NCBI RefSeq assembly: GCF_902859695.1
Contig: NZ_CADIJL010000031.1
Coordinates: 1 to 64,000, forward strand
Reading direction: 5' to 3'
From: Achromobacter ruhlandii
Lineage (GTDB): Bacteria; Pseudomonadota; Gammaproteobacteria; Burkholderiales; Burkholderiaceae_B
Length of the DNA stretch: 64,000 bases
Shown one piece after another: positions 1 through 64,000 of the stretch. Position 1 is the first letter of the stretch; each line of letters starts with the position of its first letter. The translations under genes and the position numbers were made by a program. The notes under the pieces are model-generated. The model did not search any database. It worked only from the letters and a program-made list of their open reading frames with translations, and was not told the origin of the DNA.

Positions 1-2
1 CT

Positions 3-18
3 GGCCCGCCGGCGGGCC
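3..18. terminator. GC-rich palindrome downstream of tsdA
   Basis: A perfect 16-base palindrome (GGCCCGCC/GGCGGGCC) lies about 20 bases beyond the stop codon of the minus-strand cytochrome gene. It could form a hairpin that ends the tsdB-tsdA transcript, but no T-run follows, so terminator activity is a guess. Confidence 0.3.
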
Positions 19-37
19 GACGCCGCGCGCGGCCGCG

Positions 38-967
38 TCAGCGCGCCGCCGCCTGCGCCAGCTTGCCGCCGGGGGCGGGCGAATCGCTGCCGAGCAGGTG
101 CCCGTTGACCTCGATGCCGTACAGCGAATCCTCGGAGTCGTGATACTTGGCGCGGGTCTTGGCCACCGACTCGGTATAGCGCGGATCCTGCGGCCGCTCG
201 TGCGCGTTCATGAAATACGCCACGTCCCAGGCGTCCTGGTCGCTCAGCATGCCAGCCTGTCCCAGCGGCATGTTGGCCTTGATGAAGCCGGCGGCATTGC
301 CGATCTGGTGCATGCCGGCGCCCCAGTTGAACGAATCCGGCCCCCACAGCGCGGGAAAGACCCAGTGGTCGCCGTTCTTCTGTCCCTTGCCGTCGGCGCC
401 GTGGCAGACGGCGCAGTACTGCGCGTAGACCTCGCTGCCGCGCACGTAGTCGGCCTTCTGGGCCGGCTTGGGCAGTTTGAGGTAGCCCTGGCCCTTGAGC
501 GGCACGCCGGTGGGCGCTTTGCTGGCCAGCCAGAACATATACGTTTGGAGGGCCGTCAGCACCGGGTCGTCGGCCGCCGGCGGCTTGCCGTTCATGCTGA
601 AGCGGAAACAGCCTTGCAGGCGTTCGGCCAGCGTGTTGACGTGCCCGTTCTTCGCGCGGTAGGCCGGATACAGCACGTAGGCCGCCCACATCGGCGCGGA
701 ATCGGGGCGGCGGCCGGCGTCCAGGTGGCAACTGGCGCAGTTCAGGTCATTGCCGACGAACTTGCCGGCATTCTGCGGCGTGTGCAGGAAGATCTGCTCG
801 CCCTGGCGCACGATCTTGCCGAATTCCGTGTCGGGCAGCGAGGCGGCGCTGGGCGGCGTGAATTCGGGACGCGTGTCGGCGGCGAAGGCCGCCGTGGCCG
901 ACAGCAGCGCGCCGGTTCCGGCGACGGCGAGCAGGAGACGGGCGATTGGGTGGCGGATCGGATTCAT
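38..967 (-). CDS. tsdA: Thiosulfate dehydrogenase, TsdA-type dihaem cytochrome c
   Basis: Predicted periplasmic dihaem cytochrome of 309 residues that would oxidise two thiosulfate to tetrathionate. A signal peptide ends near residue 29 (AFAA). Two haem-binding CxxCH motifs are visible: CASCH at 77-81, followed by LDAG, and CAVCH at 185-189. Between them the segment LQGCFRFSMNGKP (Cys120) matches the TsdA hallmark in which a cysteine is the distal ligand of the catalytic haem; this feature separates TsdA from ordinary cytochrome c4. The ATG at 967 was chosen because it begins the signal peptide and overlaps the stop of the upstream gene as ATGA, implying translational coupling. The partner gene fits a TsdB electron acceptor. 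The reaction is inferred from family motifs; a SoxX/SoxA-like or generic dihaem role is the alternative. Confidence 0.8.
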   Translation of the reverse strand: MNPIRHPIARLLLAVAGTGALLSATAAFAADTRPEFTPPSAASLPDTEFGKIVRQGEQIFLHTPQNAGKFVGNDLNCASCHLDAGRRPDSAPMWAAYVLYPAYRAKNGHVNTLAERLQGCFRFSMNGKPPAADDPVLTALQTYMFWLASKAPTGVPLKGQGYLKLPKPAQKADYVRGSEVYAQYCAVCHGADGKGQKNGDHWVFPALWGPDSFNWGAGMHQIGNAAGFIKANMPLGQAGMLSDQDAWDVAYFMNAHERPQDPRYTESVAKTRAKYHDSEDSLYGIEVNGHLLGSDSPAPGGKLAQAAAR

Positions 968-1689
968 TGCTTGGCTCCCGGGGCGGCGTTGGCTTGCGCG
1001 GCAAGCAGGTCGGCGGCCTTGGGCAGGCCCGCGTAGTAGGCGGACACGGCGTCGATCTCGGCGTCGGTCAGACGGGTGGCCACGGCCGGCATCAGGCCGA
1101 GCGGGCCGGGCGGACGCTGGCCCTGGCGCCAGGCGCGCAACTGGCCGGCGATGTAAGCCGCGGGCTGACCCGCCAGGCTGGGGAAATTGGCGCCCACGCC
1201 GATGCCACCCGGGCCGTGGCATTGGTTACAGGCCGGGACGTTCTTGTCCCATGCGCCACGCGTGGCCAGCCAGGCGCCGGTATCGTCGGGCTTGACCGGA
1301 TGCAGGGCCGTGGCCGCCAGCCGGTCGACGTTCAACGGCGCCGGCAGGCCGGCGTAATAGGCGGCGACCGCCTGGCGCTGCGCCGGGTCCAGCGCCTTGG
1401 CGGTGGCGGCCATCACCGGGCTCACGCGCGAGCCGTTGGCCATGGCGTCGAGCTGCTCGGCCAGGTAGGCGGCGCCCAGGCCCGCCAGATGAGGAAAGCC
1501 GGCGGCGGGATTGCCTTCGCCATTGGCGCCGTGACAGGTCACACAGGCCGGCGCGCCGTTGGCGCCCTGGGTGCTGATCTGGCGCCCGTCGGCGGCGGCC
1601 TGCGCGGGACCGGACAATGCGCCGAGCGCGCCGGCCCCCAAGGCCAGCGCGCCCGCCCAGCGAATGGCGGAATAGGGCAGTGATGCCAT
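964..1689 (-). CDS. tsdB: Dihaem cytochrome c4-like protein, probable TsdB electron acceptor
   Basis: Exported protein of 241 residues with a signal peptide ending around residue 32 (AQAAA) and two c-type haem sites, CVTCHGANGEG (C49, C52, H53) and CNQCHGPGGIG (C154, C157, H158), each in a roughly 100-residue repeat typical of cytochrome c4. Each half contains methionines that could be axial ligands. It is the first gene of a two-gene unit and overlaps tsdA by four bases. In known tsdBA pairs the c4-type protein takes electrons from TsdA and passes them to the respiratory chain; that role is inferred here from synteny. The start at 1689 is the only ATG that gives a signal peptide. Confidence 0.75.
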   Translation of the reverse strand: MASLPYSAIRWAGALALGAGALGALSGPAQAAADGRQISTQGANGAPACVTCHGANGEGNPAAGFPHLAGLGAAYLAEQLDAMANGSRVSPVMAATAKALDPAQRQAVAAYYAGLPAPLNVDRLAATALHPVKPDDTGAWLATRGAWDKNVPACNQCHGPGGIGVGANFPSLAGQPAAYIAGQLRAWRQGQRPPGPLGLMPAVATRLTDAEIDAVSAYYAGLPKAADLLAAQANAAPGAKQ

Positions 1690-1712
1690 GGTCGAACTCC
1701 GAAGATTATTGG

Positions 1713-1767
1713 AATTTTGGTAATAAGTTAATTTCCCAAAATTATATGGAAATTTGTGACAGATCAA
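1713..1767 (-). promoter_or_regulatory. Candidate promoter and operator of tsdBA
   Basis: An AT-rich island in otherwise GC-rich DNA. On the minus strand a perfect TATAAT (1741-1746) is preceded by TTGATC (1762-1767) with a 15-base spacer, slightly short for sigma-70. An inverted repeat AATTTTGG-N15-CCAAAATT (1713-1743) overlaps the -10 and predicted start region, as expected of a repressor or activator site. The regulator is unknown. Confidence 0.45.
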
Positions 1768-1968
1768 AGCTCGATCCCTTGATTTGCCTGCGCTCAATTC
1801 GCAACAGGGCGACCGGGCAACGCAACGGCGCGTCATCCGCCCGCCGGCCCGGGCGCCGGTTTCTCCTCTGTCCGGCCGAGAGCCGGGTGTCGCGAATGGA
1901 ACGTTCGCTTGCACCATCGCCAGAATGATTCGGGTAGCATTTCGCCGACAGATAACAAGGAGCATCCG

Positions 1969-2739
1969 ATGCACACGAACGAGATCGACCCTCCCCGCGT
2001 TGCGCTGGTCACCGGCGCCGGCACCGGCATTGGCCGCGCGGTGGCGCTGGAATTCCTGGCGCAAGGCTATCGCGTGGTGCTGGCCGGCCGCCGGCGCGAG
2101 CCGCTCGAGGCCACGCGCACGGCGGCGGGCGAGGACGGTGTGCGGGCGCTGGTGGTGCCCACCGACGTGTCGAACGAACAGGCGGTGCGCGAACTGTTCG
2201 ACACCACCCAGCGCGAATATGGCCGCCTGGATGTGCTGTTCAACAATGCCGGGCGCGGCGCGCCGGCCATGCCGATCGAGGAACTGCCGGTGGCGGTCTG
2301 GCGCGAGGTGGTCGATACCAACCTGACCGGCATGTTCCTGTGCGCGCAGGCCGCCATCCGGGTCATGAAGGCGCAGACGCCGCAGGGCGGGCGCATCATC
2401 AACAACGGTTCGATTTCGGCGCATGCGCCGCGGCCGTTCTCGATTGCCTACACCGCCACCAAGCACGCGGTGACCGGCCTGACCAAGTCGATTTCGCTGG
2501 ACTGCCGGCCCTACCACATTGCCTGCGGCCAGATCGACATCGGCAACGCCGCCACCGACATGACCGAACGCATGGCCGCCGGCATCCTGCAGGCCGATGG
2601 CAGCACCAAGGTCGAGCCGCGCATGGACGTCGCCCACGTCGCGCAGGCCGTCGCCGCCATGGCGCGCCTGCCGCTGGAGGCCAATGTGCAGTTCATGACG
2701 ATCATGGCGACCAACATGCCGTTCGTCGGCCGCGGCTGA
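1969..2739 (+). CDS. Short-chain dehydrogenase/reductase (SDR)
   Basis: NAD(P)-dependent oxidoreductase of 256 residues, a normal length for classical SDRs. The Rossmann nucleotide-binding motif TGAGTGIG is at residues 15-22, the structural NNAG at 92-95, and the catalytic Ser (S148 in NNGSIS) with Tyr161 and Lys165 (YTATK) are all present. The C-terminal part lacks the usual PG motif after the active-site Lys and reads [13 protein letters not shown], as in a subgroup of SDRs annotated near 3-oxoacyl-ACP reductases. An AAGGAG ribosome site at 1957-1962 selects the ATG at 1969. It is divergent from tsdB and closed by a strong terminator, so it appears monocistronic. The substrate cannot be read from sequence. 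Confidence 0.85.
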
Positions 2740-2752
2740 CCGGGGCTTCGCC

Positions 2753-2789
2753 CTCAACAAAAAAGCGCCTTCGGGCGCTTTTTTGTTGA
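2753..2789. terminator. Bidirectional intrinsic terminator after the SDR gene
   Basis: Symmetric hairpin: AAAAAGCGCC, loop TTCG, GGCGCTTTTTT, flanked by CTCAACA and TGTTGAG so the base pairing extends further. T-runs on both strands make it able to stop transcripts from either side. It separates the SDR gene from the CDI locus. Confidence 0.9.
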
Positions 2790-2979
2790 GGGTCGCTTTC
2801 CTTTGCCGTGCCCGACGCCTGCGGCGCGGCAGCCGTTTACCGCCGATAGGTTAGGTGATCCGAGATCGCTAGTGACGGCTAACGCCTGGTCTGACAAACC
2901 AGCTCGCCGTATCCCCATAACCGCCTTACCGCCATCCAATCCCGAAGCACACCTGCGCACGGAGACATAGGGAGGGAGG

Positions 2980-4683
2980 ATGGTCGGTTGGTTGTGGCAG
3001 CACGCGTGGATCTCGTTCAGCCTGCTGCTGTTCATGGTGTCGGCGTCCGCACAGACGCAGGCTGGCGCCGCGCAGGAACTGCTGCGTCAGCAGGAGCGCG
3101 AAAGGATATTGCGCAAACAGCAGGAAGCCGCGCCGAATGTACGGGCGCGGTCGCCGCACGCGCCGTCGCCGGACCTGTTGCCTCGGGACGAGACGCCATG
3201 CTTTCCGATTGGCCGTATCCGTCTTGATGGCGAAGACGCGCAGCGCTTTCTCTGGGCCTTGCGCGCCGCCGACCCCGAGAGCGACGCCGCCACGGGGCGC
3301 TGTCTTGGCGCCGTGGGCATCAGCGTGGTCATGGCGCGCGTGCAGAACGCCGTCGTTGCGAGGGGTTTCGTCACCACTCGCATCCTTGCCGCGCCCCAGG
3401 ATCTGACGAGCGGCACGCTGACGCTTACCGTCGTGCCCGGTCGCATCCACGCCATTTTTTTCGCGCCCGGTACTTCGCGCGCGGCCACCGCCTGGAATGC
3501 CGTGCCGGTCGGGCGTGGCGACCTGCTCAATCTGCGCGATATCGAACAGGCGCTGGAAAACTTCAAGCGCGTGCCGACGGTGGAGGCTGACACCCAGATC
3601 GTCCCCGCCGATGGCGAAGATGCCCGTCCCGGCCAAAGCGACCTGGTCATCGCCTGGCGGCAGCGCTCCCCCCCGATCCGCGTGTCCGCATCCCTGGATG
3701 ACGCCGGCAGCAAGGCGACCGGCAAGCGCCAGGGTGCGTTGACCGTCTCCCTTGACGGCCTCCTCATGCTGAACGACCTGTTCTACGTCAACCTCAGCCA
3801 TGACGTGTTCAACGGCAGCCGCAAGGGCACCAGGGGCTACACCGCGCACTACAGCTTGCCCCATGGCTATTGGTCGCTCAGCGCCACGGCCAGCGGCTAC
3901 GGGTATCGCCAGGCGGTCGCCGGCTATAGCCAGAACTATGTCTACAGCGGCGCCAGTCATAACGCCGAGCTGCGCCTGTCGCGGCTTGTCCATCGCGATG
4001 CCACGCGCAAGACCGCCGTCTACGGCCGCGGTTGGCTGCGCCGGTCCAGCAACTTCATCGACGATACGGAAATCGAGGTCCAGCGCCGCCGCGCCGGCGG
4101 CTGGGAGCTGGGCCTGACGCACCGGGAATACCTGGGTGAAAGCACGCTCGATGCGAGCCTGGCCTACCGGCGCGGCACCGGTGCTTTCAACGCGATGGCC
4201 GCGCCCGAGGAAGACTTCGGCGAAGGCACTTCGCGGATGAAGGTCATCACCGCCGACGCCCAGCTCATGGTTCCCCTGTCGCTCGGGTCGCAACGTGCCC
4301 GCTACATCGGCAGCTGGCGGGCGCAATGGGACCGCACGCCGTTGGTGCCCCAGGATCGCTTCTCGATCGGCGGGCGCTACAGCGTGCGCGGCTTCGACGG
4401 TGAGCTGACCCTGATGGGCGAGCGCGGCTGGGTCTGGCGCAACGAATTCGGTCTGCTGCTTGGCGCCGGCCAGGAACTCTATTTCGGCGCCGACTACGGC
4501 CACGTCGGCGGCCCGTCAACGCGCTGGCTGCGGGGCCGCAACCTGGCCGGCTCGGTCATTGGCCTGCGCGGCGGCGCCAAGGGATTCCATTGGGACCTCT
4601 TCGCCGGTACGCCGCTCTCCAGGCCCAAGGGCTTCAAGACCGACGCGCTCACCGTCGGCTTCAGCCTTGGCTGGTCCTGCTGA
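2980..4683 (+). CDS. cdiB: CdiB/FhaC-family two-partner secretion outer-membrane transporter
   Basis: TpsB translocator of 567 residues that would export the giant CdiA encoded 27 bases downstream. A signal peptide ends at about residue 24 (VSASAQ), followed by a Gln/Arg-rich helix (LLRQQERERILRKQQEA) like the plug helix H1 of FhaC, then two POTRA domains (about 75-150 and 155-225) and a C-terminal 16-strand barrel. The diagnostic VRGF tetrad of the L6 loop lies at 469-472, followed by a typical WRNEFG strand, and the last residues (FSLGWSC) carry an aromatic end, although the terminal residue is Cys. The ATG at 2980 has GGAGGGAGG immediately upstream. The cdiB-cdiA-cdiI order is the E. coli type, not the cdiA-cdiI-cdiB order of Burkholderia Bcp loci. 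Confidence 0.93.
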   Translation: MVGWLWQHAWISFSLLLFMVSASAQTQAGAAQELLRQQERERILRKQQEAAPNVRARSPHAPSPDLLPRDETPCFPIGRIRLDGEDAQRFLWALRAADPESDAATGRCLGAVGISVVMARVQNAVVARGFVTTRILAAPQDLTSGTLTLTVVPGRIHAIFFAPGTSRAATAWNAVPVGRGDLLNLRDIEQALENFKRVPTVEADTQIVPADGEDARPGQSDLVIAWRQRSPPIRVSASLDDAGSKATGKRQGALTVSLDGLLMLNDLFYVNLSHDVFNGSRKGTRGYTAHYSLPHGYWSLSATASGYGYRQAVAGYSQNYVYSGASHNAELRLSRLVHRDATRKTAVYGRGWLRRSSNFIDDTEIEVQRRRAGGWELGLTHREYLGESTLDASLAYRRGTGAFNAMAAPEEDFGEGTSRMKVITADAQLMVPLSLGSQRARYIGSWRAQWDRTPLVPQDRFSIGGRYSVRGFDGELTLMGERGWVWRNEFGLLLGAGQELYFGADYGHVGGPSTRWLRGRNLAGSVIGLRGGAKGFHWDLFAGTPLSRPKGFKTDALTVGFSLGWSC

Positions 4684-4710
4684 ATCCGCGCAGGCAAGGG
4701 CAGTGATGAC

Positions 4711-7700
4711 ATGAACAAGAACTTTTATCGCGTCGTTTTCAACCGGGCGTTGGGCCTGTTCCAGGTCGTCGCGGAGATTGCCCGCCGCGATGGGCCGGGC
4801 GCGAGCCGCGCATATGTCGCCGCCGCCGGCAGCAGGTTCCTTGCCACAGTAAGGCCCTTGCGCGTTGCGCTGGCGCTCGCGTTCGGCCAAGCCGTCATCG
4901 TGCCGCTGGCGAACGCCCAGGTCGTCGCCGACCCCGGCGCTCCCGGCAATCAGCGCCCGACAGTGCTGGAGGCCGCCAACGGCGTGCCCCTGGTGAACAT
5001 CCAGACGCCGAGCGCCGCTGGCGTCTCGCGCAATACCTACAGGCAATTCGACGTCGACCAGCAGGGCGCCATCCTCAACAACGCGCGCGTCAACACGCAG
5101 ACGCAGTTGGGCGGCTGGGTACAAGGCAACCCGTGGCTGGCGCGCGGCACCGCCCGCGTCATCCTCAACGAAGTGAACGCCAGCGACCCGAGCCGATTGC
5201 GCGGCTACGTGGAAGTGGCCGGCGACCGCGCGCAACTGGTCATCGCCAACCCGGCGGGCATTTCCTGCGACGGCTGCGGCTTCATCAACGCCGACCGCGC
5301 CACCCTCACCACCGGCAAGCCGATCATCAACGGCGGATCGCTGGAAGGCTATCGCGTGGCAGGCGGCGCCATCCGGGTCGACGGCAAAGGCATGGACGCC
5401 AGCGCCATCAACTATACGGACCTGATCGCCCGTTCCGTGGAGGCCAATGCCGGCATCTGGGCGCGGCAACTCCAGGTCACCACCGGGACCAACGAGGTCA
5501 GCGCCGACCACGGCAAGGTGCAGAACACCGCCGCCAGCGGCGATGCGCCGGCCTTCGCGCTGGACGTAGGCGCGCTCGGCGGCATGTACAGCCAGAAAAT
5601 CGTGTTGGTGGGCACCGAGCACGGTGTTGGCGTGCGCAACGCCGGCACCCTCGGCGCGCAGGCCGGTCAATTGGTCGTCACCGCCGATGGCCGCCTGGAA
5701 AACAGCGGCACGATGCAGGCCAGGACCGACACCCGCATCGACGCGAGCGGCGGCCTTGCCAATGCCGGCGCGGTCAGCGCCGGCCGCGAACTGGCGGTCA
5801 GCACGCCGAAGGACATCGACAACAGCAACGGCACGCTCAATGCACGGCGTATCGAGGCCAACGCCCAGTCGCTGAAGAACCGCGGCGGCGCCATCGAGCA
5901 GACCGGCACACAGGACATGGCGCTGCGCGCCGCGCGGTTGAGCAATCGCGATGGAGGCCGTGTCGGGCTGGCGGCAGCCGATACCGGCGCCACGCCGGAC
6001 AACGGCGGCAACACGGGCAATGGCAGCGCCACGGGCGTAGAAGCGGGCGGCACCGGCGACGGCGGCCAGCCCGGCGCCGGCGTCGCGCCGCTGGCCAGCG
6101 GCGTGCTGAACATCGCGTCCGCGCTGGACAACGACGGCGGTCGCATCCTGGCCGGCGGCGATATCGACGTGACGGCCAGGGCAGGCCTTAACAACGATGG
6201 CGGCCATCTTGGCGCGCGGCGGCTCGACGTGAGCGGCGGCGACCTCGGCAACCGCAAGGGCGAATTCAAGGTCGCCGAGGCGCGCATCGCGGCGGGCCAA
6301 CTCAACAACGATGCCGGCCTGATGCAGCTGGCCGGTCCCGTTGCCCTGAGCGCGCAGGACTTCTCCAACCGCGCCGGCATCTTCCAGCACAGCGACGAGG
6401 CCGACACCCACATCAAGGTCAAGGGGCAACTCGACAACAGCGAGGGCACCCTGGCCAGCAATGCGAAGCGCCTGACTCTGGACGCCGGCCAGTTGGTCAA
6501 CACCGATGGCCACATCACCCATGCCGGCGAAGGAGGCCTGCAGGTCAATGCCGGCGCGTTCAGCGGCGTGGGCGGCGAGACGGCCACGGCCGGCGCCGCC
6601 ACCCTGCGCCTGGGGGACGGCGACCATCGCAAGGCCACGCTCAGCGCCGCCCGGATCGACCTCGCTGCACTGTCATTCGACAACCGTGGCGGCAAGCTCT
6701 TCGCCGGCGGCAACCAGGCCAACCGCATCGACGTGGCCGGTATGTTCGAGAACGGCAACGGGGGCACGCTCGCCAGCAATGCCGACCTGGACATTCGCGC
6801 CGGCGCCCTCCGCAATTCGGAGGGCGGCATCCTGGAAGTTGGCGACGGCCGCCTCGACATCCAGGCCCAAACGCTGCGCGGCGAGAACGCCACGATTGCC
6901 AGCCACGGCGCGTTGAGCCTGAAAGGCGAAACGACCGACCTGACCGGCGCCACCACGCGGGCCAAGGCCATCACCGTCAACACCGGCACGCTGACCACCG
7001 CCAAGGGCTCGCTCGCGGCCAGCGGCGGCCAGCCGCTGGAACTCACGGTCCGCGGCGCGATGGACAACCGCGACGGCACTATCGCCGGCAACGGCGCCGT
7101 GGATCTCCGCGCCAAGTCTCTCGATAATGCCCGCGGCACGGTATCGGCCGCCGGCACGGACGCGAGCCACTTCACCGTCACTGACCGACTCGACAACACT
7201 GACGGCGCCTTGGCCGGCAACGGCGCGCTGGCGCTCCAGGCTGGCGCGCTCATCAATCGTGGCGGCACGGTGCGGGCGGCTGGCGATGCCGCGACCCGCA
7301 TCGATGTGACGCGCATGCTGGACAACACCGGTGGCGCCCTGGTCGCGGCCGGCGCCGCCATCGTCACGGCGAGCGAAATGGCCAATCTGGGCGGCAAGGT
7401 GCAGACGTCCAGTGCCGCCGGCCTGGCCGTGTACATCGGCAGCACGCTGGACAACCGGCACGATGGCCTCGTTGCCAGCGCCGGCAAGGCCGATGTCAGC
7501 GCCGGCTCCTTGGAAAACCGTGGCGGCGCGGTCAATGCCGCCGGCCCGTTGACCGCCATTGTCCGAGAGGCCGTGGACAACCGGGGCGGCAAGCTGGTCA
7601 GCGCCGAAGACCTCGCCGTCAGGGCGGGCACGCTGGTCAACCGTGACGCCGGCCTGATCGTCTCCACCGACGGCAAGCTCAACGTGGATACCCAGGGCCG

Positions 7701-10700
7701 TATCGAGAACGCAGGCGGCACGCTGCAAGGCGGCGGCGATGTCCGCGTGGCCGCGGCGGGGCTCGGCAATGCCGGTGGCACGGTGCTCGGGGCCAATGTC
7801 GAAGTCGATACCCGGCTGGGCTCGCTCGACAATGGCGGCGGCACCATCGCCAGCACCCGCGGCACACTCAGCGCGGACAGCGGCGTCCTGAACAACGCTG
7901 GCGGCCTGTTGCAGTCGGCGCAAGGGATGCGCGTGGACACTCACGGCCAGTCGCTGGCCAACTCCGGCGCCGGCAACACGGGCGGCATGCTCAGCGGCGA
8001 CGCGCTGGCGCTTGCCAGCGGCAGCCTGGACAATCGCGGCGGCATCGTGCACAGCCAGGGCGATGCCCTCATCCGTAGCGGCGGCATCCACAACACTGCC
8101 GGCCAACTGGGCGGCAATGCCCATGTCGATATCGCTGGCGCCGCGCTCAGCAACGGTGGCGGCCGGGTCCGGGCAGGCCGGGACCTGAACGTCCACCTAT
8201 CCGGCGTGGCGGACAACAACGCTGGCCTGATGGCCGCCGGCGACGGGCTGACGGTCAGCGCCGCGCGGATTTTCAACCGCGACACGCAGGGCGCGCAGGC
8301 CAACAAGCCCCTCGGTTTGCAGGGCGACAGCGTGGCCCTGTCCGCGAACCGCATCGACAACACCGCCGGCGCCATTGTCGCCGACACCCACGTCGGGATC
8401 CTTGGCGCGGGCACGGACAGCGTCCTGGACAACACGCGCGGCACCGTCACCGCCGGCGGCGGCATAGAGGTGGGGGTCAACCGGGCGCTCAACCCGCTCG
8501 GCACGCTGCTGGCGGGCAAGTCGCTCAGCGTCACCGCGGACAGCCTGGGCGGCGACGGCAGCCTGCTGTCCAAGGGAGATTCGAGCCTCATCCTCCAGCA
8601 GGACTTCACCAACCTCAAGGAGATCACCGCCAACGGTCGCGCGCGCATCAGCACCGCCGGCCTGTTGACCAACCGCGGCCTGCTTCGGGCGGGCGACCTC
8701 GAAGCGCGCGGCGCCAACGTCGACAACACCGCCACCGGCGAAATGAGCGCGGGCCGCGCCACGGTCGTCGCGCTCGACACCCTGACCAACCGTGGCCTCA
8801 TCGACGGCGGCCAGGCCCGGATCGAGGCCGGCACGCTCGACAACGTCGGCACCGGCCGCATCCATGGCGACCACCTGGCCATCAAGGGGGGCACGGTCAT
8901 CAACCGCGAGGAAGGCGGCCGCGCCGCCGTCATCGCCGCGCGCGGCCGGCTGGATATCGGCGCCAGCACGCTCGACAACCGCGAGCATGCCCTGATATTC
9001 AGCGCGGGCGGCGGCAGCGATGCCTTGAACATCGGCGGCACGCTGGACGCGGACACCCAGGCGGCTGGCCGCGCCAGTCTCATCCTCAACGACAGCGCCA
9101 CCATCGAATCGCTGGGGGGGCTGACCATCGACAGCGCTCGCCTGCTTAATCGCAACCTGCATTTCCGCACGGAGCTGGCACGGATCAGCGGCCCGACCAG
9201 GTATTTTTACATCCAGCCTGAAGGCGATCCCGAAAAACACGATGCCAGCGAATACCGCTGGGAGCACTGGAGCCACGCCAATCGTTATCGCCACAGGGAA
9301 ACCGGCGCGAAGATTCACGACTGGACCCAATACGACGTAAAGCAGACCGAGTACCAAACGCAGGTGATCGAAAGCGCGCCGGCGCTCATCCGCGCGGGCG
9401 GCAATATGACCCTGCGCGGTGACGGGCTTGTCAACGACAAAAGCCGCATTGCCGCCGGCGGCACTCTGCAGGGCGATCTGGATCGCCTCGACAATGTAGC
9501 CGCCGTTGGCGAACATGTAATCCACCAGACCGGCACCAGCCAGTACACCTACTCAAGGTGGCGCGGTGGCGGTAGACGCTACCACCAGCGCAAATGGCGC
9601 GGAAAGATTGCCTACGCCCCCAAGGACATTGCGACAACGTTCGACCTCAATGTTTCAAGCGTCGCGCAACACGCCGCAGGCGCAGGCAGCGGCTTGACGG
9701 TGACTGACCGCCGGGACCATCAGCTCGGCGGCGCCATCGAGGGCGGCCTCGTCCGTGCCACGGGCACTATCGGCCCTGGACAGATAACGGAAGTCCGGGC
9801 TGGCGTAAACAACGTCGACAGTCCCGCCACTGTCACGGGCCCACACGTCACAGACCTCAATGCTCCCGTCCGGGGCCCCGCACAGGGGGTGACAGGTGCT
9901 AACAGCAACGCGGTGACGATCATTCGTACGGTCCAGATCGACACAGCCGCACCTGCCAACAGCCTGTTCCGCACTGGCCCCGACGCCGCCGGCTACCTCA
10001 TCGAAACCGACCCGCGCTTCGCCGACTACCGCAACTGGCTCAGTTCCGACTACATGCTGTCACAGCTCGGCCATGACCCGGCCGCGGTGCACAAGCGGCT
10101 GGGCGATGGCTTTTACGAACAGAAGCTGGTGCGCGACCAGATAGGCCAGTTGACGGGCCTCCGATTCCTCGCGAACTACGCCAGCGACGACGCGCAGTAC
10201 CAGGCCTTGCTGGATGCAGGCGTCACCTACGCCAAGGAATGGAATCTGCGTCCCGGCGTGGCGCTCAGCGCCAGGCAGATGGCCCAGCTCACCAGCGATA
10301 TCGTCTGGCTGGTCGAACGCGACGTGACGCTGGCCGACGGCAGTATCACGCGCGCCCTGGCGCCGCAGGTCTACGTCCGCGTACAACCTGGCGACATCGA
10401 CGGCAACGGCACCCTGCTGGCCGCCAGCGCCATCGATCTCAACCTGAAAGGCGATCTCGTTAATTCCGGCGCCATTGCGGGACGCGCGGTGGTCAATCTC
10501 AGCGGCGACAACCTGCGTATTCTCGGCGGCCGCATCACCGGCGATGCCGTGGCGCTCAGCGCCCGCGCCGACATCGACAGTATCGGCGGCACGCTGGATG
10601 CCGGTTCTACGCTGCGGCTCGGTGCCGGACGCGACCTCAACGTGGTCAGCACCACTCGCGGCGGCGCCACGCGGGCCGGACGCAGCGACTTCAGCCGGAC

Positions 10701-13700
10701 CAACCTGGATCGCGTGGCCGGTCTCTACGTCACCAACCCGAATGGCCTCCTGCTGGCCTCGGCGGGGCGTGACGCCAAGCTGATCGCGGCCCGGGTCGGC
10801 AACCGCGGCAAGGATGGTCAGACCGCCATGGTCGCCGGCCGGGACCTGACGCTGGGCACCGTCACCATTGCCGAGCAGGAGAACAACGTACGCGATGCCA
10901 GCAACTATCTCAGGCAGGGTTACGAGCAGGATGTCGGCAGCACCATCACCACGGCCGGCGACGTGCGCCTGCAGGCTGGCCGCGATCTGAGTAGCACCGC
11001 GGGCGCTGTCACCAGCGAGCAGGGAGCCCTGATTGCCGTTGCGCGGGGCGACGTGAATATCCTGGCAGGCAAAGCGAACCGCAACTGGGCCGAAGGCCAT
11101 CGCCATTCGTCCAAGAGCCTGCTGGGCTCCAGCACGAAGACGACCCACGACAGCCTGGAAGAGACCACGGCGCTATCCAGCACCTTCAGCGGCAACACCG
11201 TCGCCATCCGGGGCGAGAACGTCACCATCACCGGCAGCAACGTCGTCTCCGATGCCGGCACGGCCATCGTGGCCAACAACAACCTGACCCTCCTGGCCGC
11301 CTCCGAAACCAGCCAGGAAAGCCACTTCAAGGAAAACCGGAAAAGCGGCTTCCTCTACAACGGGGGGCTCGCCTTCACCATCGGCAGCCAGATGCAAAGC
11401 GGCGACCGCCGGGACGCCAGTACCCATGCGGCGGCCTCAACCGTGGGTTCCACGGCCGGTGACGTGACCCTGGCGGCGGACGGCCACTACCAGCAGACCG
11501 GCAGCCATGTCCTGGCGCCCAAGGGCGGCATCGATATCCAGGCCAAGAAGGTCGATATCGTCGACGCGCGGGAAACCGGCAAGCGCGTGGAACAGAGCAA
11601 GTTCCGCCAGTCCGGCCTGACCGTGGCGATTTCCGCGCCGGCGTTGTCGGCCATTGAGACCGCCGGGCAGATGAAGCGCGCTGCCGGCCAGACGAATGAC
11701 GGACGTATGCAGGTGTTGGCAGGCGCGGCCACGGGGCTGGCGGCCAAGAACGCCTACGATGCGGTCCAGGCCGACCCGCAGTCGGCCGGCGGCGTCAATA
11801 TCTCGATCACCGTTGGCGCCAGTAAAAGCGACAGCAAATCCACCGCCACCACCGATACGGCCGCCGGTTCAGCCGTGGCTGCGGGCGGCGATGTGCGCAT
11901 CGACGCCAGCGGCGGCCCGGATTCCAACCTGACCGTGCGCGGCAGCGACATCCGCGCGGGCGGGGACGCGGTGCTCAAGGCCGATGGCGATATCAATCTG
12001 CTGGCGGCGCAGAACATCATTGAAACCCGCCGAACCAGCAGCAACTCCAGCGCGGGAGTGGGTGTGGCGATCTCTGTCGGCCAGGGCGGCGCCGCCATGG
12101 GCGTCACGGCGAACGCCAGCATTGGCAGAGGTAAGGGAGAAGGCAAGGATGTCACCTGGACCAACAGCCACGTAACAGCCGGCGAACGTTTGATCCTGGG
12201 ATCCGGCGGCGACACCCGCCTGCGCGGCGCGGTCGCCAGCGGCAGGCAGGTGGTGGCCGACGTAGGCGGCAACCTCAGCATCGAGAGCCTGCAGGACACC
12301 AGTACCTTCAGGAGCAAAGACACCAACGTTGGCGGCAGCGTGACCGTGGGCGCGGGCTTCTCGGGCAGCGTAAACCTCAGCCAGCAGAAGATACACAGCG
12401 ACTATGCCAGCGTCACCGAGCAGTCGCGCATCGAAGCCGGCGCGGGCGGGTTCCAGATAAGAGCCAGGGACAACACCGACCTCAGGGGAGCCGCCATCAC
12501 GTCGTCCGAACAGGCGGTCAGGGATGGTCTGAACACGCTGACCACCGGCACACTCACCACGAGTGAGATCAGCAACCACGCCGAATACTCCGCCAGCAGC
12601 ATCAGTGTTGGCGGCGGGTACAGCAGTGGCAATGGCGACAGGAAGGAAGCCGGCCCCGGCGGCGGTGTGGGTACCAACCAGCAGGGGCAGGCCGCCACCG
12701 GCGGCCAGGTGCCCGGCAGTACCTTGCCGACCCTGGGCAACTTCAGCGCCAGTCCGCCGGTTGTCATGGCCGCCAGCGGCAACGGTACCCGTACAACTCG
12801 CAGCGGTATCAGCGGGGCGCGCGTAACGATCGCCAACGAACCCGCTCAGCAGGCCCTGTCGGGCAGGTCGGTCGACGAAATGATGGCCGGACTGAACCGT
12901 GACGTGTTCACCGGACAGGACGGCGCCAACGCTCTCAAACCCATCTTCAACGAGCAGGAGATCAGGGCAGGCTTCGAGATCGTGGGGGCGCTGACGCGGG
13001 AAACCGGCACGCTGCTCAACAATATGGCGAAGAAGGCCGATGTCATAGTCAGCGAAGCCAAAGCAGCTGAAGCAATGGCCGCGGACCCCGGCAATGGTCT
13101 TTCGGATGCTCAACGGCAGGCTCTCAGGGATCAGGCAGCGGCAAGCTACGCCGAAGCACGAAACATTGACGCCAATTGGGGGGCGGGCGGCACGTACCGG
13201 CAGATTGCTGCCGCCCTTACCGCTGCGGCTGGCGGCAACGTTACTGGCACGACTTCGCAGTTCGCTCAGAACATGCTGGTCAACTACGTGCAGCAACAGG
13301 GGGCGGGCTACGTCGGCAAACTGGTCGCCAACGGAACGCTGACCGAAGGCAGTGCGCTGCATGCGTCGATGCACGCGATAGTGGCCTGCGCCGGCGCCGC
13401 GGCGAGTAGCCAGAGTTGCACTAGCGCCGCGCTGGGAGCATCGGCCAGCAGTCTTCTGACAGGATTGTTCGGCGAAACGACACCCAATGAAAAAGCGACT
13501 GAGCGCGAAGCCAAACGCAATCTCATAGTCAGCATCGTGACAGGCATCGGTGCGGCAGGCGGCCTGGATGCAGCCCCGGCATCGACCGCCGCGGCAACCG
13601 CGGTGGACAACAACTGGCTGGCAACCCAGCAGATCGTCCAGATGAACAAGGAACTCGCGGCCGCCGACGGCATGCTTGAGTACCTGAAGATTCAGGGCAA

Positions 13701-14580
13701 ATGGGTCTACATATCGGGCAAGCAGGATGTGCTGACGACTGCCGGCATTGGCAAAGGTCTCGCCCTGGCGGGCTGGGATGACGTCAAGGGTCTTGCGGCA
13801 TTCCTGTCCGACCCGATCGCGGGATTGAACGGAATCAAGGAGCTCATCACCGATCCTGATATGCGGAAACAACTCGGCGACTCGCTGGTCGCCGAATTCG
13901 ACGCGAAGATCACTCGGATGCGTCAGGCCATTGAGGTTGGTGGCACCGACCATGCCCTTCAACTTGGCGAGGACCTCGGCAATCTGGCGTGGCAGGTTGG
14001 CACCGCAGTGACGGGTGTCGGTACTGCGGCAAAGGGGGGAATTGCACTTGCAAAGGCAGGCATCAACGTAAGCGCCAAGACCCTGGACGTCATGAAGCTT
14101 GGCGCTCAACTGCTGAAGGCTGAAGGCAAAGGCCTGGGCGGTACAGTTTCGATGAGCGAGATCGGGATGCAATGGGGGAAGGGGATCGAACAGCAAGGCA
14201 AGCCATTCGAAGCTTTCGTTCAGGCGAAATTACCGCCGGGATCACGCGATCTAAACGCGGTCAAAAGCAATTTCTCAACCTTTGATCATCTTACCCCGGA
14301 CGGAATCGCTATAAGCACAAAAACGCTGGATACAACGGCAAAAACCTATCAACAACCTGCGGCAATTACAAGAAAACTCAACAACTATGTGGATGATATG
14401 GTGAATTTCACGAGAGATGGCGTAGATAATAATATCATCAGTTCAAGTTCTTTTACCGGACGCGAGATGCATCTTGCTGTCCCGGCGAGTACGACGGCTG
14501 AACAGTTTTCAGCCATCGCGAAAACCATTGAATATGCAAAACAGTTTGGCATAAATGTCGTTGTGACTAAGATGAGGTAA
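4711..14580 (+). CDS. cdiA: CdiA, filamentous haemagglutinin-type contact-dependent inhibition toxin
   Basis: TpsA exoprotein of 3289 residues. It begins with an extended signal peptide region (MNKNFYRVVFNRALG) and a hydrophobic segment ending at about residue 70 (PLANAQ). The TPS haemagglutination-activity domain follows, with NPAGISCDGCGF near residue 185. A long tract of degenerate LxNxxGxxxA filament repeats runs to about 1480, then a tyrosine/tryptophan-rich non-repeat region (about 1490-1640, a candidate receptor-binding section), then FHA-2 repeats, and a pretoxin region with TTRSGISGARVTI and SVDEMMAGLNRDV. The boundary motif reads VDNN (2965-2968), a VENN variant. The last 126 residues (from K3164) hold a nuclease-like domain: KPFEAF, STFDHLTPDG and STKTLDT supply the Glu, Asp and Lys pattern expected of PD-(D/E)XK CdiA toxins. 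The last stop codon base is shared with the cdiI start. Confidence 0.93.
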   Translation: MNKNFYRVVFNRALGLFQVVAEIARRDGPGASRAYVAAAGSRFLATVRPLRVALALAFGQAVIVPLANAQVVADPGAPGNQRPTVLEAANGVPLVNIQTPSAAGVSRNTYRQFDVDQQGAILNNARVNTQTQLGGWVQGNPWLARGTARVILNEVNASDPSRLRGYVEVAGDRAQLVIANPAGISCDGCGFINADRATLTTGKPIINGGSLEGYRVAGGAIRVDGKGMDASAINYTDLIARSVEANAGIWARQLQVTTGTNEVSADHGKVQNTAASGDAPAFALDVGALGGMYSQKIVLVGTEHGVGVRNAGTLGAQAGQLVVTADGRLENSGTMQARTDTRIDASGGLANAGAVSAGRELAVSTPKDIDNSNGTLNARRIEANAQSLKNRGGAIEQTGTQDMALRAARLSNRDGGRVGLAAADTGATPDNGGNTGNGSATGVEAGGTGDGGQPGAGVAPLASGVLNIASALDNDGGRILAGGDIDVTARAGLNNDGGHLGARRLDVSGGDLGNRKGEFKVAEARIAAGQLNNDAGLMQLAGPVALSAQDFSNRAGIFQHSDEADTHIKVKGQLDNSEGTLASNAKRLTLDAGQLVNTDGHITHAGEGGLQVNAGAFSGVGGETATAGAATLRLGDGDHRKATLSAARIDLAALSFDNRGGKLFAGGNQANRIDVAGMFENGNGGTLASNADLDIRAGALRNSEGGILEVGDGRLDIQAQTLRGENATIASHGALSLKGETTDLTGATTRAKAITVNTGTLTTAKGSLAASGGQPLELTVRGAMDNRDGTIAGNGAVDLRAKSLDNARGTVSAAGTDASHFTVTDRLDNTDGALAGNGALALQAGALINRGGTVRAAGDAATRIDVTRMLDNTGGALVAAGAAIVTASEMANLGGKVQTSSAAGLAVYIGSTLDNRHDGLVASAGKADVSAGSLENRGGAVNAAGPLTAIVREAVDNRGGKLVSAEDLAVRAGTLVNRDAGLIVSTDGKLNVDTQGRIENAGGTLQGGGDVRVAAAGLGNAGGTVLGANVEVDTRLGSLDNGGGTIASTRGTLSADSGVLNNAGGLLQSAQGMRVDTHGQSLANSGAGNTGGMLSGDALALASGSLDNRGGIVHSQGDALIRSGGIHNTAGQLGGNAHVDIAGAALSNGGGRVRAGRDLNVHLSGVADNNAGLMAAGDGLTVSAARIFNRDTQGAQANKPLGLQGDSVALSANRIDNTAGAIVADTHVGILGAGTDSVLDNTRGTVTAGGGIEVGVNRALNPLGTLLAGKSLSVTADSLGGDGSLLSKGDSSLILQQDFTNLKEITANGRARISTAGLLTNRGLLRAGDLEARGANVDNTATGEMSAGRATVVALDTLTNRGLIDGGQARIEAGTLDNVGTGRIHGDHLAIKGGTVINREEGGRAAVIAARGRLDIGASTLDNREHALIFSAGGGSDALNIGGTLDADTQAAGRASLILNDSATIESLGGLTIDSARLLNRNLHFRTELARISGPTRYFYIQPEGDPEKHDASEYRWEHWSHANRYRHRETGAKIHDWTQYDVKQTEYQTQVIESAPALIRAGGNMTLRGDGLVNDKSRIAAGGTLQGDLDRLDNVAAVGEHVIHQTGTSQYTYSRWRGGGRRYHQRKWRGKIAYAPKDIATTFDLNVSSVAQHAAGAGSGLTVTDRRDHQLGGAIEGGLVRATGTIGPGQITEVRAGVNNVDSPATVTGPHVTDLNAPVRGPAQGVTGANSNAVTIIRTVQIDTAAPANSLFRTGPDAAGYLIETDPRFADYRNWLSSDYMLSQLGHDPAAVHKRLGDGFYEQKLVRDQIGQLTGLRFLANYASDDAQYQALLDAGVTYAKEWNLRPGVALSARQMAQLTSDIVWLVERDVTLADGSITRALAPQVYVRVQPGDIDGNGTLLAASAIDLNLKGDLVNSGAIAGRAVVNLSGDNLRILGGRITGDAVALSARADIDSIGGTLDAGSTLRLGAGRDLNVVSTTRGGATRAGRSDFSRTNLDRVAGLYVTNPNGLLLASAGRDAKLIAARVGNRGKDGQTAMVAGRDLTLGTVTIAEQENNVRDASNYLRQGYEQDVGSTITTAGDVRLQAGRDLSSTAGAVTSEQGALIAVARGDVNILAGKANRNWAEGHRHSSKSLLGSSTKTTHDSLEETTALSSTFSGNTVAIRGENVTITGSNVVSDAGTAIVANNNLTLLAASETSQESHFKENRKSGFLYNGGLAFTIGSQMQSGDRRDASTHAAASTVGSTAGDVTLAADGHYQQTGSHVLAPKGGIDIQAKKVDIVDARETGKRVEQSKFRQSGLTVAISAPALSAIETAGQMKRAAGQTNDGRMQVLAGAATGLAAKNAYDAVQADPQSAGGVNISITVGASKSDSKSTATTDTAAGSAVAAGGDVRIDASGGPDSNLTVRGSDIRAGGDAVLKADGDINLLAAQNIIETRRTSSNSSAGVGVAISVGQGGAAMGVTANASIGRGKGEGKDVTWTNSHVTAGERLILGSGGDTRLRGAVASGRQVVADVGGNLSIESLQDTSTFRSKDTNVGGSVTVGAGFSGSVNLSQQKIHSDYASVTEQSRIEAGAGGFQIRARDNTDLRGAAITSSEQAVRDGLNTLTTGTLTTSEISNHAEYSASSISVGGGYSSGNGDRKEAGPGGGVGTNQQGQAATGGQVPGSTLPTLGNFSASPPVVMAASGNGTRTTRSGISGARVTIANEPAQQALSGRSVDEMMAGLNRDVFTGQDGANALKPIFNEQEIRAGFEIVGALTRETGTLLNNMAKKADVIVSEAKAAEAMAADPGNGLSDAQRQALRDQAAASYAEARNIDANWGAGGTYRQIAAALTAAAGGNVTGTTSQFAQNMLVNYVQQQGAGYVGKLVANGTLTEGSALHASMHAIVACAGAAASSQSCTSAALGASASSLLTGLFGETTPNEKATEREAKRNLIVSIVTGIGAAGGLDAAPASTAAATAVDNNWLATQQIVQMNKELAAADGMLEYLKIQGKWVYISGKQDVLTTAGIGKGLALAGWDDVKGLAAFLSDPIAGLNGIKELITDPDMRKQLGDSLVAEFDAKITRMRQAIEVGGTDHALQLGEDLGNLAWQVGTAVTGVGTAAKGGIALAKAGINVSAKTLDVMKLGAQLLKAEGKGLGGTVSMSEIGMQWGKGIEQQGKPFEAFVQAKLPPGSRDLNAVKSNFSTFDHLTPDGIAISTKTLDTTAKTYQQPAAITRKLNNYVDDMVNFTRDGVDNNIISSSSFTGREMHLAVPASTTAEQFSAIAKTIEYAKQFGINVVVTKMR

Positions 14581-15074
14581 TGGATATGCAGAAATTTGCC
14601 CCGCACGCCATCGTGTATTCAAATGATAGATTTTACAAAATTAGTTCCCAGGCCGTTGAATTGATGATTATTGGCGATCCGGAGGGGGTTCGACTATTTC
14701 TGCCTCCGGACGAAAAAGACGAAGTGCTGGGCCGCGCTGTTAGGCAGGCTCTTGCTGCGAGCAGAGCTGTACCTAGAGAGTATGTGAGTCAACTGATTAA
14801 TTCTGGTGAGCTTAAAAGAATGGGGGAGGAAGAAAGCTCCTTGATGATGCGAAAGTTTGGGTATACGGGCAAGCGGGCTTTATATAAGAGCATGAAGTTT
14901 TGTCCGGTCTCCGTGATGAGCGAGGGAATCGAATTCCAGCCGACTCACCGCAAAGGGTTGAACGGCTTCACGGTGCGTACAAATTTAGATCTTGTCCCAG
15001 TAATCGTTCCGCAGACTGCCAGCGACATGGAGCTGGGTCTTGCTTTGCGGGAGGCATTTACTCGCTGCACATGA
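14580..15074 (+). CDS. cdiI: CdiI immunity protein 1 (DUF1436-like), cognate to CdiA
   Basis: Small cytosolic protein of 164 residues, predicted to bind and block the C-terminal nuclease domain of CdiA. It begins one base inside the cdiA stop codon (TAATG), the usual coupling for CDI immunity genes. Recognisable family features are FLPPDEKDEVLGRAV, the MMRKFGYTGKRALYKSMK block, and a PVIVPQTASDMELGLALREA tail, resembling the CdiI (formerly DUF1436) family. Codon use is visibly more AT-rich than that of the flanking genes, as expected of a transferred toxin-immunity cassette. The second half is nearly identical in DNA to the third immunity gene. The alternative start MQKF, two codons later, is the one used by copy 3. 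Confidence 0.85.
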   Translation: MDMQKFAPHAIVYSNDRFYKISSQAVELMIIGDPEGVRLFLPPDEKDEVLGRAVRQALAASRAVPREYVSQLINSGELKRMGEEESSLMMRKFGYTGKRALYKSMKFCPVSVMSEGIEFQPTHRKGLNGFTVRTNLDLVPVIVPQTASDMELGLALREAFTRCT

Positions 15075-15102
15075 TCGATCGCATCGGCCCAAACGGAGAG
15101 CG

Positions 15103-15180
15103 TGGCCGTTTATCTACTTCTGAGCCTGCATCTGGCCGTTGGCCGTATCGAGGTAGCTGAGCGCGGCGAGATAACGCTTG
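15103..15180 (+). repeat. Linker 1: decayed copy of the nlpC 3' end
   Basis: These 78 bases align over their whole length with 17583-17660, the last 22 codons of the minus-strand nlpC gene plus flank: both contain TATCTACTTCTG, GCATCTGGCC, TTGGCCGTATCGA and GAGATA-CGCTT. They carry several substitutions and an indel, so the copy no longer encodes anything. It follows the end of immunity gene 1 by about 30 bases and joins directly to a pretoxin remnant (AAGCGAAATTG) in front of the next toxin domain. Confidence 0.85.
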
Positions 15181-15196
15181 TATAAGCGAAATTGCA

Positions 15197-15604
15197 ATGG
15201 GGAAGGGGATCGTTCAGCAGGGCAAACCATTCGAAGCTTTCGTTCAGGCGAAATTACCGCCGGGAACACGCGATCTGAACGCGGTCAAAAGTAATTTTTC
15301 AACCTTTGATCATCTCACCCCGGACGGAATCGCTATAAGCACAAAAACGCTGGATACAACGGTAAAGACTTATCAACAACCTGCGGCGATTACGAGGACG
15401 CTCCGTAAGTATGTGGATGAGATGGTTAAGTTCACGGAAGATGGCTCAAAGGGAGAAGTGATCTACGGGAGTTCTTTTACGGGGCGCGAGATGCATCTGG
15501 CTGTCCCGGCAAGTACAACGGCAGAACAATTTTCAGCTATCGCGAAAACCATTGAGTATGCAAAACAGTTTGATATAAATATCGTCGTAACCAAAGTGAG
15601 GTAA
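15197..15604 (+). CDS. Orphan CdiA C-terminal toxin domain 2
   Basis: Stand-alone toxin domain of 135 residues, MGKGIVQQGKPFEAF to VVTKVR, almost identical to the last 126 residues of CdiA. The catalytic-type residues of the PD-(D/E)XK pattern (KPFEAF, TFDHLTPDG, STKTLDT) are kept. It has no signal peptide, TPS or repeat region, so it cannot be exported by CdiB unless recombined onto cdiA. Divergence from copy 1 is concentrated around residues 70-95 (TLRKYVDEMVKFTEDG and the following patch). No Shine-Dalgarno site is visible; the ATG at 15197 arises because a G was lost from the CAATGGGGG tract of the pretoxin remnant. Translation is therefore uncertain, and silence outside recombination is plausible. 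Confidence 0.75.
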   Translation: MGKGIVQQGKPFEAFVQAKLPPGTRDLNAVKSNFSTFDHLTPDGIAISTKTLDTTVKTYQQPAAITRTLRKYVDEMVKFTEDGSKGEVIYGSSFTGREMHLAVPASTTAEQFSAIAKTIEYAKQFDINIVVTKVR

Positions 15605-16098
15605 TGGGTATGCAGAAATTTACTCCGCGTGCGATCATTCTTTTGAATGAAAAATTTTACCGGGTAAGTTCCCTGGCCGTTGCGCCAATTACCATTGGCG
15701 ATCCGGATGGGCTTCGACTATTTCTGCCGCCGGAGGCAAACGATGAAGTATTGGGCAGCGCTGTCAGGCAGGCTCTTGCTACGAGCAGAGCCGTTCCTAG
15801 AGAGTATGTGAGCCAAATGATTAATTCGGGTGAACTTAAAAAAAGGGACAAAGAAGAAGACACCTTGATGATGCGAAAGTTTGGATATACCAGCAAGCGA
15901 TCTTTATATAAGAGCATGAAATTTTGCTCGATCTCTATGGTAAGCGAGGGGATTAAATTTCAGCCGACTCATCGCAAAGGGTTGGATGGTTACACGGTAC
16001 GCACCGATTTAGACCTTGTCCCAGTAATCGTCCCGCAGACTGCCAGCGACATGGAGCTGGGTCTTGCTTTGCGGGAGGCATTTACTCGCTGCACATGA
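15604..16098 (+). CDS. CdiI immunity protein 2, paired with orphan toxin 2
   Basis: Immunity homologue of 164 residues with the same TAATG overlap to its toxin domain as copy 1. It shares the LFLPPEANDEVLG, MMRKFGYTSKRSLYKSMK and TASDMELGLALREAFTRCT blocks with copies 1 and 3 but is distinct in the middle (KFCSISMVSEGIKF instead of KFCPVSV-SEGIEF), so it was not included in the conversion that homogenised copies 1 and 3. Such orphan immunity genes can protect against neighbours or ancestors that deploy the matching toxin; that role is inferred. It may be expressed from read-through of the cdiBAI transcript, since no terminator is seen between the modules. Confidence 0.83.
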   Translation: MGMQKFTPRAIILLNEKFYRVSSLAVAPITIGDPDGLRLFLPPEANDEVLGSAVRQALATSRAVPREYVSQMINSGELKKRDKEEDTLMMRKFGYTSKRSLYKSMKFCSISMVSEGIKFQPTHRKGLDGYTVRTDLDLVPVIVPQTASDMELGLALREAFTRCT

Positions 16099-16127
16099 TC
16101 GATCGCATCGGCCTGAAGCGCATAGCG

Positions 16128-16203
16128 TGGCGGCTTATCCACTTCTGCACCAGCATCTGGCCTTGGCCGTATCGATGTGGCTGCGCGCGCCGAGATAGCG
16201 CTC
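16128..16203 (+). repeat. Linker 2: second decayed copy of the nlpC 3' end
   Basis: About 76 bases that match 17583-17660 more closely than linker 1 does: CGGCTTATC-ACTTCTGC, CAGCATCTGGCC, TTGGCCGTATCGATGT and GCTGCGCGCGCCGAGATAGCGCT are shared. As in linker 1 the copy runs into a pretoxin remnant (AAGCGAAATTGGAATGGAA) before the third toxin domain. The lower divergence suggests it is younger than linker 1 or has been reconverted. Confidence 0.85.
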
Positions 16204-16215
16204 GAATAAGCGAAA

Positions 16216-16632
16216 TTGGAATGGAATGGGAGAGGAATCGCTCAGCAGGGCAAACCATTCGAAGCATTCGTTCAGGCGAAATTACCTCCGGGAACAGACG
16301 ACCTGAATATGATCAAAAGTAATTTCTTAACTTTTGATCATCTCACCCCGGATGGAACCGCCATCAGCACAAAAACGCTGGATACAGGGGCAAAGAGCTA
16401 TCAACAACCTGCGGCGATCACAAGAACGCTCAACAAATACGTGGATGAGATGGTTGAGTTCACAAGGGATGGCGCACAGGGAGAAATGATCTATGGAAGT
16501 TCTTTTGCGGGGCGCGAGATGCATCTGGCTGTCCCGGCAAGTACAACGGCAGAACAATTTTCAGCCATCGCGAAAACCATCGAATATGCAAAGCAGTTCG
16601 ATATAAATATCGTTGTAACCAAAGTTAGGTAA
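16216..16632 (+). CDS. Orphan CdiA C-terminal toxin domain 3
   Basis: Stand-alone toxin domain of up to 138 residues, MEWNGRGIAQQGKPFEAF to VVTKVR. It keeps KPFEAF, TFDHLTPDG and STKTLDT. Relative to CdiA one base is missing in the pretoxin remnant just upstream, so the frame of the preceding SEIGMEW remnant is broken from the toxin domain; the listed start is a TTG at 16216 without a ribosome site, and the true start is doubtful. Variable residues lie in the same patch as in copy 2 (KYVDEMVEFTRDGAQGEMIYG), and the patch resembles copy 2 more than copy 1. Stop and immunity start are separated by five bases here instead of overlapping. Confidence 0.7.
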   Translation: MEWNGRGIAQQGKPFEAFVQAKLPPGTDDLNMIKSNFLTFDHLTPDGTAISTKTLDTGAKSYQQPAAITRTLNKYVDEMVEFTRDGAQGEMIYGSSFAGREMHLAVPASTTAEQFSAIAKTIEYAKQFDINIVVTKVR

Positions 16633-16637
16633 GAGGC

Positions 16638-17126
16638 ATGCAGAAATTTACTCCCCGCGTAATGACGCTTCTGAATGAGAAATTCTACAGAGTGAGTTCC
16701 CTTGCCGTTGAGTTAATGGCCATTAGCGATCCGGAGGGCTTTAAAATATTTCTGCCGCCGGAAGAGAGCGATGAGGTGCTGGGTGACGCAATTAGGCGGG
16801 CTCTTGCCGCGAGCAGGCCTGTTTCTCGAGATTATATAAATCAAATTATTAATTCGGGTGAGCAAAAGCGAAGAGGTGACGAAGAAAACCTCTTGATGAT
16901 GAAAAAATTCGGATATGCCGGGAAGCGGGCTTTATATAAGAGCATGAAGTTTTGTCCGGTCTCCGTGATAAGCGAGGGAATCGAATTCCAGCCGACTCAC
17001 CGCAAAGGGCTGGACGGCTTCACGGTGCGTACTAATTTAGATCTTGTCCCAGTAATCGTTCCGCAGACTGCCAGCGACATGGAGCTGGGTCTTGCTTTGC
17101 GGGAGGCATTTACTCGCTGCACATGA
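16638..17126 (+). CDS. CdiI immunity protein 3, paired with orphan toxin 3
   Basis: Immunity homologue of 162 residues starting at MQKFTPR, five bases after the toxin 3 stop, with AAGAGG upstream as a possible ribosome site. The N-terminal half (VMTLLNEKFYRVSSLAVELMAISDPEGFKIF) is unique, while the second half, from KRALYKSMKFCPVSV onward, is almost base-for-base the same as copy 1. All three genes end in an identical stretch and share the same 3' flank (CATGATCGATCGCATCGG), which marks the conserved right border of the repeat unit. Confidence 0.83.
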   Translation: MQKFTPRVMTLLNEKFYRVSSLAVELMAISDPEGFKIFLPPEESDEVLGDAIRRALAASRPVSRDYINQIINSGEQKRRGDEENLLMMKKFGYAGKRALYKSMKFCPVSVISEGIEFQPTHRKGLDGFTVRTNLDLVPVIVPQTASDMELGLALREAFTRCT

Positions 17127-17199
17127 TCGATCGCATCGGCCCCAAGCGCTTAACGGATGTTTCGGCGCAAGCAGGGCGCGTCTACACCCTCAAGGCTCG

Positions 17200-17530
17200 T
17201 CCGAAGCGACGGTGAGGGGGAATGCCGTGATGAGGCGAAGCTTGACCGTCAGTGACATCGAGAGCGGCAGCTTTACAAGGTGCCCCGGGCGAGCCTGTTG
17301 TGCGGCTTCAGCGTTACCGGGGATGCGAGCTGTTCAGAACTTGGGTGCCGGCGCCAGCGCCGGGCATGCGCACGCTCCTGAGCAGCAAAGCAACGTGACG
17401 CACAGCAGTATCTGCCGTGCGGCCGTGTCCATCGCCGGTATCAACGCCCAACGGAATCGCACCGGCAAGACCGCCAATCAGGTGCTGGCAATGCCGGATC
17501 CGAACTCGCGGAAGGGCGACGGCGCCGCGC
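17200..17530 (+). pseudogene. Decayed fragment of a CdiA/FHA pretoxin region
   Basis: No intact gene occupies 17127-17593, but translation shows scattered CdiA-like segments. SLTVSDIESGS (from 17240) matches the TLTTSEISNHAEYSASS element of the resident CdiA. After a one-base shift, LYKVPRASLLCGFSVTGD continues the typical YKASS-GGFSV pattern. Back in the first frame, VTHSSICRAAVSIAGINAQ and TGKTANQVLAMPDPNS match TTRSGISGARVTIANEPAQ and SGRSVDEMMAGLNRDV. The order of the segments is collinear with CdiA residues of about 2610-2730. It looks like the remnant of a displaced cdiA 3' region; frameshifts and stops rule out function. Confidence 0.55.
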
Positions 17531-17593
17531 CCTCACGACAAGACATTCCCTACACGGCGCCGCGAGCACACGGCACGCGGCGCGGCGGCTTAT

Positions 17594-18187
17594 CTACTTC
17601 TGCGCCAGCATCTGGCCCTTGGCCGTATCGATGTAGCTGCGCGCGCCGAGATAGCGCTTGGACCAGTACGGATTCTTCATCTCGTCCACGCGCACTTTGG
17701 CGCCTCGGCGCGGGGCGTGCACGAATTTGTCCTGGCCGATGTAGATGCCCACGTGCGAGGTGATGCCGCGCCCGCGGGTGGCGAAGAACACCAGGTCGCC
17801 GGGCTTGAGCTGTTTCTTGTTGTTGACCGTATCGCCCTGGGTGCGCTGTTGGCGCGCGGTGCGCGGCAGTTCCAGGCCGGCGATCTCGCGAAACACGTAC
17901 AGCACCAGGCCGCTGCAGTCGAAGCCTTCGGCGGCGTCGTCGCCGCCCCAGCTGTAGGGCGTGCCGATGGCGGCCAGGCCGGCTTGCACCACGCGTTCGC
18001 GCAGGGTGGGCACGGTGGGTTCCTGCGCCAGGCTCAGGCCGGACAGGGTGGCGCGGGCTTGTTGGGAGGGGATGGACGCCTGGGCGGCGCCGGGTAACCA
18101 GGAGAACGTCAGGGCCAGCAGGGGCGCTGACAGCAAAGCGGGGAGGCGGAAAAAGGCAAAGCGGGCTTTTCGCGTAGGCGGCGTCAT
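17594..18187 (-). CDS. NlpC/P60 family cell-wall hydrolase
   Basis: Exported C40 peptidase of 197 residues that probably cleaves peptidoglycan stem peptides. A signal peptide covers about residues 1-37 (LPGAAQA). The NlpC/P60 domain spans about 65-180 with catalytic Cys91 in FDCSGLV, His145 in SHVGIYIG and the third polar residue His157 in FVHAPR. It stands alone on the minus strand, tail to tail with the CDI array. The last 22 codons plus flank are the source of the two linker copies inside the array. No specific gene name is justified; Spr/MepS-type endopeptidases have the same architecture. Confidence 0.88.
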   Translation of the reverse strand: MTPPTRKARFAFFRLPALLSAPLLALTFSWLPGAAQASIPSQQARATLSGLSLAQEPTVPTLRERVVQAGLAAIGTPYSWGGDDAAEGFDCSGLVLYVFREIAGLELPRTARQQRTQGDTVNNKKQLKPGDLVFFATRGRGITSHVGIYIGQDKFVHAPRRGAKVRVDEMKNPYWSKRYLGARSYIDTAKGQMLAQK

Positions 18188-18291
18188 TACGTCACTTCAG
18201 GAATCGGAGTGGGCGGCATGGCTTTGTCCGGGGGACAAGCCGGCGGAAAGGGGGCAGGGGAGGCTTGAGCTTCACGAACTGCCATCGCATT

Positions 18292-18314
18292 GTAATGGAA
18301 TAAAGTTTCATTAC
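18292..18314. promoter_or_regulatory. Palindromic operator candidate upstream of nlpC
   Basis: GTAATGGAA-N5-TTTCATTAC is a near-perfect dyad about 105 bases upstream of the nlpC start and about 85 bases beyond the end of the TonB receptor gene. It stands out as AT-rich in GC-rich surroundings. It could bind a metalloregulator or other dimeric regulator; it does not match the usual Fur or Zur consensus closely, so no regulator is assigned. Confidence 0.35.
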
Positions 18315-18347
18315 ATTTGTAGTGCAATGCAGCATTCTCACGTCCCG

Positions 18348-18382
18348 CCCGTTACCTCATTCCTTCGGGAAAAGGTAACGGG
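18348..18382. terminator. Hairpin after the TonB receptor gene
   Basis: CCCGTTACCT pairs exactly with AGGTAACGGG across a 15-base loop, 16 bases past the stop codon of the minus-strand receptor gene. There is no T-run on the minus strand, so it may be an attenuating or Rho-assisted end rather than a classical intrinsic terminator. Confidence 0.4.
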
Positions 18383-18397
18383 CGCCAGGCGTGGGGC

Positions 18398-20488
18398 TTA
18401 GAAACTGCCGCGCAGGCCGACCATCACGGCGCGGCCGCCCTCGGGAGCGACGTCGCGCAGCACCGAGGTGGCGTAGCGGATGTCCTGGTTGGTCAGGTTG
18501 ATGCCGCGCACGTAGGCCTGCCATTGCACCGCCGCAACCTTGAAGCGGTAGCCGGCGTTGGCGTCCAGGCTGTAGTAGCCGGCGGTGGCTGTGTCGTTGT
18601 CCGGGCGGCTGTGCTGGGCGAAGGCCTTGGATACGCTGACACCGGCGCTGTAAGGCCCATAGCCGTAGTCCAGCGCCACGCGCAGGCGCAGCGGCGGAAT
18701 GCGCGGCAGCGAGCGGCCGGTGTCGCTGTTGCGGGCCACCGTGTAGTCGCCCGACAGGCCCAGGTCCAGTTTGTGGCCTCCCGATTGCAGCACGCGCGTG
18801 CTGCTTTCGGCTTCCACGCCGTACAGGCGCGCGGACACGCCCTGGTAGCGGGCCTCGGGCAGGGCGCCGTCATCGCCGGCCGCGACCAGGTCGCCGTCAT
18901 CGTTGCGGAAACGGCCGGTGTTCATTTCGGCCAGGTAGTTGGAAAAGCGGCTGTAGAACACGCCGATGCTGGCGCTGTCGGCGTCCTTCTTGTAGCGCAG
19001 CGACAGGTCGCCGGACCAGGCGCGTTCCTTGGCCAGATTCTGATCGCCCACCAGGTATTGGCCGGTGGCGGCGTGCGGGCCGTTGGCGTACAGCTCGTAG
19101 AAGGTGGGCGCGCGCTCGGTGTAGGCGGTGTTGGCGGCCACCGACCAGGCGCTGTCCAGCTTGTAGATGCCGCCCAGCGAGAAGCTGCCGGCGGTGAAGG
19201 TGCGGCGGTTGGAGCCGTCGAAGCGCTCGTTGCCGCCGCCGCCCGGCGTCAGGCGGGTGTGGTCGGCACGCGCGCCAGCGCTCAGCGTCAGGCGGTCGTT
19301 GATCTTCCATTCCTCCAGTGCGAACAAGGCGACGGAATCGGTGTCGGTGGTGGGCACCAGCGCTTCGTCGCCCAGCGCCGAGAAGCGCGTCTGGCCCAGT
19401 TGCAGGCCGACCACGCCGCGCAGCGGTCCGATGTCGGCGTGGCGGGCCTCGATGCGGGCCTCGTAGCCGCGGTTCTTGAAGATGGTGCCGGTTTCGCCGT
19501 CCTCGATTTCCTTGTGCTGGTAATCGGTGTAGGCGAAGTTCATTTTGACGCTGGTGAACAGGCCTTCCAGGTCGCGCAGCTCGCTGGCGAAGCCGAAGCG
19601 TTCCTGGCGCATCCTGATGCGCACGTCCGGCTCGGCCACCGAGCCGTAGTTCGAGTCGTAGCCGCTGTAGGACAGGCCGGCGTAGCCGCGGTCGCCGGTC
19701 CAGGACATGCCGAGCGCGCCGCCGCTGGCCTGGCCGTCGCTGTTGGGCAGGGTGCCGCGCGGCTGGTCCCGGTCGGGGCCGTCGATCGCGCGTTGCTGTG
19801 AAGTGCGGGCGTAGCCGGGAATGCGCAGGTCGCCGGTCTTGCGGCTGAAGGCGTCGGCGTGGATGGCGAAGTTGCCGTCGCCGCCTTCGAGCTGGATCGC
19901 GCCGTTGCGGTCGTTGTTGGCGCCGCCGTACCCGCCGGCGACGTCGCCGTGGATGCCGTCGATGGGTTCGGTGGGGATGCGGTTGTCGATGGTGTTGACC
20001 ACGCCGCCGATGGCGCTGCCGCCGTACAGCAGGGCGGCCGGGCCGCGCAGGATTTCGACGCGGTTGGTGGTCAGCGGGTCTTGCGGCACGGCGTGGTCGA
20101 ACGACAGCGACGAGGCGTCGAGTGAGCCGACGCCATTGTTGAGCAGGCGGATGCGGTCGCCGTCCATGCCGCGGATGATGGGGCGGCCCACCATCGGGCC
20201 ATAGGTGGTGGTCGACACGCCGGGCAGGCCATTGAGGGTTTCGCCCAGGTTCGAGGCGCGCCGCAGGTCCAGGCCGGCGCCTTGCACCACGGTGGATGGC
20301 GAGGCCAGCGCCTCGCTGCCCAGCGGGTTGGCGGTGATGATGACGGGAGACAGGGTGGGGGCGTCGGGGGCGGCGGCCTGGGCGCGTGTGGCTTGCGGCA
20401 GGGCGAGCAGGCAGGCGAGGGCGAGTGGGCTCAGGGAAAAGGCGCGCAGGGACGAACGCGTCCCCGCGTGGGAAGAAGCAAAAGACAT
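18398..20488 (-). CDS. TonB-dependent outer-membrane receptor, ZnuD-like
   Basis: Outer-membrane receptor of 696 residues. A signal peptide ends around residue 36 (ATRAQA), a TonB-box-like segment (LSPVIITAN) follows, then the plug domain with RPIIRGMDGDRIRLLNNG and GSLDASSLSFDHAVP, and VEILRGPAALLYGGSAIGG, which closely follow the pattern of the neisserial zinc receptor ZnuD. The remainder is a 22-strand barrel with C-terminal Phe (MVGLRGSF). The adjacent upstream small gene for a Cys/His-rich protein supports a metal, probably zinc, role. The start at 20488 gives the signal peptide and has AGGACT upstream. Zinc specificity is an inference; copper or haem receptors share parts of these motifs. 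Confidence 0.85.
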   Translation of the reverse strand: MSFASSHAGTRSSLRAFSLSPLALACLLALPQATRAQAAAPDAPTLSPVIITANPLGSEALASPSTVVQGAGLDLRRASNLGETLNGLPGVSTTTYGPMVGRPIIRGMDGDRIRLLNNGVGSLDASSLSFDHAVPQDPLTTNRVEILRGPAALLYGGSAIGGVVNTIDNRIPTEPIDGIHGDVAGGYGGANNDRNGAIQLEGGDGNFAIHADAFSRKTGDLRIPGYARTSQQRAIDGPDRDQPRGTLPNSDGQASGGALGMSWTGDRGYAGLSYSGYDSNYGSVAEPDVRIRMRQERFGFASELRDLEGLFTSVKMNFAYTDYQHKEIEDGETGTIFKNRGYEARIEARHADIGPLRGVVGLQLGQTRFSALGDEALVPTTDTDSVALFALEEWKINDRLTLSAGARADHTRLTPGGGGNERFDGSNRRTFTAGSFSLGGIYKLDSAWSVAANTAYTERAPTFYELYANGPHAATGQYLVGDQNLAKERAWSGDLSLRYKKDADSASIGVFYSRFSNYLAEMNTGRFRNDDGDLVAAGDDGALPEARYQGVSARLYGVEAESSTRVLQSGGHKLDLGLSGDYTVARNSDTGRSLPRIPPLRLRVALDYGYGPYSAGVSVSKAFAQHSRPDNDTATAGYYSLDANAGYRFKVAAVQWQAYVRGINLTNQDIRYATSVLRDVAPEGGRAVMVGLRGSF

Positions 20489-20546
20489 GGTGGCAGTCCT
20501 GGTGGCCGCCCGGCGGGCGGCGCGGTTGAAATCGGGCGGGCGGATG

Positions 20547-20894
20547 TCAGGCCGTGGCGGGCGGCGCGCGCGATTGGAACCAGGGCAGGGCGGCGATGGT
20601 GTTGCCGCGCGGGGCCGGCGCGGGCGGCGCGATACGGGGCGCGCTGCCGGTGACGGGGACGAAGGACGCCGGGAGCGTGGCATCCAGCAGATCCCAGATA
20701 TGGCACAGGTCGCAGTGTCCCGGCTTGTCCGGCGCGTGGGCATCGTCCTGGCTGGAGGCCGGGGCGCCCGGCAGGTGCGACAGCACGTGGCGCACGCCGC
20801 CCAGCGGAGACAGCAGCAGGCAGGCGCACAGCCAGCCCAGCGCCGCCCATCGGGCAAGGCGCGGAGCGGGGCGGAGACGGTGAGCCGGCGGCAT
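20547..20894 (-). CDS. Small Cys/His-containing exported or membrane protein
   Basis: Protein of about 115 residues, unrecognised as a named family but similar in layout to DUF2946-type proteins often found beside TonB receptors. It has one hydrophobic N-terminal segment (WAALGWLCACLLLSPLGG), then a His/Cys-rich loop (VLSHLPGAP, DKPGHCDLCHIWD) that could bind a metal, and a Pro/Ala-rich tail. It precedes the TonB receptor by 58 bases on the same strand and is probably cotranscribed. A TTG two codons upstream of the chosen ATG is also possible; neither has a clear ribosome site. Confidence 0.6.
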   Translation of the reverse strand: MPPAHRLRPAPRLARWAALGWLCACLLLSPLGGVRHVLSHLPGAPASSQDDAHAPDKPGHCDLCHIWDLLDATLPASFVPVTGSAPRIAPPAPAPRGNTIAALPWFQSRAPPATA

Positions 20895-21104
20895 GGGCAA
20901 GGGGGGAATACGAGAAAAACGGAATGATATATTGTTTCTGTGACTGTGGCGATATGTGTCCGCCCCGTCGCGCCGCTCGCCGCGGCCGAATATGACACTT
21001 CATGGCGTCCTAGGCTCGGGCATAATCGTCGGCATCGGCCCTCCCGGCTTGATCGCCGAGAGCAGCCGCTGAAAGAAGACCATAAGAAAGCGGAGTCAAG
21101 CTCA

Positions 21105-22604
21105 ATGATGAACGCAGTACACCCTTTGTCCTCGATGAACCGGCCCGAGGCGATTCCTTTCGAGCCCTACCACGATGCGGTCGCGGCAGTGGACCGGCTG
21201 GCCGAAATCTATGCGCGCAACACGGCCTTCCTGCGCGCCGCGTTCCGCGACGTCCTGAAGGGTTCGTCCAGCGGCCGCGAACGGGCCCGCGCCTACTATC
21301 CCGCCATCCGCATCCTGGTCGAGACCTACGACCCCATCGACACCCGCCTGTCGTACGGCCACGTGGCCGAACCCGGCATCTACCAGACCACCATCACCCA
21401 GCCGGCGCTGTTTCGCGACTACCTGATCGAGCAGGTCGGCCAGCTGCTGCAGAACCACCGCGTGGCGGTGGAGGTCGGCGAATCCGATTCGCCCATTCCG
21501 TTGCATTTCGCCTTCCCCGAGGGCGCGTATGTCGAAGGCGAGCACCTGGAGGCGCTCAAGCGCCCGCTGCGCGACCTGTTCGACGTGCCCGACCTGGCGG
21601 TGACGGACGACGCCATCGTCAACGGCTCATGGCGCGGCAAGGACGGCGAACCCAAGCCGCTGGCGCCCTTCACGGCGCAACGGGTGGACTACTCGCTGCA
21701 CCGGCTGCAGCACTACACCGCGACGGCGCCGGCGCATTTCCAGAATTTCGTGCTGTTCACCAACTACCAGTTCTACGTCGACGAGTTCTGCGCCCGCGCC
21801 CGCGCGCTGATGGCCAGCGGCAACGAGGACTACGAGATGCTGGTGGAGCCGGGCAACCGCATCACCCGCCGCGGCGAATCCGGCCCGGCCGACGACGGCC
21901 AGGCGCAGCGCCTGCCGCAGATGCCGGCCTACCATCTGGTGCGCGGCGACCATTCCGGCATCACGCTGGTGAACATCGGCGTGGGGCCGTCCAACGCCAA
22001 GACCATCACCGACCACATCGCGGTGCTGCGCCCGCACGCCTGGCTGATGCTGGGCCACTGCGCCGGCCTGCGCGATTCGCAGCGCCTGGGCGACTACGTG
22101 CTGGCTCACGGCTATGTGCGCGAAGACCACGTGCTGGATGACGACCTGCCCACCTGGGTGCCAGTGCCGGCGCTGGCCGAGGTGCAGGTGGCGCTGGAGC
22201 AGGCGGTGGAAGAGGTGGCCGGGCTGTCCGGCTGGGACCTCAAGCGCATCATGCGCACCGGCACCGTGGCCACCATCGACAACCGCAACTGGGAATTGCG
22301 CGACCACGTCGAGCTGGTCGAGCGCTTCGCGCAGTCGCGCGCCATCGCGCTGGACATGGAGTCCGCCACCATCGCCGCCAACGGCTTCCGCTTCCGCGTG
22401 CCGTACGGCACGCTGCTGTGCGTGTCCGACAAGCCGCTGCATGGCGAACTCAAGCTGCCGGGCATGGCCAGCGCGTTCTACCGCCGCCAGGTCAACCAGC
22501 ACCTGGAAATCGGCATCCGGGCGCTGGAGCGCTTGCGCGACATGCCGCCTGAGCGGCTGCATTCGCGCAAGTTGCGCACCTTCATGGAAACGGCGTTTCA
22601 ATAG
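21105..22604 (+). CDS. amn: AMP nucleosidase
   Basis: Cytosolic enzyme of 499 residues that hydrolyses AMP to adenine and ribose 5-phosphate, balancing adenylate pools. Length and both halves fit E. coli Amn (484 residues): an N-terminal regulatory domain (RARAYYPAIRILVETYDP, RLSYGHV) and a C-terminal nucleoside phosphorylase-like domain with SGITLVNIGVGPSNAKT, LMLGHCAGLR and ALDMESATIAANGFRFRVPYG, where the Asp-Met-Glu triad binds the nucleoside. The ATG at 21105 is preceded by GGAG at 21092-21095; a second ATG follows directly. It reads away from the TonB receptor operon and stands alone before lysP. Confidence 0.95.
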   Translation: MMNAVHPLSSMNRPEAIPFEPYHDAVAAVDRLAEIYARNTAFLRAAFRDVLKGSSSGRERARAYYPAIRILVETYDPIDTRLSYGHVAEPGIYQTTITQPALFRDYLIEQVGQLLQNHRVAVEVGESDSPIPLHFAFPEGAYVEGEHLEALKRPLRDLFDVPDLAVTDDAIVNGSWRGKDGEPKPLAPFTAQRVDYSLHRLQHYTATAPAHFQNFVLFTNYQFYVDEFCARARALMASGNEDYEMLVEPGNRITRRGESGPADDGQAQRLPQMPAYHLVRGDHSGITLVNIGVGPSNAKTITDHIAVLRPHAWLMLGHCAGLRDSQRLGDYVLAHGYVREDHVLDDDLPTWVPVPALAEVQVALEQAVEEVAGLSGWDLKRIMRTGTVATIDNRNWELRDHVELVERFAQSRAIALDMESATIAANGFRFRVPYGTLLCVSDKPLHGELKLPGMASAFYRRQVNQHLEIGIRALERLRDMPPERLHSRKLRTFMETAFQ

Positions 22605-22764
22605 ACCCGTAGCAGGGATATCCGGGGCGGGGACGGATCCTCGCCCGCCTTCGGCCGTTTCGACGGCCGGGGGCAGTTGCGCTATGCTCGCGCGTTGCGT
22701 GGAAATCCCACGGCGCCCGGGGGCACAATCCGCGGGGGCTTTTTCGCTCTGAAGGAACACGACT

Positions 22765-24348
22765 TTGGCATTGATGGAACACGACCCGCACCGCGACGGC
22801 GGCAAGAAAGGGACGACGGAACCGTCCGAATTGCGCCGCGCCCTGTCCGCGCGCCACCTGACGATGATCGCGGTGGGCGGCTCCATCGGGACGGGCCTGT
22901 TCGTGGCCTCCGGCGCCACCATTGCCCAGGCCGGACCGGGCGGGGCGTTGCTGGGCTATGTGCTGATCGGCGTGATGGTCTATTTCCTGATGACCAGCCT
23001 GGGTGAACTGGCCGCCGCGATGCCGGTATCCGGGTCGTTCTCGACCTACGGCGCGCGCTACGTCGAAGACGGCTTCGGCTTCGCGCTGGGCTGGAACTAC
23101 TGGTACAACTGGGCCGTCACGGTGGCGGTGGACCTGGTGGCCGCGCAGCTGGTGATGGCGTATTGGTTTCCGGACGTGCCGGGGGTGTACTGGAGCGCCT
23201 TGTTCCTGGCCATCACCTTCGGCCTGAACGCGCTGTCGGCGCGCGGCTTCGGCGAGGCCGAGTTCTGGTTCGCGCTGATCAAGGTGATCGCGGTGCTGGC
23301 GTTCGTCGCCATGGGCGTGATGATGCTGCTGGGCATCATCCGCGGCGGCGAGGATGGCGGCGTGGCCAACTGGACCGTGGGCGACGCGCCGTTCGCCGGC
23401 GGTTTCGCGGCGTTGATCGGGGTGGCCATGGTGGTGGGATTTTCGTTCCAGGGCACCGAACTCATCGGCATCGCCGCGGGCGAATCCAAGGACCCGGCGC
23501 GCAACCTGCCGCGCGCCGTGCGCCAGGTGTTCTGGCGCATCCTGCTGTTCTACGTGATGGCGATCCTGGTGATCGGCCTGCTGATCCCCTATACCGACCC
23601 GCACCTGCTGCGCAACGACGTCACCGACGTCAGCGTCAGTCCGTTCGCGCTGATCTTCGAGCGCGCCGGGCTGCTGGCGGCGGCCTCGATCATGAACGCG
23701 GTGGTGCTGACCTCGGTGCTGTCGGCCGGCAATTCCGGCATGTACGCGGCTACCCGCATGCTCTACAGCCTGGCGCGTGACGGCAAGGCGCCGCGTATTT
23801 TCGGCCGGGTGGCGCGCAACGGCGTGCCGCTGTGGGCGCTGCTGGCCACCACCGTGGTGGCGGCGCTTTGCTTCTTCTCGTTCATCTTCAGTCCCAAGGC
23901 GGTCTATATCTGGCTGCTGAACACCTCGGGCATGACCGGCTTCATCGCCTGGCTGGGCATTGCCATCAGCCATTACCGGTTCCGCCGTGGCTACGTCAAG
24001 CAGGGCCGCAACCTGGCCGACCTGCCGTACGTGTCGCCGTTCTTCCCGTTCGGCCCGATCTTCGCTTTCGTGCTGTGCCTGGTGATCACGCTGGGGCAGA
24101 ACTACCAGGCCTTCCTGGAGCATCGGATCGACTGGGGCGGCGTGGCCGCCACCTATATCGGCATTCCCCTGTTTCTGCTGATCTGGCTGGGCTACCGGCT
24201 GGTCAAGGGTTCGCGCTTTGTCAGCTACAAGGACATGACGTTCCCGGACGCCCGGGCGCGCAGCGCCTACCTGGATTCGGCCCTGCGCGGCGAGCCCGCC
24301 ACGGTCGGGCCGGAGACGGCGACAGCGCCCGGTACCAACGCGCGATGA
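22765..24348 (+). CDS. lysP: Lysine-specific amino acid permease
   Basis: Inner-membrane APC-superfamily permease of 527 residues with about 12 membrane segments. The similarity to E. coli LysP is very strong across the protein: GGSIGTGLFVASGATIAQAG, SLGELAAAMPVSGSF, GFALGWNYWYNWAVT, GFSFQGTELIGIAAGES and VLSAGNSGMYAATRML. It should import lysine by proton symport. The TTG at 22765 is chosen because GAAGGA (22751-22756) lies eight bases before it; the ATG at 22774 would be too far. A terminator hairpin follows four bases after the stop. No lysine riboswitch was recognised in the 160-base leader. Confidence 0.93.
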   Translation: MALMEHDPHRDGGKKGTTEPSELRRALSARHLTMIAVGGSIGTGLFVASGATIAQAGPGGALLGYVLIGVMVYFLMTSLGELAAAMPVSGSFSTYGARYVEDGFGFALGWNYWYNWAVTVAVDLVAAQLVMAYWFPDVPGVYWSALFLAITFGLNALSARGFGEAEFWFALIKVIAVLAFVAMGVMMLLGIIRGGEDGGVANWTVGDAPFAGGFAALIGVAMVVGFSFQGTELIGIAAGESKDPARNLPRAVRQVFWRILLFYVMAILVIGLLIPYTDPHLLRNDVTDVSVSPFALIFERAGLLAAASIMNAVVLTSVLSAGNSGMYAATRMLYSLARDGKAPRIFGRVARNGVPLWALLATTVVAALCFFSFIFSPKAVYIWLLNTSGMTGFIAWLGIAISHYRFRRGYVKQGRNLADLPYVSPFFPFGPIFAFVLCLVITLGQNYQAFLEHRIDWGGVAATYIGIPLFLLIWLGYRLVKGSRFVSYKDMTFPDARARSAYLDSALRGEPATVGPETATAPGTNAR

Positions 24349-24351
24349 GAA

Positions 24352-24375
24352 AAGGCCGCGGAACTCCGCGGCCTT
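24352..24375 (+). terminator. Terminator of lysP
   Basis: AAGGCCGCGG-AACT-CCGCGGCCTT is a perfect ten-pair stem starting four bases after the lysP stop, followed by CTT. Confidence 0.75.
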
Positions 24376-24385
24376 CTTGCATCCG

Positions 24386-24420
24386 GCCAAGGCCGCCGCA
24401 GTGATTGCGGCGGCCTTGGC
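24386..24420. terminator. Fifteen-pair hairpin between lysP and yicC
   Basis: GCCAAGGCCGCCGCA pairs perfectly with TGCGGCGGCCTTGGC around a five-base loop, ten bases beyond the yicC stop on the minus strand. It probably ends yicC transcripts, although no T-run is present, and insulates the convergent pair. Confidence 0.6.
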
Positions 24421-24429
24421 GTTTGCGGG

Positions 24430-25359
24430 TCACTCGATGTTCTGCGCCTGTTCCCGCATCTGCTCGATCAGCAGCTTCAGGTCCATGGCGGCGCGGGTGA
24501 CTTCCATGCTGCCGGCCTTGGAGCCCAGCGTATTGGCCTCGCGGTTCATTTCCTGGAACAGGAAGTCCAGGCGCTTGCCGGCGCTGCCGGCGTTTTTCTT
24601 GCCTTCGGCCTTGCCGCCGCCGTCGGTCAGCAGGTGACGCAGCTCCGCCACGTGCGAGCGCAGGCGCGACAGTTCCTCGGCGACGTCGATACGCAGCGCG
24701 AACAGGTTGGCTTCCTGCGACAGCCGCTCGGACAATTCGGCGCCCGAGATATGGGTGAAACCGCCGGGGAAGGCCGTTTCCACGCTTTCGCGCAGCTTGG
24801 CGGCGAGCTTGTCGCGGTGGTCGGCCAGCAGCTGGGGCAGGTGGTTCTGCACCAGTTCGACGATGCCGGCCACGCCATCGGCGCAATCGCGCATCATGCC
24901 GGCCAGGCGTTCGCCTTCGCGCGCGCGGCCTTCCTGCAGCTGCTTGAGCGCTTCCTGGGCGGCCTGCATGCAGGCCGCGCCCCAGACCTGCGGGTCGAGC
25001 GCGTCGTTGGCGCGCTGGCCGGGCCAGTTGAACAGCTCGACCAGTCGAGGCGCCGCGATGTCGGGCAGGACGCGGCGCGCGGCCTGCAGTTGTTCGGCCA
25101 GGGTTTCGAGCCAGGCGGGGTCCAGCTTGGACAGGTCGGCGCTGACGTTGCGGGTGTAGGACACGCGGATCTCGACCTTGCCGCGCGCCAGCTGCGCCGT
25201 CAGCAGTTCGCGCAGCGGCGTCTCGACGTGGCGCAGCTCGTCGGGCAGGCGGAAATAGAGGTCGAGGAAGCGGCTGTTGACGCTGCGCAGTTCCAGCGCC
25301 AGCGTGCCTTGTTCCAGGTCTGCCCGGGCGTTGCCGAAGGCGGTCATGCTGCGAATCAT
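24430..25359 (-). CDS. yicC: YicC/YloC-family endoribonuclease
   Basis: Cytosolic protein of 309 residues. It starts with the family signature MIRSMTAFG, followed by [18 protein letters not shown], and ends with the conserved [21 protein letters not shown] block and a helical tail ([17 protein letters not shown]). YicC-family proteins form hexamers that cut RNA, and in E. coli YicC affects decay of small RNAs. The start at 25359 is the one that yields the invariant MIRSMT beginning. It is divergent from rph, an arrangement common in proteobacteria and consistent with joint involvement in RNA processing. Confidence 0.93.
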
Positions 25360-25537
25360 GGTGTCGATATCCTGTTGCTTGTTTTGGATCGGGCCGCGCC
25401 GGTTCCGCCGGTCCGCCGTGCGCGGACCCGGGCGGGTATATGCAGCCCGTGTATCGCGGCAGGATACTCCAAACCCGGCCGGGGCATCGATTCCAGCCCG
25501 TACAATGCCGCCAATCGAATCTGATTGGAGCCTTGTC

Positions 25538-26272
25538 ATGACCACTGCCACCGCCATTGCGCGCCCGTCGGGCCGCGCCGTCGACGAACTGCGGCCGTTC
25601 AGCCTGGAGCGCGGTTTCACGCGCTACGCCGAAGGGTCGGTGCTGGTGAAGGCCGGCAACACCCACGTGCTGTGCACCGCCAGCGTGCTGGAAAAGGTGC
25701 CGCCGTTCCTCAAGGGCAAGGGCGAGGGTTGGGTCACGGCCGAGTACGGCATGCTGCCGCGCGCTACCCATACCCGCGGCGACCGCGAGGCCGCGCGCGG
25801 CAAGCAGAGCGGCCGTACCCAGGAGATCCAGCGCCTGATCGGCCGCAGCCTGCGCGCCGTGTTCGACATGCGGGCGCTGGGCGAGCGCACGCTGCACCTG
25901 GATTGCGACGTGCTGCAGGCCGACGGCGGCACGCGCTGCGCCAGCATCACCGGCGCCTGGGTGGCCGCGTCCGACGCGGTGGCGCTGCTGATGCAACGCG
26001 GCGACCTGGCCGTGAACCCGATCCGCGACGCGGTGGCGGCGGTGTCGGTCGGGTTGGTGCAGGGCCGCCCGGTGCTGGACCTGGACTATGAGGAAGACTC
26101 GGCCTGCGACGCCGACGTCAACGTCATCATGACGGGCGGCGGGGCCTTCGTGGAAGTGCAGGGCACGGGCGAGGGCGCGACCTTCACGCGCGCCGAACTG
26201 GACGCGATGCTGGGCCTGGCCGAGACCGGCATCGCCGGCTTGGTGCGGGCGCAGCGGGCGGCGCTGGCGTAA
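25538..26272 (+). CDS. rph: Ribonuclease PH
   Basis: Phosphorolytic 3'-5' exoribonuclease of 244 residues that trims the 3' trailer of tRNA precursors and forms a hexameric ring. The sequence contains [36 protein letters not shown], the RNA-contact segment [15 protein letters not shown] and the phosphate and metal-site region [16 protein letters not shown], all intact and full length. GGAG at 25527-25530 precedes the ATG at 25538. A TACAAT element at 25501-25506 may be its -10 box. It is monocistronic with a strong terminator and divergent from yicC. Confidence 0.95.
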
Positions 26273-26344
26273 GCGGCGGGGGACGCTTCGGCTCGGGCAT
26301 GCATCGCGGCCCCGGGCCGGAAATGGCGCCGCGCGCGCCAAACA

Positions 26345-26385
26345 GAACGGGATCACGGCCGAGCGCGGCGTGATCCCGTTTTTGG
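26345..26385 (+). terminator. Intrinsic terminator of rph
   Basis: CGGGATCACG and CGTGATCCCG form a perfect ten-pair stem around an 11-base loop, followed by TTTTTGG. It lies 76 bases after rph and in front of the convergent MmgE/PrpD gene. Confidence 0.85.
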
Positions 26386-26417
26386 TTTGCCGGCGCTCGT
26401 GTCGCGGGCGCGGGGCC

Positions 26418-27782
26418 TCAGGGCAGCAGGGCGCCCACCTTGCCGGCCCGCTCCAGGTCCCAGATCGCTTTGATCAGGCCGCGCAGCTCGGCCTCGGTGG
26501 CGGCGTCGGCATAGCGGCCAAGGCTCAGTGTCTTGGTTTCGATCTCGTCGCGCGACAGGGTGTTGCCGGGATCGCCCTTGGGTTCGTCGACGCGGCCGTG
26601 CAGCACGCGGCCGTCGCGCGTATGCACCGTGACCTTGCCGATCCAGCGCTGCGGATAGGCGCCGTCGACTTCCGGATCCAGTTCCATCGTGACCCGGCCT
26701 CGGAAGTCGGCCACCGCCGGATCGTCCAGCGCGGCGTCGAATTCCGGCAGGCCGGCGCGGCCCTGGCGCGCGATCAGGCCCAGCACCGTGCCCATCGAGA
26801 ACTTGGACTGGTGCACCGTGCGCGGATCAACCACCGGCCCCAGCACATCGATGGCGCCCTGGTGCACGTGCGCCACCACGCGCGCGATATCGCTTTCGGC
26901 CAGCTTGTGTTCGCGCAGCACCTGTTGCAGCGCGTCCGCCGCCGGATGGGTGTGCCGGCACGATGCATGGAACTTGAACGAGGTTTCGGCCAGCGCCCAG
27001 CGCGTGCCAAGGCGGTCGGTCAGGCGGGCCGGGTCGGCGTCGCTCGACATGCCGGCGGCCATGCCCTGCGGCCCTTCGAGGATGTGGCGCGCGCCGGTGA
27101 AACCTTCCTGCGCCAGATAGGCCGCGGCGATGCCGTTGGCGGCGGCGCGGGCGGTATGCAGTTGTTTGGAATCGGCGGCGTCGCGCAGGAATTCCCACAG
27201 GCCGGCGGCCTGGGTGCCGGCCGAGCCAAAGGCGTCCAGCATGGCGGCGGGCGACAGGCCCAGCAGGCGGCCGGTGGCCGCGGCGGCGGCCAGCGTGCCG
27301 GCGGTGCCGGTGGTATGGAAGATCTTGTAGTGCGAGCGGCCCAGGAATTCGCCGACGCGAATGCCGACCTCGTAGCCGGCCACGGCGGCCACCAGCAGGT
27401 CGCGGCCGGAACGGCCCAGCGCCTGGGCCACCGCCAGCACCGGCGGGAACACCACGGCCGCGGGGTGGAACACCGACCCGTTGTGCACGTCGTCCTGCTC
27501 GACCACGTGGGCGGCGGCGGCATTGACCATGGCGGCGAACACCGGCGAGGTGCGGCGCCGGTTGATCAGGATCTCGCTGGGGCCGTCCGCCGGCCCCATG
27601 GCGGCGGCGTAGCGGTCGATGGCCTGCACCGGGCGCGACGCGGCGCCCGCCAGGATCGAAGCCAGGCAGTCCAGCAACAGGTCTTCGGCGCGGCGCAGCA
27701 CCGGGGCGGGGATGTCCTCGAAGCGCAGGTTGGCGGCGAAGGCGGCGAGGGTGGCGCTGGGGTGGGAGGTGTCGGGGGTCAT
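26418..27782 (-). CDS. MmgE/PrpD family protein
   Basis: Protein of 454 residues with the all-helical domain and smaller alpha/beta lid of the MmgE/PrpD (2-methylcitrate dehydratase and cis-aconitate decarboxylase) fold. Recognisable pieces are RAEDLLLDCLASILAG, VVEQDDVHNGSVFHPAAVVFP with the conserved Asp/His pairs, and ETSFKFHASCRHTHPAADA. The ATG lies two bases after the stop of the acyl-CoA dehydrogenase gene, so the two are translationally coupled. Neither prpB nor prpC is nearby, so a methylcitrate-cycle role is unlikely; a dehydratase or isomerase step on a CoA-derived or organic acid substrate fits better. The substrate is unknown. Confidence 0.85.
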   Translation of the reverse strand: MTPDTSHPSATLAAFAANLRFEDIPAPVLRRAEDLLLDCLASILAGAASRPVQAIDRYAAAMGPADGPSEILINRRRTSPVFAAMVNAAAAHVVEQDDVHNGSVFHPAAVVFPPVLAVAQALGRSGRDLLVAAVAGYEVGIRVGEFLGRSHYKIFHTTGTAGTLAAAAATGRLLGLSPAAMLDAFGSAGTQAAGLWEFLRDAADSKQLHTARAAANGIAAAYLAQEGFTGARHILEGPQGMAAGMSSDADPARLTDRLGTRWALAETSFKFHASCRHTHPAADALQQVLREHKLAESDIARVVAHVHQGAIDVLGPVVDPRTVHQSKFSMGTVLGLIARQGRAGLPEFDAALDDPAVADFRGRVTMELDPEVDGAYPQRWIGKVTVHTRDGRVLHGRVDEPKGDPGNTLSRDEIETKTLSLGRYADAATEAELRGLIKAIWDLERAGKVGALLP

Positions 27783-27784
27783 GG

Positions 27785-28945
27785 TCAGAAGGAGCGCGGC
27801 AGGCCCAGGATGTGTTCGGCGACGTAGGACAGGATCAGGTTGGTCGAGATCGGCGCGACCTGATAGAGACGGGTCTCGCGGAACTTGCGCTCGACGTCGT
27901 ATTCGGTGGCGAAGCCGAAGCCGCCGTGGAACTGCAGGCAGGCGTTGGCGGCCTCCCAGGACGCGTCGGCGGCCAGCAGCTTGGCCATGTTGGCCTGCGC
28001 GCCGCAGGGCTCGTGGGCGTCGAACAGGCGGCAGGCCTCGTAGCGCATCAGGCTGGCGGCCTCGACGTTGATGTGGGCGCGGGCGATGGGGAACTGCACG
28101 CCCTGGTTCTGGCCGATGGGGCGGCCGAACACCATGCGCTCCTTGGCGTAGGCGGTGACCTTGTCGACGAACCAGTAGCCGTCGCCGATGCACTCGGCGG
28201 CGATCAGGGTGCGCTCGGCGTTCAGGCCGTCCAGGATGTACTTGAAACCCTTGCCTTCCTCGCCGATCAGGTTGTCGACCGGAATCTCCAGGTTGTCGAA
28301 GAACAGCTCGTTGGTCTCGTGGTTGACCATGTTGGGAATGGGGCGGATCGACATGCCGTGCTTGACCGCCTCGTGCAGGTCCACCAGGAAGATCGACATG
28401 CCCTCGGACTTGCGCGTGACCTGGTCCAGCGGCGTGGTGCGGGCCAGCAGGATCATCAGGTCGGAATGCTGCACCCGCGAGATCCAGACCTTCTGGCCGT
28501 TGATGACGTAGCGGTCGCCGCGGCGCACGGCGGTGGTCTTGATCTTGGTGGTGTCGGTGCCGGTGGTGGGCTCGGTCACGCCCATCGACTGCAGGCGCAG
28601 CTCGCCGGCGGCGATGCGCGGCAGGTATTCGCGCTTCTGCGCCTCGGAGCCGTGCCGCAGCAGGGTGCCCATGTTGTACATCTGGCCGTGGCAGGCGCCG
28701 GAGTTGCCGCCGCTGCGGTTGATTTCTTCCATGATGACCGAGGCTTCGGTCAGGCCCAGGCCGGAGCCGCCGTACTCCTGGGGAATCAGCGCCGCCAGCC
28801 AGCCGGCTTCGGTCAGGGCGCGCACGAAGGCGTCGGGGTAGCCGCGTTCTTCATCGACCTTGCGGAAATATTCGGCGGGGAATTGGGCGCACAGGTCGCG
28901 GACGGCTTCGCGGATGTCCTGGTAGGCGTGGGAGGCTTGAGGCAT
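27785..28945 (-). CDS. Acyl-CoA dehydrogenase
   Basis: FAD-dependent dehydrogenase of 386 residues, a standard length. Typical features are GWLAALIPQEYGGSGLGL, the FAD-contact segment MGVTEPTTGTDTTKIKTTA, WISRVQHSDLMILLART, and the C-terminal QFHGGFGFATEYDVERKFRE with the ADP-binding region. The usual catalytic Glu position near the C-terminus is not unambiguous by eye. It is the first gene of a two-gene unit with MmgE/PrpD, which suggests oxidation of an acyl-CoA followed by hydration or isomerisation. The ATG at 28945 gives a normal N-terminus; an upstream start at 29005 would add 20 residues without homology. No good ribosome site is seen. Confidence 0.87.
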   Translation of the reverse strand: MPQASHAYQDIREAVRDLCAQFPAEYFRKVDEERGYPDAFVRALTEAGWLAALIPQEYGGSGLGLTEASVIMEEINRSGGNSGACHGQMYNMGTLLRHGSEAQKREYLPRIAAGELRLQSMGVTEPTTGTDTTKIKTTAVRRGDRYVINGQKVWISRVQHSDLMILLARTTPLDQVTRKSEGMSIFLVDLHEAVKHGMSIRPIPNMVNHETNELFFDNLEIPVDNLIGEEGKGFKYILDGLNAERTLIAAECIGDGYWFVDKVTAYAKERMVFGRPIGQNQGVQFPIARAHINVEAASLMRYEACRLFDAHEPCGAQANMAKLLAADASWEAANACLQFHGGFGFATEYDVERKFRETRLYQVAPISTNLILSYVAEHILGLPRSF

Positions 28946-29172
28946 GGGGTGGGCTGCGATGTCGACAATGAAATGGAATTCGGGACAGGATCGAATGTGC
29001 CGCAAGGCGCCGCGCCTGCCAATTCACAATTCATTAATACCGGGTTCCTGTTCGCAAAAGCGCATTTGTGTGACGGCCGTTCGTCATGTGGCGGGCGGGG
29101 TTGTGTCAAGAAATTGCCAAACTGCATCTCCATAATCGCCGGGATACGCCTAGGTGGCGATGCAACAGACGG

Positions 29173-30888
29173 ATGGATATGCGGAAAAATCTCAGGGTGA
29201 CGACGGCGGTTTCCGCCATTCTCGCGGTGTTCGTGGCGCTGTTCGCGCTGGCGGCGGCGGCCGGCATCCATGTGCTGCGCGAGAACCGCGCCGACATCGA
29301 GGCGCTGGGCCGGGGCAGCATCGAGCGCGCCAGCGACCTGTCGGACATGACGAGCCGCCTGTTCCAGGCGCGCGCCGCGCTGACCGATGCCAAGACCGCC
29401 ATGGAGGGCGGGCTGGAAGAGGCCCGCGACCAGTCGCTGAACCACGCCGACGCGCTGCTCAAGCAGGCCGCCGCCAGCCTGGCGCGGCTGCGCGCCAATC
29501 CCGACACCAGCGCCGAGGGCGCGCCGTTGTTCGACCAGGCGCTGGCGGCCTATGCCGCTTTCGCCGACCAGACGCTGGCGCCCATGTTCAAGGCCATCAA
29601 GGGCTGGAACGGCATCGAGGTGAATCGATTGGTCGACAAGGTGTTGCCGGCATCCGGCTCGGCCTACGTGAAGCAGGCCGACGCCTACCAGGCCTACGCC
29701 CGCCAGCAGGGCCAGGCCGCGGTGGCCGGCGCCAGCCAGACCATGCAGCGCGTGACCGTGGTGGCCGCCGCGGTGCTGGGCTTCGTGCTGGTGCTGGCGG
29801 TACTGATCCGGCTGGGCTTTCGCCGCCGCATCCTGCGGCCGCTGAACGAGGCCGGCGCGCATTTCGACCGCATCGCCGACGGCGACCTGACCGGCCACAT
29901 CGCCGTCCATGGCGACAACGAGATCGGCGTGCTGTATTCGGCCATGCGCCGCATGCAGACCGGCCTGTCGGCGGCGGTGGCGTCGGTGCGCCATGGCGTC
30001 GAGGAGATCCATACGGGCTCGGGCGAGATCGCGGCCGGCGGCGCCGACATGTCGGACCGCACCGCGCGCCAGGCCGGCTCGCTGCAGGAAGCGGCGGCCA
30101 ACATGACGCAGCTGGCGCATACGGTGCAGATGACCGCCGGCAATGCCGACCTGGCCAGCCGCCAGGCGCTCAGCGCGACCCAGCTGGCCCGGCATGGCGG
30201 TCAGGCCGTGCAGGAGGTCGTGGCCAGCATGCAGGGTATTGCCGACAGCGCGCGCCGCATCGGTGAAATCGTGGGGGTGGTGGACAGCATCGCCTTCCAG
30301 ACCAACATCCTGGCATTGAATGCGGCGGTGGAAGCCGCGCGCGCCGGCGAGCAGGGCAAGGGCTTCGCGGTGGTGGCGGGAGAGGTGCGCTCGCTGGCCC
30401 AGCGCAGCGCCCAGGCGGCCAAGGAAATCAAGGGCTTGATCGAGGATTCGGCCGCGCGCGTCGAGGCCGGCGTGCGCCAGGTCAACCTGGCCGGCGACAC
30501 CATGCGCGACATGCTGGCCTCGGTCGATCGCGTGACTCAGATCGTGGCGGAAATCTCCAGCGCCACCGCCGAGCAGGCCGCCGGCATCGCCTCGGTCAAT
30601 GACGCCGTCGCCGATATCGAGCGCGCCACGCAGGAAAACGCCGCGATGGTGGAGCAGACCGCGGCCGCCGCCGCCGCGCTGGAACAGCAGGCCCAGGGCC
30701 TGCAGCGCGCGGTCTCGGTGTTCCAGATCGCCCCGGACGCGGCCGGGCAGCAGGTGTCAGGGGCCGAGTTGCGGCAGGGTGGCGCCGCGATAGCGCTCGC
30801 TCACCAGCGACAGGTTCCCATGCTTGACCTTGTGCTTGACATGGGCGGCGGCCGACGCGATGTCCTCCGGGCGGATGCGCTCGCATAG
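29173..30888 (+). CDS. Methyl-accepting chemotaxis protein
   Basis: Membrane chemoreceptor of 571 residues. TM1 (about 10-32, [20 protein letters not shown]) and TM2 (about 195-217) flank a four-helix periplasmic domain ([19 protein letters not shown]) of the Tar/4HB type. A HAMP domain follows ([22 protein letters not shown]), then the coiled signalling domain with the invariant hairpin tip [20 protein letters not shown] and [21 protein letters not shown]. There is no CheR/CheB-docking pentapeptide. The last 132 bases overlap the end of the convergent EAL gene; after VFQIAP the tail is atypical, so the receptor may have lost its original stop. The start is the ATG at 29173 or the one two codons later; the ligand is unknown. 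Confidence 0.9.
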
Positions 30889-32613
30889 CGACGGGGTGAC
30901 GGTCAGCGCGCCGACTCCCAGCGTGACGAACGGGAAGAAGCGCGGCACGCCGTAGCGGTCCTCGGCCTCGATGCCGCCGTTGCGGCGGCCTTTGTCGTCG
31001 TACAGGTCAATGGCGCGCTCGTTGAACTCGGCGATGACGCGCTGGATGCGCTCGTTCCAGTCGGGGCTGCGCAGCAGCACCACGAAGTCGTCGCCGCCGA
31101 CGTGGCCGACGAAATCGCGCAGCGGATCGCAGTGGCGCTTGATGACGTCGGCGGTCAGCATGATCATGTCGTCGCCGCGCCAGTAGCCATAGACGTCGTT
31201 GAACGGCTTGAAGTTGTTCAGGTCGCCATAGCAGATGGTGAAATCGGCGGCGTCCTCCAGCAGCGTGGCGATGTGCCGGCTGATGGGAATGTTGCCCGGC
31301 AGCGAAGTCAGCGGGTTGGCGTAGCGCGCGGCCTCGATGCGCATCTCGGTCACCGACCGCACCAGCGTCTCGCCGGTGGCCAGGCCGTCGTAGCGGCCGT
31401 CGCGGGTGATGATGAGGCCGTCCATCAGGTAGCGCTGGTCTTCCGAGATCAACACGTGGCTCAACTGGTCGATCGACACGTCCAGGTCAACCAGCACCGG
31501 CTCGCCGTTCATGAAGGTCGAGCAGGCGTCGCGGCCGAACAGCTCGCGGGTGTAGCGCTGCGCATAGTGTTCAGAAAAATCGCGGCGATTGATGATGCCC
31601 ACCGGCCGGTTGTCGCCATCGACCACGGCCACCGCGTGCAGGCTCTTGTGTTCGATGAAGAGGCGGTGCACGTCGTCGTTGGTGTGCTTGTTCAGCAGCG
31701 CGGCCGGGGCCTCGACCCGCAGGCTGGCGGCGGTGCCGCCCGTCGAACGCTGCGACAGCGGGGCGGGCGCGCGCACCCGCAGCGAGTCGCGCAGCGGCGG
31801 GGTCAATTCGGTCAGCAGGGTTTCGTCGGGGCGCCCCAGCAGCCAGCCCTGGGCGTAGCGGATCTCCAGGTCGCGAACCACCGCCAGGTCCTCGGCGGTC
31901 TCGATGCCCTCGGCCACGATGGCCGTGCCCAGGTACTGCGCCACCTTGAGGATGGCGCGCACCATGTTCTGCTTGCGATCGTCGTGGCCGATGCCGTTGA
32001 AGAAGTAGCGGTCGATCTTGACCAGGTCGGGCTGCATCTCGGCCCACAGCTGCAGGTTCGAATTGCCGACGCCGTAGTCGTCCAGCGCGATGCGCATGCC
32101 GTATTCGCGCAGGCAGGCGAAGGCGCTGCCCAGCGTCGACATGTGTTCGGACAGCGGGTCCTGCTCGGTCAGCTCGACGATGATGTTGGACGGCGCCAGC
32201 GTGCAATCCTTGAGCAGCCGCAGCGGCATTTCGTCGCCCCACAGTGTCCAGTAGTGGATCAGCGCCGAACCCGACAGGTTCAGGAACAGCTTGCCGGCGG
32301 CCGCGTTCTGGTGGAAGCCCTGGGCGCCGGCGCGGAAGCTGGCCAGCTCCAGTTGCGGATGCAGGCCCTGGCGGCGGGCCTCGGCGAACAGGGCGTCGGG
32401 AAAGTGCAGGGAGGTATCGACCGGACCGCGGATCAGGCTCTCATGGCCGTAGATGCGGCTGTGCGACAGGTCGATCACCGGTTGAAAACGGGGGCGCAAC
32501 AGCCGCTCGCGCAGGATGCCCGCCAGGCTGACCGGGGCGGGCGCGGCGGCGCCGGTGGAGAGGGCAGGCGCGCTGGCCGCGACCGGCCGGGGCAAAGCGT
32601 GACGTGGGTTCAT
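30757..32613 (-). CDS. EAL-CBS-GGDEF domain protein (cyclic-di-GMP turnover or sensing)
   Basis: Cytosolic protein of 618 residues. The EAL domain (about 35-275) reads HESLIRG at the signature and retains NLS, VELTEQ, DDYGVG, KIDRYF, EGIET and QGWLLG, so metal and substrate ligands look present and phosphodiesterase activity is plausible. Two CBS motifs follow (about 300-425: [18 protein letters not shown] and [17 protein letters not shown]), which may bind a nucleotide. The C-terminal GGDEF domain (about 440-600) has GGDDF in place of GGDEF and no RxxD inhibitory site, so cyclase activity is uncertain. It is monocistronic and convergent with the chemoreceptor, overlapping it by 132 bases. 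Its role in lifestyle control is inferred. Confidence 0.9.
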
Positions 32614-32740
32614 CGCCGGAGCGTTCAGATACGATCAGTGACAAGATTGATCATATTGACAATGAAATATGTCGGTGTTGTTTCGCGCCCCGCGGCCGTT
32701 GCGCCCCGGCATCGGCGCCGCGCCCTATACAATTTGCGCC

Positions 32741-33364
32741 ATGACCTCCCCCAAGATTCCCGATTCCCTGCGCCGCGTCGTGCTGGCCTCCAACAACCCC
32801 GGCAAGCTGCGCGAGTTTTCCGCCTTGTTCGCGCCGCTCGGCATCGAGCTGGTGCCTCAGGGCGAACTCGGCGTGCCCGAGGCCGAGGAGCCTCACGTTA
32901 CGTTCGTCGAAAATGCCTTGACCAAGGCGCGCCACGCCAGCCGCCTGACCGGTCTGCCGGCGCTGGCCGATGATTCCGGGCTGTGCGTGGCCGCGCTGGA
33001 CGGCGCGCCGGGCGTGTATTCGGCCCGTTACGCCAAGATGCATGGCGGCGAAAAATCCGACCAGGCCAACAACACGCTGCTGGTCCGCAACCTGGCCACG
33101 GCCAGCGATCGCAGCGCCTGCTACGTGGCGGTGCTGGCGCTGGTGCGCGGCGAGAATGACCCGCGTCCCCTGATCGGCGAGGGCCTGTGGCAGGGCGAGA
33201 TCATCGATCAGCCGGAAGGCGCCAACGGCTTCGGCTACGATCCGCACTTCTACCTGCCCGACCAGGGCTTGACGGCCGCCGCGCTCGAGCCGGAGGAAAA
33301 GAACCGCATCAGCCATCGCGCCCGCGCCTTGCGCGAACTGTTGAGCAAGCTGAACCAGGCCTGA
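32741..33364 (+). CDS. rdgB: dITP/XTP pyrophosphatase (RdgB/HAM1)
   Basis: Nucleotide-pool sanitising enzyme of 207 residues that converts dITP, XTP and ITP to monophosphates. The motif VLASNNPGKLREF at the N-terminus, FVENALTKARHAS, LADDSGLCV, GVYSARYA and the EGANGFGYDPHF loop are all present. The ATG at 32741 begins a normal-length protein; there is no clear ribosome site, and a TATACAAT element (32726-32733) ends only seven bases before the ATG, so the message might be leaderless. It is followed 36 bases later by hemW. Confidence 0.95.
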   Translation: MTSPKIPDSLRRVVLASNNPGKLREFSALFAPLGIELVPQGELGVPEAEEPHVTFVENALTKARHASRLTGLPALADDSGLCVAALDGAPGVYSARYAKMHGGEKSDQANNTLLVRNLATASDRSACYVAVLALVRGENDPRPLIGEGLWQGEIIDQPEGANGFGYDPHFYLPDQGLTAAALEPEEKNRISHRARALRELLSKLNQA

Positions 33365-33400
33365 CCCGGGGCGCGCCCGCGCCGCCTCCAGGAACACCGA

Positions 33401-34624
33401 ATGTCCATCACCATCCCCATCCGCTCCGAAATGGGCGCGGCCCGCTCGCGCCTGGTGACGCCGGCCGGCGCCACCCTGACCAGCCTGCCGCCGCTGTCGG
33501 TCTACGTGCACGTGCCGTGGTGCGTGCGCAAGTGCCCGTACTGTGATTTCAATTCGCACGCGGCGCCCGGCGGCGAGATTCCCGAACGCGCCTACCTGGA
33601 CGCGTTGCGCAGCGACCTGGAACAGGCGCTGCCGTCGATCTGGGGCCGGCAGGTGGTCTCGGTGTTCATCGGCGGCGGCACCCCCAGCCTGTTGTCGGCC
33701 GCCGGCCTGGACGAACTGCTGGCGATGCTGCGCGCCTGTCTGAACGTGTGGCCCGACGCGGAAATCACCATGGAGGCCAACCCCGGCACCGCCGAGGCCG
33801 ACCGGTTCCGCGACTACGCCGCCAGTGGCGTGACGCGCTTTTCGCTGGGCATCCAGAGTTTCGACGACGCCCAATTGAAGAAGCTGGGCCGCATCCACGA
33901 CTCGGCCCAGGCCCGCGCGGCCATCGAGATGGCCCAGCGCGCCGCGCCACGGGTCAACCTGGACATGATGTTCGCGCTGCCGGGCCAGACCCTGGACGCG
34001 TGCGTGGCCGACCTGCGCCAGGCCGTCGGCTTCGGCACCGAGCACCTGTCGCTCTATCACCTGACGATGGAGCCCAACACGGTATTCGCCAAGTTCCCGC
34101 CCGAGGACCTGCCCGACGACGACACCAGCGCCGCCATGCAGGACGCGGTCGAGGCCGAGCTGGCGGCCGCCGGCCTGGCGCGCTACGAGGTCTCGGCCTA
34201 CGCCCGGCCGGGCGCGCGCTGCCGCCACAACCTGAACTATTGGGAGTTCGGCGACTACCTCGGCCTGGGGCCGGGCGCGCACGGCAAACTGTCGTTCCAT
34301 GACCGCATCGTGCGCGAGGCGCGCTTGCGTAGCCCGGAATCCTGGATGCGCGCGGCCGCCGCCCGCGACGGCAGCCACCTGGCCGAGAGCCGCCAGGTCG
34401 GCCCGGACGAGCTGCCGTTCGAGTTCATGCTCAATGCCCTGCGCCTGAAGGACGGGGTGGCCACCACCTTGTTCAACGAGCGCACCGGCTTGTCGCTGGC
34501 CGCCATTGCGCACCAATTGGAGGCAGCGTCCGGCAAGGGCCTGCTGGACGCCGATCCCACCCGGTTGCGGGCCACGCCCCTGGGCTGGCGCTTCCTGAAT
34601 GACCTGCAGGAAATGTTCCTGTAG
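33401..34624 (+). CDS. hemW: HemW, radical SAM haem chaperone
   Basis: Radical SAM protein of 407 residues related to oxygen-independent coproporphyrinogen oxidase HemN but of the HemW branch. The cluster motif CVRKCPYC occupies Cys41, Cys45 and Cys48, and the next residues are DF, as in HemW. The SAM-binding segment VFIGGGTPSLLS, the RFSLGIQSFDDAQLKKLGR block and the C-terminal HNLNYWEFGDYLGLGPGAH are typical. HemW proteins insert haem into respiratory proteins rather than oxidising coproporphyrinogen. It follows rdgB, an arrangement found widely in proteobacteria, and is ended by a hairpin that also overlaps an NtrC-type site. Confidence 0.93.
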   Translation: MSITIPIRSEMGAARSRLVTPAGATLTSLPPLSVYVHVPWCVRKCPYCDFNSHAAPGGEIPERAYLDALRSDLEQALPSIWGRQVVSVFIGGGTPSLLSAAGLDELLAMLRACLNVWPDAEITMEANPGTAEADRFRDYAASGVTRFSLGIQSFDDAQLKKLGRIHDSAQARAAIEMAQRAAPRVNLDMMFALPGQTLDACVADLRQAVGFGTEHLSLYHLTMEPNTVFAKFPPEDLPDDDTSAAMQDAVEAELAAAGLARYEVSAYARPGARCRHNLNYWEFGDYLGLGPGAHGKLSFHDRIVREARLRSPESWMRAAAARDGSHLAESRQVGPDELPFEFMLNALRLKDGVATTLFNERTGLSLAAIAHQLEAASGKGLLDADPTRLRATPLGWRFLNDLQEMFL

Positions 34625-34630
34625 CAATAA

Positions 34631-34680
34631 AGCACCATGATGGGGCATTCATGCCCCATCTTTTGCACCAGATTGGTGCT
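34631..34680 (+). promoter_or_regulatory. Two NtrC-type binding sites upstream of glnA
   Basis: GCACC-N5-GGTGC (34665-34679) is a perfect NtrC dyad, and GCACC-N5-GGGGC (34632-34646) differs at one position. Their centres are 33 bases apart, about three helical turns, so two dimers would lie on the same face. They sit roughly 60-110 bases upstream of the sigma-54 element, a normal enhancer distance. The left site overlaps the hemW terminator. Confidence 0.88.
34639..34664 (+). terminator. Intrinsic terminator of hemW
   Basis: GATGGGGCAT-TC-ATGCCCCATC followed by TTTT, 15 bases after the hemW stop. The left arm contains the right half of the left NtrC-type site. Confidence 0.85.
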
Positions 34681-34732
34681 ACATTTTCCCATCGACTTGC
34701 CTCTGCCCCCGGGCAATCCCGGGGGTGAAACC

Positions 34733-34749
34733 TGGCACGCTTATTGCTT
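34733..34749 (+). promoter_or_regulatory. Sigma-54 promoter of glnA
   Basis: TGGCACGCTTATTGCTT matches the -24/-12 consensus TGGCACG-N4-TTGCW exactly, with GG at 34734-34735 and GC at 34746-34747. The predicted start is near 34759, giving a leader of about 50 bases to the glnA ATG. Confidence 0.93.
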
Positions 34750-34808
34750 CCCTCTTTTATGCCAGTCGAGCGGCACAGCCCTCGACCCTTTTATCTAATG
34801 GAGATGAC

Positions 34809-36221
34809 ATGGCAAGCCCGAAAGACGTCCTGAAACAGATCGCCGACAACGAAGTCAAATTCGTGGATTTCCGCTTTACCGATACGGTTGGCCGCGAGCA
34901 CCACGTGTCGGTGCCCACTTCCGCTATCGATGAAGACAAGCTGGAAAGCGGGCAGGCTTTCGACGGTTCGTCGATCCCGGGCTGGAAGGGCATCGAAGCC
35001 TCCGACATGCTGCTCATCCCCGACCTGTCGACCGCCAACCTGGATCCGTTCCGCGAAGAGCCGACCCTGATCCTGTCGTGCGACGTGGTCGAACCGTCGG
35101 ACCTGAAGGGCTATGACCGCGACCCGCGTTCGCTGGCCAAGCGCGCCGAAGCCTACCTGAAGGCCTCGGGCCTGGGCGACACCGCCTACTTCGGTCCGGA
35201 ACCCGAATTCTTCGTGTTCGACGGCGTGACCTGGAACACCGACATGTCGGGCACCTTCGTCAAGATCAAGTCGGAAGAGGCCTCCTGGTCCACCGGCCTG
35301 GAATTCGAAGGCGGCAACACCGGCCACCGTCCCGCGGTCAAGGGCGGCTACTTCCCCGTTCCTCCGGTCGACTCGTTCCAGGACATGCGTTCGGAAATGT
35401 GCCTGCTGATGGAACAGATGGGCGTGCCGGTCGAAGTGCACCACCATGAAGTGGCCGGCGCCGGCCAGCTGGAAATCGGCACCAAGTTCAGCACCCTGGT
35501 GCAACGCGCCGACTGGACCCAGATCGTCAAGTACATCGTGCACAACGTGGCCCATGCCTACGGCAAGACCGCCACCTTCATGCCCAAGCCCGTCGTCGGC
35601 GACAACGGTTCCGGCATGCACGTGCACCAGTCGATCTGGAAGGACGGCCAGAACCTGTTCGCGGGCAATGGCTACGCCGGCCTGTCGGAATTCGCGCTGT
35701 ACTACATCGGCGGCATCATCAAGCACGCCCGCGCCCTGAACGCCATCACCAACCCGGGCACCAACTCGTACAAGCGCCTGGTCCCGCACTACGAAGCCCC
35801 GGTCAAGCTGGCCTACTCGGCCCGCAACCGTTCGGCCTCGATCCGCATCCCGTACGTGGGCAACCCGAAGGGCCGCCGCGTCGAAGCGCGCTTCCCGGAC
35901 CCCCTGGCCAACCCGTACCTGGCCTTCTCGGCCCTGATGATGGCCGGCCTGGACGGCGTGCAGAACAAGATTCACCCCGGCGATCCGGCCGACAAGAATC
36001 TGTACGACCTGCCGCCGGAAGAAGACGCCAAGATCCCGACCGTGTGCTCCTCGCTGGAGCAGGCGCTGGAAGCGCTGGACAACGACCGCGAGTTCCTGAC
36101 CCGTGGCGGCGTGTTCAGCAACGACATGCTCAACGCCTACATCGACCTGAAGATGGCCGATGTGAACCGTCTGCGCATGACCACGCACCCGGTCGAATTC
36201 GACATGTACTACAGCCTCTGA
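34809..36221 (+). CDS. glnA: Glutamine synthetase, type I
   Basis: Dodecameric GSI enzyme of 470 residues that makes glutamine from glutamate, ammonia and ATP. Present are the beta-grasp start ([21 protein letters not shown]), [17 protein letters not shown], the metal-site pattern [24 protein letters not shown], the [18 protein letters not shown] loop and NLYDLPPEE, whose Tyr is the site for adenylylation by GlnE. GGAG at 34800-34803 precedes the ATG at 34809. It is transcribed from a sigma-54 promoter with NtrC sites, and ntrB-ntrC lie downstream on the same strand, forming the usual nitrogen-control unit. Confidence 0.98.
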
Positions 36222-36313
36222 TCCCAGGGGCCGTGGCTGGGGGAGCGCGATGATGTAGGCAGAAACCAGGGCCGACACCACGCGCACCGCCAGGTCGCCG
36301 ACCGACAGCCTGT

Positions 36314-36336
36314 CCCGCCGGCCCCGCGCCGGCGGG
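36314..36336 (+). terminator. Hairpin between glnA and ntrB
   Basis: CCCGCCGGC-CCCGC-GCCGGCGGG in the 188-base gap after glnA. It has no T-run; it could act as a partial terminator that lowers ntrBC expression relative to glnA or protect the glnA message end. Confidence 0.45.
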
Positions 36337-36409
36337 CAGGGCAGCGCGCACAAGCGCCACCGGACCGGTGTGCCGATTTCCCCCTTGTAGTCATTCGGGT
36401 ACGTTGAAA

Positions 36410-37474
36410 ATGAATGTAGAAGCTCTCGATCTGCTTGCCACGTCCGTTTTCCTGGTCAACGAACGCGGGCACATCGAATATGCCAATGCGGCCGCCGAGG
36501 ATCTTTTCGGCCGTTCCCGCAAGCAGTTGTGCGGCCATTCCGCCGCCACGCTGTTCGACAATCCGGAAAACATCCAATCGTCCATCGACCGCGCCGCGGC
36601 CGGCAGATATGCCGACGTCAGGCAGCTGGCCTCATTGCGCCGCGCCGCCGAATCGGTGGAAGTGGCCGTGACCACGGTGGGACTGAGCGGCCAACGCTGG
36701 CCCGCCCTGATCGAGACCCGCGAGATCGAGCAGCGCGTGCTTGCCGACCGCAACCATCGCCTGGTCGACGAGATCGAGGCGCATCGCGAACTGCTGCGCA
36801 ACCTCGCGCACGAAGTCAAGAATCCCCTGGGCGGCCTGCGCGGCGCCGCGCAACTGCTGGAAGCCGAGTTGCCGAGCGCGGCGCTGGCCGAGTACACCCA
36901 GGTCATCATTTCCGAAGCCGACCGCCTGCAGGCGCTGGTGGACCGCCTGAGCGGCCCGCAACGCGTGCCGCTGAACGCGCGGCCGGTGAACATCCACGAG
37001 ATCTGCGAGCGCGTCTGCGCCCTGATCCAGGCCGAATTCCGCAACGACGTCACGCTGGTGCGCGACTATGACGCGTCCATGCCCGACCTGAAAGGCGACG
37101 CCGCCCGGCTGATGCAGGCGGTCCTGAACGTGGCCCGCAACGCCGCGCAGGAACTGGTCGCGCGGCCCCAGGCGCCCGGGCTGGAGCCCGGCGTCGTCAC
37201 GCTGCGCACCCGCGTCGCGCGGCAGGTCATGCTGGCGCACCGTCAGCATCGCCTGGCGCTGGAGCTGTCCATCATCGATAACGGTCCGGGCGTGCCGGAG
37301 CACATCCGCGACCGCATTTTCCATCCCCTGGTCACCGCCCGCGCCGGCGGGACCGGACTGGGCCTGAGCCTGGCCCAGGATTTCGTGCAGCAGCACGGAG
37401 GCATCATCGAATTTGAATCCCGACCCGGGCGCACCGAATTTCGCCTGGTCCTACCGATGGAGCCCGCACTCTGA
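36410..37474 (+). CDS. ntrB: Nitrogen regulation sensor histidine kinase NtrB (GlnL)
   Basis: Cytosolic kinase and phosphatase of NtrC, 354 residues, without membrane segments. An N-terminal PAS-like domain (about 5-115) is followed by the H-box LRNLAHEVKNPLGGLRG with phospho-acceptor His134, then the ATPase domain with NVARNAAQE (N-box), DNGPGVP (G1) and GGTGLGLSLAQ (G2). In the Ntr system PII (GlnB) controls the kinase/phosphatase balance. The ATG at 36410 lacks a strong ribosome site (TTGAAA upstream). Its TGA overlaps the ntrC ATG by one base, so the two are coupled. Confidence 0.95.
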   Translation: MNVEALDLLATSVFLVNERGHIEYANAAAEDLFGRSRKQLCGHSAATLFDNPENIQSSIDRAAAGRYADVRQLASLRRAAESVEVAVTTVGLSGQRWPALIETREIEQRVLADRNHRLVDEIEAHRELLRNLAHEVKNPLGGLRGAAQLLEAELPSAALAEYTQVIISEADRLQALVDRLSGPQRVPLNARPVNIHEICERVCALIQAEFRNDVTLVRDYDASMPDLKGDAARLMQAVLNVARNAAQELVARPQAPGLEPGVVTLRTRVARQVMLAHRQHRLALELSIIDNGPGVPEHIRDRIFHPLVTARAGGTGLGLSLAQDFVQQHGGIIEFESRPGRTEFRLVLPMEPAL

Positions 37475-38979
37475 TGAAACCCGTATGGATCGTCGACGAC
37501 GACCAGGCCATCCGCTGGGTCCTCGAAAAGGCCCTGGCCCGCGCCGGAGTCCCCACCCGTAGTTTCTCCCAGGCCGCCGACGTGCTCGATGCGCTGGCGC
37601 ACGACACGCCCGTCGCCCTGGTTTCCGATATCCGCATGCCCGGCGGCAACGGTCTTGAATTGCTGCGCCAGCTGAAAGAACGCCATCCCGGCCTGCCGGT
37701 CATCGTTATGACCGCTTTCGCCGACCTGGACAGCACCGTGTCCGCCTTTCAGGGCGGCGCTTTCGACTACCTGGCCAAGCCTTTCGACGTGAACGAGGCG
37801 GTGGCGCTGATCCAGCGCGCCATGCAGGAATCGGCCCAGCCCGAAAGCCCCGAAGGGCAGGGCGAGGCCCAGAACAACGAACGCTGGATGATGACGCAGT
37901 CGTCCTCCACCGCCATGCAGGAAGTGTTCCGCGCCATCGGCCGGCTGGCGCAGTCCAAGGTCACCGTGCTGATCACCGGCGAATCCGGCACCGGCAAGGA
38001 ACTGGTGGCGCGCGCGCTGCACGGCCATGGCGTGCGCGCCAGCGGCCCGTTCGTGGCCCTGAACGCCGCCGCCATCCCGCGCGACCTGCTGGAAGCCGAA
38101 CTGTTCGGCCACGAGCGCGGCGCCTTCACCGGCGCCAACACGCTGCGCCGCGGCCGCTTCGAGGAAGCCCACGGCGGCACGCTGTTCCTGGACGAAATCG
38201 GCGACATGCCGATCGAACTGCAGACCCGCCTGTTGCGGGTGCTGGCCGAGGGCAGCTTTTACCGCGTCGGCGGCGCCCAGCCGGTGCGGGTCGACGTGCG
38301 CATCGTCGCCGCCACCCACCAGCCGCTGGAACAGCGGGTCGAGCAGGGGCTGTTCCGCGAAGACCTGTTCCACCGCCTGAACGTCATCCGGCTGCGCCTG
38401 CCGCCGCTGCGCGAACGGGTCGAGGATATCCCGGCGCTCGCCAACCACTTCCTCACCGCCAGCGCCCGCGCGCTGGGCGTGCCGGTCAAGCGCCTGACCC
38501 CGGAAGCGCTGGCGGTGCTGACCAAGTTCGACTTCCCCGGCAACGTGCGCCAACTGGAGAACTTCTGCCATTGGCTCACCGTCATGGCGCCGGGCCAGAC
38601 CGTTGAACGCGCCGATCTGCCGCCCGAGATCCGCGCCATGGAACACGCGCCCGCAGCCGGCACGGTTTCGCCCCGTCCGCCGGCTGGCAGTCCCGTGCCC
38701 GCCATCGGCACCGTGGTCCAGCACGCGCCATCCATCGTGCCCACGGACGACGGCGCTCCGCGCAACTGGCAGGACTCGCTGCTGCGGGACGCCCAGTACC
38801 GCCTCGAACGCGGCGAACCGGCCGTCATGGCCACCCTGACGCGCCAGTTCGAGAAGATCCTGCTGCAAAGCGCCCTGGACGCCAGCCGCGGCCGCCGCGT
38901 CGAAGCGGCCTCGCGCCTGGGCATCGGCCGCAACACCATCACCCGCAAGCTGCGCGAACTCGGCATCGAGGACGAGTAG
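37474..38979 (+). CDS. ntrC: Nitrogen regulation response regulator NtrC (GlnG)
   Basis: Sigma-54 activator of 501 residues. The receiver domain has the acidic pocket DDD (8-10) and phosphorylation site Asp52 in SDIRMPGGNG. The AAA+ domain contains Walker A GESGTGKE, the sigma-54 contact loop GAFTGA, Walker B LFLDEIGDM and the arginine-rich sensor region (LFHRLNVIRLRLPPLRER). The Fis-type helix-turn-helix is at the C-terminus (EAASRLGIGRNTITRKLRELG). A Pro/Ala linker of about 60 residues between AAA+ and HTH is longer than in E. coli. It should activate the glnA promoter here and other nitrogen genes elsewhere. Confidence 0.97.
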   Translation: MKPVWIVDDDQAIRWVLEKALARAGVPTRSFSQAADVLDALAHDTPVALVSDIRMPGGNGLELLRQLKERHPGLPVIVMTAFADLDSTVSAFQGGAFDYLAKPFDVNEAVALIQRAMQESAQPESPEGQGEAQNNERWMMTQSSSTAMQEVFRAIGRLAQSKVTVLITGESGTGKELVARALHGHGVRASGPFVALNAAAIPRDLLEAELFGHERGAFTGANTLRRGRFEEAHGGTLFLDEIGDMPIELQTRLLRVLAEGSFYRVGGAQPVRVDVRIVAATHQPLEQRVEQGLFREDLFHRLNVIRLRLPPLRERVEDIPALANHFLTASARALGVPVKRLTPEALAVLTKFDFPGNVRQLENFCHWLTVMAPGQTVERADLPPEIRAMEHAPAAGTVSPRPPAGSPVPAIGTVVQHAPSIVPTDDGAPRNWQDSLLRDAQYRLERGEPAVMATLTRQFEKILLQSALDASRGRRVEAASRLGIGRNTITRKLRELGIEDE

Positions 38980-39050
38980 GGCGCGTCTGCCAGGAACACG
39001 CGGGCGGCTTCGCGCCGTCCGCGTGACGTCCCGCCGCGCAGACGGCATGC

Positions 39051-39965
39051 TCACGCCATGCCGAGCAGCCCTTCGCAAAGGCGCGGCGACTTCAATTTCT
39101 GCAGCCACCACTTCAACGCTTCGCCCGGCGCTTCCGCCCGCCACGCATACGCCACGTGCTCGGTCAGCGACATGCCCTCGTCGGTATCGCAGATCACCAG
39201 CACGCCCTGCGCCAGATAGGGCGCCGCCAGCGTCAGCGGCAGGTAGCCGCATCCCAATCCCCGAATCTGTGCCTCGATCTTGGCCTGCATCGTCGGCATC
39301 ACCAGCGTCGGCTGCTCGGCCAGGATGCCGCGCGACTGCGGCGGCAGGTTGCGCGAGGTATCGGCCACCACCACCGCGCAATAGCGCGTGATGTCGGCGC
39401 GGCTCAGCGGCTGCGGCGCCGACGCCAGCGGATGGTGCGCCGCCACGCAGAAGCCGAACTGCGCCTGGCCCATCGTCACCGAGCGGTAGGGGCCGGTGGG
39501 TTCGCCCGCCGCGCCCGCGCCGATCACCAGGTCGGCGCGATTCGAGGTCAGCGCGTCCCAGTTGCCGCTCAGCACCTCGGTCGAAAAGCGCAGCGTGGTC
39601 GCGCTGCCCAGCGCCTGGAACTCTTCAACCAGGTCGTACAGCGGCCGCCACGGCAGCACCGCGCTCACGGCGATGCGCAGTTCCACCTCCCAGCCCGTCG
39701 CGATACGCTTGACCCGGCAGGCCAGGTCGTCCAGCGACTGCAGCACGTGGCGCCCGTCCTTGAGCAGCGCCTCGCCTGCCGGCGTCAGCAGCGCCCGGTG
39801 GCCCGAGCGGTCGAACAGCAGCACGTCCAGCCCATCCTCCAGCTTGCGGATCGCGTAGGTCACGGCGGAGGGCACCTTGTCCAGTTCGCGCGCCGCCTTG
39901 GCGAAGCTGCCGTGGCGCGCGATCGCATCCACCAGGACGAGCAATTCGGGGGTGATCGGCTGCAT
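39051..39965 (-). CDS. LysR-family regulator of the pirin genes (predicted)
   Basis: DNA-binding regulator of 304 residues with the N-terminal winged HTH (LLVLVDAIARHGSFAKAARELDKVPSAVTYAIRKLED) and a periplasmic-binding-protein-like effector domain. It is divergent from the pirin gene with a perfect palindrome between them, so it likely controls pirin expression. The ATG at 39965 is selected by GGAG nine bases upstream; an ATG at 39992 would add nine residues. The inducer is unknown. Confidence 0.85.
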   Translation of the reverse strand: MQPITPELLVLVDAIARHGSFAKAARELDKVPSAVTYAIRKLEDGLDVLLFDRSGHRALLTPAGEALLKDGRHVLQSLDDLACRVKRIATGWEVELRIAVSAVLPWRPLYDLVEEFQALGSATTLRFSTEVLSGNWDALTSNRADLVIGAGAAGEPTGPYRSVTMGQAQFGFCVAAHHPLASAPQPLSRADITRYCAVVVADTSRNLPPQSRGILAEQPTLVMPTMQAKIEAQIRGLGCGYLPLTLAAPYLAQGVLVICDTDEGMSLTEHVAYAWRAEAPGEALKWWLQKLKSPRLCEGLLGMA

Positions 39966-39987
39966 CGGCGCGCTCCGGCAAGTTTCG

Positions 39988-40002
39988 TTCAAATAATTTG
40001 AA
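39988..40002. promoter_or_regulatory. Perfect 15-base palindrome, LysR operator candidate
   Basis: TTCAAATAATTTGAA is a perfect dyad that fits the T-N11-A form of LysR boxes. It lies 23 bases upstream of the lysR start and 147 bases before the pirin gene. A further TTCAAAT half-site follows at 40010-40016, giving a likely two-site arrangement. Confidence 0.7.
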
Positions 40003-40149
40003 TGGTTTCTTCAAATCATAGCGTCAAATCGGCCTTCAGGTACGCGCACAATGTCACTCATGCCGGTTGAGCAGTGAGGCTTTCAGCAATACCGCAAGAC
40101 AAGCCGGTCACCGCAAGACCATTCACTTATTTGAAACAGGGAGTCCACT

Positions 40150-40848
<699 letters not shown>

Positions 40849-41002
40849 CGGTCGGCGGCCGGGCGAACCTGACGGTCCGTCCGGCGTTGTTTTCGATACG
40901 CGTCGCCCGCCCGACAACGGGCGGCGGCGCGGCAGGCGGTTCAGCAAAGCCCCCCCGGGCCTTAACATGGTCCCGAGACGGCCAACCTACAGGAGTATTC
41001 CC

Positions 41003-41908
41003 ATGTCCACTTTGTCCCAAGCCGGCGACAGCCAGATCGAAACCGTGGTGGTGCCGCGCAGCAGCGACCTGGGCGGCTTTGAAGTCCGGCGCGCACTGCC
41101 CTCGGCGCAGCGCCGCACCGTCGGCCCGTTCGTCTTCCTGGACCACATGGGCCCGGTTGAATTCACGGCCGGCTCGGGCATCGACGTGCGCCCGCATCCG
41201 CACATCGGCCTGTCCACCGTCACCTATCTATACGAAGGCTCGATGGTGCATCGCGACGGCGCCGGCAACACCCAGACCATCCTGCCCGGCGAGGTGAACT
41301 GGATGACGGCCGGCCGTGGCATCGTGCACTCCGAACGCTCCTCGCCCGAAAGCCGCCAGGCCGCGCAGCGCCTGGCCGGCCTGCAGATCTGGGTCGGCCT
41401 GCCCAAGGCCCACGAGGAATCCGATCCCGGTTTCACCCACTATGGCCTGGACGCCCAGCCCGTGGTCGAGGGAGAGGGGGTGCGCGCGCAGGTCGTGGCC
41501 GGCTCGCTGTTCGGCAAGACCTCGGCCGTCAAGACCCATTCGCCGCTGTTCTATGGCGACATGCAGTTGCAGGCCGGCGCCGTCACCGTGCTGCCCGCGG
41601 AACACGAAGAGCGCGCCGCCTACCTGGCGATCGGCTCGGTCGAGGTGGACGGGCAGGTGTTCGAGAGCGGCCGCCTGATCGTGTTCGCGCCCGGCCGTCC
41701 GGTGCAGATCCGCGCCTGTACCGACGCGCGCTTCGCGGTGCTGGGCGGCGAACCGCTGGAAGGCCCGCGCTTCCTCTGGTGGAATTTCGTCTCCAGCAGC
41801 AAGGACCGCATCGAGCAGGCCAAGGAAGACTGGCAGCGCAACCGCTTCGGCCAGACCGTGCCGGGCGACGAGACCGAGTTCATCCCGCTGCCGCCGCCGC
41901 GGGCCTGA
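41003..41908 (+). CDS. Pirin family protein 2
   Basis: Bicupin of 301 residues. It has FVFLDHMGPVEF, the metal motif RPHPHIGLSTVTYLYEG, GEVNWMTAGRGIVHSERS, and a C-terminal extension (FLWWNFVSSSKDRIEQAKEDW) typical of the longer pirin subgroup. AGGAG at 40991-40995 precedes the ATG. It is separated from pirin 1 by 154 bases, so it may have its own promoter or share the LysR-controlled message. Two pirins of different subgroups next to one another suggests they act on related substrates or redox sensing. Confidence 0.9.
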   Translation: MSTLSQAGDSQIETVVVPRSSDLGGFEVRRALPSAQRRTVGPFVFLDHMGPVEFTAGSGIDVRPHPHIGLSTVTYLYEGSMVHRDGAGNTQTILPGEVNWMTAGRGIVHSERSSPESRQAAQRLAGLQIWVGLPKAHEESDPGFTHYGLDAQPVVEGEGVRAQVVAGSLFGKTSAVKTHSPLFYGDMQLQAGAVTVLPAEHEERAAYLAIGSVEVDGQVFESGRLIVFAPGRPVQIRACTDARFAVLGGEPLEGPRFLWWNFVSSSKDRIEQAKEDWQRNRFGQTVPGDETEFIPLPPPRA

Positions 41909-41965
41909 CGCGCCCGGCCGGAGCGCCGGGCGACATGCGCCTGGCGGCTCCGGCCGGTTCGCCGT

Positions 41966-42589
41966 CTATCCGGCTTTCAACAACTCGAACGCCTCTCCCT
42001 TGAACACGCGCGCGGGATCACCCCGTGCCACCTCGTGGTGGAATTGGCGCCGCCGGGCCCGCTCCGTGGCATGCGCGGCCTGCTCATGTTGGACCAGCCG
42101 ATGCGCGATCAGCAGCGCGGCGATGCGCTTGTTGGCATGCTGGCTGCGCTCGGACTGCACCTTCACGCTGATGCCCGTCGCCACGTGCGTCGCGCGCACC
42201 GCGGATTCCGTCTTGTTGACGTGCTGGCCGCCCGGCCCGGATGCGCGCGTCGTTTCGAAGCGTATTTCCGTGTCCTGGCGGATGGCCGGCGGGTCGCAAC
42301 GCAACGCGCCGATGAACCAGTTCTTGCGCGGGTGGCCAGGGCGATAGGGGCTGGGGCAGATCCACTGGATCGATCCTTCCCAGCACGCGGCCAGGCCGGC
42401 CGCGCCCGGACCATCGAGGGCCAGCAGCACCGAGCGATAGGTGCCGGCTCGGGCGCCGGTCTCCTGTTCGAGGATATCGATGCCAACGCCGCGCGCCTCG
42501 GCCTCGCGCAACAGGTAGGCAAGGGCCTTGGCGACCGCCAGGCAGCACTCATCGGGGCCCTGGGCCGCGGATAACTGTAGCAGCATCAT
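41966..42589 (-). CDS. prfH: PrfH, peptide chain release factor-like ribosome rescue factor
   Basis: Class I release factor homologue of 207 residues with the peptidyl-tRNA hydrolysis motif GGQ (120-122) in [20 protein letters not shown]. The N-terminal part is short and lacks the anticodon-recognition domain of RF1 and RF2, as in PrfH. It is the second gene of a unit with rtcB: the rtcB stop and the prfH ATG overlap as TGATG, with GGGGGAG eight bases before. PrfH/RtcB2 pairs are known to act together on ribosomes with cleaved 16S decoding-centre RNA: PrfH releases the peptide and RtcB reseals the RNA. A GTG three codons upstream is a less likely start. Confidence 0.92.
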
Positions 42590-43725
42590 CAGCAGCACTC
42601 CCCCCGGGTCTTGTAGGTCAACACCGGGCGCAGCCTGGCCAGCGCCGTCAGCAGGCCCGCCTGTTGCAGGCTGGCGATGATGCTGTCCACGGGTTTGTAC
42701 GCTTCCGGCGCTTCCTCATAGATCAGTTGCTTGTCCTGGCAGATGACATGGCTGCCCAACCGGGTCTTGCTCAGTTGCGCGGGACTGTAGCGCTTGAACA
42801 GCCTGTCCTTGCACTCGCTGCGCATCCACTTGCGGCCCGCCCCGTGTGCCAGCGAGAACAGGCTGGCCTCGCTGGCGATCGGCGCCACCAGATAGCTGAA
42901 GTCGCCGCGCGAACCGGGGATGATGACCGGCCCGCCGTCGGACGGGGTCGCGCCCTTGCGGTGCAGCCAGCCCGCTTCTCCGGCGATGACGGCGGGGGTT
43001 ACCAGGTTGTGGTCGACGTCCAGCACCTGTTCGCCATCCACGCCCCAGCGTGCCAGCATGCGGCGCGCAATGAGGTGGCGATTGGCCTGCGCGAATCGCA
43101 ACGCGTCATCGTGTTGCGCCAGGTAATCCCGGCATGCGGCGCTGTCCTGCTCGAGGCCGTCATGGCCATGGCGACGGACGTGTTCCTCCAGGATCGAGCG
43201 GCCCAGGCCCCGCGAACCGCTGTGCTCCAGCAGCAGCAACTTTTTCTCGTCGATGCGCAAGGCCGCCAATGCCTGCGCATCGTGGATTTCGTCGATGCAC
43301 TGCAGCTCGGCGAAGTGGTTGCCGCCGCCGATGGTGCCCAGCGCCTGCCGATGGCCGACGCCGGCGGGCGCCAGTTCCGACACCAGCGCCTGCCACGAGT
43401 CGTCCAGCGGTTCGTCGATGTTGCGCAGCCGCTTGTCGAGCTTGTCGGGCGCGACTTTGCGGCTTTCGAGATGCGTCGACCAGAGCGCCATGCCGCAGCC
43501 GATGTCGCCGCCGATCAAGGCCGGATACAGGCGGCCGAGCGAGAAGAACGCGGCGCCCACCGGATAGCCGCGTCCGGGATGCAGGTCCGGCATGCCCGCG
43601 ACGCGGCGCATGCCGGCGAGCCTGGCGGTGGTATGGAGTTGTTGGATCGCGTTGCCTTCGATCCAGGTGTCGTCCGAGGCGATCAATGTGACGCGCTCGG
43701 ACAGTGCTTGAATGCAATTGCCCAT
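42589..43725 (-). CDS. rtcB: RtcB-family RNA ligase (RtcB2 type, partner of PrfH)
   Basis: GTP- and Mn-dependent RNA 3'-phosphate ligase of 378 residues. Metal ligands and catalytic groups are intact: DIGCGM (Asp74, Cys77), GGGNHF (Asn136, His137), EHSGSRGLG (His168), DVDHN (His239) and AHGAGRKW with the guanylylated His294. The N-terminal motif [10 protein letters not shown] fits the RtcB fold. The size is close to the shorter RtcB2 branch rather than the roughly 480-residue tRNA-splicing RtcB. It precedes prfH with overlapping codons, so the two are cotranslated. Confidence 0.93.
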
Positions 43726-44247
43726 GGAAAATTCCAGATCAGGTCATGAGGAGGGCTTGCTCTCATTGCGCTCGCGCGCGCCCAGGTCACGCCAACACTC
43801 GCCGCGAAAGCGCGGCGGGCGCAGGCGACCCATGGCGAGGCGTTCACAGCGGCCGCGGCCGTGTGGATGCGGTACGGATGAGAGACCCTGTCAGGCAGGT
43901 CCGGGCCAAGGCAATGCGAATGGTCTGCCGCCAGGAATGCGGCAAGGAAATTCGAACGTGCTAGACGCGGCCTGCAACGGGGGAAGTCTGTTGTTGCATG
44001 GTGCTTTCCTCCTGTGCAGTACGGTGTGTGGGGGTAGGGCGGCGCATCGGGCGCGGCGCCTGGGGGCCGGCGAAGCCGCGACGCAATCAAGGCGCCGCTT
44101 GCCGGGAAGTCCGCACTGTATCACCGATCGCGGCGGATTGATCGGCGCACGTGCGAAGAACCGCGATTTCGTTCGTCATGGCGTCTGAATTGCGCCACAC
44201 AGTATGATGCGCATCCCTAACGTGATAACAATCGGGATGGAGACATC
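43726..44247. other. 522-base intergenic region between rtcB2-prfH and the Bug gene
   Basis: No gene of ordinary size is credible here. It holds the 12-codon upstream ORF described separately, a GC hairpin CGCCGCG-AAAG-CGCGGCG at 43800-43817, and an imperfect TGCCGC/GCGGCA hairpin around 43928-43946. The promoter of rtcB presumably lies beyond 44000, so the rtcB leader would be long, about 280 bases. No tRNA or Y-RNA-like structure was recognised by eye. Confidence 0.5.
43961..43999 (-). CDS. Possible 12-codon leader peptide upstream of rtcB2-prfH
   Basis: The peptide MQQQTSPVAGRV begins at ATG 43999 and ends at TAG 43963-43961. An almost ideal ribosome site, AGGAGGAAAGCACC-ATG, stands directly before it, stronger than that of most genes in the window. 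It lies about 235 bases upstream of rtcB on the same strand. Such leaders can regulate by ribosome stalling or by coupling, and a gene pair that repairs ribosomes is a sensible target. Function is unproven, and chance occurrence is possible; the main evidence is the ribosome site. Confidence 0.4.
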   Translation of the reverse strand: MQQQTSPVAGRV

Positions 44248-45225
44248 ATGCAACGCTTTACCCTGAACGCGCTGCGCGGCCTGGCCGCGCTGGCGCTGGT
44301 CCATGGCGCCGCTGCCGCCCAGGCCGCCGGCTATCCGGCCAAGCCCATCGTGTTCATCGTGCCGTACACCGCCGGCGGCACCACCGACCTGGTGGCGCGC
44401 ACCGCCGGCGCGAAAGTGGCCGAGAAACTGGGCCAGCCGGTCATCGTCGAAAACCGTCCGGGCGCCGGCGGCAACATTGGCATGGACGCCGTGGCCAAGG
44501 CCGCGCCGGACGGCTACACCATTGGCTTCGGCGCCATCTCCACCAATGCGCTGAATCCCTTCGTCTATCCGTCGATGCCGTTCGATCCGACCAAGGACTT
44601 CACCGGCATCAGCATGCTGGGCGCGTCCTCGGTGGTGCTGGAGACCGGCCCGTCGCTCAAGGCGGGCAGCGTCAAGGATCTGGTGGCCTACGCCAAGCAG
44701 CATCCGGGCACGGCCTTCGGCACGCCGGGCACCGGCACCTCGATGCACCTGGCCGGCGTCATGTTCGACCAGCTCACCGGCGCCGGCATGCAGCACATTC
44801 CCTACAAGGGCAGCGCGCAGGCGCTGAACGACCTGCTGGGCGGACATCTGCCGATCCTGTTCGACAACCTGCCAGCCTCGCTGCCGCACATCAAGTCGGG
44901 CAAGGTCCACGCGTTGGCCGTCACCGGCAGCAAGCGCGCGCCGGCCCTGCCGGACGTGCCGACGCTGGCCGAGCTGGGCTATGGCGGGGCGGTGGTGGAT
45001 CCGTGGTTCGCCGTCTATGGCCCGGCCAGGATGCCGCCGGAAATCACGGCCGCGTTGAGCGAAGCCTTCCAGGCGGCGCTGGCGATGCCGGATGTCAAGG
45101 ACAAGCTGGAGCAGGCCGGTTTCATGCCGTATGGCTCGACGCCGGCGGAAGTGGAACGCCTGACCCGCAGCCAGTACGAGTCGTTCAAGGCGCTGTCGCA
45201 GAAGGTGAAACTGTCGGCCGACTGA
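44248..45225 (+). CDS. Bug-family tripartite tricarboxylate transporter substrate-binding protein 1
   Basis: Periplasmic solute receptor of 325 residues. A signal peptide ends at about residue 27 (AAAAQAAG). The Bug-family landmarks are YPAKPIVFIVPYTAGGTTDLVART, the substrate loop IVENRPGAGGNIGMDAVAKA, and APDGYTIGFG, followed by HIPYKGSAQALNDLLGG. No TctA/TctB membrane genes are nearby, as is common for the many orphan Bug genes of Bordetella and relatives. GATGGAGACATC precedes the ATG. The ligand, probably a carboxylate or amide, cannot be read. Confidence 0.92.
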   Translation: MQRFTLNALRGLAALALVHGAAAAQAAGYPAKPIVFIVPYTAGGTTDLVARTAGAKVAEKLGQPVIVENRPGAGGNIGMDAVAKAAPDGYTIGFGAISTNALNPFVYPSMPFDPTKDFTGISMLGASSVVLETGPSLKAGSVKDLVAYAKQHPGTAFGTPGTGTSMHLAGVMFDQLTGAGMQHIPYKGSAQALNDLLGGHLPILFDNLPASLPHIKSGKVHALAVTGSKRAPALPDVPTLAELGYGGAVVDPWFAVYGPARMPPEITAALSEAFQAALAMPDVKDKLEQAGFMPYGSTPAEVERLTRSQYESFKALSQKVKLSAD

Positions 45226-45321
45226 TCGGCCGTCGTGGGCGCGGGCCGCGCCGCCGGCCGGACCCGCCGCAATCGCCGGTTCGTTGCGTGCCGCGCCCAT
45301 GCCCCGGGCGCGGCCCTTGGA

Positions 45322-46107
45322 TCAGCGTCCGCGCGCGAAGACCTGCTCGCGTTGCTCCACCAGCGCTTCGCGGCGGATGAAGTCGCGCACGAAGTCGTCC
45401 GTCGGGTGGTGGTGCAGGTTGTAGGGCGTGTCCCATTGAGCGATGCGCCCGGATGCCATGACGCCGATGCGGTCGGCGATGGCGAAGGCCTCGGCCTGGT
45501 TGTGGGTCACCAGGATGGCGGTGTGGCCCGTGGTCTTCAGGATCTCGCGCACCTCGAAGGCGAGGCGCTCGCGGGTGTCGACATCCAGGTTGGAAAACGG
45601 TTCGTCCAACAGCAGCAGGTCGGGCGAGGGCGCCAGGGCCCGCGCCAGCGCCACGCGCTGCTGCTGCCCGCCGGAGATCTCGTGCGGATAGCTGTTGGCG
45701 GCATGCGCCAGGCCGACCAGCGCCAGCATTTCCTCGACGCGGCGGGCGCGCTCGGCGCGCTCCAGGCGGCGCAGGCCGAAGGCCACGTTCTGCGCCACCG
45801 ACAGATGCGGGAACAAGGCGTAGTCCTGGAACATCATGCCGACGCGGCGCTTTTCCGGCGCGACCTGCTCGGCGGGCGAGGAGATGACCGCGCCATCGAG
45901 CAGGATGCGTCCGGCGCGCACCGGTTCGAAGCCGGCGATGGCGCGCAGCACCGTGGTCTTGCCGCAGCCGGATTCGCCCAGCAGGCAGCCGATGTGGCCG
46001 GCGGGCAGGCCCAGCGTCAGGTCCTGCACCACGGGCCGCAGGCCCTTGGGGGTGTCGTAGGCCAGCGAGAGGTGATCGAGTTCAAGCAGATCGGGCACGA
46101 TGTTCAA
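45322..46107 (-). CDS. fbpC: FbpC-like ferric-iron ABC transporter ATPase
   Basis: ATP-binding subunit of about 261 residues. Walker A GESGCGKTT, Q-loop FQDYALF, signature SGGQQQRVALARAL, Walker B LLLLDEPFSNLD and switch His VTHNQ are all present. It is the third gene of fbpA-fbpB-fbpC. The start is not obvious: a TTG at 46107 overlaps the permease TGA as TTGA and keeps the frame, while a GTG at 46098 gives 258 residues and a better-spaced GGGA. No ATG is available. It lacks the longer C-terminal regulatory domain of some Fbp/Fut ATPases. Ferric specificity is inferred from the neighbours. Confidence 0.9.
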   Translation of the reverse strand: MNIVPDLLELDHLSLAYDTPKGLRPVVQDLTLGLPAGHIGCLLGESGCGKTTVLRAIAGFEPVRAGRILLDGAVISSPAEQVAPEKRRVGMMFQDYALFPHLSVAQNVAFGLRRLERAERARRVEEMLALVGLAHAANSYPHEISGGQQQRVALARALAPSPDLLLLDEPFSNLDVDTRERLAFEVREILKTTGHTAILVTHNQAEAFAIADRIGVMASGRIAQWDTPYNLHHHPTDDFVRDFIRREALVEQREQVFARGR

Positions 46108-47774
46108 TGTCCCATTTTCAGATTGGTGCGGGCCAGCAGGATGACGGGCAGCAGGCCGGCCAGCACGATCGCCAGCGCGGCGACCGCGCCTTCCTCGTAG
46201 GTGCCGCGGGCCGCTTCGGCGTAGAGCCAGGTGGCGAGCGTGTCGAAATTCATGGGCCGCAGCAGCAGCGTGGCCGGCAGCTCCTTCATGGCGTCCACGA
46301 ACACCAGCAGCGCGCTGGCCGCCAGCGCCGGGCGCAGCAGCGGCAGGTGGACGCGGCGCAGGGTGCCCGCCGAGCTTTCGCCCAGCAGCCGCGAGGCCTG
46401 TTCCAGCGACGGCGGAATGCGGGCCAGGCCGGCTTCCAGCGCGCCGGTGGAAATGGCCAGGAAGCGGATGGCGTAGGCGCATACCAGCGCCGCCATCGAC
46501 CCCATCAGGAACAGGCCGCCGCCGCCAAAGACCTTGGCCACGGCGGTGTCGATCCAGACGAAGGGGGTGAGCAGGCCGATGGCCAGCACGGTGCCGGGCA
46601 CGGCGTAGCCCAGGCTGGCGACGCGGGCGCAGGCGCGGCCGGGGTTGAAGCCGGCGCTTTCGCGCAGCGTGCGGCCGGCCCAGGCCACGATCAGGCCGCA
46701 GAGCAGCGTCACAATGGTGGCGCTGAACGCCACGATCAGCGTGTTGCCCAAGCCGTTGAGCAGTTGGTTGGAAACGCCGCCCACCAGGTGCAGGCGCTTG
46801 TAGGTCTCGACCACCAGGTACAGCGCCGGCGCCACGAAGCCGATGATCACGGGAATCCAGCCCAGCACCGCCGCCAGCACGGCGGCCGCGCCGCGCAGCC
46901 GCCGCGGCTGCATCGGCCGCATGCGTTGCGTGTTGGCGTAGCGCTGGCGCTTGCGGCCATGGCGTTCGAGCAGGATCAGGCCGATCACGATGGCCAGCAT
47001 GGTCAGCGCGATCTGCGCCGCGCCGGCCAGGTCCGAGCGCGTGACCCAGGTGGTGTAGACGGAGACGGTCAGCGTCTGAACGCCCAGGAACTCGGACGCG
47101 CCGATGTCGTTCAGGGTTTCCAGCAGCGCCAGGCTGACGCCCACCACGATGGCCGGACGGGCCAGCGGCAGCGCCACCCGGAAGAACACGCCATAGCGGC
47201 CCGCGCCCAGCGTGCGCGCCGCTTCCAGCAGGCTGGCCGCCTGCGTCATGAACATGACGCGGGTGCTCAGGTAGACATAGGGATACAGCACGAAGCCCAG
47301 CACGAAGATCGCGCCTTGTATCGAGCGCAGGTCCGGCAGCCGGAACTGGCGCGGGCTGTCGTAGCCCAGCAGCGCGCGGATGGCGCTCTGGATCGGGCCG
47401 ATCGGGTGCAGCAGGTCGAGGTAGGCGAAGGCGATGATGTAGGTCGGCACCGCCAGCGGCAGCAGCAACGCCCAGGTCAAGGTGCGCCGCGAGGGGAATT
47501 CGTAAGCCGTCACCAGCCAGGCCGAGCCGGTGCCCAGCAGGGTCACCAGCACGCCCACGCCGGCCAGCAGCGCGGCGGTGTTGGCCAGCGCCTGCGGCAA
47601 CACGTAGGTGGCCAGGTGGCGCCAGTGCGACAGATCGCCGCCCAGCGCCCACCAGACCAGGGTCAGCACCGGCGCCAGCACCGCCAGGCCGATCAGGGCG
47701 GCGCCGGCCAGCCAGCCGGCGCCGCGTTCAGCCCAGCGCAAACGCAGTGGCCGGGGCAGGGAATCTGTATGCAT
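46104..47774 (-). CDS. fbpB: FbpB-like ferric-iron ABC transporter permease
   Basis: Inner-membrane permease of 556 residues built of two fused binding-protein-dependent transport modules, each with about six membrane segments. The two EAA-type loops are visible (LEAARTLGAGRYGVFFRVALPLARPA and LEQASRLLGESSAGTLRRVHLPLLRPA), the contact points for the ATPase. This fused design is typical of FbpB/SfuB/ThiP-type permeases. It overlaps the ATPase gene by four bases and follows fbpA by 152 bases, a spacing that contains no obvious terminator. Confidence 0.92.
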   Translation of the reverse strand: MHTDSLPRPLRLRWAERGAGWLAGAALIGLAVLAPVLTLVWWALGGDLSHWRHLATYVLPQALANTAALLAGVGVLVTLLGTGSAWLVTAYEFPSRRTLTWALLLPLAVPTYIIAFAYLDLLHPIGPIQSAIRALLGYDSPRQFRLPDLRSIQGAIFVLGFVLYPYVYLSTRVMFMTQAASLLEAARTLGAGRYGVFFRVALPLARPAIVVGVSLALLETLNDIGASEFLGVQTLTVSVYTTWVTRSDLAGAAQIALTMLAIVIGLILLERHGRKRQRYANTQRMRPMQPRRLRGAAAVLAAVLGWIPVIIGFVAPALYLVVETYKRLHLVGGVSNQLLNGLGNTLIVAFSATIVTLLCGLIVAWAGRTLRESAGFNPGRACARVASLGYAVPGTVLAIGLLTPFVWIDTAVAKVFGGGGLFLMGSMAALVCAYAIRFLAISTGALEAGLARIPPSLEQASRLLGESSAGTLRRVHLPLLRPALAASALLVFVDAMKELPATLLLRPMNFDTLATWLYAEAARGTYEEGAVAALAIVLAGLLPVILLARTNLKMGH

Positions 47775-47926
47775 GCTTCACAAGGGTTACTGCGGGGAAG
47801 GCGCTGCGCGGGCGGCGCCTGTAGTAGCGTCAAGGCCTGCCGTCGCGCGTCCCGGGAGTTTTCCGGGCGAGCAAGGGCAGGCCTGAGTGCCGCGAGACGG
47901 CGCCGGCGGGCGCCGCCTTGCCGCGT

Positions 47927-48970
47927 TTAGTTGTCGAAACCGACCTTGTCCACCAGCTCGCTGGCTTGCTTGCGGTACTTGGCGATCTCGGTCAGGGGCA
48001 GGGGATCGACCTTCAGTTCGCCGAAGCTGGCGATGACCGGGTCGAGCTTGACGCCCTTGCGCACCGGGTACTCGTAGTTGGCCTGCGCGTACAGGGCCTG
48101 CGCCGGCTCGGACACCAGGAAGTCCAGCAGCTTGATGGCGTTGGCCTTGTTGGGCGCGTGGGCCGCCACGGCCGCGCCGCTGACGTTCACGTGGGTGCCG
48201 CCGCTCTTTTCGTTGGCGAAGGTCGGGCGGACCACCTTGATGGCGTCGCCCCACTTGCGGGCGTCGGTGCCGGGCTCGGCGTTCTTCATGTGGCCGACGT
48301 AGTAGGCATTGGCCAGGCCGATGTCGCAGATGCCGCCCAGGATGTCGCGGGCCACGTCGCGGTCGCCGCCGGCGGCCTTGCGGGCCAGGTTGGCCTTGAC
48401 GCCGCGCAGCCACTTCTCGGTGGCCTCGGCGCCGTCATGGGCGATCATGGAGGCGACCATGGCGGTGTTGTAGGGGTGCTGGCCCGAGCGGATGCAGACC
48501 TTGCCCTTCCATTTCGGGTCGGCCAGGTCTTCGTAGCGGAAGGATTCCAGCTTCAGGTCCTTTTCGACGTACAGCACGCGGTCGCGCAGCGACAGGGCGT
48601 ACCATTTGCCATCGGCGCCGCGCAGGTTGGCGGGGATGACGGATTCCAGCGTCTGCGACTTGATCGACTGCGTCACGCCGCCATCCACCAGGTCGAGCAG
48701 GTTGCCGATGTCGACCGTCATGAGCACGTCGGCGGGCGACTTGGCGCCTTCGGCCTTGACGCGCTCGAGCAGGCCGTCCTTGACGAACACGGTGTTGACC
48801 TTGATGCCGCTTTCCTTGGTGAAGGCGTCCAGCAGCGGCTGGATCAGCTTCGGTTCCCGGGTGGTGTAGAGGCTGACTTCCTCGGCCGCGTGGGCCGGGA
48901 CGGCGAAGGCGGCGGCGCCGGCCAGGGCCAGGGCGCGCAGCAGGGTGGTCATTTGGGGACGCTTGGACAT
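47927..48970 (-). CDS. fbpA: FbpA/FutA-like ferric-iron binding protein
   Basis: Periplasmic binding protein of 347 residues with a signal peptide ending at about residue 28 (VPAHAA) and start EEVSLYTTREPKLIQPLLDAF. NAYYVGHM keeps the two adjacent tyrosines that coordinate Fe(III) in FbpA/FutA proteins, and CIRSGQHPYN and GGTHVNVSGAAV are family blocks. It is the first gene of the fbpABC unit, and a Fur-like box lies 29 bases upstream of the start codon, so induction by iron starvation is likely. Confidence 0.93.
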   Translation of the reverse strand: MSKRPQMTTLLRALALAGAAAFAVPAHAAEEVSLYTTREPKLIQPLLDAFTKESGIKVNTVFVKDGLLERVKAEGAKSPADVLMTVDIGNLLDLVDGGVTQSIKSQTLESVIPANLRGADGKWYALSLRDRVLYVEKDLKLESFRYEDLADPKWKGKVCIRSGQHPYNTAMVASMIAHDGAEATEKWLRGVKANLARKAAGGDRDVARDILGGICDIGLANAYYVGHMKNAEPGTDARKWGDAIKVVRPTFANEKSGGTHVNVSGAAVAAHAPNKANAIKLLDFLVSEPAQALYAQANYEYPVRKGVKLDPVIASFGELKVDPLPLTEIAKYRKQASELVDKVGFDN

Positions 48971-48998
48971 AGGGACTCCGGCAAAGCGGTCTGCTAAC

Positions 48999-49015
48999 GA
49001 AAATGATTATCAAGT
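48999..49015. promoter_or_regulatory. Fur-box-like sequence upstream of fbpA
   Basis: GAAAATGATTATCA matches 12 of 14 positions of the Fur pattern GATAATGATTATCA. It lies 29-45 bases upstream of the fbpA start codon in the shared fbpA-fpr region, and a second, weaker AATTATCATC stretch is found at 49129-49138. Iron-dependent repression of fbpABC, perhaps also fpr, is inferred. Confidence 0.65.
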
Positions 49016-49139
49016 CAGAGCGGGACGATAACAGGAAGTTTTATCGTATTCAACTCAATGTAAGACTGCGCATAAGACCCTTGATCCCCATCAATACGGC
49101 ATAAGGGTATTACGGAATAATGAGAGCAATTATCATCAA

Positions 49140-49158
49140 GTCCCTGTAGAATAGGGAC
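49140..49158. promoter_or_regulatory. Inverted repeat around the probable fpr -10 box
   Basis: GTCCCT-N7-AGGGAC contains TAGAAT (49147-49152) in its spacer, a fair -10 box about 115 bases upstream of fpr. The dyad could be the operator of a regulator that overlaps the promoter. No matching -35 is obvious. Confidence 0.4.
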
Positions 49159-49269
49159 AACCCTAATGCCGGGCGCGTCCTTTGTGCGCCATGGCGAACC
49201 CCTCGCGGAACGAGCCGAGGCCGTCGCGGTTTCCCGTCGACCCCTGGTCCCGCCCTTACTAGATACGAC

Positions 49270-50046
49270 ATGGCTGCTTTCAATACCGAGCGCGTGCTGA
49301 GCGTGCACCACTGGAACGACACCCTGTTCTCCTTCACCACCACGCGTGACGCGGCCCTGCGGTTCCACAACGGCCACTTCGTCATGATCGGCCTGGAAGT
49401 CGAAGGCAAGCCGCTGCTGCGGGCGTACAGCATCGCCAGCGCCAATTACGAAGAGAACCTCGAATTCCTCAGCATCAAGGTGCAGAACGGTCCGCTGACC
49501 TCGCGCCTGCAGCACCTGAAGGAAGGCGACACCATCCTGGTCAGCCGCAAGCCGGTCGGCACGCTGGTGGTCGACGACCTCAAGCCGGGCAAGCACCTGT
49601 TCCTGTTCGGCACCGGCACGGGCCTGGCGCCCTTCATGAGCATCATCAAGGATCCGGACGTCTACGAACGCTTCGACAAGGTCATCCTGGTGCATGGCGT
49701 GCGCTGGGTCAGCGAGCTGGCCTACGCCGACTTCATCGAGAACGAACTGCCCAACAACGAATTCTTCGGCGACGTGGTGCGCGAAAAGCTGGTCTATTAC
49801 CCGACCGTCACGCGCGAGCCGTTCCGCAACCAGGGCCGCATCACCGAACTGATGGAAAGCGGCAAGCTGTGCGAAGACATCGGCATCCCCCAGATCAACC
49901 CCGAAACCGATCGCGCCATGATCTGCGGCAGCCCGCATATGCTGGCCGACATCAGCGCCATGCTGGACAAGCGTGGTTTCGTGGTGTCGCCGGGCGTGGG
50001 CCAGCCGGGCGACTACGTGGTCGAGCGCGCCTTCGTCGACAAATAA
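49270..50046 (+). CDS. fpr: Ferredoxin/flavodoxin-NADP reductase
   Basis: FAD flavoenzyme of 258 residues that moves electrons between NADPH and ferredoxin or flavodoxin, useful in iron-sulfur and oxidative-stress metabolism. The FAD-binding pattern LLRAYSIASANYEENLEF (RxYS), GPLTSRLQ, the NADP site LFLFGTGTGLAPFMSI and the C-terminal AMICGSPHML plus terminal aromatic-containing tail (YVVERAFVDK) place it in the bacterial subclass. It is divergent from fbpABC across a region with a Fur-like site, which ties it to iron supply. Confidence 0.95.
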   Translation: MAAFNTERVLSVHHWNDTLFSFTTTRDAALRFHNGHFVMIGLEVEGKPLLRAYSIASANYEENLEFLSIKVQNGPLTSRLQHLKEGDTILVSRKPVGTLVVDDLKPGKHLFLFGTGTGLAPFMSIIKDPDVYERFDKVILVHGVRWVSELAYADFIENELPNNEFFGDVVREKLVYYPTVTREPFRNQGRITELMESGKLCEDIGIPQINPETDRAMICGSPHMLADISAMLDKRGFVVSPGVGQPGDYVVERAFVDK

Positions 50047-50068
50047 GTCGCGCTTCATCCGCTCCAGC

Positions 50069-50103
50069 AAAAAGCCCCGTCGCCTCTGCGACGGGGCTTT
50101 TTG
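50069..50103. terminator. Bidirectional terminator between fpr and the Bug gene
   Basis: AAAAAGCCCCGTCGC, loop CTCT, GCGACGGGGCTTTTT: a perfect fifteen-pair stem with A-run and T-run at either end, able to serve both convergent genes. Confidence 0.93.
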
Positions 50104-50152
50104 TTTCTGCGGGAAAGGCGCCAGCAGGGCGGCGCGCAGCCGCCCGGGACGG

Positions 50153-51130
50153 TCATTCCGGCTGGATGCCGGCCTTCTTGATGATGTCGCCCCACTTCTT
50201 CGACTCGGCCTGCTGGAACTGCGCCAGCTCGTCCGGCGTGGAGCTGGCCGGGTCGGTGCCTGTCTGCGCATAGAACTGCTTGGCCGGGGCGCTCTGCGTG
50301 GCCTTGACCAGCAGTTCGTTCAGGCGCTTGACCACGTCGGGCGGGGTGCCGGCCGGCGCGTAGGCCGCGAACCAGTAGCCCATCTCGTAGCCCGGCACGC
50401 CGGATTCGGCGATGGTGGGCACGTCCGGCGCCAGCGGCGAGCGTGCCTGGCCGGTCACGCCCAGGGCCCGCAGCTTGCCCGACTTGACCTGGGGGAGCCC
50501 GGTGGCGGTGTCGGTGATCATCATGTCGATCTGGCCGCCGAGCAGGTCGGTGACGGCCAGCGGGTTGCTCTTGTAGGGCACGTGCAGCAACTGTACGCCG
50601 GCCATCTGCTGCAGCAGTTCCCCGGCGATGCGGCTGCTGGAGCTGCCGCTGCCGAAGCTCAGCTTGCCGGGCGACTGGCGCGCCTGCGCCAGGAAGTCGC
50701 CGACCGACTTGGCGGTCGAGTTGGGGTTGACCACCATGATCTGGCCGCCCTTGCCGAGCAGCGAGATCGGCGCGTAGTCCTTGACCGGCTGGTAGGTCAG
50801 CGTCTTGTACAGGTGCTCGTTGGCGGCGTGGGTGGTGTTGGTGGTAATGAGCACGGTGTAGCCGTCGGGCGCCGCGCGGGCCGCGGTGGCGGCGCCGATC
50901 ATGGCGCTGGCGCCGGGCTTGTTCTCGATCACCACGGCCTGGCCGGTCTGTTCGGTGACGCCCTGGCCGATGGCGCGGCCGATCTGGTCGGTGGCGCTGC
51001 CGGCGGCGAACGGCACGATGAAGGTGATGGGCTTGGTCGGAAAGCCGTTGGCGGCGGCGCCCTGGGCCAGGGCGGCCAGCGGCATGGCGGCCAGCAGCAG
51101 GGCCAGCCGGCCCTTGAGGGTAAAGCGCAT
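50153..51130 (-). CDS. Bug-family tripartite tricarboxylate transporter substrate-binding protein 2
   Basis: Periplasmic receptor of 325 residues with a signal peptide to about residue 27 (QGAAANG) and the landmarks FPTKPITFIVPFAAGSATDQIG, VIENKPGASAMIGAATAA and HVPYKSNPLAVTDLLGG. AGGAGACACATC precedes the ATG. It is the last gene of the atuA-like operon, 54 bases after the small subunit, which suggests that it captures the substrate that the AtuA proteins handle. Its sequence is clearly distinct from the first Bug protein. Confidence 0.92.
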   Translation of the reverse strand: MRFTLKGRLALLLAAMPLAALAQGAAANGFPTKPITFIVPFAAGSATDQIGRAIGQGVTEQTGQAVVIENKPGASAMIGAATAARAAPDGYTVLITTNTTHAANEHLYKTLTYQPVKDYAPISLLGKGGQIMVVNPNSTAKSVGDFLAQARQSPGKLSFGSGSSSSRIAGELLQQMAGVQLLHVPYKSNPLAVTDLLGGQIDMMITDTATGLPQVKSGKLRALGVTGQARSPLAPDVPTIAESGVPGYEMGYWFAAYAPAGTPPDVVKRLNELLVKATQSAPAKQFYAQTGTDPASSTPDELAQFQQAESKKWGDIIKKAGIQPE

Positions 51131-51184
51131 GATGTGTCTCCTGTCGTGTGTTGTGTGTGTTGTTGTCGTGGTGGTGCTGCGGGG

Positions 51185-51568
51185 TCAGGCGGGGGCGGGA
51201 CGGTCCTGCGGAATGTCGGGCAGGCGGGCGGCCAGCGCGGCGCTGACCGGCACCGTCATGTCCAGCAGGCGGAAAGACAGGCTCTTGCCGTGCGCGTCCA
51301 GGTTGAGCGCGTCGTTGACGCCGCCGTCCAGCACGCCTTCGAGCACGAAGTTCATGGCGTGCAGGGTCGGCAGCAGGTAGCGGGTGACGCGGGCCGGCTG
51401 GCGATAGGCGAACCAGGCGGCCACGCGCGCCTCGGTGACCTGCGCGGCCAGCACTTCATAGCATTCGGGGTCCCAGGCGATCAGGCTGAGGTTGGAGGTG
51501 TCGCCTTTGTCGCCGGAGCGGCTGTGCGCCAGGCGGTACAGGGGCACGGTCATCGACGGGGTGTTCAT
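51185..51568 (-). CDS. AtuA-associated small protein (AtuA C-terminal-like domain)
   Basis: Protein of 127 residues corresponding to the separate C-terminal domain found fused to or next to AtuA/DUF1446 proteins. Typical segments are LAHSRSGDKGDTSNLSLIAWDP and HAMNFVLEGVLDGGVNDALNLDAHGKSLSFRLLDM. The ATG overlaps the AtuA-like gene stop as ATGA. The split of one polypeptide into two overlapping genes is common in this family and implies a stoichiometric complex. Confidence 0.85.
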   Translation of the reverse strand: MNTPSMTVPLYRLAHSRSGDKGDTSNLSLIAWDPECYEVLAAQVTEARVAAWFAYRQPARVTRYLLPTLHAMNFVLEGVLDGGVNDALNLDAHGKSLSFRLLDMTVPVSAALAARLPDIPQDRPAPA

Positions 51569-52923
51569 TGCGGGATCTCGTCCAGGAAGCGCCAGCCGCT
51601 GGGCACGGCATCGCGGGGGATGGTGCAGGACACCATGTTCAGGCGCGGGCGCAGCGCCGTGCGCACCCCGCCGCCGCCGGCAGGGCCGCAGGTATAGAGC
51701 GCAGTGACTTCGCGCAGCACGCGTTCGGCGATGGCGCGATCGGTGTGCTCGCCGGCGATCCGCAGGCGCACATCGCGGGCGTGTCCGGCCGCCTGGCCCT
51801 GCCGCAAGGCGCCGGCGTCGTTGTCCAGAATGCTGATGGCGCCAATGAGGTCGGCGCGCAGGCGCAGCGCCGGGCCGATGCGCTGGCGCACGATGTCGGC
51901 GGCCAGCCGGGCGCGCGCCTCGGCCTGCACGCCGGCGTAGGAAATTTCGGCCTCGGCCAGCCAGCCGCCGTGGTGGCAGACGTTGACCTTCAGTTCCGCG
52001 GGGCGCGCGTGGCCGGTGATGCCACGCACGGCGACGAGGTCGGGACCCCGTTCCTCGACGCGCGCCTGGCTCAGGTCGGCCACCACGTCGGGGGTGAGGT
52101 AGCGGGCGGGGTCGTGCACCTCGTACAACAGCTGTTCCTTGACCGTGCGGGCGTTCACCGCGCCGCCGGTGTCGGCGGCCTTGCCGATGACGAACTCGCC
52201 GTCGGCGTCGATCTCGGCGATGGGGAAGCCGGCGGCATGCACGTCCGGCACTTCCTTCAGGCCGGGCACGCAGAAATAGCCGCCGGTGACCTGCAGGCCG
52301 CATTCGAGCATGTGGCCGGCCATGGTGGCGCGACCCAGGCGCGGCCAGTCTTGCGCGTCCCAGCCGAAATGGGCCAGCGCCGGGCCCAGCGTCAGCGACG
52401 GATCGGCGACGCGGCCGGCGACCACGATCTGCGCGCCGGCGGCCAGCGCCTGCGCGATCTCGCTGGCGCCCAGGTACGCGGTGGCGCTGACCACCTCGAC
52501 CCCGTCCAGCGCCGCGCCCAGGCGTTGCCGCAGCAGGTCGCGCTGTGCCGGTGTGTCCAGCGCGTCGCCATGGATCACGGCGATGCGCGGCGCCGGCAGG
52601 CCCTGCTGCGCCGCCAGTTCGGCAATGCGGCGCGCCGCGCCCACCGGGTTGGCGGCGCCGAAGTTGCTGACGATGGCGATGCCGTGGCGCAGGCAGTCGG
52701 CCAGCACCGGCGCCACCAGTTCGTCCAGCAGCGGCTCGTAGCCGCGGCGCGGGTCGGCATTGCGCGCCAGTTGCGCCAGCGCCAGGGTGCGCTCGGCCAG
52801 TGTTTCGAAGATCAGCGTGCCGCCGCCCCGGGCAGCCAGCGTACGCACCACGGCGGCGGCGCCGTCGCTGCGATCGCCGGAGAAGCCGGAGGCGCAACCG
52901 ATGAGCAGGGGAGAGGAAGGCAT
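51565..52923 (-). CDS. AtuA/DUF1446 family protein
   Basis: Protein of 452 residues of the acyclic terpene utilisation AtuA family. LLIGCASGFSGDRSDGA at the start, ANPVGAARRI, GRVADPSLTLGPALAHFGW and TGGYFCVPGLKEVPD are characteristic. AtuA in Pseudomonas lies in a citronellol/geraniol catabolic operon, but here no atuB-H genes accompany it, so the substrate is probably different. The ATG at 52923 begins MPSSPLLIG. It is the first gene of an operon with the small AtuA domain and a Bug receptor and is divergent from a LysR gene. Confidence 0.88.
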   Translation of the reverse strand: MPSSPLLIGCASGFSGDRSDGAAAVVRTLAARGGGTLIFETLAERTLALAQLARNADPRRGYEPLLDELVAPVLADCLRHGIAIVSNFGAANPVGAARRIAELAAQQGLPAPRIAVIHGDALDTPAQRDLLRQRLGAALDGVEVVSATAYLGASEIAQALAAGAQIVVAGRVADPSLTLGPALAHFGWDAQDWPRLGRATMAGHMLECGLQVTGGYFCVPGLKEVPDVHAAGFPIAEIDADGEFVIGKAADTGGAVNARTVKEQLLYEVHDPARYLTPDVVADLSQARVEERGPDLVAVRGITGHARPAELKVNVCHHGGWLAEAEISYAGVQAEARARLAADIVRQRIGPALRLRADLIGAISILDNDAGALRQGQAAGHARDVRLRIAGEHTDRAIAERVLREVTALYTCGPAGGGGVRTALRPRLNMVSCTIPRDAVPSGWRFLDEIPQ

Positions 52924-52971
52924 AAAAGTCGCGTGAGGGAAGCCGGAGCCCACTATAGGCAGCGTCCGATC

Positions 52972-52995
52972 ATCCGTAAAATAGAAATATCGGAT
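52972..52995. promoter_or_regulatory. LysR-type operator between the AtuA-like operon and its regulator
   Basis: ATCCG-N14-CGGAT is an exact dyad in the 91-base divergent spacer, with a further GATCA half-site on the left (52968-52972) and a TAATCC on the right. It lies about 50 bases upstream of the AtuA-like gene and about 20 bases before the lysR start, fitting both activation of the operon and autoregulation. Confidence 0.6.
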
Positions 52996-53014
52996 CAATT
53001 AATCCAAAAAAGCC

Positions 53015-53929
53015 ATGAATCTATCCGCCCGGCAATTGCGCGCTTTCGTGGCCCTGGCCGAAGAAAGGCACTTCACCCGCGCCGCCCAGCGCTGCCACCT
53101 GACGCAGCCGGCCTTCAGCGCGTTGATCCGGCAGCTGGAAGACAGCGCCGGCCTGCGACTGTTCGACCGCAACACCCGCAATGTGGAACTGACGGCCGAA
53201 GGGCGCGTGCTGGACGCGTCGGCGCGCCGCCTGCTGGCCGATATGGACCTGGTGATGGAAGACCTGCGCGATCACGCCGCCCGCCGTCGCGGCCGGGTGG
53301 CGCTGGCCGCGCTGCCGTCGCTGGCGGCGGGCTGGCTGCCGCCGCTGCTGGCGCGGTTCCGCGAGCAGCATCCGGGCATCGCGGTGGACCTGCGCGATGC
53401 CTTGCTTGATCCGTGCCTGGACATGGTGCGCGACGGCCAGGTGGACTTCGCGGTGGCTTCGCGACGCCCGGACATGAGCGACCTGGACAGCGAGTTCCTG
53501 CACGCCGATCGCTATTTCCTGGTGTGTCGCGCCGATCATCCGCTGGCAACGCAGGCGCGGGTGCGCCTGCGCGACGTGGCGCGTCACGCGGTGATCCAGC
53601 TGGCGCGCAACAGCAGCGTGCGCAAGCATCTGGACGCGGCTTTCGGCGCCGACGCGCCGCCGCCGGTGTTCGAGGTCGAGCACCTGGCCACGGTCACCGG
53701 GCTGGTGCGCGCCGGCCTGGGCGTGGCGGTGGTGCCGGCGATGACGCTGTTCCACTTCGGCGGCACGGACCTGCGCATCGTGCCGCTGGCGGGCAAGGCG
53801 CTGCTGCGGCCGCTGTACCTGGTGTGGCGCCAGGGCCGCAGCCTGCCGCTGGCGGCGCAGGCGCTGTACGACCTGCTGTGGGCCAGCCGGGCGGAGATCG
53901 GCGGCCCGCCCCTGGCGGACCGCCGTTGA
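53015..53929 (+). CDS. LysR-family regulator of the AtuA-like operon (predicted)
   Basis: Regulator of 304 residues with the HTH start MNLSARQLRAFVALAEERHFTRAAQRCHLTQPAFSALIRQLED and the LysR effector domain (DFAVASRRPDMSDLDSEFLH, VTGLVRAGLGVAVVPA). It is divergent from the AtuA-like operon across a 91-base region with a dyad, the classical LysR layout. The signal molecule is unknown. Confidence 0.9.
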   Translation: MNLSARQLRAFVALAEERHFTRAAQRCHLTQPAFSALIRQLEDSAGLRLFDRNTRNVELTAEGRVLDASARRLLADMDLVMEDLRDHAARRRGRVALAALPSLAAGWLPPLLARFREQHPGIAVDLRDALLDPCLDMVRDGQVDFAVASRRPDMSDLDSEFLHADRYFLVCRADHPLATQARVRLRDVARHAVIQLARNSSVRKHLDAAFGADAPPPVFEVEHLATVTGLVRAGLGVAVVPAMTLFHFGGTDLRIVPLAGKALLRPLYLVWRQGRSLPLAAQALYDLLWASRAEIGGPPLADRR

Positions 53930-53966
53930 CGCCGGGCGGGCAGGGCGCCAGGCGGGGCGAGCGGCG

Positions 53967-55247
53967 CTAGGCGGTCAGCTTGCCGCGAGCCAGCGCCAGC
54001 AGTTCGTCGGGATGTTCGGCGATGCGCGTGCGGGCGGCGTCGGCGCGTTCGGTGCGCGCCTGGGTCTGGACGGCGGTTTCCAGCGTGCCTTCCTGGAAGG
54101 TGAAGTGACGGGCGATGTCGGCCAGCGCATTGGCATGGACCGCCATGTCCGCGTGGGCCGCCACGATCGGCACGCCATTGTGTTCGCCGATCTTGACCAG
54201 TACCTGCCCGACCGCCATATGCTCGGCTTCCGCGCGCGCCAGGTCATTGGCGTCCGGGCCATGCGGGTCGACGAAGGCATTGTCGACGGAGACCAGGTAC
54301 ATGGCGGGGGACGCGGCGTCCAGCTTGGTGGTGACCGAGATGACGCCGGCATCGGTGACCGCTTCGCCCGCGTTCAGGCGCCTGAGCAACTCGGCGTTGT
54401 GGTCGTTGGTGGCCAGGGTGCGGGCATACACCTTGGGCTCGCCCGACGGCGTGGGGGGCGTCAGCACCCGCAGTTCCAGCCCGGCGATCAGTTTCTCGCG
54501 GGATATGTCGCGGGCATCGTGGGTGTCGCGCGGGGGGCGGGATTCTCCCGACCTGAGCGGCGCGTCGCCGCGCAGCGCCTGGTTGAAATCGCGACCGTTG
54601 AACGGGGGCGGCACGTGGTTGTCATCCACGCTGCCGCCATCGGTCTGCGCCTGCTGGTACATCCACATCGCCAGATCCGCCTCCGGCGGCATCTGGTCGG
54701 CCATGCTCTTGGGCACGCCGAGGCTGGTCGCGGTCTCGCTGGCGCGTTGCTGGTGGAAGCGGACCGCCGCCTGCGCATCGCCCTGGAAGGGTTGCGCCGA
54801 GGGGCGTTTGAAGCTGTGGTCGCCCAGATAGGCGTAGACCTCTTTGGCGCGCTCGGGGGCGACGGTCGGCAAGGGCGGCGAGGCCGTGCCGGTCTGCCCG
54901 AACAGGGCCGAGACCGCGTTGACGAGGGCGTCGACCGCGATGCTCAGCAGGCCGGGGCCTTGCGAGGATGGCGTGGCGGGACTGGGGTGACCCTGGGTGC
55001 CGGCGGTCGAATGGCCGCGCGTGCGTTGAATGCCACTGCCGCCGCCGGTGTCGTCGGGCGGCGTGGACGACGAGCTGTAGTGCCGTATCTGGGTGGTGAT
55101 GGTGGACGGCTGGTGGCGCATGCTCATGGTGTACTGACGCACGAACGGCAGGGCGACCTGCTTCTGGGTGTGATTGGTGACGACGCGCCTGGCCGTATCG
55201 GCGACCTGCGGCGCCTTGGTGGTGAGGACTCGCAATGCGCTCAGCAT
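53967..55247 (-). CDS. Candidate type III effector with ADP-ribosyltransferase-like motifs
   Basis: Unnamed protein of 426 residues, immediately downstream of a CesT-type chaperone gene. The first 100 residues are Ser/Thr/Pro/Gln-rich and low-complexity (SSSSTPPDDTGGGSG, TQGHPSPATPSSQGPG), as in secretion-signal and chaperone-binding regions. A hydrophobic patch (LLSIAVDALVNAVSALFG) lies at about 100-117. In the C-terminal half, Arg276 (KVYAR), GEAVTDAGVISVTT (Ser304) and EAE (340-342 in RAEAEHMAVGQVLVKIG) follow the R-S-ExE order of mono-ADP-ribosyltransferases, although the STS is SVT. GGGGAG precedes the ATG at 55247. It is 17 bases after the chaperone stop. ART activity and secretion are inference. 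Confidence 0.5.
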   Translation of the reverse strand: MLSALRVLTTKAPQVADTARRVVTNHTQKQVALPFVRQYTMSMRHQPSTITTQIRHYSSSSTPPDDTGGGSGIQRTRGHSTAGTQGHPSPATPSSQGPGLLSIAVDALVNAVSALFGQTGTASPPLPTVAPERAKEVYAYLGDHSFKRPSAQPFQGDAQAAVRFHQQRASETATSLGVPKSMADQMPPEADLAMWMYQQAQTDGGSVDDNHVPPPFNGRDFNQALRGDAPLRSGESRPPRDTHDARDISREKLIAGLELRVLTPPTPSGEPKVYARTLATNDHNAELLRRLNAGEAVTDAGVISVTTKLDAASPAMYLVSVDNAFVDPHGPDANDLARAEAEHMAVGQVLVKIGEHNGVPIVAAHADMAVHANALADIARHFTFQEGTLETAVQTQARTERADAARTRIAEHPDELLALARGKLTA

Positions 55248-55264
55248 GATGGATCTCCCCGGGG

Positions 55265-55735
55265 TCAGGCGCGCAGGGCGCCGGCGGCTTGGCCGAAGGG
55301 TTCGGCGCCAGCGGCGGCGGCCACGGGCAAGGCATCGCGATAGGCGTCGAGCGCCTTGCCCGCCAGCACGGCGAAGTTGCCCACGACGTTCTGGAAGCTG
55401 GTCTCGTCCATGCCCGGCAGGTCCACGACCCAGCGGTACAGCACGACCTGCTCCTGGGGCTCCAGCGCGAAGGCGCCCGGTAGCAGACCCGGGTCGCAAT
55501 TGAGTTGCAGCACGTTGCGCAGCAGGGTCGGGTGGACGTCGGCATCCAGAGCGTCGACCTGGACCGCCAGGATGAACACCTCGCTGTTCTCGGGCGGGTG
55601 GGCCAGGATGATGGCTTCCGGGAACGGGGATATGCTCAAGACCGTGATGCCGGTCTGTTCGAATTCGTCCGAGTCTTGCGCGCCGGTGGCCTGGCGAATC
55701 CAATCCTTGAGGGTGACGCGATAGTCCTGGGCCAT
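55265..55735 (-). CDS. CesT/Tir-type type III secretion chaperone
   Basis: Acidic protein of 156 residues resembling type III secretion chaperones: MAQDYRVTLKDWIRQATG, the beta strands (AIILAHPPENSEVFILAVQVDAL), then LLRNVLQLNCDPGLLPGAFALEPQEQVVLYRWV, which fits the CesT-family pattern LL-N---L----G--GL--E-----L. It is the first gene of a two-gene unit with a probable effector. AAGGAAAACATC precedes the ATG at 55735. No apparatus gene lies in this window, so the secretion system itself would be encoded elsewhere; presence of this pair is consistent with Bordetella- or Achromobacter-type type III systems. Confidence 0.75.
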   Translation of the reverse strand: MAQDYRVTLKDWIRQATGAQDSDEFEQTGITVLSISPFPEAIILAHPPENSEVFILAVQVDALDADVHPTLLRNVLQLNCDPGLLPGAFALEPQEQVVLYRWVVDLPGMDETSFQNVVGNFAVLAGKALDAYRDALPVAAAAGAEPFGQAAGALRA

Positions 55736-55920
55736 GATGTTTTCCTTGGGTGGGAATGCCGGTGGGCGATGCCGGGGCGGTCCACATTGCGTTTTTCCGT
55801 CCCGAAGTGTGGGTAACATGGACGGTTCGGGGGTTCCCTTGCCATCGAGCCTTTCGCAAAACCCTATTGCCGATTAAAATCCGATAGTTGTAGCTATCCG
55901 TCACCAGAAGGATTCCGCCC

Positions 55921-56307
55921 ATGAGCAAGCAAATCATCCATACCGACGCCGCGCCCGCCGCCGTCGGCCCTTACTCGCAAGCGGTTGCCGTCACTGGCAC
56001 CAAGACCGTCTACCTCTCGGGCCAGATCGGCCTCGAGCCCGGCACCGGCGACCTGGTCTCCGAGAACTTCGATGCCCAGGTGCGCCAGGCATTCGCCAAC
56101 ATGACGGCCGTGGTCGAGGCCGCCGGCGGCACGCTGGACCAGGTGGTCAAGCTGACGCTGTTCCTGACCGACCTGGGCAAGTTCACCGCCGCCAACGCCA
56201 TCATGGCCGAACTCATCCCGCAGCCGTTCCCGGCCCGTTCGACGGTCGGCGTGGCCAGCCTGCCCAAGGGCGCGCAGTTCGAGGTCGAGGCGATCCTGGT
56301 CCTGTAA
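55921..56307 (+). CDS. ridA: RidA family enamine/imine deaminase
   Basis: Cytosolic trimeric enzyme of 128 residues that hydrolyses reactive enamines and imines made by PLP enzymes such as threonine dehydratase. The signature APAAVGPYSQAV, VYLSGQIGLEPGTGDLV, FANMTAVVEAAGG and PARSTVGVASLPKGAQFEVEAI with the catalytic Arg in PARSTV are present. AGAAGGATTCCGCCC precedes the ATG. It sits directly before recG, 35 bases away, and may be cotranscribed. Confidence 0.95.
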   Translation: MSKQIIHTDAAPAAVGPYSQAVAVTGTKTVYLSGQIGLEPGTGDLVSENFDAQVRQAFANMTAVVEAAGGTLDQVVKLTLFLTDLGKFTAANAIMAELIPQPFPARSTVGVASLPKGAQFEVEAILVL

Positions 56308-56342
56308 CGCCTCCACGCGTTTTTCCCAGGGTTTCATCCCAT

Positions 56343-58433
56343 ATGCCGGCCGCGGCAGTGGCTACCAAGCGATCCGGCGCCGATTCCAAAGGCGCCGGCA
56401 AAGCCATGACGGATACGGAGCGCAAGCTGCGTAACCTGGGTCTGGTGCTGCCCGAGGACTTCGTGCTGCACCTGCCGCTGCGCTACGAGGACGAAACCCG
56501 CGTCATCCCGATCAGCCAGTTGCGGCCGGGCTTTGCCGGCCAGGTCGAAGGCGAGATCACCAAATCCGAAGTGCTGTACCGGCCACGCCGGCAACTCACC
56601 GCCACGCTGGCGGATGAGAGCGGCGAGCTGCAATTGCGCTGGCTGAATTTCTATCCCAGCCAGCAGAAACAGGTCACCGTCGGCAGGCGCCTGCGGGCGC
56701 GCGGCGAAGTGCGCGGCGGCCTGTTCGGGCGCGAGATGGTGCATCCGCGCCTGACCAATGCCGACGCGCCGCTGCCCACCGCCCTGACGCCGGTCTATCC
56801 CAGCACCGAGGGCCTGCCGCAATTGACGCTGCGACGCGCCATCGCCCAGGCGCTCGACCGCGCCGACCTGTCCGACACCTTGCCGCCGCAGGCGTTGGCG
56901 CGTTACGACCTGCCGCCGTTCGCGCCGGCGATCCGCGCGCTGCACACGCCCGCGCAGGGCGAATCGGAAGCGGCGCTGCTGGACCGGGTGCATCCGGCCT
57001 GGCGTCGCATCAAGTTCGATGAACTGCTGGCCCAGCAACTGTCGCTGGCCGCGGCGCGCGCCGCGCGCCGCGCCAAGGAAGCCGAGGCGCTGCCGGTGCG
57101 CGACGAGCCGGGCGGCCTGGTGGACCGGCTGTACCAGGCGCTGCCGTTCAAGCTGACCGGCGCGCAGCAGCGGGTGGTGGCCGAAATCTCGGCGGACCTG
57201 GCGCGGCCGTATCCGATGCATCGTCTGCTGCAGGGCGATGTCGGCAGCGGCAAGACCGTGGTCGCCGCGATCGCCGCGGCCCAGGCCATTGCCGGCGGCG
57301 CGCAGGTGGCGTTGATGGCGCCCACCGAAATCCTGGCCGAACAGCATTTCCGCAAGCTGGTGTCGTGGCTGCAGCCGCTGGGCGTCAACGTCGCCTGGCT
57401 CAGCGGCAGCCTGACGGCCAAGGCGCGCCGAGAAGCCGCCGCCGCCGCGGCCGACGGCAGCGTGCAACTGGTGGTGGGCACCCAGGCCCTGATCCAGGAC
57501 CACGTCGAATTCCATCGTCTGGGGCTGTCGATCGTCGACGAGCAGCATCGCTTCGGCGTCGGCCAGCGCCTGGCGCTGACGCGCAAGGGCGAGACCGTGC
57601 GCGGCCGCATCGTGCCGCACCAGCTCAACATGAGCGCCACGCCGATCCCGCGCACGCTGGCCATGACCTTCTTCGCCGACCTGGACGTGTCGGTGATCGA
57701 TGAACTGCCCCCGGGGCGCACGCCGGTGCTGACCAAGCTGGTGTCGGACGCGCGGCGCGAGGAAGTCATCGCCCACATCGCGCAGGCCGCGCGGGGTGGC
57801 CAGCAGGCCTACTGGGTCTGTCCGCTGGTCGAGGAAAGCGAGGCCCTGGAACTGCAGACCGCGGTCGATACCTATGAGGGCATGCGCGTCGATCTGCCGG
57901 ACCTGCGCATCGGCCTGGTGCATGGCCGCCTGCCGCAGGCCGAGAAGGCCGCCGTGATGCAGGCCTTCCGCGAGGGCGAGGTCGACCTGCTGGTGGCCAC
58001 TACCGTGATCGAGGTCGGGGTGGACGTGCCCAATGCCTCGCTGATGGTCATCGAACACGCCGAGCGCTTCGGCCTGGCGCAACTGCACCAGTTGCGCGGC
58101 CGGGTAGGGCGCGGCACCGCCGAATCCGTCTGCGTGCTGCTCTACCAGACGCCGCTGTCGCAGGTGGCGCGCGAGCGCCTGCGCGCCATGTTCGAGACCT
58201 CGGATGGTTTCGAGATCGCGCGCCGCGACCTGGAACAACGCGGCCCCGGTGAATTCCTGGGCACGCGCCAGTCGGGCATGGCGCTGCTGCGCTTTGCCGA
58301 CCTGGAAACCGACGCCGAGATCGCCGAGCAGGCGCGCGACGCCGCGGTCTGGCTGCGCGCCGAACATCCCGCCGCCGTCGAGGCGCACCTGGCCCGCTGG
58401 ATGCGGGGCAGGGAAGACTTCCTGCGCACCTGA
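56343..58433 (+). CDS. recG: ATP-dependent DNA helicase RecG
   Basis: Replication-fork remodelling helicase of 696 residues, close to E. coli RecG (693). The N-terminal wedge domain (LRYEDETRVIPISQLRPG) is followed by the SF2 helicase core: Walker A LLQGDVGSGKTVVA, DEQH box (SIVDEQHRFGVGQR), MSATPIPRTLAMTFF, the second domain WVCPLVEESEALELQTA, and the RIGLVHGRLPQAEKAAVMQAF and VGVDVPNASLMVIEHAERFGLAQLHQLRGRVGRG motifs. The ATG at 56343 yields 21 residues before the conserved region; the ATG at 56406 is an alternative. It is between ridA and oxyR. Confidence 0.96.
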   Translation: MPAAAVATKRSGADSKGAGKAMTDTERKLRNLGLVLPEDFVLHLPLRYEDETRVIPISQLRPGFAGQVEGEITKSEVLYRPRRQLTATLADESGELQLRWLNFYPSQQKQVTVGRRLRARGEVRGGLFGREMVHPRLTNADAPLPTALTPVYPSTEGLPQLTLRRAIAQALDRADLSDTLPPQALARYDLPPFAPAIRALHTPAQGESEAALLDRVHPAWRRIKFDELLAQQLSLAAARAARRAKEAEALPVRDEPGGLVDRLYQALPFKLTGAQQRVVAEISADLARPYPMHRLLQGDVGSGKTVVAAIAAAQAIAGGAQVALMAPTEILAEQHFRKLVSWLQPLGVNVAWLSGSLTAKARREAAAAAADGSVQLVVGTQALIQDHVEFHRLGLSIVDEQHRFGVGQRLALTRKGETVRGRIVPHQLNMSATPIPRTLAMTFFADLDVSVIDELPPGRTPVLTKLVSDARREEVIAHIAQAARGGQQAYWVCPLVEESEALELQTAVDTYEGMRVDLPDLRIGLVHGRLPQAEKAAVMQAFREGEVDLLVATTVIEVGVDVPNASLMVIEHAERFGLAQLHQLRGRVGRGTAESVCVLLYQTPLSQVARERLRAMFETSDGFEIARRDLEQRGPGEFLGTRQSGMALLRFADLETDAEIAEQARDAAVWLRAEHPAAVEAHLARWMRGREDFLRT

Positions 58434-58509
58434 CGGATGGGTTTGCGATGACCTTTTCATTTTCCAGCGCCGCCCATCGGGCCGGCGCCCAACCCCCGGG
58501 GCCTAGTCC

Positions 58510-59460
58510 ATGACTCTGACCGAACTCAAATACATCGTGGCCGTGGCCCGTGAGCGCCATTTCGGCCGGGCGGCCGAGGCCTGTTTCGTCAGCCAGCCCA
58601 CGCTGTCGGTGGCGATCCGCAAGCTCGAGGACGAGCTGGGCGTGACGCTGTTCGAGCGGGGCGGGGCCGAAGTGGGCGTGACGCCCATCGGGCAGCGCAT
58701 CGTCGCCCAGGCCCAGAAGGTGCTGGAGGAAAGCGCCAGCATCAAGGAGATCGCGCGCCAGGGGCATGACCCGCTGGCCGGTCCGTTGCGGGTCGGCGTG
58801 ATCCACACCATCGGCCCGTACCTGCTGCCGCGCCTGGTGCCGGTGCAGATCGGCCGCACCCCGCAGATGCCGCTGCTGCTGCAGGAGAACTTCACGGTGC
58901 GGCTGGTGGAGCTGCTGCGCCAGGGCGAGATCGATTGCGCCATCATGGCGTTGCCGCTGCCGGAAGCGGGGTTGGTGATGCAGCCGCTGTACGACGAGCC
59001 ATTCGTGGTGGCGGTGCCGCAAGACCACGAGCTGGCGCAGCGCGAATCGATCGACGCGCAGGACCTGAAGCAGCAGACCATGCTGCTGCTGGGCAGCGGC
59101 CACTGTTTCCGCGACCAGGTGCTGGAGGTGTGTCCGGAGCTGTCGCGCTTCTCGGCGGCCAGCGACGGCATCCAGCGCACCTTCGAAGGATCGTCGCTGG
59201 AGACCATCCGCCACATGGTGGCGGCCGGCATCGGCGTGACGGTGCTGCCGGTGACGGCGGTGCCGGAGCAGCCGCCGTCCAACAGCCTGCTGCGCTACCT
59301 GCCGTTCGAGGGCCACGTGCCCGAGCGCCGCGTGGTGCTGGCCTGGCGCCGCAGCTTTCCGCGATTGGCGGCGATCGAGGCGCTGGCCCAGGCGGTGTAC
59401 GAATGCGAACTGCCCGGCGTGCGGATGCTGTCGGACGAAGCCGCGGCCGTGCAGGATTGA
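58510..59460 (+). CDS. oxyR: Hydrogen peroxide-sensing regulator OxyR
   Basis: LysR-family activator of 316 residues. The HTH (MTLTELKYIVAVARERHFGRAAEACFVSQPTLSVAIRKLED) is followed by the redox domain in which Cys199 and Cys208 (GHCFRDQVLEVC) occupy exactly the E. coli positions for the peroxide-formed disulfide. The protein continues with AASDGIQRTFEGSSLETIRHMVAAGIGVTVLP. It lies 76 bases after recG and 117 bases before dps, a likely target. The recG-oxyR order is widespread in Burkholderiales. Confidence 0.96.
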   Translation: MTLTELKYIVAVARERHFGRAAEACFVSQPTLSVAIRKLEDELGVTLFERGGAEVGVTPIGQRIVAQAQKVLEESASIKEIARQGHDPLAGPLRVGVIHTIGPYLLPRLVPVQIGRTPQMPLLLQENFTVRLVELLRQGEIDCAIMALPLPEAGLVMQPLYDEPFVVAVPQDHELAQRESIDAQDLKQQTMLLLGSGHCFRDQVLEVCPELSRFSAASDGIQRTFEGSSLETIRHMVAAGIGVTVLPVTAVPEQPPSNSLLRYLPFEGHVPERRVVLAWRRSFPRLAAIEALAQAVYECELPGVRMLSDEAAAVQD

Positions 59461-59577
59461 AATTGCGAGCGCATTTGCGCTCGATCAAGCCGCCTTGCGC
59501 CGGCCGGCCTTTGGGCCGGATTGTCGCAATCGCGGTGTTATCCTCGTTTTGTCTACCAACCCCACAGGGAGCTAGCA

Positions 59578-60078
59578 ATGGCAAAGTCCTCCAAGAAGAC
59601 CCCCAGCGTTCCGCGCATCAACATCGGCATTTCGGACAAGGACCGCGCCGCCGTCGCCGGTGAACTGTCCAAGCTGCTGGCCGACTCGTACACCTTGTAC
59701 CTGATGACGCACAACTTCCACTGGAACGTCACGGGGCCCATGTTCAACACCCTGCACCTGATGTTCATGACCCAGTACACCGAGTCGTGGAACGCGCTGG
59801 ACAGCATCGCCGAACGCATCCGCGCCCTCGGCCACTACGCGCCGGGCACGTATCGCGAGTACGCCAAGCTGTCGTCCATCGCCGAGCCGGAATCCGTGCC
59901 GGAAGCGCTGGAAATGGTGCGCCTGCTGGTCAACGCCAATGAGTCGGTCGCCAAGACCGCCCGCGCCGCCTTCGAGAAGGCCGACGCCGCCAACGACCAG
60001 CCGACCGCCGACCTGCTGACCCAGCGCCTGGACGTGCACGAAAAGAACGCCTGGATGCTGCGCAGCCTGTTGCAGTAA
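59578..60078 (+). CDS. dps: Dps, DNA-protecting ferritin-like protein
   Basis: Ferritin-like dodecameric protein of 166 residues that uses peroxide to oxidise and store iron and protects DNA. The ferroxidase site residues are visible in LMTHNFHWNVTGPMFNTLHLMFMTQY (His and Asp/Glu positions) and in the ALDSIAERIRALG helix with Asp and Glu. The short Lys-rich N-terminus (MAKSSKKT) may contact DNA. AGGGAGCTAGCA precedes the ATG. It is directly downstream of oxyR and likely induced by it; the 117-base spacer is expected to hold the promoter, though no exact OxyR tetranucleotide set was verified by eye. Confidence 0.95.
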   Translation: MAKSSKKTPSVPRINIGISDKDRAAVAGELSKLLADSYTLYLMTHNFHWNVTGPMFNTLHLMFMTQYTESWNALDSIAERIRALGHYAPGTYREYAKLSSIAEPESVPEALEMVRLLVNANESVAKTARAAFEKADAANDQPTADLLTQRLDVHEKNAWMLRSLLQ

Positions 60079-60090
60079 GCGCCGCCGACG

Positions 60091-60111
60091 CTGCGCCGGC
60101 AATCGGCGCAG
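60091..60111 (+). terminator. Hairpin downstream of dps
   Basis: CTGCGCCG-GCAAT-CGGCGCAG starts 13 bases after the dps stop. No T-run follows, so it may be a Rho-assisted or mRNA-stabilising end. Confidence 0.5.
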
Positions 60112-60227
60112 TTCGGCGGGCGCGCGCCCGCGGCCGACCCGCCACGCGGTCGGCGCGCCGCTTGACGGCGCCTTGCCGTCCTGGTGTATCTTTTCTCTGT
60201 CGTATCCGCCGCTGAATTGATGCACGA

Positions 60228-60255
60228 ATACGTCCGCGGAGCACCGCGGACGTAT
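60228..60255. repeat. Perfect 12-pair inverted repeat upstream of the autotransporter
   Basis: ATACGTCCGCGG-AGCA-CCGCGGACGTAT, flanked by GAAT and AGTTC. The stem is exact and has a four-base loop. It could be a terminator without a U-tail, an operator dyad, or a DNA cruciform or recombination site. It lies about 150 bases before the autotransporter start. Confidence 0.7.
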
Positions 60256-60405
60256 AGTTCAGCACTGCCCGTTTCCGTTTTTCCCCCATCCCCCTGCCTA
60301 GAATTTCTGATGCGTTTGCCTCTGGCCATCGCATCATTTTTCTCATTCCCGGACGAACTCGTCGGCCGTCGTGGATTGCGGCGGCTGGCGCACGTATAGG
60401 CAGTC

Positions 60406-63400
60406 ATGACCTTACTCCACCAGCGGCCCTTGCCTCATAGCGTTTCGAACAAAAAGAAAACGAACGAAAAGACAACATCCGCCATCGTGGCGCCCGGCAA
60501 GGCAAGGGATCGGGCCGCGCCGCCGGCACGCCCGACGGCCCCGCAGGGCCCGTTCCGCTTGAACGACACGGCCGCCGCGCTGTGCGCCGTCCTGGCGCTT
60601 TCGGCGCCGGTCGCCGGCGCATGGGCCGCCACCGGTCCGCAGCACGTCGAGCTGCCCGCGCAGCAGAATCCTTATCCGGTGGAAGCGGTCGGGGGCCTGG
60701 GGGAAACAGGAGACCCCGCGTATGTGTTCAGCACGCGCGCGGATGTGGACCCCGAGGAAAACCAGGTGCTTGTCGACGGCCGCACGATCATCTCGGGCGG
60801 CGGCGGGCAGGCGACCGGCGGCGATGGGATCCAGGGCTCCGGTCTGAGCCTGACGAACGATGGCATCGTTCGCGGAGGGGGCGTCCTTGGTCCCACGGGT
60901 GTTGCCGTCGCGGGCGGAGCCGGGGTTTCCGGGGCGCGCCTCATCCTGACGAACAATGAAATCCTGCAGGGCGGCGCGGGCAGCGCAGGCAACGCGGGCA
61001 GCGCGGGCAGGGTGGGCAGACCTCTGGCGGATGACAACCGTGTCTACGACTCTTTTTATAACGCTGTCCACGGCGGCTCCGGTTACGCCGGGGGCGACGG
61101 CGGAACGGCGATCCGGGGTAGCGGCTTGCGCATCCTGAACGCCAGCGACGCCACGATAGAGGGCGGCGGGGGCGGCAAGGGCGGGGCCGGCGGCGCCGGC
61201 CCGGCGGTGGTGATCAACTATTGGTCCGGCGTCATGCGTTACACGAAGGGCGGCGCCGGCGGGGACGGCGGGATGGGGGGCGATGCCATATCCGGCGCGG
61301 ATTTGATCATTACCAACGGCGGCGACATCGTCAAGGGAACGGGAGGGGCTGGCGGATCCGGCGGACTGGGAGGCTCGGGGGAGCATGAGATGCAGTGGGA
61401 AAGCATTCCCACCGTACTCGCCGCGGACGGCGCCGCGGGCGCCGACGGCGCCGCCATCCGCCTGACCGGCGGCGTGAACTTCCTCACGCTCGAAGCCGGG
61501 TCGAGCATCGATGGCGATATTGTGCTGTCGCATGACGACAAGGCGTTCGGCGCGCCGCAACTGTCCGTCCTCAACCGGGGCGGCGCCTCGGCCCGGGTGA
61601 CGGGCGACGTGATCGTCGGCGCCGGCGCGGACGCGGGGTTCGCGGGCAGCCCGCTCACCCTGCGCGGCGATCTGACGCTGCAGGACGGTTCGACGCTGTC
61701 GGTCGCGGCCGCCGCCGCCGCGCGGGCGGGTGAACCTTCGGAGACCGTGCGGGCCAGGGGCGTGACCATCGGCGCCAACGCCACCTTCAATCTGTCTGGT
61801 ATTTCGGCCGCCAGCGCCACGGATGTGGCGCTGTTCAGCGTCACGGAGGGCAAGATCGCCGGCGATTTCGCCGACATCGCCATCGGCGGCAAGATCGCGG
61901 ACCGCGATGCCGCGGACGCGGATCTGCGCAGCGCAAACTACCTGTCGCTGCTGCGCACCCGCAAGTCCGACGACGGCACCGGGTACCTGGCCACTTACCA
62001 ACTCGGCTGGTTCGACACGCAGCCCAAGGCGCATGGCGGGTTCCTGCTGGGCGAGGGCGAGACATTCACTGTCGGCACGGCCTTGACGCCAGTGAGCACC
62101 AGCGGCGGCTGGGACGGCAACAGCCTGACCAAGCAAGGCGCCGGTACGCTGATCCTGACCGGCGACAACACCTACTCCGGGCTGACCACCGTCGAGGCCG
62201 GCACGCTGCGCGTGGGGCACAACGGCGACACCGGCTCGGTGGCTGGCGACATCGTCAACCAGGGTCACGTGATTTTCGACCGCAGCAACGCGCTGACCTA
62301 CGCGGGGGTGATCTCGGGCGGCGGCAGGCTCACGCTGGCCGGCTCCGGCGCGCTGACCCTGACCGGCGCGAACACCTACACCGGCATCACCACCCTCGAA
62401 GCCGGCACGCTGATCACCGGCGCGGACGACGCGCTGGCGCACAGCGCCGGCCTGACGCTGGCGCGGGGCGCCGTGCTGGATCTGGCCGGGCATGCGCAAA
62501 CCCTGGCCGATGGCGCCACGCTCAAGAGCCGCGGCGTCATCCGGACGGGCGGGGCGGACCTGCGCGGCAGCGACCTGGCGATCACCGCCAGCGGCCGCAT
62601 CGAGGCGGGCGATGGCGCGTTGGCCTTTACCGGCGGCGCGAACAGCCTGACGCTCGAGCGCGACGCGGCAATGAGCGGCGGCGTGACGTTGTCCGCCGGG
62701 GCGGATGCAGAGCATCCCGTCAGCCTGCGCATCCTCAGCCACGTCGCGACGACGGTGGCCGGCGCGCTGACGGCGGGCGCGCACACCGGGCTTACGCTGG
62801 ATGGCGCGCCGCTCACGTTCACGGGCGCGGCCGCATTCGGTGAGGATCACGCCCTGGCCTTCGCCCCAGGCCTGAGCCTGACCGCCAAGAGCGTGTCTTT
62901 TGGCGCAGGCAGCACGGTGTCCGCGCGCATCAAAGACTGGGACCAGCGGCCAGTGCGGCTGATCACCACGACCGACGCGGCGGGCCTGACCGGCCCGTGG
63001 CGGTCCGGCCAGGTGCTGCTGGAGGGCGCACCCACGCCGCCGCACGCCTACCTCAGCGCCGACGGCCGCAACCTGCAGTATTCGCTGCGCTGGGATGGGC
63101 TGGACGACGCGGCCAGCGGCACGTTTCGCGTGGCCGGCGGCCAGGAGCTGGAGGTGGCCGTGGCGCTGGCCGATAATACAGCGCAGACCAATTCCGCCTG
63201 GGACGGCAAGCGCCTGACCAAGCAGGGCGGCGGCACCCTGATCCTGAGCGCCGACAACGTCTACAGCGGCGGTACGCGCATCGAAGACGGCACGCTGCAA
63301 CTGGGCAAGGGCGGCGCGTCGGGGTCTGTGACGGGCGACATCGTCAACGACGCCGCGCTCGTGTTCGACCACACGGGGCCGGTGGTCTACGGCGGCGCGA

Positions 63401-64000
63401 TCTCCGGGTCGGGTTCGGTCACCAAGAAGGGCGCCGACGCCTTGACGCTGACCGGCGCGAATACGTATACCGGCAAGACCTTCATCGAAGCCGGCACGCT
63501 GCGCATCGGCGACGGCGGCACGGCGGGGGCCATGGCGGGAAGCATCGTCAACCAGGGCGCGCTGATCTTCGACCGCCGCGATAGCCTGACGTACGCGGGC
63601 AAGATCTCCGGCGCGGGCGACGTGACCCAGGCGGGAAGCGGCGCCACATTCCTGACCGGCACCAACACCTACGGCGGCGCCACCGCGATCCAGGCCGGGA
63701 CCTTGCAGTTCGGCGCCCAGGACGCCAAGCCTTCCCTGAATGCGCTGACCGGGTCGGTCTCGGTGGCGAAAGATGCCACGCTGGCCGTCCATCCATCGTC
63801 CCTGCTGCGCGTGGGCGGCGAGATTACGTTGTCGGACGGCTCGACGCTGCTGCTGCGCCACGATACGCTGTCGGGCGATGCCGCCACTACCGGCCTGACG
63901 GCGGGCAAAGTGACCATCGGCCGGGATGTCACCTTGCGCCTGCCCAACCTGGCCGATACTTCCCCCGGCAGTAAAGTGGTCTTCAGCACGACCGACGGCA
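60406..64000 (+). CDS. Large autotransporter, N-terminal part (runs off the window)
   Basis: Open reading frame of at least 1198 codons without a stop, from ATG 60406 to the window edge. A long, basic N-terminal region of about 55 residues precedes a hydrophobic signal segment (AALCAVLALSAPVAGAWA). Residues of about 120-360 are Gly-rich (GAGSAGNAGSAGRVG, GGGGGKGGAGGAGP). Then five passenger-associated transport repeats follow, each with a TLTLTGANTYTG or similar core and an EAGTLRVG-type end: about 62130-62220, 62320-62415, 63217-63305, 63420-63510 and 63628-63714. The beta-barrel domain is expected beyond the window. Family is autotransporter adhesin (type V); the exact function cannot be assigned. 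Expression start is uncertain, because the ribosome site is weak. Confidence 0.85.
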   Translation, partial: MTLLHQRPLPHSVSNKKKTNEKTTSAIVAPGKARDRAAPPARPTAPQGPFRLNDTAAALCAVLALSAPVAGAWAATGPQHVELPAQQNPYPVEAVGGLGETGDPAYVFSTRADVDPEENQVLVDGRTIISGGGGQATGGDGIQGSGLSLTNDGIVRGGGVLGPTGVAVAGGAGVSGARLILTNNEILQGGAGSAGNAGSAGRVGRPLADDNRVYDSFYNAVHGGSGYAGGDGGTAIRGSGLRILNASDATIEGGGGGKGGAGGAGPAVVINYWSGVMRYTKGGAGGDGGMGGDAISGADLIITNGGDIVKGTGGAGGSGGLGGSGEHEMQWESIPTVLAADGAAGADGAAIRLTGGVNFLTLEAGSSIDGDIVLSHDDKAFGAPQLSVLNRGGASARVTGDVIVGAGADAGFAGSPLTLRGDLTLQDGSTLSVAAAAAARAGEPSETVRARGVTIGANATFNLSGISAASATDVALFSVTEGKIAGDFADIAIGGKIADRDAADADLRSANYLSLLRTRKSDDGTGYLATYQLGWFDTQPKAHGGFLLGEGETFTVGTALTPVSTSGGWDGNSLTKQGAGTLILTGDNTYSGLTTVEAGTLRVGHNGDTGSVAGDIVNQGHVIFDRSNALTYAGVISGGGRLTLAGSGALTLTGANTYTGITTLEAGTLITGADDALAHSAGLTLARGAVLDLAGHAQTLADGATLKSRGVIRTGGADLRGSDLAITASGRIEAGDGALAFTGGANSLTLERDAAMSGGVTLSAGADAEHPVSLRILSHVATTVAGALTAGAHTGLTLDGAPLTFTGAAAFGEDHALAFAPGLSLTAKSVSFGAGSTVSARIKDWDQRPVRLITTTDAAGLTGPWRSGQVLLEGAPTPPHAYLSADGRNLQYSLRWDGLDDAASGTFRVAGGQELEVAVALADNTAQTNSAWDGKRLTKQGGGTLILSADNVYSGGTRIEDGTLQLGKGGASGSVTGDIVNDAALVFDHTGPVVYGGAISGSGSVTKKGADALTLTGANTYTGKTFIEAGTLRIGDGGTAGAMAGSIVNQGALIFDRRDSLTYAGKISGAGDVTQAGSGATFLTGTNTYGGATAIQAGTLQFGAQDAKPSLNALTGSVSVAKDATLAVHPSSLLRVGGEITLSDGSTLLLRHDTLSGDAATTGLTAGKVTIGRDVTLRLPNLADTSPGSKVVFSTTDG

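What the first reader, a model, noticed from the sequence alone, without database searches (positions are those of the whole stretch)
14156..17126. Tandem array of three near-identical CdiA toxin-domain/immunity pairs
The 3' end of cdiA with cdiI is followed by two more copies of the same toxin-domain and immunity genes. All three toxin domains begin at the same KPFEAF border and all three immunity genes end in the same 3' flank (CATGATCGATCGCATCGG). Orphan CDI pairs are known, but usually they encode unrelated toxin types; three pairs of one type next to each other suggest recent duplication and ongoing diversification of a toxin specificity. The toxins differ mostly in one patch (around residues 70-95 of the domain) and the immunity proteins differ mostly in the first half, so those regions may be the interacting faces.
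Basis: partly seen in the sequence, partly recalled or inferred. Interest (0 to 1): 0.85.

Follow-up and report, generated by a model that had tools for sequence, protein, structure and literature searches.

The report
Same-type CDI toxin–immunity array
Behind a bacterial surface weapon gene lie three related versions of the same predicted DNA-cutting toxin and its antidote, which differ most where toxin and antidote are expected to grip each other, so the site may record how bacteria change their self-recognition code; the toxin family and such arrays are already known.

Summary
At 14176-17126 of an Achromobacter contig, the end of cdiA plus cdiI is followed by two more toxin/immunity pairs of the same type: EC869-like toxin (PF21111; a Zn-dependent DNase in its studied relatives) and CdiI (PF07262). 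The toxin's most variable patch is a predicted beta-hairpin, aligned with toxins whose hairpin inserts into CdiI, so the 'interacting face' guess is well supported for unit 1 against the others, less so for 2 against 3.

'Recent duplication' is not supported: synonymous divergence is 0.41-0.70 and the units are mosaics. Between them lie ~80-bp copies of the 3' end of the neighbouring nlpC gene, which places the duplication at this locus. A decayed piece of a cdiA lies after the third pair.

Best explanation: an old same-type array, begun by one junction joining nlpC to the toxin border and multiplied by unequal crossing-over; its alleles diverged mostly under selection and were reshuffled; orphan cdiI genes are probably kept for protection. 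Same-type repeats occur in 5 of 48 related loci. Acinetobacter duplications, E. coli/Yersinia orphan arrays and Staphylococcus esaG strings are precedents. New member of a known kind.

The parts
2980..4683 (+). cdiB: FhaC/ShlB-type outer-membrane transporter
   Evidence: PF03865, POTRA domains
4711..14580 (+). cdiA, 3289 aa, TPS domain, haemagglutinin repeats, EC869-like toxin at the C end
   Evidence: PF05860, PF13332, PF21111
14176..14577 (+). toxin domain 1, in frame with cdiA; active-site residues E/D/S/K kept; predicted hairpin region VDNNIISSSS
14580..15074 (+). cdiI-1 with its own start and upstream GAGG
   Evidence: PF07262; sequence
15091..15180 (.). spacer 1: decayed copy of the 3' end of nlpC, 88% identical to 17580-17660
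15200..15601 (+). orphan toxin domain 2; ATG at 15197 without clear ribosome-binding site; nothing of cdiA upstream of the toxin domain
15604..16098 (+). cdiI-2
   Evidence: PF07262
16117..16202 (.). spacer 2: decayed copy of the 3' end of nlpC, 94% identical, stop codon lost, 1-nt deletion
16228..16629 (+). orphan toxin domain 3; no ATG in frame at its start (TTG 16216)
16638..17126 (+). cdiI-3
   Evidence: PF07262
17190..17541 (+). decayed remnant of the C-terminal region of another cdiA; the part from 17462 adjoins nlpC in G012 and G040 too, so that part is probably older than the array
   Evidence: 75-80% identical to the cdiA end of G009, G012, G040
17594..18187 (-). nlpC/P60 gene, right flank; source of the two spacer copies
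   Evidence: PF00877

Best explanation
This is the 3' end of an Achromobacter CDI locus that holds three alleles of one toxin/immunity type. The CdiA-borne copy is the toxin delivered on contact: a PD-(D/E)XK DNase neutralised by CdiI, which takes up the toxin's beta-hairpin (inferred from homology). The two downstream pairs lack the rest of CdiA and good starts for the toxin, so they are most likely silent as weapons. Their cdiI genes keep starts and probably still protect against kin that use those alleles. The array began in this chromosomal locus by one illegitimate junction between the nlpC 3' end and the left toxin border, and was multiplied by unequal crossing-over (both spacers share that junction). 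The alleles diverged mainly under selection for function, before or outside their present silent positions, and were shuffled by recombination between copies. Shown: anatomy, mosaicism, spacer origin, site of variation. Inferred: enzyme activity, silence of orphan toxins, protective role, specificity differences, order of events.
For: Family and PDB sequence matches. The four catalytic residues listed for TA271/YPIII (PMC9086364, passages) are present in all three copies, with matching spacing once one insert and one gap are allowed for. Predicted strands E82-85/E88-91 coincide with the variable patch (model pLDDT 89), and residues 81-90 peak in entropy across 44 relatives. Spacers are nlpC tails with a shared junction; such extra tails were listed for no other of 43 genus genomes (19 candidates scored per genome). 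Mosaic: tract of unit 1-3 agreement at 14876-15090, z 7.0, 0 of 500 shuffles; the toxin tree joins 2+3 (support 93/45, weak) while the immunity tree joins 1+3 (99/95). dN/dS 0.18-0.34 with open frames. Spacer divergence 11/80 is lower than synonymous 29/91 and 31/91 (Fisher p 0.006 and 0.002). Units have GC 0.46-0.50 against 0.674 for the window. Parallel arrays in Yersinia: in Y. rohdei the toxin 5' half is 93-98% identical, then drops, and the two cdiI fall in different clades; in Y. pekkanenii cdiI-2 is sister to that of Y. thracica, not to cdiI-1.
Against: Only one genome of this species was available, so copy number and allele exchange between strains are untested. Clustering of toxin differences in the hairpin patch is strong only for units 1-2 (5 of 5000 shuffles), not for 1-3 (470) or 2-3 (2057). 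In Y. pekkanenii the hairpin stretch is identical between copies. The third unit is followed by a cdiA remnant and not directly by nlpC, and part of that remnant adjoins nlpC in two other species, so the order of events is not settled. Low dN/dS does not prove that orphan toxins were once deployed. No test of cross-protection; the toxin-CdiI complex was not modelled. Spacers are short (80 nt), and gene conversion could keep them alike. The mosaic shuffle ignores codon structure and selection.
Confidence: 0.58

Rival explanations
1. Displacement fossil record: three separate imports of already diverged alleles, each inserted at the end of cdiA and pushing the older pair downstream, without true tandem duplication.
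For: Displacement is a published model for orphan pairs (PMC4927057 and PMC6336857, passages); low GC of units; cdiA remnant at the far end; high dS.
Against: Both spacers carry the same nlpC tail and the same junction to the next unit, which separate imports would have to produce twice; the three copies are each other's closest relatives among those sampled.
Confidence: 0.25
2. Plain tandem duplication followed by divergence in place, with no recombination with outside alleles and no special role.
For: Copies group together; regular 1024/1028-nt spacing.
Against: Synonymous sites have diverged more than the non-coding spacers; the mosaic tract; frames open and dN/dS below 0.35 although orphan toxins seem unexpressed.
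Confidence: 0.12
3. Immunity bank: only the cdiI genes matter and the orphan toxin domains are passengers needed for nothing but homology.
For: cdiI genes keep starts and GAGG-like upstream sites while the orphan toxins lack clear ones; Luteibacter has 4 cdiI with one whole toxin and Andreprevotia 2 cdiI with one toxin; lone CdiI in Achromobacter G020.
Against: Both orphan toxin domains are complete, open and keep catalytic residues, with toxin dN/dS as low as that of cdiI.
Confidence: 0.3

Closest known systems
E. coli EC869/TA271 CdiA-CT/CdiI and Y. pseudotuberculosis YPIII pair (4g6u, 4zqu)
   Same: Same Pfam families, same catalytic residues, hairpin at the aligned position; the two known CdiI do not cross-protect (PMC9086364, passages)
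   Different: Distant in sequence (phmmer E 2.7e-15 and 1.5e-14); those are compared between species, whereas here three alleles sit side by side; no structure or assay for these
Acinetobacter nos-D4/nos-D8 orphan copies (PMC6336857, passages)
   Same: Probable tandem copies of one CT/I type downstream of cdiA
   Different: The passages seen do not describe variation at the toxin-antidote contact or flank-gene tails in the spacers; toxin types not compared here
E. coli and Yersinia orphan cdiA-CT/cdiI arrays (PMC3150448, passages)
   Same: Orphan pairs in line behind cdiBAI; Y. pseudotuberculosis PB1 orphan 4 is 39% identical to the CdiA-CT of its own adjacent cdiA
   Different: In the passages most neighbours are unrelated types and modules start at VENN; here the border is at the toxin domain itself, and the VDNN in CdiA (read; that it is a VENN variant is recalled) lies far upstream
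S. aureus esaG / Streptococcus tipC tandem immunity paralogues (PMC9484751, abstract and passages)
   Same: Tandem paralogues with conserved blocks, including for esaG one over the gene's 3' end and flank, and mosaic genes from recombination between copies
   Different: Immunity genes only, T7SS, Firmicutes; here whole toxin plus immunity units
Bacillus rap-phr transient duplication (PMC5199041, abstract)
   Same: Duplication within a locus as a step to new pair specificity
   Different: Signalling, not toxin/immunity

Membership tests
CDI (cdiBAI two-partner secretion) locus | cdiB transporter, cdiA with TPS domain and C-terminal toxin, cdiI directly downstream | tested here: met
   coordinates
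CDI (cdiBAI two-partner secretion) locus | contact-dependent delivery into neighbours | not testable with these tools
   needs co-culture
EC869-like CDI toxin (PF21111) | profile match above cut-off | tested here: met
   126-130 bits against 27 for all three
EC869-like CDI toxin (PF21111) | catalytic E, D, S, K | tested here: met
   E14, D39, S49, K51 in all three, aligned to 4g6u; residue list from PMC9086364
EC869-like CDI toxin (PF21111) | inserted beta-hairpin used for beta-augmentation | tested here: inconclusive
   hairpin strands predicted at 82-85 and 88-91 in toxin 1, mean pLDDT 89; its use in binding CdiI was not tested, and the fold comparison was not available
EC869-like CDI toxin (PF21111) | Zn-dependent DNase activity | not testable with these tools
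   no assay
CdiI (PF07262) | profile match above cut-off | tested here: met
   111-124 bits against 25; model pLDDT 94 for cdiI-1
Orphan cdiA-CT/cdiI module | toxin domain without delivery parts plus cdiI, same orientation downstream of cdiBAI | tested here: met
Orphan cdiA-CT/cdiI module | usual but not required: module boundary at VENN (fragments without VENN are also described, PMC3150448 passages) | tested here: not met
   homology to cdiA starts at 14152-14168, just before the toxin domain
Recombining tandem paralogues (esaG-like) | conserved blocks and mosaic copies | tested here: met
   one genome only

The most novel reading that the evidence does not exclude
The array is a specificity-changing device: the conserved 5' half of the toxin domain and the nearly identical 3' end of cdiI act as recombination arms, so that a cassette made of the hairpin, the toxin's end and most of cdiI can be exchanged as one linked key-and-lock unit between silent positions, cdiA and other strains. 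The similar layout in Yersinia rohdei would mean that it has arisen more than once for this toxin type.
Probability: 0.28. Interest if true: 0.7.

Novelty: new member of a known kind. Interest (0 to 1): 0.45.

Why it matters
How a toxin and its antidote change specificity together without killing the owner is an open question. Three alleles of one toxin type in one genome, differing most at the expected contact surface, with parallel arrays in other bacteria, give a natural series on which cross-protection can be measured directly. The nlpC tails also give a trace of how an array was started and multiplied.

Tried and rejected
Assembly artefact: rejected, the copies differ by 13-20% and lie on one contig. 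Unrelated orphan toxins: rejected. Recent duplication: rejected on dS. Phage or plasmid origin: no phage match; 7 plasmid records match the toxin at 34-39% identity and 4 match the immunity at 27-33%. First genome-contig scan with the three toxins alone found nothing; a broader alignment found 48 loci. Promoter-like sites in the array: 1 found against 2.7 in shuffles; terminator-like: 8 against 4.9 (sd 2.8); no evidence from either. Test of nlpC tails by codon position: counts too small to stand alone (7 and 2 differences). Strain-level copy number could not be studied: one genome per species is held. The Morse 2012 and 2015 papers are not held; what I say of them comes from passages of PMC9086364. 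In six paper searches no listed title or abstract start described this Achromobacter array; I did not open most listed papers. For PMC12077131 and PMC5199041 I saw outline and abstract only.

Rows dropped: the toxin alignment and model use 44 sequences from 42 of the 48 loci (L097-L102, cut or broken, left out). The immunity alignment uses 46 relatives and leaves out L069, L086, L093 and L097-L102.

Full report
OBSERVATION. The three toxin-domain/immunity pairs are really there, in one orientation, 1024 and 1028 nt apart. All toxins match CDI_toxin_EC869_like and all immunities match CdiI. A search of the own genome found these 3 toxins and these 3 CdiI, no fourth. Against solved structures by sequence, toxins 1 and 3 match EC869 CdiA-CT 4g6u and 4zqu (toxin 2 was not searched; 4zqu is named as YPIII in PMC9086364), and the third immunity matches 4zqv, 4g6u_B, 4zqu_B and more weakly 2gkp (NMB0488).

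HOST. A locus of a genome in the same genus lies on a contig of the same length (72219) as that of Achromobacter insuavis LMG 26845, so the window is from an Achromobacter; no call names the species. EC869-type toxins are rare here: 2 of 43 genus genomes, 3 of 268 family, 5 of 399 order, 2 of 369 class, the own genome counted each time. The A. insuavis copy is of another branch (35% identical), so the two look like independent acquisitions. The six nearest outside loci are 48-59% identical: Herbaspirillum and five Pasteurellaceae.

THE TOXIN AND ITS INTERFACE. The review PMC9086364 (passages) lists E177, D198, S209 and K211 as the active site of the TA271 and YPIII toxins, calls them Zn-dependent DNases, says that the toxin's extra beta-hairpin enters CdiI to form a six-stranded sheet, and that the two known CdiI do not cross-protect. 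All three toxins here keep the four residues (E14, D39, S49, K51 of the 136-residue construct; alignment). An AlphaFold2 model of toxin 1 from 47 sequences (mean pLDDT 89) has a short hairpin at 82-85/88-91. Residues 81-90 have the highest entropy of any ten-residue block among 44 relatives (2.33 bits), and columns that vary in the trio have higher family entropy (shuffle p 0.0004). 13 of 28 variable toxin columns lie in alignment columns 69-98 of 134, and 42 of 53 variable CdiI columns in its first 90 residues. Against: blind scans for the densest 20-residue window gave 255 of 5000 shuffles for the toxin trio (445 of 5000 with two ragged columns) and 370 of 5000 for CdiI. By pair it is 5 of 5000 for 1-2, 470 for 1-3 and 2057 for 2-3. 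So the hairpin reading rests on position, on the family-wide pattern and on unit 1 against unit 2. Units 2 and 3 have similar hairpins (SKGEVIYGSS and AQGEMIYGSS). The CdiI model (pLDDT 94) has four of its strands in the first 40 residues, within the variable half.

HOW OLD. Synonymous divergence between units is 0.41-0.63 (toxin) and 0.41-0.70 (immunity), with dN/dS 0.18-0.34. This is not recent copying. In toxin codons 67-96 lie 22 of 29, 19 of 36 and 9 of 22 non-synonymous differences for pairs 1-2, 1-3 and 2-3.

MOSAIC. Sites at which two units agree against the third do not mix evenly: a tract of 1-3 agreement spans 14876-15090 (z 7.0, 0 of 500 shuffles); by counts in preset bins the toxin 5' part and the middle of cdiI favour 1-2, and the toxin hairpin and end favour 2-3 (these bins were not tested singly). 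The trees disagree: toxins 2+3 (93/45, weak), immunities 1+3 (99/95). The last ~108 nt of the unit with the flank is identical between units 1 and 3, and unit 2 differs at three positions.

SPACERS AND FLANKS. The two intergenic spacers hold ~80-bp copies of the 3' end of the nlpC gene that lies to the right (88 and 94% identical). In a DNA search of 43 genus genomes, own included, only the own genome showed such extra tails; second matches elsewhere were 70-76% identical, and one of 44 nt 84% (19 of 37-112 first-look candidates were scored per genome, so weaker tails could be missed). They are decayed: spacer 2 has lost the stop codon and one base; spacer 1 has changes at all codon positions. 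Both join the next unit at the same place. Because nlpC is Achromobacter's own while the units have GC 0.46-0.50 against 0.674, a foreign module was probably duplicated here. The spacers differ from each other at 11 of 80 sites plus one gap, fewer than synonymous sites of toxins (29/91 and 31/91; Fisher p 0.006 and 0.002), so the genes' divergence is older than, or separate from, the duplication. After the third pair, 17190-17541 is a decayed piece of a cdiA C-terminal region that is in open frame in G009, G012 and G040 (only the ends of those genes were checked), which lie before the same nlpC gene. In G012 and G040 the stretch corresponding to window 17462 onward also adjoins nlpC, as a second short copy beside the cdiA end, so part of this scar is probably older than the array. 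In G011, G029, G031 and G006 the left-hand gene and nlpC lie about 130-235 nt apart without any cdi locus between. How the third unit came to be followed by the remnant and not by nlpC is not settled.

PARALLELS. Of 48 named loci with this toxin type (4 kb on each side where held; 9 of 48 with under 1500 nt after the toxin), 5 show same-type repeats: Yersinia rohdei (2 pairs), Y. pekkanenii (2 pairs), Bisgaardia (pair plus toxin end and cdiI), Luteibacter (1 toxin, 4 cdiI, a toxin end), Andreprevotia (1 toxin, 2 cdiI). Y. pekkanenii units run from just before the toxin domain to just after cdiI (3985-4902 and 5173-6090, 87%), much the same borders as here, but there the hairpin bins are identical and the cdiI genes differ, which does not fit hairpin-led divergence. 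In Y. rohdei the toxin 5' half is 93-98% identical in ungapped 60-nt bins, then drops to 33-62%; the cdiI end is alike again (83.5% over 97 nt), and the two cdiI fall in different clades. In Achromobacter G009 a different toxin type at this same locus is also partly repeated (84% over 425 nt). Same-type repeats thus seem to be a recurrent outcome.

KNOWN. Probable same-type tandem copies are in print for Acinetobacter (PMC6336857, passages), displacement arrays for E. coli and Yersinia (PMC3150448, PMC4927057, passages), and recombination between tandem immunity paralogues through conserved blocks for esaG (one block over the 3' end) and tipC (PMC9484751, abstract and passages). Homologous toxin/immunity systems with partial crosstalk are known in Myxococcus (PMC12077131, abstract). 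PMC11630599 (passages) states that CT domains of a given nuclease family typically share over 90% identity, and reports mostly cognate-only protection, with some partial crosstalk, in a diversified ionophore family.

VERDICT. A real, old, same-type CDI array whose largest differences lie at the expected toxin-antidote contact. It is a new member of a known kind; its value lies in the natural allele series, the trace of its origin in the spacers, and the possible linked-cassette exchange, which remains a hypothesis.

Noticed in passing
G009:C3 (L045 15895-16313 and 17031-17452): At the same chromosomal locus in another Achromobacter, an unrelated-looking toxin type also has its toxin end repeated (84%), with several lipoprotein-like open frames, candidate immunity genes, in a row.
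   Followed up: partly
L076 (Andreprevotia chitinilytica); L040 (unnamed G363) gave the same pattern: One EC869-type toxin followed by two diverged cdiI genes of the same family.
   Followed up: partly
L090 (Luteibacter sp. Sphag1AF): Four cdiI genes of this family with one whole toxin domain and one toxin 3' end.
   Followed up: partly
G020:C56:381941-382408 (L107): A lone CdiI of this family in an Achromobacter genome in which no PF21111 toxin was found, beside a sulfate-binding-protein-like gene (product name recalled, not from a call).
   Followed up: partly
window genome G000: Eight TPS-domain (PF05860) matches in one genome, so several two-partner secretion proteins beside this cdiA.
   Followed up: no
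window 2784-17601 compared with G011, G029, G031, G006: The whole cdi locus is absent at this site in these genomes; the left neighbour and nlpC lie about 130-235 nt apart.
   Followed up: partly
L098-L102: Five relatives carry EC869-type toxin genes cut or split over frames; 3 of 5 (L099, L100, L102) are followed by a whole cdiI match, L101's cdiI is in two frames, L098 shows none.
   Followed up: no
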